From: Siphlonurus alternatus
Taxonomy: Eukaryota > Arthropoda > Insecta > Ephemeroptera > Siphlonuridae
DNA length: 64,000 nucleotides
NCBI GenBank assembly: GCA_949825025.1
Contig: OX463788.1
Location: forward strand, 36,462,390-36,526,389
Direction of reading: 5' to 3'
The position numbers were made by a program, and so were the translations under genes. Below the pieces are notes generated by a model. That model saw nothing but the letters and a program-made list of their open reading frames with translations, was not told the origin of the DNA and ran no database searches. The first letter of the stretch is position 1. Each line of letters opens with the position of its first letter. This document shows, one piece after another, positions 1-64,000 of this stretch.

Positions 1-2870
1 TTTTGGAATGCCGGTGGAGTTACCGGAGAAAAATATATGGAAGTAAAACATCATCTAAATTTACATGACATTGATGCATTTGGTTTAGCAGAGGCTGGAG
101 CTATAACGGATGATAAAAGAAAAAATGAGCTGCTGTTAAACAACTATAATATTTATTGTCTCCCCAGAAATCATTAAATTGCTTCAGGTTTAGTAATCGG
201 AGCCAAGAAATGTTACACTGCACAATTTAAAATTATACATAGTATGGAAGAAAATGACAAAATAGAAATAGCTCAACTAGATTTATGTAAAAATAGAAAA
301 AGAAACTAAATATTTCTTAATTTATAATGCACCCAATAACGAGGCAAAAGCACTGGACTCGTTAGAAATAAATGAATATAAAGTGCTAATCGGAGATTTC
401 AATGCACCAAATAAAGCCTGGAACTATAAATCAACAACCAAAGTAGAAGCTGCAGTAGAAAGCCGGATTCACAATAAGCGTCAAATTTTTCTGGACGGGC
501 GCCTGAAGCTTGCAATTCCAAGCTTCTAAAAATTATGCGCATGCGCGCGTCAGTTTTTTGACCAATCAGAGGCATTTGACGGAAGATTTCATCAATAGCA
601 ACACAATCCAACTTGTTGATAAACATGTCGACAAATTCACATATGAAGGACATATTTGTCATATGGAGGACACAATTCGAGACCGGACTTAGTAATTTCG
701 CATGTAAATCTTTTGGCAGATATTCAGCAACAAAACTTTGAATGTCCAACAGAAGCTGGACATTGTATGATTAAAGTAACTAGAAAATATCTAAAACAAG
801 AAGAGTCAACTTAAATAAAAAGGAGCTAGAATTTCAAAAAGGCTGACTGCAAGAAATTTCAGGGTTCCGGACCAGACCGGTCATGACCGCAAAAAACCGC
901 TCATTTTGCTTGACCGGTCATGACCGGTCCATAAATGACCGTCGATGCTCGACCGCGACCGGTCTGACCATCGATCGCGACCGGCCGGATAGCGACCGCG
1001 ACCGGTCTGACCAAGACCGCGCACATTGAACGGTTATTTCGAACTACCGACCGCGATCGTAAATTTAGCGGCCTTGAAAATTTTAAAAGTAAAAAATATT
1101 AAAATCGCTCCTTACTGAAGAACTGAAATTAAGATCGCGGTCGAATCAACATCACTAGCTTTATTTGCGATCAAGGTTTTCATATAGTTATACATCATTA
1201 ATATATTTTATTTGTTATACATATTAATATGTTAGTATATAAAATATAAAAAGTAAAATATTTACATTATTAAGTTATAAATACATATTATTTTTCTTAT
1301 TTCGTACTTACTTTTTTTTTCTTTTTTTTTCATAATAAAGTACATATAATTAATACTTTAAAACTGATCATGCATTTATAATTGCTGTCTGCTTGCTGGT
1401 TATTGGCGACATACTCTCGCTCGCAATGCTCAGGTATAACTAACTTGACGAGAACGAAGTACGACCGGGTCGCGATCAATCTCAGCAATCAAGTTGGACC
1501 GACGATCAAGTTGAACGGGCATGTACCGGAGTTCGTAAGTAATGTTATGAGTAATCATTCAGGATCGACCACACATCATCATGATAACGGAAAACACAAG
1601 TTTACGAAAGCACAAATGAAAAATTGAGAAAAATTTATCCCGAATTATTGATTCCGATTGGTCAGTAAGTAATGTCACGTGACATTCGCCAACGAATTAG
1701 AAATACTTATTATTCGTGTTAAAAGAAGGCAGCTGTAAGCCTAGTATATAATATAATTTAATATAATTATGCCCGAAAATCCCGATAATATTATATATTA
1801 TTATATGCGACCGCGGTCACGGTCCGCCGCGGTCCATTTGACCGAAATGACCGCGTATTTTGACGCGACTGGTCATGACCGGTCCATTATGACCGCCGTG
1901 CCCCGACCGCGACCGGTCACGCGACCGCCGCTGCGATGAGACCACTCGACCGGTCCAAATTTTTGACCGACGAATCAACGACCGGACCGCGGTTGACCGG
2001 ACCGTTTTCACCGGCGGTCCGGAACCCTGAGAAATTTACAATACTATCTAAAACATTGCTAAAGAGAACTATCATCACAAATAATGTAGACAAAAGTACC
2101 TCAAAATTGATAGAATTAAATCATGAATGTGCAGGGCAAGCCATACTTCGAGGGAAAGTCAAGAAATACAAACCTTTTTTGAATGACAAATTATCAAGAT
2201 TTGCAAATCTGAGAGACAAAGCAAGGAAAAGAGCACAAGATTCAGAGCTTCAGGAAGATATAGTAAAACTTAGGAAACGTCAAGCTGAAATGACAAAGTG
2301 TGTTATTGAGAGCAAGAAAGGTAAACTTAGAGAAGAATTGTCAAAAATTGACTACAAAAAAAGATTGTGCTAAAGCCCACAGATTCTTCTCAGCACATTG
2401 TGGCAGGAAACAAAAACAGGCAGAAAGAAACGAGCTGCTAACTTTCAAGGCAAAAACCTTAGTCGACGACAAAGAGAAAGCGGAAGCTCTGTGTAAATAT
2501 TTTGCAAGCCAAAGTAAAAAGTTCCATAAAAGGCATATTAAATTAAAAAAAAAAAAAAACATATGTAAATGGTTGCTACAAAGCTAACCAACCATTTACT
2601 ATAAATGAATTAGAAATTGAAATTGCAATTAAGGAATAAAAAAAAAAAAAAAAAATTGAATAGATAATATACACCCAGAATTCATTAAGCATCTGGGCCC
2701 AATTGGAAAAATACTTTATTAAAACTAGTAAATTTGACGTGAAAAAATAACATACCTGATATGCGGAGAAAAGCAGAAATAATTCCACTCCTTAAAAATG
2801 GAAAGAATCCCAAAGACCCAGGAAGTTACAGATCCATTGCTCTCACAAGCATCCTGGAAGCTTCCGAGAG
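1..2870 (+). mobile_element. Degenerate LINE (APE endonuclease, linker and start of RT), split by a hAT element
   Basis: This is the remains of a non-LTR retrotransposon ORF2 read left to right through several frames. Residues FWNAGGVTGEKYM at the very start match the beginning of an APE-type endonuclease, and GDFNAPNKAWNY near 390-425 is its conserved GDFNAxxxxW motif. NTIQLVDKHVDKFTYEG (about 600-650) is the endonuclease C-terminal part. After the inserted element at 860-2029, a lysine-rich linker (KYKPFLNDKLSRF, about 2165-2205) leads to the start of the reverse transcriptase: DNIHPEFIKHLGP (about 2665) and AEIIPLLKNGK with SYRSIALTS (about 2775-2850). There are in-frame stops, frameshifts and two pure A-tracts (near 2546 and 2640), and the catalytic YxDD part of RT is absent, so it is dead. 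Homology stops at about 2870. The clade looks Jockey/CR1-like; this is inferred from motifs only. It lies in an upstream intron of SGTA. Confidence 0.85.
860..2029. mobile_element. Non-autonomous hAT-like element rich in GACCGG, inside the LINE
   Basis: The ends are inverted: CAGGGTTCCGGACC at the left and GGTCCGGAACCCTG at the right. They are flanked by a perfect 8-bp duplication AGAAATTT (852-859 and 2030-2037), which is diagnostic of a hAT-type insertion. Both subterminal zones (about 870-1060 and 1800-2020) are packed with GACCG/CGGTC motifs in both orientations, probably transposase-binding or fold-back sequence. The AT-rich middle has no long ORF, so no transposase is encoded. Removing it and one duplication rejoins the LINE linker coding sequence. 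Confidence 0.88.
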
Positions 2871-3300
2871 TTGGCAGTGTGTGCTCTTCTACTATATTAA
2901 TCTACATTCTGGAGGCGAGATAGTTCAAAGCTGGTGTGTCGGCTGTCTCGACTAAGGTTTCTGTGGTTTCCTGGACACTTACGTAAATACCGGGACAGTT
3001 CCTTACTAGGCCATAGCCGAAACTTCCTAACCCTGACCAAACCTCCATCCTTCAATTCCTTCCACACCTGTGTGGAACGCTCCTGCTTGTGAGCAAGCTT
3101 ACATGCAAGCATCTCGGAGGACGACAGAAACCATATGAAATGGTTTAACCGTCGGTACGGCGTCACTGCCTCCCAGAGCTGCAGGCGTCCCCCTCAGCAG
3201 GCGGCTTCACCAACAAACAACCTCTGAGGAATATAGGGCCCCCTCGAATATGTCCTACCGACTCTGAGGGCCCAGCTGGAGTGCGCTACACTTAAGATTT
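2871..3300 (+). repeat. GC-richer retroposon tail, arthropod SINE/LINE-like
   Basis: This block is clearly less AT-rich than its surroundings and has no convincing ORF. From about 2955 it reads GGTTTCTGTGGTTTCC, then AAATACCGGGAC and TACTAGGCCATAGCC. The same order of blocks occurs, diverged, in the SINE bodies near 32.5 and 57.1 kb. From memory it resembles a retroposon tail common in arthropod genomes. The left edge abuts the truncated LINE near 2870 and the right edge is unclear. Confidence 0.45.
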
Positions 3301-3492
3301 GCGAACTGCACCATCTTTCCTATACCTTCTAAGGGTATGCAGGCACCCTAGTATAGGGTGATTAGGCTCTCTGCGAGCCGCTCCTGACCGCCCTCCGTCC
3401 CTGTCTAATTGGTCCTGTTCTTGAGTAGAAAGGTTAGACATACGGAAAAAGTAACTAAAAAAAAAATAAAAAAACTTCTTTTCTTTCTTTAG

Positions 3493-3540
3493 GATGAACA
3501 ACTTATTGGCAGGCAGTGGGATGGATGCTCTCATGCAAGC
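3493..3540 (+). CDS. SGTA: SGTA, penultimate coding exon
   Basis: A 48-nt exon lies between a TTTCTTTAG acceptor (AG at 3491-3492) and a GTAAGT donor at 3541. In the SGTA frame it reads MNNLLAGSGMDALMQ and leaves two bases (GC) that complete an alanine codon across the intron. This is the end of the glutamine/methionine-rich, NNP-containing C-terminal region of small glutamine-rich tetratricopeptide-repeat protein A. SGTA is a cytosolic Hsp70/Hsp90 co-chaperone that hands tail-anchored and mislocalised hydrophobic clients to the BAG6/GET pathway; its C-terminal region binds hydrophobic segments. The upstream TPR and dimerisation exons are outside the window. Correct phase with the next exon and a matching consensus sequence there make this assignment strong despite the small size. 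Confidence 0.82.
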
Positions 3541-3577
3541 GTAAGTAGAATTGCCAACTAGAGAAGAAAAAAAGAGT

Positions 3578-3900
3578 TAACCAACTCTTTGGTGTAGTGG
3601 TTAGTACACTTGGCTCTCGTCCAAGAGGTCCCCGGTTCAAATCCCGAATACAACAGACTTTTCGCGACTTGGGATGGGTGTGACTGGCTACTAGATAAAA
3701 GAGTTGGTAGGAGGAAGGCAGCTTACAGCTGTCTATACTCCACTGGGGTTATTAAGACCGCGGAATGTTGTGCAAACAACATACGTGCCCCACTTAGAAA
3801 CGGTACTGAACTGTCTGGCGTGCACACTGGGTATTAGGAGCCCCAGAGAGCACTGTGAACAATGTTGAAAAACATGTTCCGCCATTGGTAACCAACCATA
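3578..3900 (+). repeat. tRNA-Glu-like SINE, copy 1
   Basis: The head has Pol III type 2 promoter boxes: A box TGGTGTAGTGGTTAGTACAC (about 3590-3609) and B box GGTTCAAATCC (3634-3644). Between them CTTGG-CTCTCGT-CCAAG folds as a perfect anticodon arm with CTC in the anticodon position, as in tRNA-Glu. A tRNA-unrelated body follows (GACTTGGGATGGGTGTGACT). The head and the first 100 bases of body recur on the minus strand at 12.63-13.02 kb. The 3' end is not sharply defined. Confidence 0.82.
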
Positions 3901-4581
3901 TTTTTATTGTTTGCGCTAGTTTAAGTTATCCCAAAACCATAGTGCCACAAAAAATTCATGTGTAAGGCTTATAAAAAGGAGCAGAAGAAACAAACAAGCT
4001 CTCTCCTTCAATTGTTTTTCTCTCACCGCTATAGAGCTAGAGCTACTGTGTATCAAAGGGTGTTTAAAAAATGTTTTATTGTTTACATCATATCGGCAAC
4101 GATGATTATTGTATTTGTAAAGTGAAGGTCAGTCAATGCTGCTTCTATTATCACTCGTACCTTGATGCCAAACGTCTTTTATGGCGGCACCCATAAAGCC
4201 TGTTTATAGTAAACCCCCTTTCGGCACCACCTCCTAATGGTATCACCTGACCAATGGACCAACCGTTAGTTCAACTCTGTAATTAAAGGGACAGCGTACA
4301 ATAATTGTCTTGTTGCATGAGAAGTTTTCTATTGACATAACATACATAATTAGGGACTTCTTAATTTAGAAATTCTTGTATCCTTACATGTTTTAGTAAT
4401 CCCTGTTGCTGAATTATACATTATAATAATATAAGTATTATAACTGAATTTGAAACTAAAAATTTATCTACAAAAGGTTAAGAAGTTTTATAGATCAGTT
4501 GTTTAATTTGGTCGTACTTGTTCTCTTTTAATATCATTATTTGTAGCTACATGCCTGTTGTGTACATTAAATAATGAGCAC

Positions 4582-4740
4582 TCCTTAAGAAAAAGGATAG
4601 GGCAGTGCCGCCCGTGACGTCATCAAAATAGACTTTCTATCATTTTTTAAAAATATTTCCCGGTCTCAAAAAAATCTGAAAAAATACACATTAACATATT
4701 TTCACCCCTTCTTTCGATTAAGCCTCTAAAATTTTCACAT
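4582..4740. repeat. Half copy of the TTTCTGCAATAAA palindromic MITE family
   Basis: TGACGTCA, then CTTTCTATCATTTTTTAAAA, then GGTCTCAAAAAAATCTGAAA match one arm and the central part of the fold-back elements at 10581-10899 and 28156-28485. The other arm is missing, so this is a broken copy. Confidence 0.6.
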
Positions 4741-4785
4741 TCTAATATCTCATTGTAACTTATCTATCTTGCTGTTTATTTTCAG

Positions 4786-4918
4786 AGGACAGTCTTTGGC
4801 ACAGCAAATGCAAGCGTCAAACCCCGAGTTGATTGAAAATCTACGTAGACAGATGACTAACAATCCTGACCAAGAACCACCTCCAAACCCACCAAGAGAG
4901 GGAGGTGACAATATCTAG
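4786..4918 (+). CDS. SGTA: SGTA, terminal coding exon with stop codon
   Basis: The exon begins after TTTTCAG at 4783-4785, completes the split alanine codon and runs 44 codons to TAG at 4916-4918. The peptide begins GQSLAQQMQASNPELIENLR, which matches the conserved C-terminal SGTA block (family pattern: GQxxAQQMQxxNPELIExLR). An acidic, proline-rich tail then ends in PREGGDNI. The family usually ends 10-20 residues after this block, so the length is normal. The reading frame is intact and base composition is that of an ordinary host exon. Alternative explanations (processed pseudogene) are unlikely because the intron and both splice sites are intact. Confidence 0.88.
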
Positions 4919-5690
4919 ATAATGTGAGCCAGAAGCATGCAGCAGCAAGTATTCATAATCAGCATTCAGATGGATAACATAATTCATTAAATTTGTAAAT
5001 TTGTTGCAATTTTTATTACAATTTGAGGACATTGACTGCAGTAAAATTAATGCAAAATTATTCGTAGTAAAATAACAGAAACTATTGTTAAAAGTTTAAA
5101 GTTTTTTTATATAAACATTAATAAGTTTGCATGCATGGGGTATAGGAGGGAATTTAATACAGTGGAGGCTTCAAGTCAGCTGATTTTTCGGTGTTCCCAC
5201 CGTCCTATCCAAACCTATGTAAAAAAAAATAATAATAATAAACGTGAATTCGTTTTCTTCGCTAAGAAAAAGATTTTTTTAGAAAAATTTCTTTTACATA
5301 ACTTCAGTCCAAACCGGATACTGCAAGATTTAGATTTGTTACTTCATTTAATACCGAAAAAAGTTAAAAAATCATTTTACTTCATTTTCAAGGTCTTGAA
5401 GCCTGTGTTAAGTCTCATTTTGATGTGGCTAATTAAGGAATGGTTTGAAGTGCAACTTTTTTGTGTACTCTAGTTTTAATTATTTCTGCAATGTTATGCC
5501 TTAACAAGTACAGCTACATGTTTATACTCCAAGATTACTGTAACTTATTGTTTTTAAAATTATTTGTAGGTTGTTACAAGTATTTTTACTGTAATATAAC
5601 TTAATTGCTATTTGTTTATGATAGAAAATATTTTATTTTTGTTGTATGCATGTAATATAAAATGAAATTGCACTATTCTGTTTGTAATGC
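4919..5690 (+). other. Probable SGTA 3' UTR
   Basis: AT-rich sequence after the SGTA stop with no supported coding region. It includes the 240-bp MITE at 5165-5404. Candidate polyadenylation signals are the AATAAA near 5238 and an ATATAAA near 5657; which is used cannot be told. Confidence 0.5.
5165..5404. mobile_element. Short MITE with GAGGCTTCAAG ends
   Basis: The ends are GAGGCTTCAAGTCAGC and CTTGAAGCCT. The first 100 bases (TCGGTGTTCCCACCGTCCTA) and the last 110 bases match the two ends of the larger composite element at 12051-15716, so this copy is close to the unoccupied form of that element. The target duplication is unclear. It lies within the probable SGTA 3' UTR. Confidence 0.68.
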
Positions 5691-6690
5691 CATCACAGGA
5701 AGAGGGGGCAGAAAGTGTTTTTATTTATTTAATTTTTTGTTCAATTTTAAACAATCTGATAACCACTAGACAGAGATTCTTGAACCTATTTGCAAAAATA
5801 AAAATAATTATCTATAAAAAACATTGTTCTGTTCTTTACATAGTTATACTTTTTTCCCTATTTGCTTTCTCTACTGTATTTCACTTTTATTTTGGAAGAA
5901 GTAAAAGAATAAAAATAACCAGCAAAAAAAAGGGGGGGAAAAATCAGTAGCTCGGTGACAGGTGGTCACACAGATCCAAAAAATTATGCATGTACTTTCT
6001 GGACGTTAATTTAAAGCATTATTTTAAATACTTCTTTTATGGATGACTTATTACAATATTTTTTTTTTATTATTATTGAAGCAGAAGTAAATAGAGGGAA
6101 CCAAAATTAATTTTGTTACTTTTTTTTTATTTAGATGTCAGGAAGTATAATATTGTGTAGTTAAAAATTTATTCGTAGTTCAGGTTTGAACCCAAGCCCC
6201 TTTTATATTTTGAGAATTGTGATGTGTATATATATATATATAATATGCGCTTCTAAAATATCAGAATATAGTATGCATTATTTGCATGGTGTACAGTTTA
6301 CACTAGAGCTCTTTTCATTTCTGCAATAAAAAAATTCAGATAAGTTGACTCACAGTTGACTATCTACCAAGTTATCCCTCTATTTCACAAAAACAGCAGA
6401 TTATTAATTGTTTGAAAATTGCAAGTATGATACCCCCCCCCCCCCCTCCTTCCCTTCTTCGTCCCGGAGTCATTCTCATGCAAATTCCCCCCACGGTAGA
6501 GCTATTTGCACTTTAAACAAAATGTGTCATACTTCAAATCTTTGCTCCATATGCTGTGGGTGCAAACACTTAGATTTTCTATGTAAATTTACAATGCATG
6601 TGCATTTTAGAGTATAAAATTTTGTTACGATTAATATTGCTTAAAAACTTAGAAAACATTAAAAAGGGTTTTTGGTACAACAGTTTCTAA
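5691..6690. other. AT-rich spacer
   Basis: No gene seen. It holds a short TA repeat (about 6227-6243) and a pure C run of about 16 bases near 6431-6446. The 87-codon open frame at 5687-5950 has no family resemblance or coding bias and is taken as chance. Confidence 0.6.
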
Positions 6691-6696
6691 CTTTAA

Positions 6697-7055
6697 GGGT
6701 AAGATAAGGCCACCAATGTTAAAAAAAATCCCTCACAAAAATTCTGAAAAAAATTTAAAATGTTCTCCTCTACACCCCCTATCAATAGCTAAAATATCAG
6801 GTTTACAAATAATACGATCTAGTTTTTGAGTTATGAATTTTTAAAGTTGACTAATTTAACATGGGAGTTCCATTTCTCCATGTTAATTAAAGTAGTCAAC
6901 TTTAAAAATTCATAACTCAAAAACTAGATCGTATTTGTATACCTGATATTTTAGCTACTGATAGGGGGTGTAGAGGAGAACATTTTAAAATTTTTTCAGA
7001 ATTTTTGTGTGAGGGATTTTTTTTAACATATATTGGTGGCGTTACCTTAATACCC
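6697..7055. mobile_element. TTAA-target fold-back MITE, copy 1
   Basis: Near-perfect inverted arms of about 165 bp each, from GGGTAAGATAAGGCCACCAA to GGTGGCGTTACCTTAATACCC, flanked by TTAA on both sides (6693-6696, 7056-7059). The arms contain AACTAGATCGTATTTG and GGTGTAGAGGAGAACATTTT. The same family occurs at 13624-13968. TTAA targets are used by the piggyBac and Kolobok superfamilies; the GGG ends fit Kolobok somewhat better. Confidence 0.85.
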
Positions 7056-7059
7056 TTAA

Positions 7060-7466
7060 AGATCATGTCGAAGAACTATTATTGTGAGAGTTCACAGCAA
7101 ATAAAAGAAAAAGCAGCCCCCCAAAGCTATAGATCTGGTGAAACAATTAACCCCTTTGCTACAAAAGTTTAATTTTTGGCTCTTGTATATAGTTCGATCC
7201 TCGACTTCCATTATTATAAAAAAAACTTTTACTCTCAGAATAATTAGTTTAGTTTCCTCTTAGTTTTAATAAGTTGGTTTTAACTAGCTCTATTAAATAT
7301 AAAAATAAGTTTATATCATATATATATAGATTTCTTTTTTTAAGTTCTGCACGTATTTTTCAAAATGAGTTAATTATATTAAGGAAATTTCCTAGTGGTA
7401 ATTAAGGGTGGACATTTTCTCCCCTATTTTAATTTTCGAATTCCTATTTAATTACTGTATATATAG

Positions 7467-7498
<32 letters not shown>

Positions 7499-7640
7499 TA
7501 TTATATATTAGGAAAAGGGTAAAGGTAAAGAAGGGAAAAGAAAAGATGGCAATTGAATATATAAGGATAATATTTTACTCTGGCTTAATTACACCATCTT
7601 TGTAATATGTGTTCTTAAAATCAAATTCCAAACTCTTTTG
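7060..7640. other. AT-rich spacer with TA microsatellite
   Basis: No gene seen. TA/ATAT repeats occupy about 7456-7508. Confidence 0.6.
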
Positions 7641-7644
7641 AAAA

Positions 7645-7700
7645 AGTTAACACCGCTGGGGTACAATCCCAGATCTTTAGATTGCCGGTCTACTGCGCGT
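7645..7700 (-). repeat. Fragment of a tRNA-like SINE head, cut by a long-TIR element
   Basis: Read on the minus strand, GCGCAGTAGACCGGC is followed by GATCTGGGATTGTACCCC, resembling the A-box side and B box of a tRNA. The remainder appears to continue as TGTGTTACAATGTTAC on the far side (9127-9145) of the element inserted at 7701. Confidence 0.4.
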
Positions 7701-9126
7701 CACCAAAAACTGAATTCGGGCAAAAGCCGAAAAGAATTATCAAAACTAGTTTTGCTTAAATCGAAGTGAGCAAAACCCGACGAAGGCTTTTTAAATCGAG
7801 TTTTGCGCGTTTAATTTCGTTTGAGCAAAAATCGTTCTGCCCATCGAGCTTTGACCAAAACCCGAAATGAGGTTTTATTTCGACTTTTGAGCAAAATTTG
7901 AGCAAAACTAGTCAAATAATTAAGTATCGATAGTAAACGTGTTGTGTTGTTTAATTATGTACCATAATTTTTACTTGTTATTATATTTTGTATCTTTTTA
8001 TTTAATTTGTAATATTTTTAATTTTTTGTACAGCATGCCACGTATGCCAAATATGTGAATAACTGTGTTCTTTATTTATCTACCGTGGCGTAATTTTTTC
8101 ATTGCTTAATTGTTATTTATTGAGAATTTATTATGTTCTTTACGGTTTTTATTTTAATATTTCTAATTGTAATTGCCCTCTGTCATTGTCATTGTGGCAT
8201 TTAGTCTGCATCCTTTTATATATTAAGAAGCGATGCCTATTAATTGTATATGCTTCGCTCTGTACTTATTTTCAATAATTTTTTAAATGCGCGCATTGTT
8301 TCCGGGCTTTAAGAAATCTGAAAAGAAAAATGAGAGTATAGCATAATTTCGTTATAACCTCTATTCATTTCTGCAATAAAGAAATTGCATTTAGGTTGTC
8401 CATTGCAAGTAAGAGGGTGCCAGTCTCGCTTCTGCAAATTAACGTGACAAATGTAATAAATGAAAGTGCCATGGCAGCAGTGCCTCCAAGAACAAGGAGT
8501 TGAAGTTTTTGTCATCGGCATGCATGGAAAAAAATCTTCAAACATTTATGCAGTGAATGTTATATAATATATAGTGATAAAGTGATAATCGTTGAATTAC
8601 ATCTGGATCGCAAATATATCATTTTTTAAACAAGTAATACGGTTGGGGGGGGGGGGGGGGAATACAAGTTGTTGCAGAGTCAAATTTGCTGGTAAATATA
8701 AATTATTATCTTTTATAATTCACAATAAGTAGTTTCAGGTCATCTTTACTCAATAAATAATGAGAAATAGTGAAGTAAAAATTATGGTACATTAATAAAG
8801 AAACAACACAACACACGTTTACTATCGATACTATTTCATTTGTGGCGCGCAGTGCCTCATATTAATTTTTTTTATTAAAATAAATTTATCTGTGCATGAG
8901 AAGTGCGCAGAACTATAGTTTTGCTCAAATTTTGCTCAAAAGTCGAAATAAAATCTCATTTCGGGGTTTGGTCAAAGCTCTATGCGCAGAACTAGTTTTG
9001 CTCAAACGAAAATGCGCAAAACCCGATGTAAAGACTTCGTCGCGTTTTGCTCACTTCGATTTAAGGAAACTAGTTTTGCTTTTTTTTTTTTTTTTTCGGT
9101 TTTTGCCCGAATTCGTTTTTTTGGTG
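7701..9126. mobile_element. Long-TIR element with subterminal CTAGTTTTGC repeats
   Basis: Ends CACCAAAAACTGAATTCGGG and GCCCGAATTC...TTGGTG open inverted arms of about 230 bp. Each arm carries repeated AAACTAGTTTTGC, GAGCAAAA and TCGAAGTGAGCAAAAC motifs. Further inside, AACACGTTTACTATCGATA (near 8812) mirrors TATCGATAGTAAACGTGTT (near 7924). No transposase is seen. The interior holds half of the TTTCTGCAATAAA MITE (about 8310-8400) and a G run of about 19 bases near 8644. The flanks share only GT, so the target duplication is unclear. Related architecture is found at 54303-55553. Confidence 0.75.
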
Positions 9127-9323
9127 GTAACATTGTAACACAAATGTAAGAAGTGAACCATAAACGGTCAGTATATTATAATATACTTGCCGGTTTGAGG
9201 TCGTTACATATATATTAATCGCCTATTTTATACATATTATTATGTATATAGGTTTATGAATAATAAGAAAAATAGCTATAATAAAATGGTGTGAAGGTTA
9301 ATGACCAAAATTAAAAAATATTA

Positions 9324-9467
9324 TGGGCGCGATTCACGAAGCAGTTAGCCAAGTTTCTAACCACGTTTAACTTAACCACGTTTAAACTAGGTCATGGTTT
9401 AATACGTAAAACAGGTATAGTTAAACGTGGTTAGAAACCTGGCTAACTTCTTCGCCAATCGCACCCA
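9324..9467. mobile_element. PIF/Harbinger-like MITE with TGGGYGCGATTCACGAAG ends
   Basis: Inverted ends TGGGCGCGATTCACGAAG and CTTCGCCAATCGCACCCA are flanked by TTA (9321-9323 and 9468-9470), a 3-bp TWA duplication typical of PIF/Harbinger MITEs. The arms continue as AGTTAGCCAAGTTTCTAACC. A shorter relative is at 34043-34105. Confidence 0.75.
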
Positions 9468-9898
9468 TTATATTGTTTTTTGAAATCTATATGCTGTAGA
9501 CAAACTTTTTTCTTTTTCTTTTTTTTTCTGTTTTAAGTGTTTTAATTACTATCAAAATTCACATGCATATATTACATTTTTCACAATATGGGTAGGATAC
9601 AATTAAGTATCAAAAATCCCTCTATACCCTAGTATTTAAAATAAAAGCAATTAATGCAGTACAAAATGTTTTCTGCAGAAATGCTGAGAATAAAAATTAG
9701 GCAACCTTAATTTCACTGAAGCGCAAACGGTTGCCTACTTCACAGAATGTAAAAAGAAAATCAAAGCCAATTTATACCCCCAAACTTGTATTGTAATATG
9801 TGTTTTCTGAATAAAAGCCTTTAATTTGAATCTGAATCTGATATCAAAGCCAAAAATACAGAAAAATAACAAATGAAAAGCTTCGATTTGATATAAAA

Positions 9899-10192
9899 GA
9901 GTATATAATATAATATAATATAATATAATATAATATAATATAATATAATATAATATAATATAATATAATATAATATAATATAATATAATATAATATAATA
10001 TAATATAATATAATATAATATTATATATATATTATATATATATTATATATATAATATTATAACATAATATTATATTATATTATATTGTATAATATAATAT
10101 AATATAATATAATATAATATAATATAATATAATATAATATAATATAATATAATATAATATAATATAATATAATATAATATAATATAATATAA
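9899..10192. repeat. TATAA pentanucleotide microsatellite
   Basis: Two nearly pure (ATAAT)n blocks (9902-10018 and about 10086-10192) are separated by a mixed TA-rich stretch with local inversions. The AT-rich sequence before it (9470-9898) has no gene. Confidence 0.95.
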
Positions 10193-10507
10193 ATATGTCC
10201 ATATCGAGCATCATGTTTCGCGATCAATTAGCCTGCCAAATCGGGAAAATTCATACGTAAACACTAAATTATACATTAATATATAATGTAACATACCAGC
10301 TAGTATATGGAGAGATAGTTCATGCAAGATTCTAAATTCTTGTAATAATTAAGTAACCAACTAAATTTATATGCACGAATAGTTAAATGCACATGGTAGT
10401 GAAATTGTAAATGTAAGACATGATAATTTATAGCTTCTTGCTTCTTCAAGTACTATGTATATAAGTATGTACACATGCATGACAAATGACAACGTTTAAT
10501 TAATACA
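10193..10507. other. AT-rich spacer
   Basis: Nothing recognised in this stretch. Confidence 0.5.
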
Positions 10508-10918
10508 GATGGGATCCGTTGACGACGCCTCATATATAAGAATAACATTATCCGCCGTCAACGATCAACGAATACGTATAATGGAGTATTGTCCTCAATT
10601 TTTTTTATTGCAGAAATGGATAGAGCGTGCAAAGTTATGCTACCCTGATTTTTTTCAGATTTTTTAGAGCCCGGGAACTATTTTTAAAAAATTATTGAAA
10701 GTCCTTTTTGTGACGTCACGCGGCGACAAGTCCTATCTTTTTCTTAAGGAGCGGCGTCTCGTGACGTCACAAAAATAACTTTCAATAATTTTTTAAAAAT
10801 AGTTCTCGGGCTCTAAAAAATCTGAAAAAAATCAGGGTAGCATAACTTTGCACCCTCTATCCATTTCTGCAATAAAAAAAATTGAGGACAATACTCCATA
10901 CTTATTAAACATCCCATC
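10508..10918. mobile_element. GTTGACGACGCCTCAT MITE interrupted by another MITE
   Basis: GATGGGATCCGTTGACGACG at the left and TTATTAAACATCCCATC at the right bracket the fold-back element at 10581-10899. GTTGACGACGCCTCAT, AAGAATAACAT and CCGTCAAC match the uninterrupted relative at 51210-51314, whose sequence continues smoothly across the insertion point. Confidence 0.55.
10581..10899. mobile_element. Fold-back MITE of the TTTCTGCAATAAA family, complete copy
   Basis: Arms of about 140 bp from ATGGAGTATTGTCCTCAATT to AATTGAGGACAATACTCCAT. Internal landmarks are ATTGCAGAAATGGATAG, AGCCCGGGAACTATTTTTAA and TGTGACGTCAC near the centre. Relatives: 28156-28485 (complete), 4582-4740 and about 8310-8400 (halves). 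Confidence 0.8.
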
Positions 10919-11111
10919 ATGTGTACATAGTGACTGTGCATAATTAATATATACACCACGGCGATTGATTACTTAATTTTAAAAATTTTACTAGAAATTT
11001 GGTGGAGTTTTCATTGATTAAATTGAAATAAACTTATAGAAAAAGATTTTCAATACTTTCTTAATATATATATATATATCATATATATAATATAATATAG
11101 ATATAAAACTA

Positions 11112-11324
11112 CAGTCAAATTAATTTAATATTCTCACCGGAAGTAGCCGGAAGTGAAAGGTTTCTGGTCATCTTGTTTATGTCCGAGTTTTGAAAATTTG
11201 CAAACATGTCAGTACTCTTCTTACGAACTTTAAGCCAAAATTTCAAAATGCAAATACGAATAGAAAGACCAGAAACCTCTGACTTTCAGCTACTTGCGGT
11301 GGAATTTTCAAATTAATTTGACTG
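11112..11324. mobile_element. Tc1/mariner-like MITE
   Basis: Ends CAGTCAAATTAATTT and AAATTAATTTGACTG are flanked by TA on both sides (11110-11111, 11325-11326), the Tc1/mariner target. The arms continue as CACCGGAAGTAGC and GAAAGGTTTCTGGTC with inverted partners. There is no ORF. Confidence 0.8.
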
Positions 11325-11326
11325 TA

Positions 11327-12050
11327 TATAGATTTCATAAAGCTTGACTGCCGAACCTTATCAGCGAGATGCTTGTTTTGTTTTTGTTTTTATAATTACG
11401 TTTCCTCCCTGACTATGTGCTGCAATGAGATTGCAAGTACATAAAAGTTCGATTGACCATATTGTCAAGGCTATTTTTATTTTTTGTCTAAATAAGTCTA
11501 AATCAAGCTCATCTTCTATTACAATCGTTCACCAATAATAATTGCATTCTCAATAATCTCAATATAGTAGGGTAACAAATATTATTGAGTTTTTAGAAGC
11601 GTAAAATTCATCTTGCATTTTACAATTATTTTGTTTGCGGTACTTAAAATATAAGCATTTTTCAGTGATGTTGCGCACTCAATATATACTATTTATATAA
11701 TATAATATCGTACACGCGCTTGTAAATCGAAATGATATACTGTGTATTTGTCTGCGCGCGTCAGATATAAAATTAATGGTCAAACTCACGACCATAACTG
11801 ATTATTTAATGGTTTGTTCATAAACTATTATCTCTCTTTCTCTAGCTGCTTTACACACTGTTAGTAAAATAAATATGCAAATTTGAATCGTCTTTTCAAT
11901 GTTCTAGGACATATTTTAACAAATTTAACCATATAGGAGAGGTGCCATGCATGATAAATGATGATAATGATATTGTGTCAAAATCATCCCAGATTATATA
12001 TTATTTTAAATATATGTGTATAATTAATGCTCATATAATATGTATACATA
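11327..12050. other. AT-rich spacer
   Basis: No gene, RNA or clear repeat was recognised. Confidence 0.5.
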
Positions 12051-12630
12051 GAGGCTTCAAGTCAGCTGATTTTTCGGTGTTCCCACCGTCCTATCTAAAT
12101 CTAAACCTAATATTATATGTAAAAAAAAACGTGAATTCGTTTTTCACTAATTGAAAGGCGGATTCAGATGGCGACAGCGGCGATGCGACGCGATTTTGTC
12201 ACAGCACAAGCTGTGAAATCCTATGCGGCGAGCGAATTCGCCAGGTTGTGGCAGCGCAGGGGCGTAGACAAGCCCCCCCCCTTGACAGCTTGACCTTAGT
12301 AAATTTTAAGAGAAAAATAACAAAAAATGGTACTCGACGGATACGATTTAGATAAAATGTTATGAAAAATTTAAAAAAATTAAAAAATTTATATCCCCGA
12401 AACACATCGTTAGTAAATTTTTAATTTATTTAAAATCCGTCTATATACAGTATTATGATTGTTTAAGTATGCTATAATTAATTATATTATTATAATTATA
12501 GTATGCACCGTTGTAGTATTCATCATTAAGTTGTTTTTGTATATGAAAACAACAATTTAAAATATAAAAAATGTTGAAAACATTTCCCACATGATTTTCA
12601 GCATAAAAATAAAAATTATATATAGTATTT

Positions 12631-13016
12631 AAAAAAAAAATACCCTTGACACCATTTTACCCTTTCGGGTGTGGCCAGGCCGATATTTAGCCTTAATTGT
12701 CAGTAAGAGCTATCTTACGACCATGCTGAGGCTTACCAGGCTCCCAGAACCCTTTCCTGCACTCTTCTGGGCTCATACTACCAGATCTGTGCAGCCTGCA
12801 GTGGCAGTGCAATACTGCAGGGCAGCAGAGTATAGACAAGGTGGGTAAAGGTAGACCTTTACCCACCTTGAGTATAGACAGCCTTCCTCCTACCAACTCC
12901 ATAATCTAGTAATCAGTCACACCCATCCCAAGTCACGAAAAGTCTGCCAGGTTCGGGAATCGAACCGGGGACCTCTCGGACCAGAGCCAAGGGTACTAAC
13001 CACTACACTACAGAGC
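12631..13016 (-). repeat. tRNA-Glu-like SINE, copy 2
   Basis: On the minus strand the head has A box GTAGTGTAGTGGTTAGTACC and B box GGTTCGATTCC (complement at 12957-12967), then the body GACTTTTCGTGACTTGGGAT shared with the 3.6-kb copy. The anticodon position reads CTG here rather than CTC. The body carries a tiny palindromic insertion (12838-12869). It sits inside the first hAT family A copy; AGTATTT/AGTTATTT at the edges may be the target duplication. The tail ends in a T run. Confidence 0.82.
12838..12869. repeat. 32-bp hairpin inserted in the SINE
   Basis: AAGGTGGGTAAAGGT and ACCTTTACCCACCTT are perfect inverted arms around an AG. The unit is flanked by the direct repeat GAGTATAGACA (12828-12838 and 12870-12880), which is present only once in SINE copy 1. 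Confidence 0.8.
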
Positions 13017-13392
13017 AGTTATTTGTTATTTTTTAATTAATTATATAGGTATATTAATTACATCTTACGATTACTAGTTTTATTGTCTAATGTATAATAC
13101 TGTACATATATTTTATTATTGAAGTTAAAAAAATCTGAATTTTCAAATGTATTAATTTTACAGTACATGTAATTAATGTAATAAATTGATTTTCTTGTTT
13201 TGAAAATTTAAATATAATTTTTTTTCCTTTCTTTGCTTGTACATCAGTACAATTATTAACGTCTTAAAACGTGGTCTATTTTTTTATAAGAAAAAGTAGT
13301 GGCAAAAATATTGTATAACTATATACATAATTTACGATTTACAAATATAAGAAATTTGCTGAAACTTTTCATCGAAAAAAATTATAGTCCAT

Positions 13393-14970
13393 CAGGGGCG
13401 TAGACAAGGGGGGGGGGTGTTATAACCCCCCCTTGAGAGCTGAACCTTAATTAGTAAATTTTAAAGGAAAAATAACAAAAAACGGTACTCGACGGATACG
13501 ATTTAGATAAAATTTTATGAAAAATTTTCTTAAAAAAAAACTTTAAAAATTTACATCCCCGAAACACATCGTTAATACACTTTAATTTATATAAAATCCG
13601 TCTACAGTATTATGCTTATTTAAGGGTAAGGTAACGCCACCAATGTTAAAAAAAATCCCTCACAAAAATTCTGAAAAAAATTTAAAATGTTCTCCTCTAC
13701 ACCTCCTATCAGTAGCTAAAATATCAGGTATACAAATTCGATCTACTTTTTGAGTTATGAATTTTTAAAGTTGACTACTTTAACATGGAGAAATGGAACT
13801 CCCATGTTAAATTAGTCAACTTTAAAAATTCATAACTCAAAAACTAGATCGAATTTGCATACCTGATATTTTAGCTACTGATAGGGGGTGTAGAGGAGAA
13901 CATTTTAAATTTTTTTCAGAATTTTTGTGTGAGGGACTTTTTTAAACATTGGTGGCGTTACCTTACCCTTAAGTATGCTATAATTCTATTATTTAATTCC
14001 AATGTGCTTTTTTTGCTTTTTTCGTCATCGATAATATATAACATCTAGTCTACGGACTAAAAAAACAAACTATTATTATAATTATATTATGTAGTATTTA
14101 TTATTAAGTTATTTATGTTTTTGTAGACAATAATTTAAAATATAAAAAATGTTGAAAACATTCCCCGCATGATGTTCAGCATAAAATTAAAAATTAAATA
14201 TACTCGTATAATATTTTATTATTTTTTAATTAATTATATAGATATAATATTACATTTTACAATTAATTGCCAGTTTTATTGTCTAATGTATAATACTGTA
14301 CTGTACATATCTTTAATTTTATTACTGAACTTAAAAAAATCTGATTTTTTAAATTAATTTTATTAATTTTACAGTATACTTAATGTAATAAATTGATTTT
14401 CTTGTCTTGAAAATTTCAATATAAATATTTTTTCTTGCTCGTACATCAGTACATCGTCTTAAAATGTGGTATATTTTTTATAAGAAAAAGAAGTGACAAA
14501 AATATTATAACTATAACATAATTTACGATTTACAAATATAAGAAATTTGCTGCAACTTTTCATCGAAAAAAATTAAAGTCCACGTCCCTGTTTAAAAAAA
14601 ATCGCGCATCATGAAACTAATAAAAACAATATAAAATTGGTTAACTAGATGAATTACTTGATTTAACTGAAATTATTTATTCAAAGCTTTGTTTATTACT
14701 TATTACGTTAGTGCAGCAGGTACTACACGTATTGAAAAGAAATTAAAAAAATGTGTTGCTAAAAATATAAAATTTTAAAAAAAAATTGCATCCATACATT
14801 CCCTATAATAGTATTTTTTCATAATTTTACCCTAAAAAGGGGGCGTGTCCTTAAAAAAATCGCGCCTGCGGCGGGCAATTGGGGGGCTTCGCCCCCCAAA
14901 CCCCCCTGTGGGCTGTTCTCAATCTTGAAGATCCCCCCCCCCCTTTGGACAAATCCTGGCTACGCCACTG
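13393..14970. mobile_element. hAT family A element, copy nested in its own relative
   Basis: Begins CAGGGGCGTAGACAAGG and ends TACGCCACTG with 8-bp flanks TAGTCCAT (13385-13392) and TAGTCCAC (14971-14978). Homopolymer G and C runs lie just inside each end. A TTAA MITE (13624-13968) sits inside. Internal blocks such as GGTACTCGACGGATACGATT, CCGAAACACATCGTTA and GCGCCTGCGGCGGGC recur in the other family members. Confidence 0.88.
13624..13968. mobile_element. TTAA-target fold-back MITE, copy 2
   Basis: GGGTAAGGTAACGCCACC to GGTGGCGTTACCTTACCC, with TTAA on each side (13620-13623, 13969-13972). The surrounding hAT copy (12257) preserves the empty site: TTATTTAAGTATGCT here corresponds to GTTTAAGTATGCT near 12460-12472 with a single TTAA. 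This is direct evidence of a precise TTAA insertion. Confidence 0.92.
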
Positions 14971-15716
14971 TAGTCCACGTCCCTTTTTCAAAGAATTCGC
15001 CCATCATGAATTTAATAATAAATAATATAACCTAATTAAGTGTTTATTAGATGAATTACTTGATTTAGCTAACTTTATTTACTCAAAGCTTTATTTATTA
15101 CGTTAGTGCACGTATTAAAAAGAAATTAAAAAAATGGGGTTCAAAAAATATTAAATTGTAAAAAGATTGCATCAGGCCGTGCATACATTCTCTATGATAG
15201 TATTTTTTCATAATTTTACCTTTAAAAAAAGGGGCATGTCCTTAAAAAAAACGCGCCTGCGGCGGGCTATTGGGGGGCTACGCCCCCCAAACCCCCAGTG
15301 GGCTTTTCTCGATCTTTATCTTGGGGACCCCCCCCCCCCCTTAGACAAATCCTGGCTACGCCACTGTGCCAGGGAAATCGCGTTAATTGCGATGATATTT
15401 TTTTTAAATCGCCAAGTATGGCCGCCAATGGATGTTACAGCAAGTGCGCATTATTCGCGTCGCGTCGCATGCTAAAAATCGCCATGTGAATCCGCTTTAA
15501 GAATATTATTTTTGATGGAATTGAAATTCATTTACGGAACTTCGGTCCAAACTGTAAAATACAGTGCATTTATGCAAGATTTAGATTTTTAATGTAATTT
15601 ATAACATTAGAACCGAGAAACTTAAAAAAAAAAACACTTTGCTTCATTTTCAAGTGCAAGATGGACCTTAATAGCGACACAAATGAGCATCGCGAAGCGC
15701 ACCAACTTGAAGCCTC

Positions 15717-16017
15717 TTATTCCTCTTATTCTTTATATATGTTATAATTATAAATATATAGCTGCGCTTTTTAACGAAAGTTAAACAGCAAAAAAAAAAA
15801 AAAAAAGATAAGATAAGTTAAGTTAAGTTATATCTTGAAAAAAAAAATTAAATTGTTATTTGTAATCTAATAATTGATCAATTCTCCTTCTTTTCCTATT
15901 TTAAATAGGAAACTTTAATTTAATTCGTATGTATATAATATGTATTAATTATGAATATTATGATTTGTATATGTAAATTCAATATAATATGAAATTAAAG
16001 TTAAAAATTACAGCATA

Positions 16018-16060
<43 letters not shown>
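15717..16060. other. AT-rich spacer with AT microsatellite
   Basis: No gene. A run near 15790 and (AT)n at about 16020-16059. Confidence 0.6.
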
Positions 16061-16061
<1 letters not shown>

Positions 16062-17230
16062 AAAAAAAGCGCACTACAAAAATGAAACCAAAATTTTTTA
16101 GTTAGCATTTTCTAAAACAGTTTCAATCTTTCAATGGTTTTCCATATGGTACGTACCGAATTTTACCGAAATCCAAAATATTCTATTTCACATAGATTTT
16201 CCAGAGAAAAATTCCAAAGTCAGAGTGAACGCGTCATTTTTAGAATAATATTCATGGAACCTTTATTATACCTGCAGAATTAAAGACCCTCGAATATCTC
16301 GAAAAAATACTGCGCTAGTTGTTTAAAAAAATACAGCCATGCATTCTCTATGACTCGAGTACTAACTCAAAAATGAAAAATGTTTAAAGTAATGTTGAGT
16401 TCGAACTCATTTTTCCACTAAAAAATCTTGAAAATCTCTTATCAGCATTTAAGGGCATTGGGTGTCGTGTAGCACCGGTAGTTGGCAACACTGACGTATC
16501 TTCACCATGTTAATTTTTGATGCCTGCTCCTCGGAGTAATTTTTATGCTAGAGCTAAGCTGATTGCTGTAGTATCAAGATAATTAGAAGCCCAATTAAGT
16601 GCACAATTTGGCTAAATAAAGCCTGATTTAAAGAAAAGTATTTTTTAGTAATTTTTTAAATTTACATGCATTTTTCTAAAATATAAAAAAAAACTTTTCT
16701 TTAAATCAGGCTTTATTTAGCCAAATTGTGCACTTGGGCTACTAATTATCTTGATACTACAGCAATCAGCTTAGCTCTAGCATAGAAATTACTCAGATAC
16801 GTCAGTGTTGCCAACTACCGGTGCTACACCCAATGCCCTTAACATATATTTATACATATTTTCAACAGATTTTAAGATTTTAGCGGAAAAATGAGTTCGA
16901 ATTCAAAATTATTTTATTTTTATTAGTTCTCGAATCATAGAACAATTAAGGTTACCGTTTTTTTTTTTTTTTTTTATTATTGATACCATCTAAGACGCAG
17001 TATTTTTTCGAGGTATTGATCGAGGGTGTTTGTCGCACAAAACTTGCAAATAAAAGGATGTTTGGAAGAATATGTGTAATTTAAAATTGAGTTGTCTAGC
17101 GATGTTATTATACCTGCATGACCTAGTTGTGCGTACACTCTATTATTATTAATATTACAGTCATGCACACATACTCCATTATAAATGCAGCTGCGTAAAA
17201 GTTGTTTAATCGTATACTTCAAAATATCTT
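16061..17230. repeat. Old diverged palindrome enclosing a younger MITE
   Basis: Left-arm blocks CTCGAAAAAATACTGCG (near 16298) and GTTCGAACTCATTTTTCC (near 16404) are inverted in the right arm as CGCAGTATTTTTTCGAG (near 16996) and GGAAAAATGAGTTCGAA (near 16885). The arms are diverged and their outer limits uncertain. The MITE at 16453-16838 occupies the centre. Confidence 0.6.
16453..16838. mobile_element. TTAA-target fold-back MITE, second family
   Basis: Arms from GGGCATTGGGTGTCGTGTAG to CTACACCCAATGCCC, with TTAA at 16449-16452 and 16839-16842. The inner arm sequence is nearly perfect (CTTTAAATCAGGCTTTATTT and its partner). It starts with GGG like the 6697/13624 family but is otherwise unrelated in sequence. 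Confidence 0.85.
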
Positions 17231-17289
17231 GATCGAGCCGTGTAAAACTTGTGTTTTAACTTTTAGTTAGCAGGTATCCTTAGTAGAGG

Positions 17290-17637
17290 TCGTTGTAACT
17301 GCAGCTGATTCTTGCAGTCATGTTTTTGTGGCGGTGGTTGAGAGCGACGCCGGGCGGCGTGCAGGTAGCGGCGGGAGCGAGAACACGGGGAGGAGTTTGG
17401 AGGCCGAAGCGCCGCTCGACTCGCTCGAGGATCGCTCGTTGCGTGGGCCGTAGTTGTCAGTAGAAGTGGCGCGGAGTGCGGCACGAGCGAGTGAGCACAT
17501 GTACGAACAGTGTCAGCGTGTGGGAGGATCTGTGGTGCACGTTACAATGTAAACAAAGTGCCTATGCAACGAGTAACTTCAGTGATTTTGTTGCAATGAA
17601 AAAGTAATTCGTTGATTATAATCAAGCAGCAGAAAAA
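17290..17637 (+). promoter_or_regulatory. GC-rich promoter/5' UTR island with two short upstream ORFs
   Basis: A CpG-rich stretch in AT-rich surroundings (GGCGGTGGTTGAGAGCGACG through GAGCGAGTGAGCACATG), followed by an initiator ATG and a good splice donor. Upstream ATGs at about 17502 and 17563 open short frames that stop before or near the main start, and could damp translation. The 73- and 60-codon minus-strand frames here are composition artefacts. Confidence 0.6.
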
Positions 17638-17655
17638 ATGCCGACTAATAAAAAG
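17638..17655 (+). CDS. First coding exon (MPTNKK) of an unrecognised gene
   Basis: ATG CCG ACT AAT AAA AAG is followed directly by GTAAGATTTTTTT, a consensus donor in phase 0. The context AGAAAAAATGC has A at -3, as favoured for translation starts, and it follows a GC-rich 5' region. Six codons give no homology. In-phase downstream candidates on the same strand are 23656-23682, 49194-49316 and 50662-50853. Linking them requires very long introns and is inference; the next true exon could also lie in sequence I did not recognise. Confidence 0.5.
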
Positions 17656-18218
17656 GTAAGATTTTTTTTTAATAAGTAACAAATATATTTTTTTTATAAA
17701 TATATTTTTTGTATGATATACTGTATATATTATATTTATGTTAACAAAAATATTGAAGGATACACTGAAGCGATTATACACTATCCGATAGAATTCCACT
17801 CGTGATCCTATTCGAAGTATTGTTCCTAAAATGCATGCATGATCTACTGTAGTGCAATGGTAAATCTAAAAAAAAATACGTTATGATCGCAATATATATA
17901 TATATTATATTTATTTAATATAATAATATATTATACTATTATTTAATTATTTTAAACATTTTAGTACATATGAGTTTATAGTAGTATACGTACTGTACGT
18001 GTGGTAACGTGTGTAATTGCATGGATTAATTCAGATTGCAACTTAATAATCATTCACAGTGATGATCGAATGATGAATTGCAGGACAGACACATCCTTAC
18101 AATAAATCGGTGTCATTGGTGTGAATTAAATTAACATAATAAAAATTAGGCCCATACCGCCCATATATGTATAATAATATAATTAATTATAATTATATAT
18201 AATAATATATATATTATG

Positions 18219-18399
18219 CAGGCCGGGGCGGATCCAGCGCGCGGCTTTGGAGGGGGCGGTGCTCTATCCCGCAATGTTAAATTTGGGGTGAGAGGGTTGA
18301 GGCGACAGGTGGGGGTGGTAACACCTTCCTTCAATGCATTTTGAGAATTTTTGGCAGGGGCGATCGCTCCCCCCCCCCCCCCCCTTGGATCCGCGCCTG
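18219..18399. mobile_element. hAT family B MITE, copy 1
   Basis: Begins CAGGCCGGGGCGGATCCAG, ends CCTTGGATCCGCGCCTG, with a perfect 8-bp duplication ATATTATG (18211-18218, 18400-18407). A C run lies just inside the right end. Copies 2 and 3 are at 18947 and 42768. Confidence 0.9.
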
Positions 18400-18624
18400 A
18401 TATTATGCAACATGTGTAATGCCCAATAATGGCCGGGTGATTTTTAGTATGATTTTATGTGGTGAGCATGTCAGCTGTCCCTGGATTTTTTGTTATGAAA
18501 ACCATGATATGACCACTGGTACGGTAAACTACTATATTATAAAATATACATGAAAATATATTATAGCCGAAATTAAGCGATATTCTGTCAAGCTACATCG
18601 ATGCTATAAGCACAATCATGAACT

Positions 18625-18636
18625 TTATTTATGTAT

Positions 18637-18707
<71 letters not shown>
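18625..18707. repeat. ATTT tetranucleotide microsatellite
   Basis: About 20 consecutive TTTA units. Confidence 0.95.
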
Positions 18708-18946
18708 TATTTTCCTCGTGTTACATAATATAACAGTTGGCAGATGATACTAACAAAGTACACACTACACAGTCCTATATACAGAAAAATACGCAACGTG
18801 GAGTTATGCATATCATTCCTTTTAACAATTAATAATAAAGAAGGAAAACATAACAATGACTCTAATTAGCAAATGTAAATAAAATATCACTTCCACTACA
18901 TATGGTGGACTAGGACTTTCTTTATTGGAGAGTCATGGACACCATC

Positions 18947-19129
18947 CAGGCGCGGATTCAGAACCCAAATTTCGGGGGAGGGGGACCTTCTTCATAAGGC
19001 CAATGTTAAAAAAAAATGGATTGGGGGAAATGACTATATTATTGCATAGTTTAATTACTTTAATTAAATCCGAAATTTCAAGTGGGGGCCTCCTCTTTTC
19101 ACACATCCTTCCCCTGGATCCGCACCCTG
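18947..19129. mobile_element. hAT family B MITE, copy 2
   Basis: Begins CAGGCGCGGATTCAGAACCC, ends CCCTGGATCCGCACCCTG. The 8 bases after it, ATGGACAT, match ATGGACAC at 18935-18942, but that left copy is separated from the element by CATC. The duplication is therefore displaced by 4 bp. Confidence 0.78.
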
Positions 19130-19358
19130 ATGGACATTATGTGCTGCAGGCTGCAGGGAACTGATTGTATAATCATGTATATCTGAGGAAAACTGATCAT
19201 AAAGAACCAAATTTAATTTATATATGTAGTTCTGTTGCCCTGTTTTGCATTTCAAGTATAATATGTATTTGATATTGCTTAATAGTTACGCTTGGGTCTG
19301 ATTATAAAATCGGTCCATACAAATTATACAATTATATATATATATATATATATATATG

Positions 19359-19396
19359 TTAAAGACACAATTAAATAACATTTAATTGTGTCTTTA
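19359..19396. repeat. Perfect short hairpin
   Basis: TAAAGACACAATTAAAT and ATTTAATTGTGTCTTTA are exact complements separated by AAC, next to a TA repeat (about 19331-19357). The purpose is unknown; it may be a remnant of a fold-back element. Confidence 0.7.
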
Positions 19397-19965
19397 CAAT
19401 TTAAGTAAATAAGCTGCATCACGTATATTCACCGTATCAATTTGCTTTTATAATTTTGAAATTAATTAATATAAAATTCACATGAAATTATCCATCATAC
19501 AGACACCTAAGAGGGGTATTAATTAATCTGATCGATACAGTACTATAATTACTATAATTAACTAAATATTTAATACAATTCATTATACAGACTATACGCC
19601 TCACAGCTATGTTTTGTTTTTCAAAGATTGTTCCATTTTTATTATTTATTTTGTAGGCAACAAAGTATTTACACAAATTTCTCACTCACATTAATTAACA
19701 TTAAGTATAATGTACTGTACGTCATACAAAGTTGTACGTATTAATAAAATTGTAACTATAACATTATATTTAAAATAATATTATAACGTCTGGATTCCTG
19801 GGGTAAAGAGCAAAAATATACGATACATGTGGTTAGAAAATATTTCAGATCGTGAGTATACACTGTAATATATAATTATATTATTTATAATTAAGTAAGA
19901 CATTTTATTAGTATGAAAAAATTGAAAAAGTTGTAAGTACCGTGGTAATTTAAGCGCATTCACTC

Positions 19966-20038
<73 letters not shown>

Positions 20039-20670
20039 TATATATAATATATTTTCAAGTAATGATTTTCTCATTTGTACTAGCTGTACGATCTTTAATG
20101 TAAAGATATTTGTAAAAAAAAAAACGTACACCTCAGGGCAGCATGAACTTTACCACTGTTTTGTATTGCGGTGAATTTCTTAAATTTTTGGAGACGGCTA
20201 GACTCAAGAATAATTAATTGAATTTTTTTCTTGGGTGCTTCTTGAAGCTCTCCTAATTTTAAATCTGTACTTTTATCTCTTGAAACTGCAGCCCCAGGAA
20301 ATCAGACGTGGGACAGGGCAATTAAAGTTCGGTGCTTTCCCGAGGTGTACATCAGTACATGATAATGATTTTGTATGAAAATATATAATTGCGTACTTTC
20401 TTATATAGTTCTGTATACATTACTACCATTCATATTCTATTATGTGTGCATGTATTTTTTATACGATGATTATATAGTATGCATATATAATATATAAAAA
20501 ATGTTTTATTATTAGAAAACTTTTGTCTTACGGACAGTTACTGTGGGAAGTTTTTAAAAATTTACTGCAAAATTTTCGAATAATATTATCAGTGAAAGTG
20601 GCTTCTTGCTTGCCACTACCGGCAGCCAGTAATATACCCTCATGATTGTCGTGACGGTAGTACACGGCAG
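19397..20670. other. AT-rich intron/intergenic DNA with TA repeat
   Basis: No gene recognised. (TA)n occupies about 19972-20033. Confidence 0.6.
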
Positions 20671-22323
20671 CTACTGTCGTCGCCAAAAGTCGGGACACCT
20701 GGACTTTGCAATTTTACTGTGCACTACAGAAAAATCGCAAAATTTAGAAAAAAATATTGCATTAAACCGGCAAGCCTCCTCTATAACTTAAAAAATATAA
20801 CGGGCCGATTAATTGCAAAGCTAATTTGTTATAATTAAGGAAGTGACGCAACCTACCCAAAAAAATGACTTTTTCACGAGATGCCCGTCTTTGCGCTCTT
20901 GTATAAAATAGAGTTATGCAGGTAGCGCTTTCATTTATTTTTTTCCTAATAGCCAAATACTTCAAGATGTGAAATCAATTTTTAATTTAGAAAAATTAAT
21001 TATTCCCTAATTACAATTAAACCAAACGCAAAATTAAACTCTAGTTTTGCAATTTTGAAGCTACACGATCGAAAAAAATATCATTATACACAGAAAAAAA
21101 ATCAAAAATTTTTGGTGGTTGCCGATTTTTTATAATTTGTATATTAATTAATGTTTACATTTTAATTAAGAGCAGCGTTGCCAGGTTTCAGCTGCTGAAT
21201 ACGGAAATATAATGCCCGGCCGTGACAGTAGCTTTGCTGTGTACAAAAAGCTTTTTATATGAGGGTCTCTTTGCCTGAGGCTGATCACTATTGTTTCAGC
21301 TAAGCCAGTTATATATCATTAAGATGGAGAAAAACGCAACTAAAGTTGACATGATTGTGTTTAAAATGAATTCAGCATTTATTTGAGTGTTTTATTCATA
21401 TTTCTAGCTTAATTATTAGTGATTATAATGAACTTTTAATTACTTACAAAAATCTCTTAATAAGCTCAAAAATGCAGCTAGAATTTTGATTAAAAAAGAT
21501 ATAATATTAATATTTAATTTTAAATTCAACCACTTCATCATCATGCACATTAAAGAGAGTTTCAATAAACAATCGAGATCATCGAATCATGATGCAATTT
21601 CAATTCTACCTGGAATGTTAAAATAACAACCCTTCCTTCCTGCTGCTTGCTGGCTTGCTGCAAGACACAATACAGTAGAACACCGCCTTTGAAGAGAGAA
21701 CGACCCTCATTGTTATTATCTTTTATGGCCTGTCAATCAACTTTGCTATTTTTCTACTGAATAAGGCCACTCCAAGCAAAAGTTAAGATATGGCAACCCA
21801 GCAGATTCCTGAAAGATGGTAATTTCATCATTAATTTATGTAAAAAAAAATTAAAAATTTATAAAAAATCGACGACCACCAAAAATTTTTGATTTTTTTT
21901 TTGTGTATAATGATATTTTTTTCGAGCGTGTAGCTTCAAAATTACAAAACTAGAGTTTAATTTTGCGTTTGGTTTAATTGTGATTAGGGAATAATTAATT
22001 TTTCTAAATTAAAAATTGATTTCACATCTTGAAGTATTTGGCTATTAGGAAAAAAATAAATGAAAGCGCTACCTGCATAACTCTATTTTATACAAGAGCG
22101 CAAAGACGGGCATCTCGTGAAAAAGTCATTTTTTTGGGTAGGTTGCGTCACTTCCTTAATTATAACAAATTAGCTTTGCAATTAATCGGCCCGTTATATT
22201 TTTTAAGTTATAGAGGAGGCTTGCCGGTTTAATGCAATATTTTTTTCTAAATTTTGCGATTTTTCTGTAGTGCACAGTAAAATTGCAAAGTCCAGGTGTC
22301 CCGACTTTTGGCGACGACAGTAG
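20671..22323. mobile_element. 1.65-kb fold-back element with nearly identical arms of about 466 bp
   Basis: Begins CTACTGTCGTCGCCAAAAGT and ends ACTTTTGGCGACGACAGTAG. The arms (about 20671-21136 and 21858-22323) are so similar that a 67-codon open frame is identical in both; only a few differences are visible in the whole arm. The loop of about 720 bp has no transposase. No convincing target duplication was found (flanks ACGGCAG and GGATCTA), so the superfamily is unknown. The arm identity implies recent origin or gene conversion. Confidence 0.88.
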
Positions 22324-22999
22324 GGATCTATACTCAGCACGCGTGCACGACACGTATGGTAGAGCACAGCCACAGCTTTGCAGAGGGGCGCGTCCGCCTA
22401 TGTACACCCTCCTAACTCTTCGCCTTGAAGCAGGAAATGCAGAGGATGTGGGGTATATACATAATATTATACTGCAGTACAGAATACGTGAGCTAGTTAT
22501 ATAATAGGCCTTTTAGCTACATACGTTTTGTCTGAGCATCGGTGTGACTCCTATATAGATATGGAGGACTGTTACAATTATTTCCACCTCCTTGCACGGC
22601 TATTGTGAGACATCCTTGATAGGAAACTATACTTACATAGCCGCACCTAATGTCAAACGTACATCATGTTATTATTTAACACTAACTCATCACATTGCAT
22701 TTAAAATGACTTTTAAAATTATGATTCTATATACATCACTTAGTTAATTACTTCAGACATTGCCTGAGGTTCAGAGTATAATAAGTTATCAGTTACTTAA
22801 TTTGTTAGATTATTATTTTAATAAAAAAATGTCGTATATACAAATTTATATTAGTACGACTTCAACGTGTGTTGATATTCAGAATACTTTATACAGTACT
22901 ATAAATTTTATGATAATTTAATTTATGGTGTTGGATGCTACACAATCATTAATTATTTTACATCACAGTTTATAAGCTTCAAAGACAAATTCTTCATGG

Positions 23000-23035
<36 letters not shown>

Positions 23036-23655
23036 TACAGAACTAGTAGTATAATATAAGTATAATTTTTGTTTTCACTTTTATTTTTCGTTTGCGTGCA
23101 TGATTTTTTCAAAACTTGAGAAATTTTTGACACAACATATCATTTTACTTTTAAGTTTCATGATTTCCTAAAAATACAACAAGTTTGTTTATAATTATTG
23201 AATCTCCTATATATTGAGTGAAAGAATCATAGAATAGAAACTAAATCTGACCTACATCAATGTATTATATCCTCTGCATTTTACATCAGTAACTTGTAGT
23301 ACACATCATATTTAGAAGGAGAATAAAGAAAGTTTTTAAGACAGATTTTTCTTGTATATATTTTTATTTGTATTTACATTAATTTAAAATAAGATTTTGA
23401 CTTTAGTTTCTTAGATTACATTTTAACCAGGCATACTAAACTTATTAGTTATAAATGTTTTTTTTTTTTCGAATATTTACTTATTTACTACGTTTTTTAT
23501 ATTGTTTTAATTGGTCCAGCTTCTTATTGTTGCTGGAGTTAACCTGCATGCCGCATATATATACCTGTAATAAACCAGTAACATAAGCAATTAAGCAAGC
23601 AGTGGATGGTCACGGTAACTTCAAATCATAATTACTTCTCTTATACCTACAACAG
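22324..23655. other. AT-rich intron/intergenic DNA
   Basis: No gene recognised. TA repeats at about 22999-23037. Confidence 0.55.
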
Positions 23656-23682
23656 GTGCCTCAGACTACAAACCACTGCATG
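23656..23682 (+). CDS. Candidate 9-codon exon (VPQTTNHCM)
   Basis: TTATACCTACAACAG is a good acceptor, and ATG is followed by GTAAGCAAG, a strong donor. The 27 bases between are open and phase 0 on both sides, compatible with the MPTNKK exon and with the exon at 49194. Small size means chance cannot be excluded. Confidence 0.35.
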
Positions 23683-23872
23683 GTAAGCAAGAAAAGAAAC
23701 ATAAATAAATTTAATACGTTTATTCCATTGAGAAATCCCTTTTTAAACTTGTTTTGCAAACCCCCTTTAAGCAATTTGTTATATTATACGATACTATACT
23801 GCTATATTATAGTATAATTATTTTTTCTTCACAAAATCTCTTGGTGTTTAATTGTCTTATTGGTCTTATTAA

Positions 23873-24002
23873 TGGCCGTAAGTTGCAGCCACCTATCCGA
23901 GAATAATCTGAGGATTATCCGTGGATTATTTACTAATTAACATTAAAATTCTCGGATAATTGTCGGATTTTTCCAAGATAAGTTGGCTGCAACTTACGGC
24001 CA
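23873..24002. mobile_element. PIF/Harbinger-like MITE with TGGCCGTAAGTTGCAGCCA ends
   Basis: Ends TGGCCGTAAGTTGCAGCCA and TGGCTGCAACTTACGGCCA with TAA on each side (23870-23872, 24003-24005), a 3-bp TWA target duplication. Inner arms contain TCCGAGAATAATC and its partner. Confidence 0.8.
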
Positions 24003-24005
24003 TAA

Positions 24006-24868
24006 ATTATTATAACCTAATACCGTCAGAGTGCACTTAATTGTATGTTCATTTGTGATGCAACCTAATTTTGCATGGAAGACCAAAGTGTGATAATGCT
24101 ACGATAATGCTACTATATAAAGTTTACATTAAGAGAAGTCTCGTAAGAGACTATAATCGACAATTTTTTTCCTAAATGTACCATGCAGCAAGCTCCCGTG
24201 TTCCTGAACAAAATTTTCAATTGTGTTGTGTATCTACAGTATATATAGAAAAATTTGTATCACAGTCAGGCATCTTTGCTGATATTTCGTTCCAATTTTA
24301 AATTTTGTCGTTAAAAATATATAAATGAGACTTGGTTTTTGGTTTACGTGTGTACTTTTATTCAAATGGAGTATACCGTGCATCAATGTATGAACTACTG
24401 TGAACTATCCCATGGGAAAGGTGCTGTCCAGCGTGCCCAACTAAGGCCTAAAGGCAAGACATTTGCTGAGGGATAATAACCATAGTTAGTAGTTAGTATG
24501 GTCTCTCTATACATATTTCTGCATATATACATATATATATATATATATACTACTGACATGATATATTGCTGATATTATATATCATTATCATGAGCTTCCA
24601 TATTTAATTAAATTAATTTGCATAAAATTGTAATTATTGTAACGTAACATCAACTTTTTGCTGAAATTACATTTAGAAATCAATTAAAAACTTAATTTGA
24701 TTAAAATAAGCATTTGACATCGAAATTTAAAAAGTAGCATTATAAATACAACAATCTATAAAATACTAACAAAAATGCTACCGTATCAGTCTCTCCTCTC
24801 TACTGTATAATGCACGGTAACTTATAATATATGAGTTACACATGATGTAGTCATGAGACTCCTGATTA
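24006..24868. other. AT-rich intron/intergenic DNA
   Basis: Nothing recognised except a short TA repeat near 24530-24548. Confidence 0.5.
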
Positions 24869-25046
24869 TATATAATATAATATAATATAATATAATATAA
24901 TATAATATAATATAATATAATATAATATAATATAATATAATATAATATAATATAATATAATATAATATAATATAATATAATATAATATAATATAATATAA
25001 TATAATATAATATAATATAATATAATATAATATAATATAATATAAC
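24869..25046. repeat. TATAA pentanucleotide microsatellite
   Basis: About 35 uninterrupted TATAA units. Confidence 0.97.
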
Positions 25047-25734
25047 ACTGAACTCATGATGAGTGAGATTGATGCTGCGCGTCTGTAAGAACTGTTACTA
25101 ACGTAAGTACTGTATACAGTATACAGTATTTGGCGCGTCTATATAATTTCCTACTATTTTTTGCTGTGTTTTTTTACTAGACACGTCGATCTGTACACAA
25201 ACTTATATACAGCAAAGAAATGCATATTGCATGCAGTCTACGTGTTTATATTTTATATAGTTAGCAGCAAAATAATATTTCTCTTTGTCATAATGTGAAC
25301 AATTCAAGGTTTACTTGTTCTCACATGATTACTACACATCCTATTCAAATTATAATATGAATTGAAACTTCCTCAGTTGCGCTCTCTGCTTTATTATGTA
25401 GAGCCTATAGAGGAGATAATATTCCGATTTAAACGTTTATTTGCATGTCTAAAATGATGTAACCTTATACCTCAAACGCCCTCCTTGAAGGATTAGATTT
25501 CGAAGCTCCAGACATGTTAATTTAAATAACTTGATCTGCACGCAACTACACATGCAGCTACCTCTTTATTATTTACGTTGATTTTTTTTTCTTTCTTCTC
25601 TCGTAATGCAGCAATACAATGAATGCTTAAGCATATAACTGAAAGATATGTGTGTTTTATATTCCTTATCTGCTTAATAGTTTATTTTTTATAATTTTAG
25701 AACTCAAAACAAACTAAAATTATTGCAATACACA
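25047..25734. other. AT-rich intron/intergenic DNA
   Basis: No gene or repeat recognised. Confidence 0.5.
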
Positions 25735-25742
25735 ACCGGGAT

Positions 25743-25878
25743 CAGCGGCGGTGACTTCTCAAAGATCCTGTGGGTGCTCGCCCTATGTTTTAGGTTCACA
25801 CTTGCATACTCTATGGGCAAAAAATTGAATTCCAGTGGGTGCCCGAGCAAGCGAGCACCCACGTAGTCGGCGCCCATG
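25743..25878. mobile_element. hAT family C MITE
   Basis: A 136-bp unit from CAGCGGCGGTGACTTC to GTAGTCGGCGCCCATG with a perfect 8-bp duplication ACCGGGAT (25735-25742 and 25879-25886). GTGGGTGCTCGC occurs in inverted orientation inside both ends. Confidence 0.85.
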
Positions 25879-25886
25879 ACCGGGAT

Positions 25887-28049
25887 AAATAACATTTTAA
25901 ATTTAGTCAGCATCTTATACGCAAGATCTCTCTTAACATTAATTAAGTAAATAATAGTTTTCTTATGCTGAGGGCCTGTAGAGGCAAGAAGTATATAAAA
26001 TAACTATATTGAGAATTAACACACAATCAATGACCAAAAAGATTTGACAACAAGAATTCCGCACTTAATTTCTTGATCAAACGACCTCGCTCAAGGCTTT
26101 TCTTGTGCTAAAAATCTAACAAAAATTACAACATCAACTCTACCTACAATACAACGTTCGCGGAAAGCCTAATAATTGAACACGCAATACAGTTTAAAAG
26201 CCATTTGTTGTTGTTTCTTTTTAATTAAATTATATAATATTTAAAAAGTAATATAAAATTCTGACCTTCGCATGTTTTAAAAATTCATTACTAGGTATAA
26301 GATTTTCATTATTTTCCTAAGAGATTAGCATTTTTTATTAAGATAATAAAAAAAATATAAATTACACTGCATGCTGTTACAATACAAGATGAGCTATTCA
26401 GTATAGGGCAGTATACGCTCTAAATATATTTACAACCAGCAATAAATGAGCCATGCAGCTAACTTAGTCCTCATCTATTTATTTTACACACTCTATATGT
26501 AGTCAACAGTAGGATGTAGTGTATCTTAAAAAATATTATACAAGTTGCTGTATGAAAAATAATTATACTTATATCCTAATGTATAGATAGCCTTTTGCGG
26601 ACTGCATGCTGTTTGAATTTAATTACTGCATGTGTAATATATAGTATATAAGATATAAGTTACTCTGTATATTAATTCAGATTAATCACAGAATATATTG
26701 GAAGGTGTTAAAAATTGAAGAAGTTAGATTAGAGGCACAAAGTGGTTTGGGAAATAAGCGAGGAAAATACGTGACACGGGAACTAAAGTTTGTATTTAGT
26801 TCGCTCTCTTTTTAGCATCGTAGAAAGACCAGAAAGTCTACTTTTTTTTTTTTTTTTTTCACTCAGTTTGGGATTCTGTCTGCTTCCAAGCTCAATGACG
26901 ATCACGAGATCAAGTGAAGCTTGAAGTGCATTCATTCCTTATCTTTCCTGCCAGAAAGCGAATTAAGTAAGGTAGGTCATGGTGTTAGAGCTGGGGTCTG
27001 GCAACACTCGGGTCTTTTTAGTCGGCACTGCTTTTAAATTGTGTGAGAAACCGCTATAATATTATACCGCCGCCGCTGCATGTGCCGCCGTTGCATGCTG
27101 CCAGCCAGCAAACAAGAAGTAAAGGGGATGTAATGGCCCACCTGCCGCGCCAGACACACACAAGCACTGAGAGACTCGGAGAGACTATTCTCTCGCTTAT
27201 ATTTGAAGATATAATATCTTTCGAACAGACAAAATCCTGTTACTATTAATTTAATAGCATCGTTTGGATATTAAAACTTAAATTTATGATGTTCACATAA
27301 TTATTTTTATACATCTTAATTTATAATATATTATGTTTCTATATTATATGCATACAAATCGCATAAAACTTACAAGTGAGTTGCTTTAATGACCATCCAA
27401 TCAAGCAATAAAAAATAACATTGTATTCCTTATAAATGTTATGCACGCGCACTGATATTTAAGCAAAATATATTGAACACAAAAAAATGATTGTGCGGAA
27501 TTACAATTTTATATAGATGTATTGCAATTTTAATCAAAATAAAAATAACAGCGTGAAATACACGTATTTAAAATTTTAAAATAACAATATAATTAATTTA
27601 TTGCTAAAAAATTAACAAACAAGGGCTGCTAATCATAACACCACTAATTGTATATAAGTGCTAATCACAGTTTTTTATTCCAAACCAATTTACCTTTTAT
27701 CTCTCTCTCTCTCTCTTTGAAGGTAAAAAAAAAAACTTTATTATATTTAGAATTCAGGTCAGGTAACTATAAGGTAACAAACCATACAATCATTATCAAT
27801 ACAATCATTATTGCTGTAGCATTGGTATTGTGCTTTGTAAAAGGATGTAGTTGCATTGATAGTATTAGTGAATTATAGTGAATGCATTTAATCAATTTAA
27901 TGTAGTGCAGTATAATACGTATATATTATATCATGTATACAACATCAAGATTAAACTTTCTTATTATATATAGTGGAAAAACGGTGAACTCGAGCATAAT
28001 ATATATATTATACTCTTGGGTAACTTGTGTTCATGTATAATGTATATAT

Positions 28050-28100
<51 letters not shown>

Positions 28101-28155
28101 TATATTGTATTATACTAAATTAGTATGTAAGGAGGAGGTAGGTCATTTTTTTTGA
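25887..28155. other. AT-rich intron/intergenic DNA with a GC-richer patch
   Basis: No gene recognised. A GC-richer patch at about 26980-27200 (CCGCCGCCGCTGCATGTGCC) could be a 5' exon or an old repeat; the 68-codon frame in it is not convincing. A T run near 26841 and TA repeats (about 28056-28095) are present. Confidence 0.45.
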
Positions 28156-28485
28156 TGGACAACATTGTATGAAAAAATTTTATTGCAGAAATGAATAGCG
28201 GGTACCAAAGTATGCTACTCTGAATTTTTTCAGATTTTTTTTGAGACCTGGAACTATTTTTAAACAATTATTGAAAGTACTGTGATTTCAGTTGGCACCT
28301 CTGAATTCTTAATAAAAAGGATAGAGACTGGACGCCTATTGACGCCTCCAGGGGGCGTGGCCGCACTTTCAATAATTATTTAAAAATAGTTCTGGGTCTC
28401 AAAAAAATCTGAAAAAATTCAGAGTAGCATAATTTGGTACCCTCTACTCATTTCTGCAATAAAATTTTTTCATGTATGTTGTCCA
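28156..28485. mobile_element. Fold-back MITE of the TTTCTGCAATAAA family, complete copy
   Basis: TGGACAACATTGTATGAAAA to TTTTCATGTATGTTGTCCA, with internal ATTGCAGAAATGAATAG and CTCATTTCTGCAATAAA as inverted partners. The centre (GCCTCCAGGGGGCGTGGCC) differs from the 10.6-kb copy, while the arms match. Confidence 0.8.
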
Positions 28486-28544
28486 ATGTGCATGTACTGT
28501 ACACTACAATAACACTGCTCATATCGGTAAATTTCGCTCATCAA

Positions 28545-28687
28545 AAGGAGCATTCACAAAGCCTTAAGGCCACAATTAAGGCTCAATAATTGAAGACCAG
28601 AAATTTTGGGTCTAAAAAACACGTCTAAAATCAAGCTTTAAATTATCGAGCCTTAAATGTGGCCTTAAGACTTTGTGAATGCCCCTT
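28545..28687. mobile_element. MITE with AAGGRGCATTCACAAAG ends
   Basis: AAGGAGCATTCACAAAGCC and CTTTGTGAATGCCCCTT are inverted, flanked by CAA (28542-28544, 28688-28690). Inner arms pair CTTAAGGCCACA with TGTGGCCTTAAG. Confidence 0.72.
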
Positions 28688-29010
28688 CAAGAGACTGCAG
28701 CCATGCTGACAACAAATATAATAATCAATTAATATATTTTATTTTATATTATAACAATACATCAATACATTACTGCTATTAATATCAAGGATCAAGGATC
28801 GATCGGGATTATCGTGTGTTTTTTTTTTTTATTTTAAAAAAGAAGGCAAGTAGTATATTTATTTACTGCATGTATATTGCGACAAGTGGTTTACGTATAC
28901 AAAGGATAAATTTTGCTTACCAATAAGAAACGTGTGATATTTTCATGGCATGCAAAATGTCACTTTAACAGATGTGCACATCGAAATCAATATGTTTCGT
29001 TTACTACATA

Positions 29011-29189
29011 TGGGGACATTCACAAAGCACTTTAACCCCCACTTTAGCCCCGATTTTTAATCCTGGTACTAAACATGGTGCTGAACTATGAGCTTAACAT
29101 GGTTAGCCCCTGGTTTAGTACCATGTTTAGCACCAGGGTTAAAAATCGGGGCTAAAGTGGGGGTTAAAGTGCTTTGTGAATGTCCCCCA
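29011..29189. mobile_element. MITE with GGGGACATTCACAAAG ends, almost perfect palindrome
   Basis: TGGGGACATTCACAAAGCAC and GTGCTTTGTGAATGTCCCCC are the ends; the arms carry TTTAACCCCCACTTTAGCCC and its complement. It shares the RCATTCACAAAG terminal word with the element at 28545, so the two are probably related families. Confidence 0.78.
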
Positions 29190-29340
29190 TAGTATATTAA
29201 ATTTATATCCAATCGCTCGTCATAAACTTGATTCACCAATAATGCTGTACAGCAAATGATCGAAATAAAATTTGAATAAATTTATTAATATATTATTATA
29301 AATTCAGAACTTATAATTTCAGCTACGAATAATATCAGTA

Positions 29341-29675
29341 TCAGTGTTTCCATGCTGGTCCTCTTATTAAAAGTACAAGCTTGTTGCGTTCAGTTGTACG
29401 AGAGCCTCTGAGGACACTTCTTGACTCTCGAGACTTCGACCGTCCGCTGTTGATCGTCGTCGTGTGCTTCGCAGTCGGTCCCGTTACAACCTCTGCTCTC
29501 TCTGTTGTCGGCCGCTCCCCGAGCGGCACTTTGCAAACATTACGAACGGCCTGAGATCTCTGTAGCTGACTTCCTCGCCTGCTGGCATGATCTCGACAAC
29601 GGAAAGCTTTCTTAGAAACATCATGCAGCTTCAGTGTGTGTGATTGTGCCATGTGCAGTGTACTGATGTACACTT
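29341..29675. other. GC-rich island, possible alternative 5' exon or promoter
   Basis: Composition like the promoter regions at 17.3 and 62.1 kb. An open frame of 110 codons on the minus strand and a shorter one on the plus strand coincide with the GC content and show no domain or splice support, so neither is called as a gene. Confidence 0.35.
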
Positions 29676-29743
29676 CATTCGAATAAAAATTTCAGACCCG
29701 GCCATGTTAAAGTATAGCCGGATCGGAAATTTTGATTCAAATG
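29676..29743. repeat. Small palindromic repeat (CATTCGAATAAAAAT), copy 1
   Basis: CATTCGAATAAAAATTTC and GAAATTTTGATTCAAATG are inverted around CCATGTTAAAGTATAGCCGG. The same unit is at 39972-40042. Confidence 0.7.
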
Positions 29744-30376
29744 GAGAGTCTTACAAACATTTCCAAAATACGTAAAAAAAAAGAAAAATACTATACATGA
29801 CATCTGTATTTTTGTTTAAAATTTCAATATTATTTTTATTTCTGCACACATAAACATAAGCTTTGCCTAGTATCATAGAGATTTTGTAACAGATAAGTAG
29901 ATAGGCCAGATGTGATAAGCCATATATAGGTCGTGAAATCATAGTATCACCTGTGTTCGCAAAAAATGCATGAAAAAAGAATATTTAAAAATATTTATGT
30001 ATACAAAGATAACTAAACCGCAAGTGTCAGTAGGTTAGAGCTCTTCAATTTTTTCTCTTAATAAACTGTATTTGTTTATTTCTATTGTGGCTGGCTGTAC
30101 GTAATACAACATATCGATAGTAAAATGTAAGCAAATCATTCAAATAATAGTTATTTAAATGGAGGAAATAAAAAGTGCACCCGCTGTACACCTCGGGACA
30201 GCACGAATTGATTCTTGCTTTTTGTTTTTGTGTGGGTGTTACCACGCAAATGGAGACATATCCATTTTTTCATGATAACCTCCCCAAACATGAAAAATGT
30301 ATTATACTTCATTGTCTTTTGGGGATGTTCAGCGTCAATAATTTAGGCAAGAATAAAAATAGTTCGTGCTGTCCTA
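29744..30376. other. AT-rich intron/intergenic DNA
   Basis: Nothing recognised. Confidence 0.45.
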
Positions 30377-30523
30377 AAGCCGGTATTACACGATACAATT
30401 TATACAATTTTTCCTTGCAAGAAAATTTCATCTCCATACAAACAAATGGAGTTTAAGTTTTCTTGTAAGGAAAAATTGTATGCAATAATCAGAAAAATTG
30501 TATGCATGGTGTAATATCGGCTT
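30377..30523. mobile_element. Fold-back MITE with AAGCCGGTATTACAC ends
   Basis: AAGCCGGTATTACACGATAC and GGTGTAATATCGGCTT are inverted; inside, TTCCTTGCAAGAAAATTT pairs with an imperfect partner. A partial relative lies at about 48715-48772 (TTTTCTTGCAAGGAAAAATT, then GGTGTAATACAGGCTTAA). Confidence 0.7.
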
Positions 30524-32400
30524 AAGGTATTCGCCTCGGAGAAGTTAGGATATTACACCAGATTTATTGACTGATTTTCTGTCGCTGAAGCTACGAAAGG
30601 TAAAGAAGTGCATCATGAAAGTTTACAACATTTTGGAGCACCTAATTGTCCCAATCTAGCTGGAGTACACGCCTGTACACGTACAGTACCGAGACGCTCG
30701 AAGACAATGTCTATTGTAATTTATACACAACTGAAATGAAAGAGTGGCTTTTTATGTGACAATATAGCATTGCAGGCTTATTACGGTCATACGAAGGAAA
30801 GGTGGTAAGATGAGTGATATCATAATATATAAGATGAATAAAACGTAACGTCGCCTCCTCATGTCCCAAGGGAAAAAAAATACATTTTCTCCTTGCGTTT
30901 CATGCATTGTTCCTAATAAAAGAAAATAAAGTAAAAATAAATTAAGACTTCCTCCATTTATTTCGTCACAACGCTTAAAAACTGACTGCATATAGCGGTA
31001 ATTTTTAGCGTGTTCTAAAGTGTATAGTGTGTATTTTAGTTTAACTTAAATGCAATCGTCTTGAAGGCATGCACCGCGGTATGATCGTATAAAATTGAAT
31101 TTATACAAAAGAGGGTTGTGATAAACTGTATACGAGACCATCGTATTATATGTTATAATAATGTAGCTCACGGTGAAAAGAAAGGAAAATAATATTTTAT
31201 TATAGGTAATGTTGGTGACATAATATGCAGTAGCGCGCAACAGTAGACATGAAATACGTACGGTCGCTGCTTCTACATATAAGTGTGATAACGTTTATCT
31301 GCTTTCATTTACAGTAGCATAAATTACGTGTGTATATTATAACAAGCATGCATATACACAACGTTGGAATGAAATACGTTTCAGTTTGCTTCATGCGTCG
31401 CCTCACTTGTCATCCATGATGTATACAATATAAAATATTTTATATTCATATCATATATACATAAATACTGAAAAATATGTAATAAACATAATATGTTATA
31501 CAAATGAAACTTTATATTATATTTGTAAAGAGGGATGTATAAACCGTAAAATTTAACCACGCTTTCAATCCTATGAAGTTAAAATTATTTAATATATTTA
31601 TTTATTATTTCACCACAGAGTCTAGTACAAATAGGATATAATAACACTGGGTGGGGATAACAGCAAAGCATCAAAAGCACTATATTTTATCACAGAAGTG
31701 GCTACTATCCTTTTAAAACTATACAGCTAACACTACACTACTACAAGAACTCTTATGTTATGTTAATGTTATTTTAAATGTGATATTATGGATAAATCTT
31801 GGATTTATCTGAGATTAATCCGAGATTAGTGATTGCAGTTTACCATGGCCACTAGATGGGATTACAGGAATAGTTAATGCTTTCTTTATTCCTGCAAATA
31901 TTTAATTTTAGTGAAGTAAAAGAGTTGAAAGTATACAACGATATTCAATCAAAACATGATTATAAGTATGGCACTATGCAGTGTAATATCATATAATAAT
32001 ACAAAATCATTATTACTTAAATACTTTCTTTATCACGAGATCAAATAAGGAAGTACTTATGGTTAAAACTGATATAACTTTTTTTTTTTTTTCATTTCTT
32101 ATATACTGTAATATATTATACTCCAGCATGACCATGAATTAATCAAATCAAATCAAATTAAATCAAATCAAAAAATAATATTTAATAATTATAACGACTA
32201 CCTTTAATGTATGGTATAAAGTATCATATATTAATTATTATTTAATTATAATTCTGGTAGTTTAGAACCTGATATTGAAGCTTCATTTAAGACTTGTTGA
32301 GATGAATAAACAAACTCAATAAACAAACAGATCAAACAGAGAGTTTGGAACAGACGGTATTAAAATGTGCAATGATAACTCGTGGTGTTTTATATCCCCA
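30524..32400. other. AT-rich intron/intergenic DNA
   Basis: No gene recognised. AATCA-rich simple sequence occurs near 32138-32170. Confidence 0.45.
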
Positions 32401-32429
32401 TGCGTTGACTATGCATGTCTGCACATCTC

Positions 32430-32708
32430 TGTACAATACACTTGTGTGTGATTTCCCAGACTTGTGTGTGATTTCCCAGCCTTATAGGACATATTTTTCG
32501 CCCATTGATAAAAAGTAGAAGACAAGTGTCCGTCCTGATTGAGGTTTTCCACGGTTCCCCCATGATCAGTCTCACCTCGGTAAATAGAAAATAAATACTG
32601 GGACGGACGCGTCAACAGGCCGTATAACCATCCTTTCCCTCACCCATGCAGCGCATCTCGAGTTTCAAGCTCATAGGGGTGTATACCCATGAAAATAATA
32701 ATAATAAT

Positions 32709-32738
<30 letters not shown>
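32430..32738 (+). repeat. SINE body related to the 5S-derived SINE, without a 5S head
   Basis: GTGTCCGTCCTGATTGAGG, TTTTCCACGGTTCCC and TAGGGGTGTATACCC match the body of the element at 56872. It ends in an (AAT)n tail at about 32693-32738. Upstream of ACTTGTGTGTG there is no 5S-like head, and that segment is duplicated (ACTTGTGTGTGATTTCCCAG twice). The copy is therefore 5'-truncated or rearranged. Confidence 0.75.
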
Positions 32739-32739
<1 letters not shown>

Positions 32740-32740
32740 G

Positions 32741-33801
32741 AGGGCACCCAGCTGTTCTTGACTCATGCTAAACACTGTGTGGGGAAAGTTCAGTACGCGA
32801 CGCGTGGGACCGCGCCCTTGGGGCTCCACCTGGGGGTTGTTTAATTACAGCCCTCAGTCCATAGCCACTAACCGGTTATGGAGCCTGAGCTCTCCCTGCT
32901 GCCGCGGAGCTCAGAGTACCTAGGCAGCAAAATCTCGGCAATGCTGGGGACTCTCATAGTTTAACAGCAGACTATGGGAGGATAAATGCAACGGTCCCTA
33001 GCGCAATTGTCGGAGGTTGCGTGAAGGAGTCCCCGGATGGCCGGCGTGATCAGTTTGCCGGCTGCACCTAGTGGCGGGGAGGTTCGCGGGATCGGCCACC
33101 TTACCATCAGGGTGGTTTTATTGGAGGTGGGTGCTCCACTCTGTGGGTGGATGGTTATTGGTGCACCAGAAACCTGCAGAGTGGGAGCGGCAGGCTAACG
33201 GAACGGTGGCTTACTTGACGCAAGTCAGGAGCAGCCGTGTCAGCGTAGGGTGGGGTTTTTGTGGGTGGGGGGTGGGCGCGAGCGCTATGTGGTGTATTCA
33301 CTGTGTGGGGGGAACTATGTTTCGTGTATGGTGACCAGCCGGGCGGCTCAGGGAGATGTGGTGCCAATATATCGTAGTGGCCCGTGCAGTCAGGAAGTAG
33401 TCCCCTAGGTCTGACCCTCGTATGACGAACGCTCCTCATGGATGTTTTCGGTGAGGCAGCGGTCTGAATGGTGAGAGGCTTTCCAAACGGGTGGGTGAAG
33501 CAAAGCTAATATCCGAACACAACAGTGAACGGCGCTCGCGGACGGGGATTGTGGGTCGGGGGAGAGGGTGCAAAGCTCGGTCGCGGTGGGGCTGATGGTC
33601 ACTGCGGTGACACTACTCGTACGTCATGCTCGGGGTAATAGACCCGGGTCCTACGGGTGTGATTCCGTGGAGGCTGGGTAACACCGTGGCCGAAAGTCTG
33701 GCACTCCAAAGGGGCATTGTCGGGGAAAAAACGAGGCACTGCTGGGTCTGTCCTATGACCAGGGCAATCTAGTGGTGTCTCACCAAAAAAAAAAAAATAA
33801 A

Positions 33802-33845
<44 letters not shown>
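32741..33845 (+). repeat. 1.05-kb GC-rich retroelement-like segment with A-rich tail
   Basis: A sharply bounded GC-rich block directly follows the (AAT)n tail of the preceding SINE and itself ends in an A run, then (AAAT)n and (AAT)n at 33786-33845. Strings such as CCTGGGGGTTGTTTAATTAC and TAGGCAGCAAAATCTCGGC look like LINE 5' UTR or 3' end material. The 87- and 94-codon open frames follow the GC content and show no known domain. Family unknown. Confidence 0.5.
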
Positions 33846-33848
<3 letters not shown>

Positions 33849-33855
33849 AAAACGG

Positions 33856-33985
33856 AGCGCCGGGGTCGAGTTTCTCTAGCTGTTAAAGTTGTTAGAAGAG
33901 GAATACTCTGTTTTACATGGAGCCTGTACTTTCAACTTTGGCCTGTTGGGGGGAAAAAAATAATAATAATAATAAAAATAAAACA
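33856..33985 (+). repeat. Short retroposon 3' end with A-rich tail
   Basis: GGAGCGCCGGGGTCGAGTTT to TTGGCCTGTTGGGGGG followed by an AAT-rich tail (33951-33985). It looks like a strongly 5'-truncated retroposon end next to the preceding one. Confidence 0.45.
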
Positions 33986-34042
33986 CGAGTATTTGTGCAT
34001 TTATTATTTATAACAATTATAAATACCTTAAACGTTATAAAT

Positions 34043-34105
34043 TGGGTGCGATTCAAGAAGGAAGATTACTAGGTTTCTGAATAACTCTTTCGTGAATTGC
34101 GCCCA
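34043..34105. repeat. Short relative of the TGGGYGCGATTCACGAAG MITE
   Basis: TGGGTGCGATTCAAGAAGGA and TTTCGTGAATTGCGCCCA are the ends, matching 9324-9467, with most of the middle lost. Confidence 0.6.
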
Positions 34106-35012
34106 GATATTATATCTTGCGTAATATGTGATAGTATATATATATATATACAAACATATGCACTAACTTTGCATAATACTTGCATCATTTTCGCTCACGT
34201 GAAGTTGATTTTATCATATTTTTGTAATTATATCATGAAACCCAGAGTGAGGGTGAATTTTAAATAAATAAAATATATCTGGAATGCAAATTCATTAATT
34301 AGTAATATATTATACTAGCTATTTTATATATCAGATCAGTTAACGTTATTTCCCACTGTTAAAAACTATGTTATGGCACACACTGAATCCACTGATAGTG
34401 GGAGAAAAAATATAATGTTCCGGTTGTTATGCAATTAAGAATAATTAAGATCATAGTAATAACACGAGGAACTTAATATATTGTCTGTTATCAATTTACT
34501 CTTTAATTTGTGTTACTTATATTCTACAATGGAGTTTTTTTTTATAGACTATAGCTTGCGTTTTGACTTCAAAATTACTTTCTTTTGATTGAATAATCTA
34601 GAAGAAAGTGTGTTAAGAGTATCTAGAGTATAATTTAATTATTCAAGATCTAGCTGTTGCATACAATACATTACAATAAATGCCATTTCTTTAGAACTAG
34701 TTACTCAACTTAAATTTTCTTTTCAGTTTGTATATTGCTGTAATTATTTATTTTCTGCAATGCATATAATGCAGCTATTTTTTTTCTGTGATACTATTTT
34801 GTAATTTTACAGTAAAATCTTACAGCTTTGCTCATGTTAACTACACACTGTAAAGTTTTGTTAAAGTTTCATGATAGAACGCAGTCCTTTAGATTGACTT
34901 TGTCATTGTAGTAAAAAATTGTTAGAGCACCGTTAGTATACACGGTCCACCCGCAGACGTTAAGTGTTTTTCCGTACGTTCTGCTATTGTGACTTGTCTA
35001 CGCAAAGGATAA

Positions 35013-35046
<34 letters not shown>

Positions 35047-35870
35047 GTAAAAAAGAAGAAAAAAGTCGCATCCGTATATATCATTATCAATGACTCTGCC
35101 TTCTCGTGGCCTTACTATCCATGAATGGAATGAAGTAAACATGACTTCTGGATGATCTTCAAGAACTAAATCATAATTTGTTTTAATCTTGATAATGTAG
35201 AAATACAGATATATTGCAATTCGTACGAAATAACGTTAATCATAATTGTGATATAATTTATGCATGTTTTTTTGTCAGAACATTTCGCAAATAAGGTGCA
35301 TCCTTACTAGAAAAACGATGAAGTTCATGATATGCGGAAATACTTTAAAGAACCATATTTTTTACGCCTGGAAGAATTCATTATTTTTTTGTTTCACAGA
35401 GCATGGGAAACGCCTCTGTAAGAAAAAAAAAAATCCTATAAGCTTTTAGCTTCCGCTGATAGGTACAAGGTAGGAATGCATCCAGTTCAACGCTTATTAC
35501 GAGCATGAGCAGGATACGTGAAGCTAAGCCGTTCAGTTAGATATTGATAATTTTTGTTCGTGTTATTCCACATATTATTTTTACTATCCTAGCTGAAGTT
35601 GAAATTTAAAAAGAGCAAAAATAAAATGTTACTCTATAAACTCCAAATCGTACTAATAACAAATATTCCATACACTTGCATTCTGTTCTTTGCATGGTGT
35701 GTGATACATGTATATGAATTTATAAATAATTTATAGACATGTATAATTTTTATAGCATATGTGCATGTAAAAAAGATCTTCATATTGAAGAAAACATTCA
35801 CCTCAGTATATAATTATTAGTGGACCAATGTGGTGGTTATACACCTGCACGACTTTTTATTATAGCCTGC
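34106..35870. other. AT-rich intron/intergenic DNA
   Basis: No gene recognised. TA repeats at about 34135-34150 and 35014-35043. Confidence 0.45.
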
Positions 35871-35874
35871 ATTA

Positions 35875-36115
35875 GGGCCGGCGAAGGTGCACCATGCAGG
35901 CGCAGGGTGTTACACGTTACAGTGATCAACGTTGGTACTGACGCCGTGCACTCGCGAGCTGGCCCGGCCGGCTGGCCAGCATCCAGCTATAGCTTATAGC
36001 ATTCATAACTGTTCACACTTACGTACACGTTAGCCATTGTAAACCGGTTCGCTTGTTATTGCCTGAGGGTGGACCGTGGAAGAAGACCATTCAAAAAGAA
36101 CGAGATGGATGAAAT
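35875..36115. other. GC-richer island, possible 5' exon
   Basis: AGGGCCGGCGAAGGTGCACC through GCTGGCCCGGCCGGCTGGCC stands out against AT-rich flanks. An ATG at about 36105 opens MDEISPLSSLYIG up to a GTACAT that could serve as a donor. There is no other support. Confidence 0.25.
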
Positions 36116-37223
36116 CTCTCCTCTCTCTTCTTTGTATATTGGGTACATACATATCAGCAGTGCGACCTGCTGTTAATGCATACCTTCGTAATTCTTGCTC
36201 TTTTTGTTGTCACTTGAAAATTAACAACTACATAGAAATTTTGTGACATATATCAATTTCTTTTATCAAACAAATATATATATCTCGAATTAAACAAACA
36301 CAAATTACAATATTTACCTTATATAACCTATTTTTCTTTAATTCTTGAATGAGGTAAGCTTGTATTTTAGTTGTGTGTACCCGCGATACTGAATACTCTT
36401 TAGTATTATTTTCAATTTATTATGATATTTTTACTATTTCGCAATTTTTGTGATGATTCCTTTGCAATATATTTTGTATTGTCACCAACTTGATAACATT
36501 TATTTTATTTTTTTTTTTTTAAATCATTTAAAACTTTTTAAATGGAGGGAAGAAAACAACAAATTACAAACAAATTACGGATAAATTAGTAAACAAAATA
36601 GATACGTATTTATTAATGAAGCAACCGAAGCCTTTGGAAGCAACATAAACTTTGTGATTTGCAAATTTAAAAGCATTAAATTAAAAGTTTCATATTTATT
36701 TAGAAATTGCTATTTGCATTGTTGGTAAATTTAGGTCAATTTTATTGACCTGAATGAGTCATTTAATAATATTGCATTATAAATTTAATGCACAAAAGTG
36801 ATTAATGTTATAGTTACCAACTTCGTCATTACACAGATGGTGATCATGAATACGAAACTATAACTAGATAAAGAGCTACGCGTAATATTAAAACTCCTAT
36901 CCTATAATATTATGTATCTTTGTGAGAGCTGTACGTATTTACTCTCACAGCTATGCCATGCAAATTAATAGCCCAGTTATAAAATAACTCGTGCTTACTG
37001 GTCAATTGTTGATTCGTTGATTGACGTAATTTTAACCTGTATAATATGAAAAGCCTGTTATGAATATTTTTCAGCAAGTGAAAAAATAAGAAAATTATTT
37101 TTAACATATTCCATGGAAATTTGGATTTTTTTTTTAAATTCAAATTTGATTTTTCAAAGGAGAAAAATGTCAAAATTCATTACTAAAATTCAACATGGTT
37201 TACCATTGCACTTTTATTTTTAA
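36116..37223. other. AT-rich intron/intergenic DNA
   Basis: Nothing recognised. Confidence 0.45.
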
Positions 37224-37231
37224 ATGAATAC

Positions 37232-37402
37232 AACATATTCATTCATTCATTCATTCATTCATTCATTCATTCATTCATTCATTCATTCATTCATTCATTC
37301 ATTCATTCATTCATTCATTCATTCATTCATTCATTCATTCATTCATTCATTCATTCATTCATTCATTCATTCATTCATTCATTCATTCATTCATTCATTC
37401 AT
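37232..37402. repeat. ATTC tetranucleotide microsatellite
   Basis: About 42 uninterrupted CATT units, ending in a T run. Confidence 0.97.
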
Positions 37403-37587
37403 TTTTTTTTTAATATCTCCATGTCATGTGCTTCGATGATCTTCGAATTCTTCAACCTTGTTACAGTTGTACGGGATTTAAGTGAATTTTATACATTGAT
37501 TAACAGTTGTGTTAATAGCTTTACTGTAGAGCATAATATATATATTATTTATTATTTATTTAATATAATATAAATAAATAATAAATC

Positions 37588-38668
37588 AGACAAATTACCG
37601 ATTACACTTGGAATTCCTCAAGGAGGAAAAATGTCAGCCACATTGTTTAATACAGGAACAAATGACTTATCAGATCATGTCAAGAATGCGGTATTAGTAA
37701 AGTATGCTGATGATATTACAGCTATAATCACAGCAGTAGCCGAAGATGAATTAATTCGTAAGATTAAACTTACTATTGAAGAGGTACATACATGGTGTAC
37801 AAATAATAAGCTAATATTAAATTCAACTAAAACCGAATACATCCAATTTCATTCCCCTAGACAAATCCCTTTGAATAGTTATTTGTTGCAATTAGCCGGG
37901 AAAACAATTAAAAGAGCAGAGTCTGTTAAGTTTCTTGGTCTACACATTAATGAAAGTTTGGATTGGTCTTTACATGTAAATGCGATTTGTAAGAAGATAA
38001 ATTCGGCCAATTTTATGTTATATACAATCAGGAATCATGTATCTCATGAAACCTTGCTAACCATATATTATGCGTATGTTTATCCACATTTGGCATATGG
38101 CATAATAAATTGGGGATGTAAATCGGAACTATTGAATCGATGTTTTGTTTTGCAAAAGAGAGCACTTAGAACGATTTTAAGAATACCAAAAGGACAGTCG
38201 TGTGTTTCACATTTTAAGGCTAATAAAATGTTAACTGTCCCTTGCATTTATATTTTAAATTGTGCCTCATTCAAAAAAAATCATCCAAATTTTTATGTTC
38301 AGAATGATGGCTATCATGACTATAATACTAGGAATAAATCGAATGTAGTTACTGAAAGACATAACACACAATTTTTCAAAAACTGTGCAATGTATCAAAC
38401 AGCAAAATTTTATGAATTTTTACCAGCATGTTTGAAAGAAATAAAAACCAGTAAACTTTTTCGCACAAAATTAAAGAATGTATTGATCAATAAAGAGTTT
38501 TACTCTATTAAAGCTTTTGAGAGTAATAAAATGTCTGAAAAAGTATTATCAGGATTATAAAATAAACAAAATTATAAATTTACATATACATTGTATTGAC
38601 TGATATATATATATGTATGTATGTGTATATATACATATATGTATGTGTGTGTATATGTGTATGTGTAT

Positions 38669-38702
<34 letters not shown>

Positions 38703-38747
38703 GTGTGTGTGTATGTGTATGTATGTATGTATATATATATATGTATG

Positions 38748-38780
<33 letters not shown>

Positions 38781-39003
38781 GTTCCACATAAACTAAAATT
38801 TATCAGTATTAATGGTGACTTTGGCTTGTATTTTGTTTTTATTATTATTGTCAGTGATTGTGTTTGATAGTGTTAAATAACTTATGTAAATGTGTTTAAG
38901 TTTGATGTTTTTATGTTGTATTTTGTCCAATTTTGACTTGAACATATGTTTGTCTTGTACAACCAAAAAGAGGTTCCAAAATAAAAATAAATAAATAAAT
39001 AAA
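37588..39003 (+). mobile_element. 5'-truncated LINE with RT C-terminal half and A-rich tail
   Basis: The open frame covers 37631-38560 and is preceded in frame by SDKLPITLGIPQGG. Visible RT blocks are GIPQG (motif 4), KYADDITAII with the catalytic YADD, then NKLILNSTKTEYIQF and VKFLGLHINESLDWSLHVN. The C-terminal region contains DYNTRNK, as in the LINE near 58.2 kb. About 310 codons remain without a stop, so the insertion is fairly recent. It lacks the endonuclease and the first RT motifs. A 3' UTR contains a TA/TG microsatellite (about 38602-38782) and ends in an (AAAT)n tail near 38960-39003. Assigned to the Jockey/CR1-like group by motif appearance only. It lies within the long interval that may be an intron of the 17.6-50.9 kb gene. 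Confidence 0.87.
38602..38782. repeat. TA/TG compound microsatellite in a LINE 3' UTR
   Basis: Alternating TATATA and GTGTGTAT/GTATGTAT runs; the four overlapping open frames here are repeat artefacts. Confidence 0.92.
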
Positions 39004-40665
39004 TATTAAATTTGAAGTATACAGAAGCGCAGCAAGAAACAAAATTCAAGAAAAAAAAGCACTTTTGTAGCTGTAATCTTACCTAAAAAGAAGATAATAT
39101 TAGCCAATGAAGCCTTATATATATATATAAAAAAAAAATATGGTTACTAATGATTTTCAACAACAGTGTGGACTTAATTGGTAGATATGGTATATAGCAA
39201 GCACAAAAAGACATTTTTATAGGCTTGTCATGCAACATCGTTGTATAGCCTTGTGTCAAATCTTCTTATTTACTATGAACTGTGATGTACAAAATGATGA
39301 GATGATCCCAGTCAGACCTTCGAGTAATATTCTGCATGAATACAAAATGAAGTTTCTTACGTACACTTCTTAGAGCATTTTTGTACCAATTTAATAATTA
39401 AAACTATAAAAAAAACATGCATTAAACCATAGGTATATGCACATTATAAGTATACATTATTACATTGCTATAACGTTCAGCAAACAGCCTTGCCTTATAA
39501 AGTATATTAGTAAAACTTATTATGATAATTAATTATCAGTCATGAACATTTTTTTTATTATTATTATAATGCATGTTATTTTATTGAACTTGTGCCCTTT
39601 TCCTGCTGATGATTATATAAAGTTTAGACATGGAAATAATAATGTCCCATACTGCACCTTATGCAGGGTTCAACTTCAGGTTAACTTAAAATTGTTCACC
39701 ACAGAAATTCAAACTGTTGTAACGTTATAGCTGAAGAACATTCGTGACCTTTCTAACCGCAACCACGTGCCTCCCAGCCTGCAAGTTCATTCATGGACAA
39801 CTATTACATGGAAAAAAAATATATATAATATAATAATATATATATGTTGATGCCAACACCTACAGGGGTAAAAGTTTAGTATGATTGTCTAATCCCCCCC
39901 CCCCTTAAATTTATATTGTATTGTAACTGTATTTAGTTGGGCATTTCATTTTTTTTCCTACTTATATACTTCATTCGAATTAAAATGTCAGATCCGACCA
40001 TATTAAAGTATAGCCGGATAGGACATTTTTTTATTCGAAATGAGTGTACAGACTGTACAGTGTTTATTTTGTTGAAGTGATTAGGCCAAACCCACGTGAC
40101 GTCACTGCAACGCATATTGCCTACTTTACAGGCACCTACCGCGCAAAACATATTGTTGTGTTGCATCAGCAGCGTGTAAGGTAGAAAAAATTAATTATAA
40201 ATTATTACTTTTATATCTTTTCAATATCATCTGCTAGTTTATAAAGAATGCACAAGCTGCATTTTTGTGTCCTTAAATAATTAAACCTTGCAAAAAAAAA
40301 CAAAAAAAATCAAATTTTCTATTTTGTTTTCAATGCTTTAGAGCCTATGGCATGACAACGGTAGAGGAATTGAGGGGAGGTAAACAGCTGAACATTTTCC
40401 TGTAAGCAGGCAACCCAACAATCTCGTGGCGCTGCTCTTATACTGTATAAGGCAAATAATACAAAATTGAAATTATATCGAAGTGCTTTCAATGTACAGT
40501 GTAGTGTTAAAATTAAAAAAAAGAAAGTCGGGGTGTTCCCCCCCCCCCCTCAATTGATCACTTGGATCCACGTCTGAGCAATCTTTATCTATATCTTTGA
40601 TGTGTAGAACCAGAGAGTAGAAATGTGCATTTTTATTCTCTGTTGGCACCTCTAGCTACAGAAGC
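39004..40665. other. AT-rich DNA with a small palindrome and a hAT-B-like end
   Basis: No gene recognised. CATTCGAATTAAAATGTC to GGACATTTTTTTATTCGAAA (39972-40042) is copy 2 of the palindromic repeat at 29676. CACTTGGATCCACGTCTG (40559-40576) resembles the right end of hAT family B without a left partner. Confidence 0.5.
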
Positions 40666-41788
40666 CAGTGGCGTAGGCAGGATTTGTCCAAGGGGGGGGT
40701 TCTTGAAAATAAATAAGATGGAAAACAGCCCACTGGGGGGTTTGGGGGGCGCAGCCCCCCAATAGCCCGCCGCAGGCGCGATTTTTTTTAAGGACACGCC
40801 CCTTTTTTAGGGTAAAATTATAAAAAAATACTATCATAGAGAATGCATGGCCTGATGCAATATTTTTAAAATTTTATTTTTTTTTTGGCACCCCTTTTTT
40901 TTTAATTTCTTTTCAATATTATACGTGCACTAACGTGCTTTAATTGAGTATATTTAAATCAAGTAATTCATCTAATACCACTTTTATATTGTTTTTATTA
41001 GTTTCATGGTGCGCGATTTTTTTGAAAAAGAGACGTGGACTATACATTTTTTCGATGAAAAGTTGCAGCAAATTTCTTATATTTGTAAATCAGAAATTAT
41101 GTAGTTACAATATTTTTGTCACTACTTTTTCTTATAAAAAAATAGAGCACATTTTAAGACGATGTACTGATGTACGAGCAAGAAAAAATATTTTTATTAA
41201 ATTTTCAAAACAGGAATATCAATTCATTACATTAAGTATACTGTAAAATTAATACATTTAAAAAATCAGATTTTTTTTTAACTTCAATAATAAATTCAAA
41301 GATATACGTACAGTATTATACATGAGACAATGAAACTAGCAATTGTAAGATGTAATATACCTATATAATTAATTAAAAATAATAAAATACTATGTGTAAT
41401 TTTTATTTTTATGCTGAACATAATGCGGGGAATGCTTTCAACATTTTTTACACTTTAAATTGTTGTCTTTTCGTGTACAAAAACATAAATAACTTAATGA
41501 GGAATAGTACATATTATAATTATAATAATATAGAATTATACCATGATTATATAATCATAATTCTGCAGACTGATTTTAAATAAAATAAATATGTATTAAC
41601 GATGTGTTTCGGGGATATAAATTTTTATTTTTATTATTTTTTTTTTAAGAAAATTTTTCATAAAATTTTAGCTAAATCGTATCTGTCGAGTCCCATTTTT
41701 TGTTATTTTTCCCTTAAAATTTACTAAGGTTCAGCTCTCAAGGGGGGGGTTATAACACCCAAAACCCCCCCCCTTGTCTACGCCCCTG
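40666..41788. mobile_element. hAT family A element, complete non-autonomous copy
   Basis: Begins CAGTGGCGTAGGCAGGATTT and ends CCTTGTCTACGCCCCTG with a perfect 8-bp duplication ACAGAAGC (40658-40665 and 41789-41796). It is the inverse orientation of the copy at 13393 and lacks the TTAA MITE and SINE found there. Homopolymer G and C runs sit just inside both ends; GCCCGCCGCAGGCGCGATTT is shared internally. No transposase ORF. Confidence 0.93.
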
Positions 41789-41796
41789 ACAGAAGC

Positions 41797-42767
41797 AGAT
41801 CATGCATTAGCTTGATTCGTGACGAGGACACGCACCGCCATGGGCAGACTCGATGCCTCGTGCTTTCCTGCAGGGTCTGAGAGAAGCTCTCACAAGAGTT
41901 TAAGTTGCCTGCCTGCCAGTTAGCCAGGTAGCGAGAAGTCCTTGGCTGAGGTCGTCCGCCACACCGCTCCTCCTTCGTCTCCTCGGCACGCAACCTCTGT
42001 TGCTTGCCTGCTTGCCCGCCACTACTGCTCTTTGCTGTTACTGCCGCTGACCGGGCTCAAATCACCGCCCGCAGCGTCACGCAAACGGAGTACTCTCACT
42101 GTTATCACCATTATCCATTTCACTATTATCACCATAATCCATTATCAATGATGCATTGTCAATCAAGAGCAACTTTAATATATAGTCACTATACAGGTCA
42201 ATATTGGTTTGGCTAAATTCAATTTGCTCCAAATTCAAATATGAATTATTACCAAAAAGCAACAATTAAATTTAATGATTATCATTATTTTCTATAAAAT
42301 TATGATGTTGACAGAGAATGTGTAACTGCATGGATTTTCCCTGCAACTACTATTCTGTAGGCAAGTGATGATTCTTACTTCTTACGTATTGACTGTGGAC
42401 AGTGTAGTGTGGACTGCTAAAACCCTGCATTCCGTACAGCGTGCAACCGTACAGCATACATTCATACAAATTGTAATACCAGAGAGAGAGATCAAGACGA
42501 TGAAGACACTATAAAAAAAAATAATAAAATATCCTTGTGTAAAACGGACCAGAAAAAGCAGAAAAAAAATATGCATACATTCTGTAGTAGCTCCTCATTG
42601 AATATGTTAACTATGATTACAACCATAGATAATTAAAAAAAAAAAAGCCTAAGTTCAGCGATAGAGGTATTAAAAAAAAAAAGAGGTTGGAATCTAATTC
42701 CCCATCTTCATTCATACGCTATTTCCTCAAATCTCATGTTTTAAATTATGTTAACCACACCTACCGC
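41797..42767. other. GC-richer segment followed by AT-rich DNA
   Basis: About 41810-42080 is GC-rich (GACACGCACCGCCATGGGCA and similar) and could be an alternative 5' exon or promoter; a GTAGCG after CCAG near 41928 is a weak donor. No coding evidence. The rest is AT-rich. Confidence 0.35.
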
Positions 42768-42943
42768 CAGGCGCGGATCTAGGGGGGGGGGGGGGGCTAG
42801 GGGGACTACAGCCCCCCCCCCCCCCCCCACGAAATTTTGGATTTAACATGGGCAATATAGGCACTTCCCCCACGCCATTTTTTTTTTAACATAGGCCTTA
42901 TGGAGGCAGCCCCCTCCGAAATTTTTTCCTGAATCCGCGCCTG
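42768..42943. mobile_element. hAT family B MITE, copy 3
   Basis: Begins CAGGCGCGGATCTAG, ends CTGAATCCGCGCCTG, with a perfect 8-bp duplication CCTACCGC (42760-42767 and 42944-42951). Long G and C homopolymers lie inside the left end. Confidence 0.92.
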
Positions 42944-42951
42944 CCTACCGC

Positions 42952-43450
42952 TATTAATTAATAAAATTAATTAATTGTATTGTAATATATTTTCCTTCAA
43001 ACAAAGTAAAAAAAAAAAAAAGGTGGGAAACCTGAAAAATTCAAGTAAGTATATTATAGTTATAGCCAGGTTATGGATTCAATTTTGAACCACAGGTATA
43101 AAGTCCTATAAACCTGAATGAAATTGGTATTATTTTTGGTAATATGTATCAAATATTGATATTATTGATATTGGTATAATAAATTCATAAATTGATATGA
43201 TAATATTGATATTATAAATTTATAAATCAAGAACAAAACAGGCAAGAGAACAGGGGGGGGGGGCAACTAACATCGTTCAATCATAAAGCGGGAAACCTCC
43301 ATAGTACATATATTACGTTTCCTTTTTTCTGATGTTGTTGTGGGTTGATGTTATTCAATTTAAATTTCACTCCGTTATTGTGAGTAAAATTATCATTCTC
43401 AACAGCACTATGAATTTAGCTGTCTCAAAAGATTACTTTTCTTACACTAT

Positions 43451-43483
<33 letters not shown>

Positions 43484-43680
43484 GATATTATTATTAAAAT
43501 TTCAGTCATTTGCTGATTTCTATGTGATTGATCTCTACGAAATGCACATATATAATATAAAAATATATAGTAATGACTAACGAATATAATAATGATATAT
43601 ATAAAATCTTATATTCGTTCAATTAAAAAATGTGCTTTTAATTTATTATATTATAGCTGTAAAAAGTAATCAAGCGGTTT
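42952..43680. other. AT-rich DNA
   Basis: Nothing recognised; TA repeats at about 43450-43476. Confidence 0.45.
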
Positions 43681-43839
43681 TATTCATTACACCGGAAAAC
43701 ATTTAAGCTGAGCTGGGCTCGTGTAATACTTGGTCACAGCAGGGAAGAGATATGCTAGCCAATCGTTTTTCCATGGTCACAGGGTCACTCAATAGTGATT
43801 TTGGGTGTCATTGAACTTCCTGATTTTTCCTGACTCTAA

Positions 43840-45060
43840 CGTAGGGTGGGTTTTGTGGGTTCAATTGGAACCAGAACGGCCATGAGCAATTCATCCCAGT
43901 ATTTTCGTAATTGTGAAGGATGGAACTACGGAAACTTTAGTGAGGATAGTCAGCAGTTGATGGAGGACTCCATTAACCAACCACCTCCCGTATGCAAGAG
44001 AGGGTGTTCTTTAGCAGCCACCATTAGGTAAAATAAGGTGGTTATAACTGAGCTCAAACCAGAGACCCTTAACCCATTATAGCCCAGCGTACCCATATGG
44101 GTACATTTTGGGCCGACCCCTAATTGGAGGTATGGGAGTTCCTCAGGGTACTGACATTAGACCTTTCAGGGTATGATAAACGAAATTTGTCAAATAAATT
44201 TTCAGGGTACTTGGTTAAACATACAGGTCATCTAAATATATGAGGCATGTATCCTGAGGGCATATCAGGGTCCTCAGGGTACCCTGAGGGAACAGGTATA
44301 AGCCCATCACATAAAAATCTGAAAAAAATAATTTAGACCATTAAAAATATGAAATTTAAAATGGTGATACTGAAAGGTCGTATCCAGCAACCTTTGACCC
44401 TGAATGTAACCTGAACATTTTCAATTTAAAATATAGAGCATTTTAAATGTCAAATTCGAGCTCGCAATGTCCAACTTAGTAGGATTTGATACTTAGTATG
44501 TCTCTGTGGTGTTATTTTGGACTTGACCCTTTTTCAGGGTCAAGAAGACCCTGACCTTGGTATTATCATAGAAAATTGAGTAATACATCTTTTTATACTA
44601 ATTTGACCCTTCTGAATTCATTTTTCAAGTTATAAATGCTCTAAAAGCACATTAAAAGTATTTCAGGGTCAAGGAGGAAGGTCACAACCTTTTCAAAGTC
44701 ATATTTAGTTTTGAAGTGTATTGAAGTAACCATATCCAAAATTTTGAAAAAATTCTAGACATTTTTTGCTCCGAAAACCGTTGCACCCTGGAGCCCTTCC
44801 TGACCCTGAAAAAGGGTGTGAGACATTTCAGGTACAATATTCCTAAAGAACAAGGTTGGTCCTATGCCCTGTTCAAATTTGAAAGCTCTAGGTCAAAAAA
44901 GAGGCCCACAATATTTTTTCAAAGTTAGTCAATTTAATGGCCAAATTTTAGTAGAAAAAAGGCTGGGCTGTAATGGGTTAAGGGTCTCTGAGCTCAAACT
45001 CACGACCATCCATTTAAAAGTTGGATGTGCTTATTCTACAGTGGACAGCGCCAAGTGCCC
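43840..45060 (-). repeat. tRNA-Lys-like SINE, split by a DNA transposon
   Basis: Read on the minus strand and omitting 44060-44999, the head runs TTGGCGCTGTCCACTGTAGA, ATAAGCACATCC, then an anticodon arm TCCAA-CTTTTAA-ATGGA (TTT in the anticodon position, 4 of 5 stem pairs), then GGTCGTGAGTTTGAGCTC with a B-box-like GAGTTTGAGCTC. A tRNA-unrelated body follows to about 43840. The plus-strand frame containing SNSSQYFRNCEGWNYG lies in this body and is therefore not called a gene. The 3' end is uncertain. Confidence 0.55.
44060..44990. mobile_element. 931-bp DNA transposon with CAGAGACCCTTAACCC ends and 9-bp duplication
   Basis: Ends CAGAGACCCTTAACCCATTA and TAATGGGTTAAGGGTCTCTG are inverted for about 28 bp (through AGCCCAGC). 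AGCTCAAAC is duplicated exactly at 44051-44059 and 44991-44999. A 9-bp duplication fits Mutator-like elements; hAT (8 bp plus a chance base) is the alternative. Just inside the left end is GTACCCATATGGGTAC, a perfect 16-bp palindrome. The interior holds about ten CAGGGT/ACCCTG words in both orientations. No transposase. Confidence 0.85.
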
Positions 45061-45372
45061 AAATGCCTTAATTCATACCATATTGCCATATTTTTTTTCT
45101 CTTTTTATTTTTATTAATTTATAAGAACAACCAAACTATTTATTATAACCTTAGAAATTAAGCATCCACGTAAAACCAATGTAAATCGCAATGTTTCTGC
45201 CATCTTAAAAATGCATGCATAAGACCCAAAAGAAGATAATAATTACAAACTGCAAAATAAAAGTATTCGTAAATAGCAATAATTTACTCTTATTTTATTA
45301 TTTTTTTTGAAGGGGAGGAGAGAGGAAGGTGTAGGAAATTTTGTCACCTACCAACCGAATTGATTTTTATTA
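45061..45372. other. AT-rich DNA
   Basis: Nothing recognised. Confidence 0.45.
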
Positions 45373-45375
45373 AAT

Positions 45376-45928
45376 GGGGAATTCTCCTACATTTATTTTA
45401 ATTTTTTTTTCAGATGCTCTATGCCTTGAAACTAAATGCCCTAAAACAAAAAAAGTTTCAATTTTCAAAATTGGAGGCATGGGAATTTTTTGAAAATCTT
45501 CCTCCTTTTGAATTTAGCCCCAAAACGTGACGTAGAAACTGCCTAGCAGGCGAAATTTTCCGGCAATAAATTTATATTTTCGATTATCACTCTTAAAGTA
45601 AACTGATATTAGAGACAAAACTATTGATACTAGGGTAGAAAAACCTGCTGATTTCGATCGTGTTACTAAAATTTATAGCCGTTTATAGCCAATGACTACT
45701 TGACGCTCAAACTATGATATCAGGCAGTTGTGTGTTAACTAGGGAGTTTCTGCGTCACAATTTTCAGTTTTGCGCGCGGGTTGCATACTTTGCCCCTATT
45801 CTAATAATCCCTTCAGAGTCCCCAAATTTGAGTTGAAAAAGTTGAAACTTAAGTCAAACTTATTGTTAATATGTACCCTATCATAATATAGTAGTTAAAT
45901 TAAAATTTGAGTTGGAAGAGAATTCCCC
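45376..45928. repeat. Imperfect palindrome with GGGGAATTCTC ends
   Basis: GGGGAATTCTC and GAGAATTCCCC are the ends, each flanked by AAT. Inside, GTGACGTAGAAACTGCCTAG pairs imperfectly with CTAGGGAGTTTCTGCGTCAC. Probably an old MITE. Confidence 0.55.
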
Positions 45929-46185
45929 AATTGCTTGATATAATTTATATTTTATTTTTTTCCCCTTTTCGTGTTATGCTTTTCGTAATTCGATACGGTG
46001 ACAATAATTATATTTATATTCCATTGCTAGTGGAAGTACAGTAATTTGTGAATAATTCATTGAATCAATCAAGCAGAAGTCTATTGTCCTCATGAACGTC
46101 TCGATCCCGACAAATTTAACTATCGATTGTGACACGTGCTTAGTAATTATTCAACTTTAAAAATATATCCATGCGGAGTGGTTTG

Positions 46186-46413
46186 CAGTGGCGTAGGCAG
46201 GATTTCACCACGGGGGGGGGGGGGGGGGGTCAAAAATTATAGGGGGCCCGAGGGTAAAAAAAAACGCGGGAGACACGTTTTTTTTTTAAAAAAGGGGCGT
46301 GGTCTATTTTTTGTTTGTTTTTTTTTTCAATGAAAAGTCTTATTATTTATATTTGTAAATTGTGTTGTTACACTATTTTTGTCACATTTTAAGATGATGT
46401 ACTGATGTGCGAG

Positions 46414-46479
<66 letters not shown>

Positions 46480-46955
46480 TGTATATATATATATAAAAGA
46501 GGAAAATCAATTTATTATAATACACTATAAGGTATACATGGTATAATATAATTAAAAATTAGCTTTTTTAAACTGCAATGATCAATTTTAAGATTTTAAA
46601 ATATATATTATAATATATACGTGTAGTATTATAATATATATTAGACAATAGAACTAACAATTGTAAGATGTACCAGTACTATACCTATAATTAATTAATT
46701 TGAAAAAAAAAAATGAAATACCATTATACAATTTTAATTTTTATGCTAAACATCATATGTGGAATGTTCACAACATTTGTAATATTTAAATTGTTGTCTT
46801 CATTACAAAAACATAAATAATTTGATAATAAATACTACATATAATTATAGTGATAGAATTATAGTATTTACAGTACTTAAATAATCATAATACTGGACGC
46901 ATTTTAAATAAATTAAATACGTAATAACACCCTCTCCCTCTTGTCTACGCCCCTG
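46186..46955. mobile_element. hAT family A element, shortened copy
   Basis: CAGTGGCGTAGGCAGGATTT at the left and TTGTCTACGCCCCTG at the right, with the G run inside the left end. The flanking 8-mers (GTGGTTTG, GACTGATA) do not match, so one side may have been rearranged. An (AT)n tract occupies about 46417-46478. Confidence 0.75.
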
Positions 46956-46959
46956 GACT

Positions 46960-47401
46960 GATATGGCCAGGCAGAGTGAACTCTCAGCTCGACTCTTGCC
47001 TCGACTCACGCACTTAGTCAGCTCTACCAGCTCACACGCTGCATGGAGAACACGGAGAACCGAAAGAACAATGGCCGGGCTTCAGGCGGGCGGGCGGGCG
47101 GACAGGCGCAATAGGCAAGGCAGGAAGCTGCTTGTGACAACTTCGTGGTCAGACGGCAGCTTTACCTTGTGTGGATGACGACGAGCAAGTATATAGAAAG
47201 GAAAAGGAATGAAACAATCTTCTTCCTTCCTAAACGTCAAGTTACTGCAGACACGCTTAGTGCCTGCCAAGCTTGAGGTCGGCGTTTCACTTCCGGGGTG
47301 CTTGATGAGGATCGTTTGTGCTCTTTGAGGCCGGCTCTTGCTGTAGATACATTGGGAGGTACATTGGGTTTCATCTCTTTAGTACTAATTTAGTACCATG
47401 T
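46960..47401 (+). promoter_or_regulatory. GC-rich island, possible alternative promoter and 5' exon
   Basis: A GC-rich stretch with GGCGGGCGGGCGGGCGGACA, followed at 47402 by GTAAGTATAG, a strong donor. If used, it would give a mostly noncoding first exon 1.8 kb upstream of the exon at 49194. That exon has its own in-frame ATG (49224-49226, context GTGCCATGC). The 71-codon frame at 46963-47178 is open but unsupported. Confidence 0.4.
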
Positions 47402-49193
47402 GTAAGTATAGTAGAAAAGTAGAAACACTTTCTATTTCATTTATCTCCTGAGATTTGATATCAATTGGTGCTTATAAAGCTTAAAGTGGTTTATATATGT
47501 ACATGAAGTGATTGAAGTGATTTGAATTCTTTAAGGCTTCACTATCTTCACTTTCCTTACTTCGACTATCTCTCTCAGTTTACCAGTTCACAGCAATTAA
47601 TTTTGAATGTTGAATACCTAATTAGAGGTTACGTCCTTAATTATGCAAAACCACGCATATAAAAATTTTTAGCAATAAAATTAGTTATAATATGGATCAA
47701 TCTTCCCCCTTGCCTTGTGGTGACAACGTTGATTGCTTGAAGCAGAGTATTTATGTAAATAAGACTTGACTAGTGGTATTGGTTTGAAGACCATGAAGTA
47801 ATAGTGAAAACTTTTTCTATATACATATATATGTATAGTTAATACTTATCTTACCTTATTAGCCTTTAGAAAAGACTAAACCAGAATTCTGTGGTGGAGC
47901 CGTTCCTTAATTTGCATTAAATTTTGATGAAAGAAATTGCTCCTTTATCAAAAACTGACTGCTGTAAACAAATATTAGGTCTGATTGTGTATTTACGAAA
48001 TTGTGTTGTTAATTAATTAATTTGTGATAAGCAAAAAAAAAAAAACTTTGATTTTATTTTATTTTTGTTATTTTTTTATTTTATTTATTTTTTTGTATTA
48101 GGTTATTTATTAGTAAATTATATTCATTGAGACTTGGACTATTATTCTACTGCAAAATTATTTCAAAATTTTCATTTTTCAATTCCTATGATACGCAGCT
48201 AACAAGTTCAATAAAATATGCCAATTATGATATGATGCATTGTTAAGTTGTGTAGCATTATACTTTGTTCAAGACATATAAAAAATATACATTGTATATA
48301 TTTGCAGGCTAATTGCTGTAGATTGGAGAGTTGAATTCATGCACGAAGTAGCACGACTTCTTTGACTTACTATCACATTTTAGGTTTCGGATCAAAGTGT
48401 TGCCGTTTCCTTCTTGGAATTATTGCAATCGTGTATTGTATGTAGTTATGTATACTTGTATACTGTATAACTATACGTGCTTTTACAAATAATGACCTTT
48501 TATATCAGACTGTATATTTTACTCTAAAATGTGTGCATATTGTATAATAAATATATATATTTTTTTTTTTTAGCAAAGAGGTACAACAATGCCTTTTTAG
48601 GTGAGAAATAAGTAACTATGGGTGGCATTATAAATATTAATTTCTTGCTACTGGGGCATTATTTTGAGAAGAAATGGCATGCTCATTAAGTCTCTTATAA
48701 TTATACTTTAAATGAAATTTTCTTGCAAGGAAAAATTGTATGCAAAATTGTATGGTGTAATACAGGCTTAACACCAAACAGAAAAAAACACCACATTCAT
48801 AAACAATTTGCAAGTCTTGACAATTCACTGATTTTTTTACAAAAATAATTATCAATTCTTTAAAAAAAAAAAAAAAATCAAACATTCATCTTGTAGTATG
48901 TTATAACAACAAGCAACAGGCGTTTCTTATACAATTATAGTATGTTATAATTATTGACTTGATAAATAGAACCATATCAGATATAAAATATGGAAATACG
49001 AAAGAGCTTACATATATTATAATTATATATGTATATTGGATCTTGACACTTATACTCATCACTTTGGAAAGTTTCCCTCAGCAATAGATGGATGACAATA
49101 ATATCGATAGGTATTATATTGTTCGCATAATTCATGTAGACGTATGAAATATTTGTTTAGATAAAATTTATTAACTGAAATGTTTGGTTACAG
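47402..49193. other. AT-rich intron
   Basis: No coding sequence. A partial copy of the 30377 MITE lies at about 48715-48772. Confidence 0.5.
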
Positions 49194-49316
49194 GCTGGAG
49201 AAAGTGGCGCCTGTCCTGGTGCCATGCCTGCCTCGGAGGCACTGGAAGCGCAAGAGGAGCTGCTCTGGTGCTCGGACCTCGAGTTCGACGCCCGCGTGGA
49301 CCACCTCAGTGTGCCG
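49194..49316 (+). CDS. GC-rich internal exon of an unrecognised protein
   Basis: The exon lies between a TTGGTTACAG acceptor and a GTAAGCGT donor and has 41 complete codons, phase 0 on both sides. The peptide starts AGESGACPGAMPASEALEAQ and ends with an acidic, helical-looking stretch to DARVDHLSVP. Third codon positions are dominated by G and C although both introns are AT-rich, which strongly suggests selection for coding. An internal ATG at codon 11 could be an alternative start. I do not recognise the family. Minus-strand frames over the same bases are shadows. Confidence 0.72.
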
Positions 49317-50661
49317 GTAAGCGTGCCGGGGAGTGACTCGGCGGTAATAAACTATGTTCAGCAGGCAGCTCAGTAAGCCGGAACAAACGAACACTTTTTG
49401 GTATTATTGCTGTTATAATTATTAGACAATGCCAAAAGAAGTACAAGTGTACTAGAGATTTCAATATAACTATTTTCATCTGTAAGTGTACAGTTCAATA
49501 AATATATTTTCCTGTTACATCGTATAGGCATGATAAAATACTTCAACAGTATTAATTAATATTATGGAACTGAAGCTATCATACTTTTATTTCAATGGCT
49601 TCTTAACAGTTACATCTAAATAACACTTGGATAATCTACATTTTTGTTTTTCTATCACCGGCTTTCTTTTGATATGTAATATCATGTCATGCCATGTTTT
49701 TTTATTGAACCTGGAAAATAGTTATTCCGTTATATAATTTCTGTGTAGTAAAGGAAAATTAACAAATTAATTAAAAATATATGTATATACAATATAAAGT
49801 TGAGAAAATAAATAACTCAGTGAGATACAAAACAGGACACTTGACAATTGAGAGAAGGTTAATATAATTATTATTGTGCAATACTTTCAACGTTTTAATA
49901 TAATTAAGAAAGTTATTATTATAGCTCGATTTTATCAGAACATGTGATTTATTGTTTTGTTTTAAGATCTTGAGTCTCAACTGTTCTATAATATATACGT
50001 ATATATCATTATTGTGTCAGTATAATTCAATCATGTTATTTAAAACCACATGCTTGTATAATATAATTATAATGTCTGAATGTGTAAAATTTATGTAATA
50101 TTAATAAGCTATTATATTATGTTTTACTATTTTTTATAGCATATATATTGTTGTTTCTGTGACACTTAAGGTTTGCATGATTGCATGAGGCAAACCACCC
50201 TCGTGGTCAGTTATGACGTGGATGTAGTCGAGGTCAAGGCCATGTAGTCATTCAGGTCATATTGTGTTTACTGGATGCTGATCAAGTCATGGTATTTTGC
50301 TATTTTGATTGCAATGATGTGGTATATTATGGAAATCAACCCTTGCTTGTTGTCACTGCATGGTCCTGTGTAGGCTTAATATCGTTAATTCAGGGTCCAA
50401 TTAGGGTCAAGGCTGGCCACTCATGTCATTTGATGTTTTATTCGTTGGATGATGGCATTCTGTTTGCAAAATGCAGTTGTTATATACTCTATTAATTATA
50501 GCTATGGTACCGTATTCTAATATATTATAGAACATAACCCTTTGCCACCCTTGGTAGGTTACTGTGGGCTCACACGGGTCTGAGAGGGTCATCCAGGTCA
50601 AATGTCCCGTCATTCGGTTGTATTGTGTGCTACTCGATGACTGATACTGCGCTGTTTGCAG
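49317..50661 (+). other. Intron between the two GC-rich exons
   Basis: Phase 0, GTAAGC to TGTTTGCAG. The last 500 bases contain three diverged copies of a unit with GGTCA...TCATTC followed by a GGATGATG/CGATGACTG-like word, the last ending at the real acceptor. Confidence 0.65.
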
Positions 50662-50853
50662 GCGGTCCTGGACCTGGTACAGGCGCTGCAAGAAGCCATG
50701 GCTGTGGAGCAGCAAACTTTTGACTCGCTCCGCCAACAGCTGGCGTGCGCCTCCAACGAAGCAGCCGTACAGGAGCGCCTCAGTACGGCGCTCTGCTCAA
50801 GCCAGGCACGCCTCGCTCGACTTTGCGCGCGAAACATGCGATGCTTCATGCAG
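50662..50853 (+). CDS. GC-rich internal exon, probable coiled coil, same gene
   Basis: The exon has 64 codons, phase 0 on both sides, between TGTTTGCAG and GTAAGCAA. The peptide opens AVLDLVQALQEAMAVEQQTF and continues DSLRQQLACASNEAAVQERL, then STALCSSQARLARLCARNMR and CFMQ. Leucines and alanines at heptad-like spacing with no proline indicate a long amphipathic helix. GC-rich codon use matches the exon at 49194. It is a continuous, stop-free splice partner of that exon. The product may be a cytoplasmic scaffold or coiled-coil protein, but the family is not recognised. The next exon was not found. Confidence 0.75.
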
Positions 50854-51209
50854 GTAAGCAATTCAGGGTCTCTGCTATGGGTAAGAAATTATATATCAAC
50901 ACTCATGCAAGTATGAAAAATATGATGCAATAAAACATCATCGCTCTCAGTCAATATCTTTGGCTTGAAATTAAAATTTAATTTAATTTGAAATCAATTT
51001 TTAACTTCATCTAAATAGTTATTAATTAATAACATAATATATATAACTATTATTACTACATTATAAATCAACGTATCGATACAATACCCAATTTTACAAC
51101 AGTTTATAATGTCCTATTTAATAAAAATAATTGAAGAAAATATTTTAAAAATTAAAGCATGATCTTTGTTAATATTTTAATCAGAGCTTCCTGTGTATAC
51201 ACTCATTCA
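50854..51209. other. AT-rich intron
   Basis: Nothing recognised. Confidence 0.45.
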
Positions 51210-51314
51210 CTACGTTTACATGAAGGTGTTTAAACGTATCGTTGACGACGCCTCATAAGAATAACATAATCCGTCGTCAACAAATACGCATTAAACACCG
51301 TCATGTAAACGTAG
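51210..51314. mobile_element. MITE with CTACGTTTACATG ends
   Basis: CTACGTTTACATGAAGGTGT and ACACCGTCATGTAAACGTAG are inverted; the centre pairs GTTGACGACG with CGTCGTCAAC. It is the intact relative of the interrupted copy at 10508-10918. Confidence 0.75.
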
Positions 51315-51330
51315 TAATTGTCATGGAAAA

Positions 51331-51460
51331 TTTCCCAATTGCAGCGCGCCTTCTTAATCGCGCGATCACCATGATCTGTGACACCTGTGTTATTCTTACA
51401 GGGCTTTTGGTGATTATCAAGGCCGCAAGCCGCAAAGGAAAATTTTCTGAGGCGATGACT
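51331..51460. repeat. Fold-back repeat with GGAAAATTTYCC ends, copy 1
   Basis: TCATGGAAAATTTCCCAATT pairs with GGAAAATTTTCTGAGGCGAT; GTGTTATTCTTACAGGGC is central. Copy 2 lies at 54118-54233 (CCTCGGAAAATTTCCCTTTG and GGGAAATTTTATAAGGCAAC). Confidence 0.55.
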
Positions 51461-52260
51461 GTACGTTAAGATAATTCTAATAAATTTATCGTTTCTTTTT
51501 TTTTTTTTTTTTTTAATTACACATAGGATGCTCTTGATTGAAATGTATAATATCTATAATACTTACATGATTCGACGATACAATATTCAAAATAATATTG
51601 AATGAGAATAAGAATTTGTTTTCAATCTGTTGATTACATGTGTAATATATATATATATATATATATACAGTATATCAATTCGAAGGTTCCAACATACAGT
51701 GCAACAACGAAAAATTCATACAGAATATATCATTATTATTTATTTCATGCCCCCTTTTTTTTTGCTGCAAATGATGATTTACAAATACTTCTACTTCAGT
51801 TTAAAACAAAACTCTTTTATACTTATAATATAGAAAGGATATTTGATTAGCAATTAAGCCTTTAACTCTCTTTTTAATTATTATAATTACGAGAATTAAC
51901 ACTTGAACAGCAGATATAACATTTGAAGGGTTCTAAATGATAAAAGAAAAAGTTTCTTCAAAAATTGGCTTACAGTGCTGAAGATGCTGATCGATTCTTG
52001 TATATTATTCTAATAGCTCATCTTTTCTGTGTAATCTGAAGTCTACCTACAAAATTCTCCCAAAAATTAAGACCATATAGCAAATGAGATTCTATAAAAT
52101 GTGCGTAGTATACAGCTAATGCAGTACTATCTGTGGCAATACGTTGAAGTTTTTTTTAACATGCCATAAGCTGAAGCATGTATATTACATGGCTGAAGTC
52201 AGTCGAGGACATTTAGAAATCATATGGCCCTCTCAGGATTCTGTTACGATGAGACCTAAT
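51461..52260. other. AT-rich intron/intergenic DNA
   Basis: No gene. T run near 51497 and TA repeat at about 51648-51667. Confidence 0.45.
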
Positions 52261-52262
52261 AT

Positions 52263-52762
52263 AATAGTTGTGTTCGTAAATAAGAATTATTCTATAATCA
52301 TTTGTAATATCGTGTTCGGAAATAAAAATCAACAATCTGATTATCGTGTTCGTTTTTCTGTTTATATAATTGATTATTGAAAAAATTTCAGCAGCTCGGA
52401 AGCTGATTAAAAGTTGCTGAAATATCCGGCCTAGCGGGAAAAATTCAGATATTTCAATTAAATTACGCGTTATGATAAGGTGTATTTTGGACTTGAAAAA
52501 ATAGAAAGATCGTGATTTTACAAGGTGGATAAATAGCATCTTTAGATAACCCCTACGGATCAAATATGTGCCGTCGGGTTGGGGGAAATAGGCAGCCTAG
52601 TCAGGTGAGTGGCAGTCGCCATATTGGATTTAATTTAACAGAATTGCTGATTAAAGTAAAATTAGCTCTGTTCGGAAATGCTGAAATTAATGCTACAGTA
52701 ATGAGCTAAAATTGATTATTTTCAGCAAGAATCTGATTCTTCATTTACGAACACAACTATTA
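52263..52762. repeat. 500-bp imperfect palindrome with AATAGTTGTGTTCGTAAAT ends
   Basis: AATAGTTGTGTTCGTAAAT and ATTTACGAACACAACTATT are exact inverted ends; the inner arms (AATCTGATT words, GCTGATTAAAAGTTGCTGAA) pair loosely. Probably an old MITE. The 116-codon minus-strand frame here is not supported. Confidence 0.6.
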
Positions 52763-53874
52763 ACTTCTATGTGTCTTTTGATTATTTTCTGTGGCCATAG
52801 TGATTTGAATATTAACAAGGATTTGGATATATACTATTTATGTACAAACACATCTATGTATAATTATATAAGAACACGTATTTATTCGTGAAAGTACAGT
52901 ACGTACCCAATGTAAACAGTTCGGTCACAATTAGAATCTCTAGCAAGTTAATTGTTGAATTTGTATCTCAATATTAATTGTACAGTTTTATAAAAACAAA
53001 AGATTTTACTAATTATTACAACATTGTGGATCAATAAAATAACAAATAAGTAATTTTGATTAAAATAATGTAGCCCATCATACATGTAATAAGAATAAGT
53101 ATGTTCATATTAATTCATAATAATTTGATATCTTTTTCAAACCGATTTATGTCAATTTACTTAACTAATTATGTGCTTATTGTATTTATTTATTTTATTG
53201 TATCATTTGAATATCTTCTGGAAATTATATAGCTGCTTAACAGTCTTAGTTTCACAGTAACAGTCTGTACTGTGGATCAGAAATGAATAAAAAAAGTTCT
53301 CTTCATATTCATGTAAAGTTGAACGTATGTCATCGATGATCGATCTAATTTGTACATTAATAAATTGTCCATGCATAAAATAACTCAAAAGTGATAGCTT
53401 CAAAACTTGGCTTACAAATTTTGTAATCGAAGCTATTTTTACAAGTGCAAAAAACAAACAAACAGCATAACACAAAAAATATACGTTTAAAAAAATGCTA
53501 TTTTACAAGTTGCATATCAAATGGCACTTTATACACCTTAGGATTGTGAGTTTCTTTGAATTGTCCTAAGAGTGGGACATGGCCAGCACTCCATACAGTA
53601 TAGTTCTGTTTTATAGTTTAATTTCTGTTACATGTTTAATTCGCTAGGCGCTGGGGGGCTCTGTATGAAATAGGAAAGGATAATTATATGAAATGAAGCC
53701 CCCACATCACGGGGGGTCTGTGGGGTGGAGCCCGCCGCAATCGGAAAAAAAAGGGCCACGTCCCCCTGTACCAAAAACAGAAACCCGATGAAAGTGCACG
53801 AAAAGTTGCATATATGCAAGGGGTTTACGGTTTTAATCTCTAATAATGGACTGTAGTATTCCCAATCTTTCCAT

Positions 53875-53916
<42 letters not shown>

Positions 53917-54302
53917 AACAAATAAAATTTCAAGCGAAAATAATGAAAATATAATTAATATTTGTTGTAATACTTTAAGCTGGTTGCAGGTTCTTTCAAG
54001 CCTATTACGCAACATATAGTGTATTTTTTCCTAATGCAGATTGATATTTATGCAGTATTATACTGTACAGTATATAATATACATAATATTTAAAACAAAA
54101 AAGTAGACTTAGTACATTCATTGCCTCGGAAAATTTCCCTTTGCGCTTATTATTCACTATGCCCCGTAAGAATAACATTGCATGGTGATGAACAAGGCTG
54201 CAAATGGGAAATTTTATAAGGCAACGAGTGTACAAATATTCAAGACATGTAGCTGTACTACAAATATTATATTACTTTTATTGTGTAATGATAATATTAA
54301 TA
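52763..54302. other. AT-rich DNA with a hAT-A-like fragment and a T run
   Basis: 53640-53800 contains GGGGCTCTG, GGAGCCCGCCGCAATCGG and GGGCCACGTCCCCC, resembling an internal part of hAT family A. A pure T run of about 37 bases lies at 53878-53914. No gene. Confidence 0.5.
54118..54233. repeat. Fold-back repeat with GGAAAATTTYCC ends, copy 2
   Basis: See the shared terminal words with 51331-51460; AAGAATAACATTG is central here. Confidence 0.5.
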
Positions 54303-55553
54303 TGTTGGCACCCAAAGCCGAATTCAGCCCAGGGCCGAAAAAATGCGCAGAACTAGATTGGAGCATCGCGGGATGCTCCAAACCCGAAATTAATTCGTTT
54401 TTCGGCGTTGGGTCAAACCACCATGCTCCAATCTAGTTCTGGTCAAATCAAAATACTTCAAAGCCGAAGATCAGCTTTGGAACATTTCGATTTGACCAGA
54501 ACTAGATTGGAGCATCGTGGTTTGACCCAAAGTTGAAATTAAATTTTATTTCGGGTTTGGAGCAAAATTTGCCCATATCTAGTTCTGAGCATTTTGAAGA
54601 GTTCACGTTACTTATTTATATTCTTGATCAGTTTGAGTACTTCACGTCAAAATAATGACACTTACCACTTACCACATTTACTCAAGAGACGGGTTATAAG
54701 TGCACAGCACAATATTTGTTTAGAAAGTACTTTATTATCATTATTATTTTTTTTTTTAAAGTAAAACTACAATTATTTAAAATTTATTGTTAGGGTCTAA
54801 TTGAATAAACTGCCATCATGTTTTTGTAGTATAATAAATGCTGATCCCAGTGAGTTAAAATATTACATAGGCTTGAGCGAAAAATAGGGTATAAAATTTA
54901 AGGAAATGACTTTCAACCTACCTTTACCATCCCATGTGGCAGCTGAACAATTATTTTATAATTATTTATTTATTTTACTTATTTATAAAATAATTATTCC
55001 TTCGTCATGAAAATATCCCAAGGTTCTCAAGAACTATTAATAAATGTCATGAAATTTAAAATTTTAAGTGAAGTTAGAAACTTTTAGTTTTACTCTTACT
55101 TTTTTTAAGTAAAAAAATTGAGGCACATTTTAAATAAATATTGTGCTGCGCATTTATAATCCGTCTCTTGAGTAAATGTGGTAAGCGCTATTTTGACGTG
55201 AAGTACTCAAACTAATCAAAGAATATAAATAAGTAACGTGAACTCTGCAAAATGCGCAGATCTAGATGTGGTCAAATTTTGCTCCGAACCCGAAATAAAA
55301 TCTCATTTCGGCTTTGGGTCAAACCACAATGCTCCAGTCTAGTTCTGGTCAAATGAAAATGCTCCAAAGCCGAAGTAAAAGTCTCCATCGGCTTTGGAGC
55401 ATTTTGATTTGACCAAAACTAGATTGGAGCATCGTGGTTTGACCCAAAGCCGAAAAACGAATTAATTTCGGGTTTGGAGCATCCCGCGATGCTCCAATCT
55501 AGTTCTGCTCATTTTTTTTGGCCCTGGACCGAATTCGGCTTTGGGTGCCAACA
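54303..55553. mobile_element. Long-TIR element with repeated CTAGATTGGAGCAT motifs
   Basis: TGTTGGCACCCAAAGCCG and CGGCTTTGGGTGCCAACA are the ends. Arms of about 450 bp each contain AACTAGATTGGAGCATCG, GGTTTGACCC and CCAAAGCCGAA several times in both orientations. They continue inwards through CACATTTACTCAAGAGACGG and its partner. No transposase and no clear target duplication. The order GAATTC, GGGCCGAAAA just inside the end parallels 7701-9126. Confidence 0.8.
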
Positions 55554-56790
55554 AATACAATAAATTTGGTATTCATATTTTTCGATTCCTATAGGTAACA
55601 TTATATATAGCATATAGATTGAGCTATAAAAATTCTACTTTTCTTTTGATTTTTATAGTGGCAAAAGTTTCTCTAGTATCACCCAAATTGAACAGTTGTA
55701 TTTGTGGAACACACCTCCCACAACTATTTTGCACACACACACACACACAAATACAGTGTACCAGATTCTGATTTAGGTTTCCTCGGTTCCTTCTGACAGG
55801 TCACACAGGTACATGCCTGAATGGCTATATATGCTAGGACGATTCCATGCTACTTTTGACAATTCTGCGATATATAGTTGCGGAAAGTACTAATTCGTAG
55901 AGTTTAAACTCGTTGATTTGTATAGCATACGAGGGCTAGTAAAGATAAAGCGGTTAGTGATTGGATATTAACTCTGCATGCAAGGAGACTGTACGCCGGC
56001 CACGCACTTTACTGTATGCTCCAGAATGTCGAGGCCAGACAAAATACGTAGGCTCATCAGCATCACAGCTATAAGACGACAGCACCTCTCTGGTGCTTGC
56101 AAGTTGCCTTGGGGTGGGCGGATTGGTGTCCCCTCACCTTGCACAACAGCAAAATTGGACCAGTCGGATCATATCATAGCGTTTCATCTCAGTTGCGTGT
56201 GCCGCAGAATTGCTCAAAATATTAAGAAAATTATGCCCGGTAAAATCATAAAGTAATATTGTGGGTGTTTTTGGGTGTGGTATTTTACTGTATAAATTAT
56301 ATATGTCATAAAATCTTTATTATATACAAAGTTTCTCAGCTATATGTTTTCGTCTCTCCAGCCATAATCTACCAATTATTGGTAAAACAAGAGATAGCCA
56401 TACATAAATATTTTTAAACTATAAAAATAAAAAATAAAGTAATATTAATTAAGATGTATATGTGTAAAGTCATTATAGGCTTAATATTTTGTGAAGTCAC
56501 GCCCATAATTTATAAATTAGATAACAATTTTTTATTAATGGCTATAGTGAAGTCTCTCGTTTGTCAGTAAAATTATAATTTCCTGAAAATTAGTATATAA
56601 TATTATGTGTAAACTATATGGATTTAATGTCATTTAATATATTATATACTAAAAATAGAGAATTGCAATGAAGCTTAATATTAATTAGGCTGCGTAAAAT
56701 ACGCATAACCACACCCTGATCCATACTGCACAGGAAAGATACCATACAAGCATCAATATTTCAAAGATACCATTAAATTAGTGAAAATTG
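55554..56790. other. AT-rich DNA with a GC-richer open segment
   Basis: The stretch 55978-56256 is GC-richer and open for 92 codons, but has no recognisable domain or splice support and is not called. A 9-base candidate microexon (55800-55808) is discussed under findings. T run at about 56791-56813. Confidence 0.4.
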
Positions 56791-56871
56791 CCTTTTTTTT
56801 TTTTTTTTTTTTTAAGCGCACTTGGACTTACATAAATTAATATTAATGCTTTTTATGTCATAATTGAGGTC

Positions 56872-57286
56872 GAACGTGGCGCATTGCATTGACTGGTTCT
56901 CGTTAGATCACCGAAGTTAAGCAACGTCGAGCGTGCCATGGTTAGTACTAGGATGGGTGACCGTTTCAAAAGGAAAAATTGCGTTGCTCCCTCCCTGGAG
57001 TAAATACATCTCGCTTTCCACCCAGTGCATTGATGCACTTGTGTGTGGTTCCCCAGGCTTCGGACATCGCTTTGATCCATCGAGAAAAAGTAGAGGTGTC
57101 CGTCCTGACTGAGGTTTTCCACGGTTCCCTCAGCCCCTCAGCCCTCAGTCTCACCTCAGCGAATGCTGGGATACATAACAGGCCATGGCCACCATCCTTT
57201 CCCTTTACCTTATCCCTGCCCATTACCCCGCCGCGAGCTGTAAGCTCTTAGGGGTGTATTCCTGTAAAAAAATAATAATAATTTAA

Positions 57287-57352
<66 letters not shown>
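56872..57352 (+). repeat. 5S rRNA-derived SINE with (AAAT)n tail
   Basis: The head resembles a 5S rRNA gene: GGTTCTCGTTAGATCACCGA, AGTTAAGCAACGTCGAGC (box A), GGTTAGTACTAGGATGGGTG with ACCG (intermediate element and box C). After about 56975 it changes to a tRNA- and 5S-unrelated body (GTGTCCGTCCTGACTGAGG, TTTTCCACGGTTCCC) and ends with TAGGGGTGTATTCC, then an AAT/AAAT tail (57267-57352). This is a type 1 Pol III promoter SINE (SINE3-like). The two minus-strand and one plus-strand open frames here are not genes. Confidence 0.87.
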
Positions 57353-57353
<1 letters not shown>

Positions 57354-57429
57354 CCAACTTGATATTCTAATCTAACAAGGCCTGATAGAAGATTATTAAT
57401 TTTCTAAATCTGGATCAGGTTTATAATGA

Positions 57430-57735
57430 TACGAATTGACATATTAAGCTGCTTGTTAATCCTCTGATGTGTGAGGCTGAACGATGTTGACGTAGCGCCT
57501 CGTGGCTGCGAACCATTTTGTGCGGCTCTGCTGCGTTACCAAGTTTGGGTGTGAGAGTTGGCGGGCAGATTTACGCGGGCGGACGGCATTAGCCTGAAAG
57601 CCCTGAAGCAGCAACTACTATGCACTAGACCACAGGGCAGGGCGGGTGGAGATCCAAACCATCATCTTTTTGTCTGCAATCCTCTGCACCATTCAGCCTC
57701 AGGCCAGGCAGCATTCAATAACATCAACTAAAATG
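57430..57735 (-). repeat. Possible tRNA-derived SINE
   Basis: On the minus strand CTGAATGGTGCAGAGG and GATGGTTTGGATCTCC resemble weak A and B boxes, and GTGGTCTAGTGCATAGTAG nearby is a second A-box-like word. GC-richer than its flanks. Confidence 0.35.
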
Positions 57736-59683
57736 CAGAAATAAAAATGATATATTTGTATTTGTATTTATTTATTGCACATATAGAACCGTGAGGTACA
57801 AAATGCATGTTTACAATATTTTAGTATTGCATTACCTGTAAAAGAAACATTAAATTTAAAACATATTATCATCAGTTTTATATTATTATTACAATTACAA
57901 TCATACATATTATAGTATTATCTAGTCAGTCCACAATACCTAAGAAATAAAACTTTTATATAAAAAAAAAAACAAAAACATTTTTATTGATAGAAAACAA
58001 TCTGAAACTAATTCTTAATTATATTACTATATATATTATTAAATCAATCTATTACAAGGAAAGCATTTACATTATTTAAAGCTGTTCTTTTTCTTGTTAT
58101 GGCATAAAAATTGTTCTGCAGTAAAAATTCAATCAGTTTTGACCTAAACTGTTGATTACTAGGTAGATGTTTTAAGGTATCAGGAAGATTATTGTACAGC
58201 TTTGGGCCTAATAAATATAAGCTTCGCTTTTCTTGTTCAGATTTAGCAACATCTATATAAATTTTTGGAGAATTTCTGGTGTTATGACCTGTTATTTTTT
58301 CATTTGTCGTAAAATTGTCAATATTTTTCCTTACAAACATTATCATGGAAAATATGCATAAACAAGGAAAATTTAGTAGGCCTAGTTTTTGCCACAAGCT
58401 ATTACAACTTACTCCAGATTTTGCTCTAACCATACAACGTACAATATTTTTTTGACATTTAAATATTGAATTGTTTTGGCACTGATCTGATGATCCCCAA
58501 AGAAGTATACCATATGTTAAATTGGACTCAACATATCCATGATATACAACTTTTAGGGTGTCTAAGTTACATACCTTTCTAAGCTGCTTCATTGCAAAAT
58601 TTACAGAATGCAGCTTTTTTTTTCAAATATTCAATATGTAAATTCCAGCTGAGTTTATCATCAATTATTAAACCAAGATATTTACAACTTTTTACTAGCT
58701 TCACACCAGATTGTGCTTCAAATTGTGCTTTTGTGTCATCTGATCTATTAAACAACATAAAATTTGTTTTGCTATGGTTCATGATCAATTTATTTTGATT
58801 AAGATAAACTTGTAAGAGTTCCATAGCCTTTTTCTTATTTGCAATAAGTTCACTCAAATTTTTGCCAGTTATTAATAATACTATATCATCTGCATACAGA
58901 ATGATTTTACAGCAACATCCTAGTGCATATTCTAAGTCATTAATAAATAGTACAAAAAGCAGTGGTCCTAATACTGAACCCTGGGGCACACCATGATTAC
59001 ACCCTAATGTCTCAGATATATATATATATATTACTTTCTCTCCATTCTCATTTATATCACTTATTTGTACATATTGAGTTCTATCTTTTAAATAAGATTT
59101 CAAAAATTCAAGACAATTCCCCCTAATACCAAGAAAATCAAGTTTTTTTAACAATATATCATGATTGACAATATCAAAAGCCTTTTTAAGGTCTATAAAT
59201 ACAGCAAGGGTAAAGTTTTTTAGCATATTCTGCTCATTAATTGAATTTACAAGCTCAACAACAGCTGTTGTTGTTGATCTACCAGGAGTAAAGCCATGTT
59301 GACATTTTGAAAAAATATTTTTTGAAATACAAAAATTTTGAATCTGGTTTTTTACACCGATTTCTATGATCTTAGATTTCCCCGAGAGTCCAGCAATAGG
59401 CCTTTGTTTGGTAATATCTGTAGTATTTTTAACTTTTTCAACAGCTGTAACTTTTGAAGTTTTAATAATCGAGGGAATACGCCTTCACATAATAAATATG
59501 ATATAATAACACTTAATGGCTTAGCAATATCTTCCCCTATACATTTTATTAGTTTATCAGATATTTCATCTGCACCAGAGGAAGTTTTATTTTTCATTTT
59601 ATTAATTATTTTTAATACATCCATCTCGGAAAGAGGAAAGAAAAACATAGATTCACTTGTTCTAGGCCCATATATTTTAAATG

Positions 59684-60724
59684 GATTCCCGGACAACTCG
59701 GAGCGGGGGCAACTGGGAGCCGGACGGCTCGGAGCCAAAGGTGTTTGCTAGGACAACTCGGAGCGCGGACAACTCGGAGCGCGGACAACTCGGAGCACGG
59801 ACAACTCGGAGCGCGGACATCCTGGAGCCATGGCAGGACAACTCGGACCGCGGACAACTCGGAGCACGGACAACTCGGAGCCATGGCAGGACAACTCGGA
59901 GCGCGGACAACTCAGAGCGCGGACAACTCGGAGCGCGGACAACTCGGAGCGCGGACAACTCGGAGCAACGTATAATATACATATTCGGATCAATTTCAGC
60001 TATTTTCATCGGTATCCGGAGAACTCCCGCTCCGAGTTGTCCGGGAATCATTTTCATCATAATGTCATTATCAATATTTCTCTGCATTCTTATATGCACA
60101 TAAAATATTCTATAGCAACCATTTATAATTATATTTTTCTACTTAATTTATCCACTTAATTATCCACCTCATTCGTCGTTTTAAATTTCCTTGTGTATCT
60201 AATATTTGAAATTAAATATTAATTTCAAATATTATTATTTGGCCGGCAGGTAAGGAAACGACACCTATCTCATTGAACATTTTATCAATCCGCATTATAA
60301 GCATAATATAAATAATATAATAATAATAATAAATTATAAATGGTTGCTATAGAATATAATATGAAACTTGATGTGCATATAAGAATGCAGAGAAATATTG
60401 ATAATGACATTATTATGAAAATAGCTGAAATTGATCCGAATATGTATATTATACGTTGCTCCGAGTTGTCCGCGCTCCGAGGTGTCCGCGCTCCGAGTTG
60501 TCCTACCATGGCTCCGAGTTGTCCGTGCTCCGAGTTGTCCGCGCTCCGAGTTGTCCTGCCATGGCTCCAGGATGTCCGCGCTCCGAGTTGTCCACGCTCC
60601 GAGTTGTCCACGCTCCGAGTTGTCCGCGCTCCGAGTTGTCCGCGCTCCGAGTTGTCCTAGCAAACACGTTTGGCTCCGAGCCGTCCGGCTCCCAGTTGCC
60701 CCCGCTCCGAGTTCTCCGGATACC
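59684..60724. mobile_element. Fold-back, probably Mutator-like element with 16-bp tandem repeats in both arms
   Basis: Ends GATTCCCGGACAACTCGGAG and GAGTTCTCCGGATACC are flanked by TTTTAAATG (59675-59683 and 60725-60733), a 9-bp duplication. Both arms contain GGGGGCAACTGGGAGCCGGA, GGCTCGGAGCC, then an array of a 16-bp unit GGACAACTCGGAGCGC (about 59752-59966 and inverted at about 60455-60655), some units carrying CATGGCA. An AT-rich inner arm (TATTGATAATGACATTAT) is also inverted. Excision plus one duplication restores NDTPFKIYGPRTSES of the host LINE. The long RTTRSADNSERGQ-like frames are artefacts of the tandem repeat. Confidence 0.88.
60011..60049. mobile_element. 39-bp deletion derivative inserted in the fold-back element
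   Basis: GGTATCCGGAGAACTC followed by CCGCTCCGAGTTGTCCGGGA and ATC: the first 16 bases equal the right end (complement) and the last 23 equal the left end (complement) of the surrounding element family. ATTTTCATC is duplicated at 60002-60010 and 60050-60058. The right arm has the uninterrupted version (complement near 60410-60430). Confidence 0.9.
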
Positions 60725-61030
60725 TTTTAAATGGTGTATCATTAATATTTAGGAGTGCATCCTCAACTGACGAGATAAAATATGTATTTAACATGTTGGA
60801 AATACGTTGAGGGTCTGTGACATTTTCTCCTGTAAGTGGGCATGTAATTATATTTTTTTTAAATGAATTTTTTTCTCCTTTCCTATTTCCTGTTTCAGTT
60901 TTGACTACTGTCCATACAGCTTTGGACTTATTTTCAGATTCATTTACAAATTTATACAAATAATCCCTTCTATTATTTCGTATGCTTCTTTAATATTGTT
61001 TATTTAATTTTTTAACTTTTTTTTGAATTT

Positions 61031-61693
61031 TTTTTTAATTATATGCTATACCCCTATGATTAATATTATCTCTCATTCCATAATTGGTGAAAAAATTAAT
61101 TCCATTTGTTTGTTTATATTTGTAAGGCAAATTATACATCCGTGGCTCGTGACTAAATCGTTGTTTATGTTCACCTTTCACTGGTCTCTCAGGTCGATGG
61201 TATTATGTTCTCGTGTTGGTGTGTCTGAGGTTTAATTGCAACGTTGTGGTGTTGATTGTTAACTCGGATGCCCGCCCATGGTGGCTGGCTGCTAAGATGC
61301 CCACGACGTTTAGCTATAATATAGAGCCACGAGGAGGCGTTGTTTTACATTCCTCTGAACTACCCTCGCGTGTTGGTGCTGCTGGAGGATCAATGAATGG
61401 TTTCGTATGATTAATCGAGTAGCCGGCACGTGTGACTGATCTGAGTGATCCAGTATAATATTCTGACGTGATTGATTTTAATTACCAAGAAACATAAGTA
61501 TTTTAGCACAGGAATATCTTCATTGAAATTTTTTATTTTATTCGAAAACATCCCCTAGGTGACCAGATATTTCCAGTGATATATGATATAATATATACAG
61601 CTAGCATTGTGGTTTATAAGATATAAAATAAAATTACTTCATCTTCTTATATATTATAGTATTGGTGTATAAAGTATCATCCAGAGATAACAC

Positions 61694-61757
<64 letters not shown>

Positions 61758-61985
61758 TATATACTTTTTCTTTAGTTTGACTCTGATGATGCGATGTGTC
61801 TATAGACACATACCATAGGTAGTCTGGTCTAGTCTAGCATTATGCCTGTATCCAATTGTTTTGTTAGAGTTGTTAGAGTTTGAATGTGTGAGTTCCAGAT
61901 TTCTATCATTTCATGCAGGCTGCTGAGGGCTTATTGTGTTCTATGTCTAGCTTTAATAGCAAGGTGCTATTTTATCTTATAGCTA
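61031..61985. other. AT-rich DNA with TA repeat
   Basis: No gene recognised. (TA)n at about 61700-61752. The 61140-61400 stretch is less AT-rich and holds two short open frames without support. Confidence 0.45.
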
Positions 61986-61989
61986 AAGG

Positions 61990-62313
61990 TCTGCTAGCAT
62001 GTGGGTGGGTAGGCGCTCGTTGGAGAGTGAGTGGGGCGTGGGTCGGTGGGACGGTCGCGCTCGCTACTCGCTCATAGCCGCCGCTCATAGTCGACCGCCA
62101 GCCACTAGGTGGGGATGCATATTATTATGTAGTATTGTAATCACCTCCCAACCTTGCGGACGCCTGTATGCCCGCTCAGTTCAGCAATCATTGAGTGCGA
62201 CATTGTGAGTTCGATCAGTACGTGTGCAAGTTAGTGTTTAGAAAAATTCATAATATTTAACTCATTTTATCATGCTGAAGATATAATAAATTAAATAATC
62301 AGTAGTTGTCACA
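61990..62313 (+). promoter_or_regulatory. GC-rich promoter/5' UTR region
   Basis: GGTGGGTAGGCGCTCGTTGG through CGCCGCTCATAGTCGACCGC is GC-rich and precedes a credible first exon. TCAGT words, the arthropod initiator-like pentamer, occur at about 62214 and in CTCAGTTCAGC near 62176. The exact start site is unknown. Confidence 0.5.
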
Positions 62314-62400
62314 ATGAGTGTTAATTTAGAAGCAAGAAGGAAATATGTTTCATTACTATATTTAGGAATCTCTGATGGATCGAATCAGCATATCATACAG
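62314..62400 (+). CDS. First coding exon of an unrecognised gene
   Basis: ATGAGTGTTAATTTAGAAGC opens 29 codons (MSVNLEARRKYVSLLYLGIS, then DGSNQHIIQ) that run directly into GTTAGTTAAA, an acceptable donor, in phase 0. The start context TCACAATGA is good and there is an in-frame stop upstream. The protein family is not recognised. A possible next exon begins after AAATAG at 63276 with DDQCNENHVIL in phase 0, but its acceptor lacks a pyrimidine tract. Confidence 0.55.
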
Positions 62401-63937
62401 GTTAGTTAAATGTTCTAGCTGTATACTCATGCATGATGTGTTTAAAAACTTTAAAATTTATTTATGTGGAAACGTTTTAATACATGCAGGAATTGCATGG
62501 TATTTTCCTCTATTTATTAAGTTCTATAGTATGATAAAGTCTTAATTGACTTGTCATTCTTGTTTTTTAACATATTTAATAGCATCTAGTTCCTATAATT
62601 ATAAAAAAATTACAATTTAACGGATGTACCTCGTATATGTGTATTCATAGTTATATATTTATATGTTTAGAAAATTCAGAAAATATTTTGTGTCACATCG
62701 TAACAGGATACAGTATATTAAGCATTATCAAATTATCATTAACTGGCAGACCAAGCAAAAAAATATACTTCGTTGATTTCTGTAATGTATAAAAAATATA
62801 CTGATTGTGTCTGATGTCACCTATCAAAGAGCTTACAAGTTAATTCTTCGTTAATATCGTGCAGTCATTCTTTGCAGAGAGGAAGTCTGTACTTAAGGTT
62901 TAAAATTTTCTCTTTGAACATATATATCGCTAACATACTAATTATTTTTCCTCTCCATAAGTTTATACACACGTGTGTTATATAATCAATTTATATAGTA
63001 AAAAAAAATTAGATTTTACTTATCTTTGTAATAAAATGTACTTATTTTGCTATGTAATTATCAACCTACGCATGTAAATCCAAATTTCTTGTCAAATATA
63101 ACAAAATAATTATATTGTATTTATATAATATACAAAGATTTTCTTTTTATAATTTCAACAAATTTGTATCATAACGCCACGATTCAATAACATATATTAT
63201 GGTCTAGAACAAATTTTGACAGAAAAAAATTATACTTAATTACGTTTGATATAATATATATATATTTGTAAATAGGATGATCAATGCAATGAAAATCACG
63301 TCATCCTAAATGTAAACCAAGAAGATTCTTGCGTCCAAATTACAGTTTACTTTTATACACAATTTCACATGCTAAACATAAAAAAATAAGAACATTAATA
63401 TTTATTTAAATTTTGCATTAATTAGAGAATTAAAAATGTTTAGAATACTTAATTATTAATGAATTAAATTTTCCTGAAACTACTGTAATATTTAAATAAA
63501 GGATGGAAGTACTCTGATAGTGATAGTGAGTATATGGAGTTGACTTGGTCCTCTTATATAGTAATTGTGCATGACATTATGGGCAATTTAAGCGATCTAT
63601 GATCCGATCAATTGAATATACCCACTTGAGGTATAATAAACGCTGACCTTGCATTTATGTAAAGGATCTTGAGTACCCCCCGAGACGTATAGTTGGCTAT
63701 ATAGCTGGTGGGCACGTTACCTACCACCACTTTCAACATCACTTGACTTTGCAAACGATCGAAGAGCCCTTTAATAAATTTAATCATAAATTATTAATCT
63801 CATTTTAATATCAAAATAACATTAATCTTGTAGCAAGGATGCTAAAATATTATGTTATTTGATTTCCTGTCAGTGATAATTCAAACACAAATAATAATAA
63901 ACCTATAATAATTATAAGAATTCAGTTATTCATAGTA
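62401..63937 (+). other. Intron of the last gene, AT-rich
   Basis: Nothing convincing besides the weak candidate exon near 63277. Confidence 0.45.

Positions 63938-64000
<63 letters not shown>
63938..64000. repeat. AAAT microsatellite running off the window
   Basis: About 15 uninterrupted AAAT units to the last base. Confidence 0.95.

Follow-up and report, generated by a model that had tools for sequence, protein, structure and literature searches.

Can a transposase move a piece of DNA only 39 bp long? This question is raised by a locus of Siphlonurus alternatus at which a unit made up of nothing but the two ends of a foldback transposon lies within one arm of a larger element. If the 39 bp were a real substrate, they would push the lower size limit of cut-and-paste elements below any that we found in the literature, and would constrain how a transposase pairs its ends. 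We analysed the locus in a 64,000-bp stretch of DNA (C11:36462390-36526389, hereafter the window) and across the genome (455.7 Mb, 102 contigs).

The foldback element and the 39-bp unit

The large element (59684..60724, plus strand) is a non-autonomous foldback element of 1041 bp with terminal inverted repeats made of 16-bp repeats. Identical copies of TTTTAAATG border it on the left (59675..59683) and right (60725..60733) as an exact 9-bp target duplication. Its terminal motifs are asymmetric, the left end being GATTCCC followed by GGA (59684..59693, plus strand) and the right end, read on the minus strand, GGTATCC followed by GGA (60715..60724), a layout that is compared with Tm1 below. Each arm holds a tandem array of period 16, namely 12.9 copies of GGACAACTCGGAGCGC in the left arm (59751..59966, plus strand) and 11.9 copies in the right arm (60458..60657, minus strand). 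The short centre between the arms (60114..60329, plus strand, bounds approximate) contains an inverted copy of its own left flank, an arrangement which resembles, and may reflect, templated end joining. The element as a whole appears to have inserted into a non-LTR reverse-transcriptase stretch on the minus strand (58044-59683 and 60734-61000), as both flanks, judged by eye, continue as one kind of minus-strand coding sequence; an RVT_1 match is found in this stretch at 58579-59226.

The 39-bp unit lies in the left arm at 60011..60049. It is read on the minus strand (GATTCCC...GGATACC), where 23 bp of the left end run directly into 16 bp of the right end; on the plus strand the 16 terminal bp of the element's right end come first and the 23 terminal bp of its left end follow. 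A single G at the join can be assigned to either end, which gives a 1-bp overlap. Within the 39-mer the 7-bp motifs and GGA triplets of both ends are preserved, along with one complete 16-bp repeat, and the sequence forms a hairpin (DNA fold -8.9 kcal/mol, z -2.4). On either side is a plus-strand copy of ATTTTCATC (60002..60010 and 60050..60058), making an exact inner 9-bp duplication. Alignment of the two arms shows that the opposite arm (about 60330-60724) has neither the 39 bp nor one of the duplication copies, and its lone 9-bp site (60414..60422), ATTTTCATA on the minus strand, differs from ATTTTCATC by one base.

Chance can be excluded, given that GATTCCCGGACAACTCGGAGC has two matches in the window against none expected, and that the genome pattern described below gave 31 matches against none in a reversed control. 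The first-pass annotation, which had described a unit of 16 bp of one terminus and 23 bp of the other, flanked by an exact 9-bp duplication within one arm of a larger element of the same family and with an empty site in the opposite arm, was correct, its coordinates to the base. Exact ends and an exact 9-bp duplication also fit the look of a transposition product, as had been proposed.

Relationship to Mutator/Foldback families

Judged by anatomy, the large element would belong to a Tm1/Muta1-like family of the Mutator/Foldback type and so to the MULEs. Tm1, a Mutator/Foldback (Phantom) family of root-knot nematodes, is a close match in those parts of its description that concern element structure (PMC3169594). 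It has 9-bp duplications, differing 7-bp end motifs that lie outside the repeat and are followed by GGA, a variable number of ~14-bp repeats after the GGA (the period in the window family is 16 bp), MITE-like non-autonomous members, and two arms slightly unlike each other; the sequences themselves differ. Elements of the Tm1/Phantom type are moved by a MULE transposase, which in Phantom has a FLYWCH finger. In our family, 45 of 50 surveyed elements have an exact 9-bp target duplication, the Phantom-type feature, and both arms show the Tm1-type sequence of asymmetric 7-bp motif, GGA and short tandem repeats (GATTCCC-GGA, GGTATCC-GGA and the 16-bp arrays).

Muta1, an active MULE of Aedes aegypti, is alike in general layout, at least in the portions of its report drawn on here (PMC5225508): it has type 2 foldback ends, whose short terminal motif precedes a 12-bp repeat spaced by 3-4 bp, duplications of 8 or 9 bp, and over 300 putative non-autonomous derivatives variable in repeat number and centre. 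The Muta elements are placed in the Phantom group of MULEs, with 8-10-bp duplications, in the relevant part of PMC6446971. The terminal motif of Muta1, however, is a 10-bp imperfect palindrome, whereas the window family has two different motifs; a 10-bp palindromic terminal motif of the Muta1 type is absent from it, the two 10-bp ends being different and, by eye, neither of them palindromic. The derivatives described in the same portions of the Muta1 report do not include one of 39 bp.

One site in many carriers

We scanned the genome for two exact copies of the 10-bp ends with 5-35 bp between them, that is for units of 25-55 bp. All 31 matches (reversed control, 0) were the identical 39-mer, and all 31, the last of them being L073, lay at one and the same site in copies of the large element, as their flanks showed. 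Dispersed copies with target duplications of their own, as expected of an independent 39-mer family, were absent from these 31 matches. The first-pass annotation had proposed that the minimal substrate of the transposase can be as short as 39 bp, and had held that a lack of other short copies with independent duplications would speak against its reading; exact-end units of 25-55 bp in this genome include no such copy, and the proposal gains no independent support.

We then surveyed 50 distinct large elements. With the window element as query the genome gave 143 matches (40 of 236 candidates scored); the 39 elements obtained in this way are the window element's closest relatives among the 40 candidates scored, and the query itself contained the 39-mer. 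The other 11 were found through the 39-mer pattern only and are thus preselected for having it. The unit was present in one arm of 42 elements (including a partial copy, L070, whose other arm was not seen), in both arms of two (L039 and L057) and absent from six (L006, L007, L008, L013, L015 and L016), giving 46 units in 44 of the 50 elements. The confinement to one arm in 42 of 44 carriers supports the earlier view that the insertion came later than the formation of the arms. Copies with the same 39 bp in both arms, which had been held to speak against that view, do exist, but are restricted to L039 and L057, where we infer later copying from arm to arm.

The units are well conserved. Thirty-one were exact, ten had one mismatch and four had two, and the unit of L061, which is interrupted, was counted as having three. 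An inner duplication of ATTTTCATC/ATTTTCATC flanks 41 of the 46; four of the other five have a 1-bp change on one side and the fifth is L061. At the ATTTTCATC site the unit was never found in another register or orientation (0/46), and with the exception of the interrupted L061 it is exactly 39 bp long in carriers up to and including the most diverged, L063. The outer duplications behave differently: they are exact in 45 of the 50 elements (all but L004, L029, L056, L066 and L070), and all 45 are distinct. A common site and inner duplication together with outer duplications that all differ indicate that the unit inserted once and that the carrier was then amplified. Furthermore, in 12 carriers a unit end is damaged to GGTATCGGG or GGTATCGGT, and ten of these keep an exact private outer duplication, so the ends of the unit are not what moves the carriers.

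Repeated independent insertion of 39 bp at this site through a target-site preference would also give many copies with a common site and duplication. It is nevertheless extremely improbable, as the unit, site and junctions are the same bar small drift, the arm is the same except in the two both-arm elements, and the outer duplications all differ; inheritance suffices to explain the shared unit, site and junctions, with no need for a target rule exact to 9 bp. We conclude with considerable confidence that the unit entered the left arm of an ancestral non-autonomous Mutator/Foldback element once, long ago, and has been a passive passenger since, on the grounds of the shared site, the same inner and different outer duplications, the drifted unit ends in a subfamily, and the presence in one arm in 42 of 44 carriers. 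Rice provides a precedent, in that the MITE Os0548 is nested at one site of coding MULEs and inherited intact or in part, according to the section of PMC3903597 that treats it. The rice unit is a 274-bp Tourist-like MITE, whereas the window unit consists of the carrier family's own ends and is 39 bp throughout. The locus is a clear example of a nested remnant riding along with a foldback transposon, and the unit can be used as a subfamily marker.

Age of the unit

The element with the fullest centre seen, L063 (L063:301-2433; C2:41192602-41194734), is 2133 bp long, has the target duplication TTGTCAGTT and holds the unit in the usual place, both copies of the inner duplication being unchanged. 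L035 aligns to positions 1-814 and 1587-2133 of L063, L036 to 1-620 and 1532-2133, and the window element (L001) to 1-583 and 1648-2133. From these matches the smaller centres, that of the window element included, look like overlapping internal deletions of an L063-like centre. The unit is present in all 27 elements with a long centre, against 17 of the 23 with a short one. When the 11 long-centre elements that owe their discovery to the 39-mer alone are set aside, it is present in 16 of 16. The division into short and long centres was the only part of the centre-class table used, the orientation-dependent columns being unreliable with palindromic arms.

All six copies lacking the unit are short-centre elements. 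The inner length is 485 in the window-type carriers L001, L004 and L012 and 437 in L006 and L008, a difference of exactly 48 bp, and the copies lacking the unit retain one ATTTTCATC. Since L063 and all the long-centre elements carry the unit, it is most simply regarded as old in the family, and the six empty copies as precise 48-bp losses or as recombinants.

The opposite polarity, in which absence of the unit is ancestral, the gain took place among short-centre elements and long centres came later, would account for the restriction of the six copies to the short-centre class, and the array match between the arms of L006 and L008 and the inner-arm match in L013 and L015 could then be primitive. 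We consider it improbable, given that the fullest centre has the unit and that the long-centre elements have it without exception, also once those selected by the 39-mer are set aside. A tree of the arms of 48 of the 50 elements (L061 and L070 were incomplete and were dropped), with L063 as outgroup, did not decide the polarity, most copies forming an unresolved comb; a preliminary tree of 39 elements was equally poorly resolved. In the best tree L013 and L015 stand beside carriers (the L019 group) and the other four copies lacking the unit fall in the comb. Monophyly of the six was not rejected (AU p 0.15).

Probable losses and second copies

The right array of L006 and L008 matches the left one in every unit or in almost every unit, and that of L007 is similar; in L013 and L015 left-arm sequence is found in the right inner arm. 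On the strength of these matched arrays and inner arms, copying from arm to arm seems to occur within elements, the alternative being a primitive symmetric state. The presence of the unit in both arms of L039 and L057 can be explained by such copying as well. A further possible route of loss is slippage from one 9-bp repeat to the other, across the 39-mer and its hairpin.

Precise excision of the 39-mer by a transposase, instead of repair or slippage, would leave the exact 48-bp difference and the single ATTTTCATC seen in the six copies. In yeast, excision by the Muta1 transposase of elements bordered by 8-9-bp duplications was precise in about 90% of revertants, as given in the part of PMC5225508 that covers excision. 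We regard excision as an unlikely cause of the losses, however, because 9-bp direct repeats around a hairpin-forming unit are a slippage substrate as well, and a hypothesis of transposase-independent slippage with at least 8 bp of homology exists for IS256 (cited within the same part of PMC5225508). Five of the six copies (L006, L007, L008, L013 and L015) moreover show signs of arm-to-arm copying, and the AU result allows all six to share one origin.

Origin of the 39 bp

A single insertion that is amplified with its host leaves the same trace whether a 39-bp unit jumped or a longer one collapsed in place, so the two are indistinguishable by that trace. In a model of collapse, a longer nested copy would have inserted into the left arm of the ancestor, making the 9-bp duplication, and would have lost its interior in place through interrupted repair after excision or through hairpin deletion. 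The deletion would have been sealed at the 1-bp overlap, leaving 23 + 16 bp. The large element would then have moved by means of its own outer ends, taking the unit along. Later repair of one arm from the other may account for the second copy of the unit in two elements. Such repair, either alone or alongside slippage or excision between the 9-bp repeats, may also have precisely deleted the unit from the six copies that lack it, or from ancestors of theirs.

We lean towards collapse over direct transposition of 39 bp, because nothing this short was found elsewhere with a duplication of its own, either in the exact-end genome scan or in 299 kb searched with mismatches, and because the shortest demonstrated transposition that we found is of 80-120 bp. 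The latter is the experimental lower size range for MITE transposition given for Mos1 minute transposons in the part of PMC2642840 that deals with size; Mos1 differs in being a mariner. A longer nested copy at the ATTTTCATC site, which collapse predicts, was not present among the 46 units, and a collapse that stops within 23 and 16 bp of the ends is a special requirement that counts against it. The larger insert of L017/L061 was considered as such a longer copy and rejected, as it is a different foldback inside the 39-mer. In L061 (C3:28805500-28810500) this second foldback, of a related family with the ends GGTTCCCGGA / TCCGGATACC, is inserted within the 39-mer with an 8-bp duplication, ATCCGGAG.

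A single transposition of the unit as such, for which the transposase must pair and integrate ends 39 bp apart, is possible but doubtful. It accounts well for the exact ends and exact 9-bp duplication, for the retention of both 7-bp motifs, both GGA triplets and a full 16-bp repeat, and for the constant 39 bp in carriers as diverged as L063 (L061 being interrupted). A second independent insertion, however, was absent from the 31 exact-end matches in the genome. A search of 299 kb of fetched sequence (overlapping loci counted) for other units of 20-400 bp with up to two mismatches in each end and an 8-10-bp duplication likewise gave no genuine case; besides the known site it returned four palindrome self-matches and one local duplication in L057. 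We therefore rejected independent ultra-short insertions as a class of candidates, the exact-end genome scan and the 299 kb searched with mismatches having given none outside the known site. As the genome scan covered exact 10-bp ends, short copies that inserted independently and whose ends have since mutated could exist. The Mos1 work, in the same part of PMC2642840, further states a bending limit near 90 bp. Still less probable is a working minimal substrate, in which the 39-mer inserted once, was precisely excised in the ancestry of the six elements that lack it, and had its ends synapsed far below the bending length of DNA. The locus also warns against taking a perfect duplication to prove that a fragment moved at the length it now has.

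Individual copies and neighbouring sequences

The centre of L063 contains two short spliced-ORF-like pieces on the plus strand (L063:1000-1089 and 1140-1268), possible remnants of an autonomous element or of a captured gene. Two 30-aa pieces matched no Pfam family, and a 43-aa piece gave Pfam matches below the cut-off only; in the PDB it had one match, a weak one to a bacterial lectin (E 0.006). One of the 30-aa pieces may resemble the start of a FLYWCH finger.

In L057 (C11:27339876-27342914) the site and the start of the 39-mer are tandemly duplicated in one arm, with 34 extra bases before the unit. The unit-bearing arm of L004 (C10:21112836-21116878) has right-type units and a right-type end outside and left-type units inside, as would follow from recombination between two arms, and the survey of outer duplications gave none for this element. 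Elsewhere in the window a fragment of a second reverse transcriptase lies on the plus strand at 37631-38560 (RVT_1, E 3.7e-09), adjoined by an ATTC microsatellite at 37237-37403.
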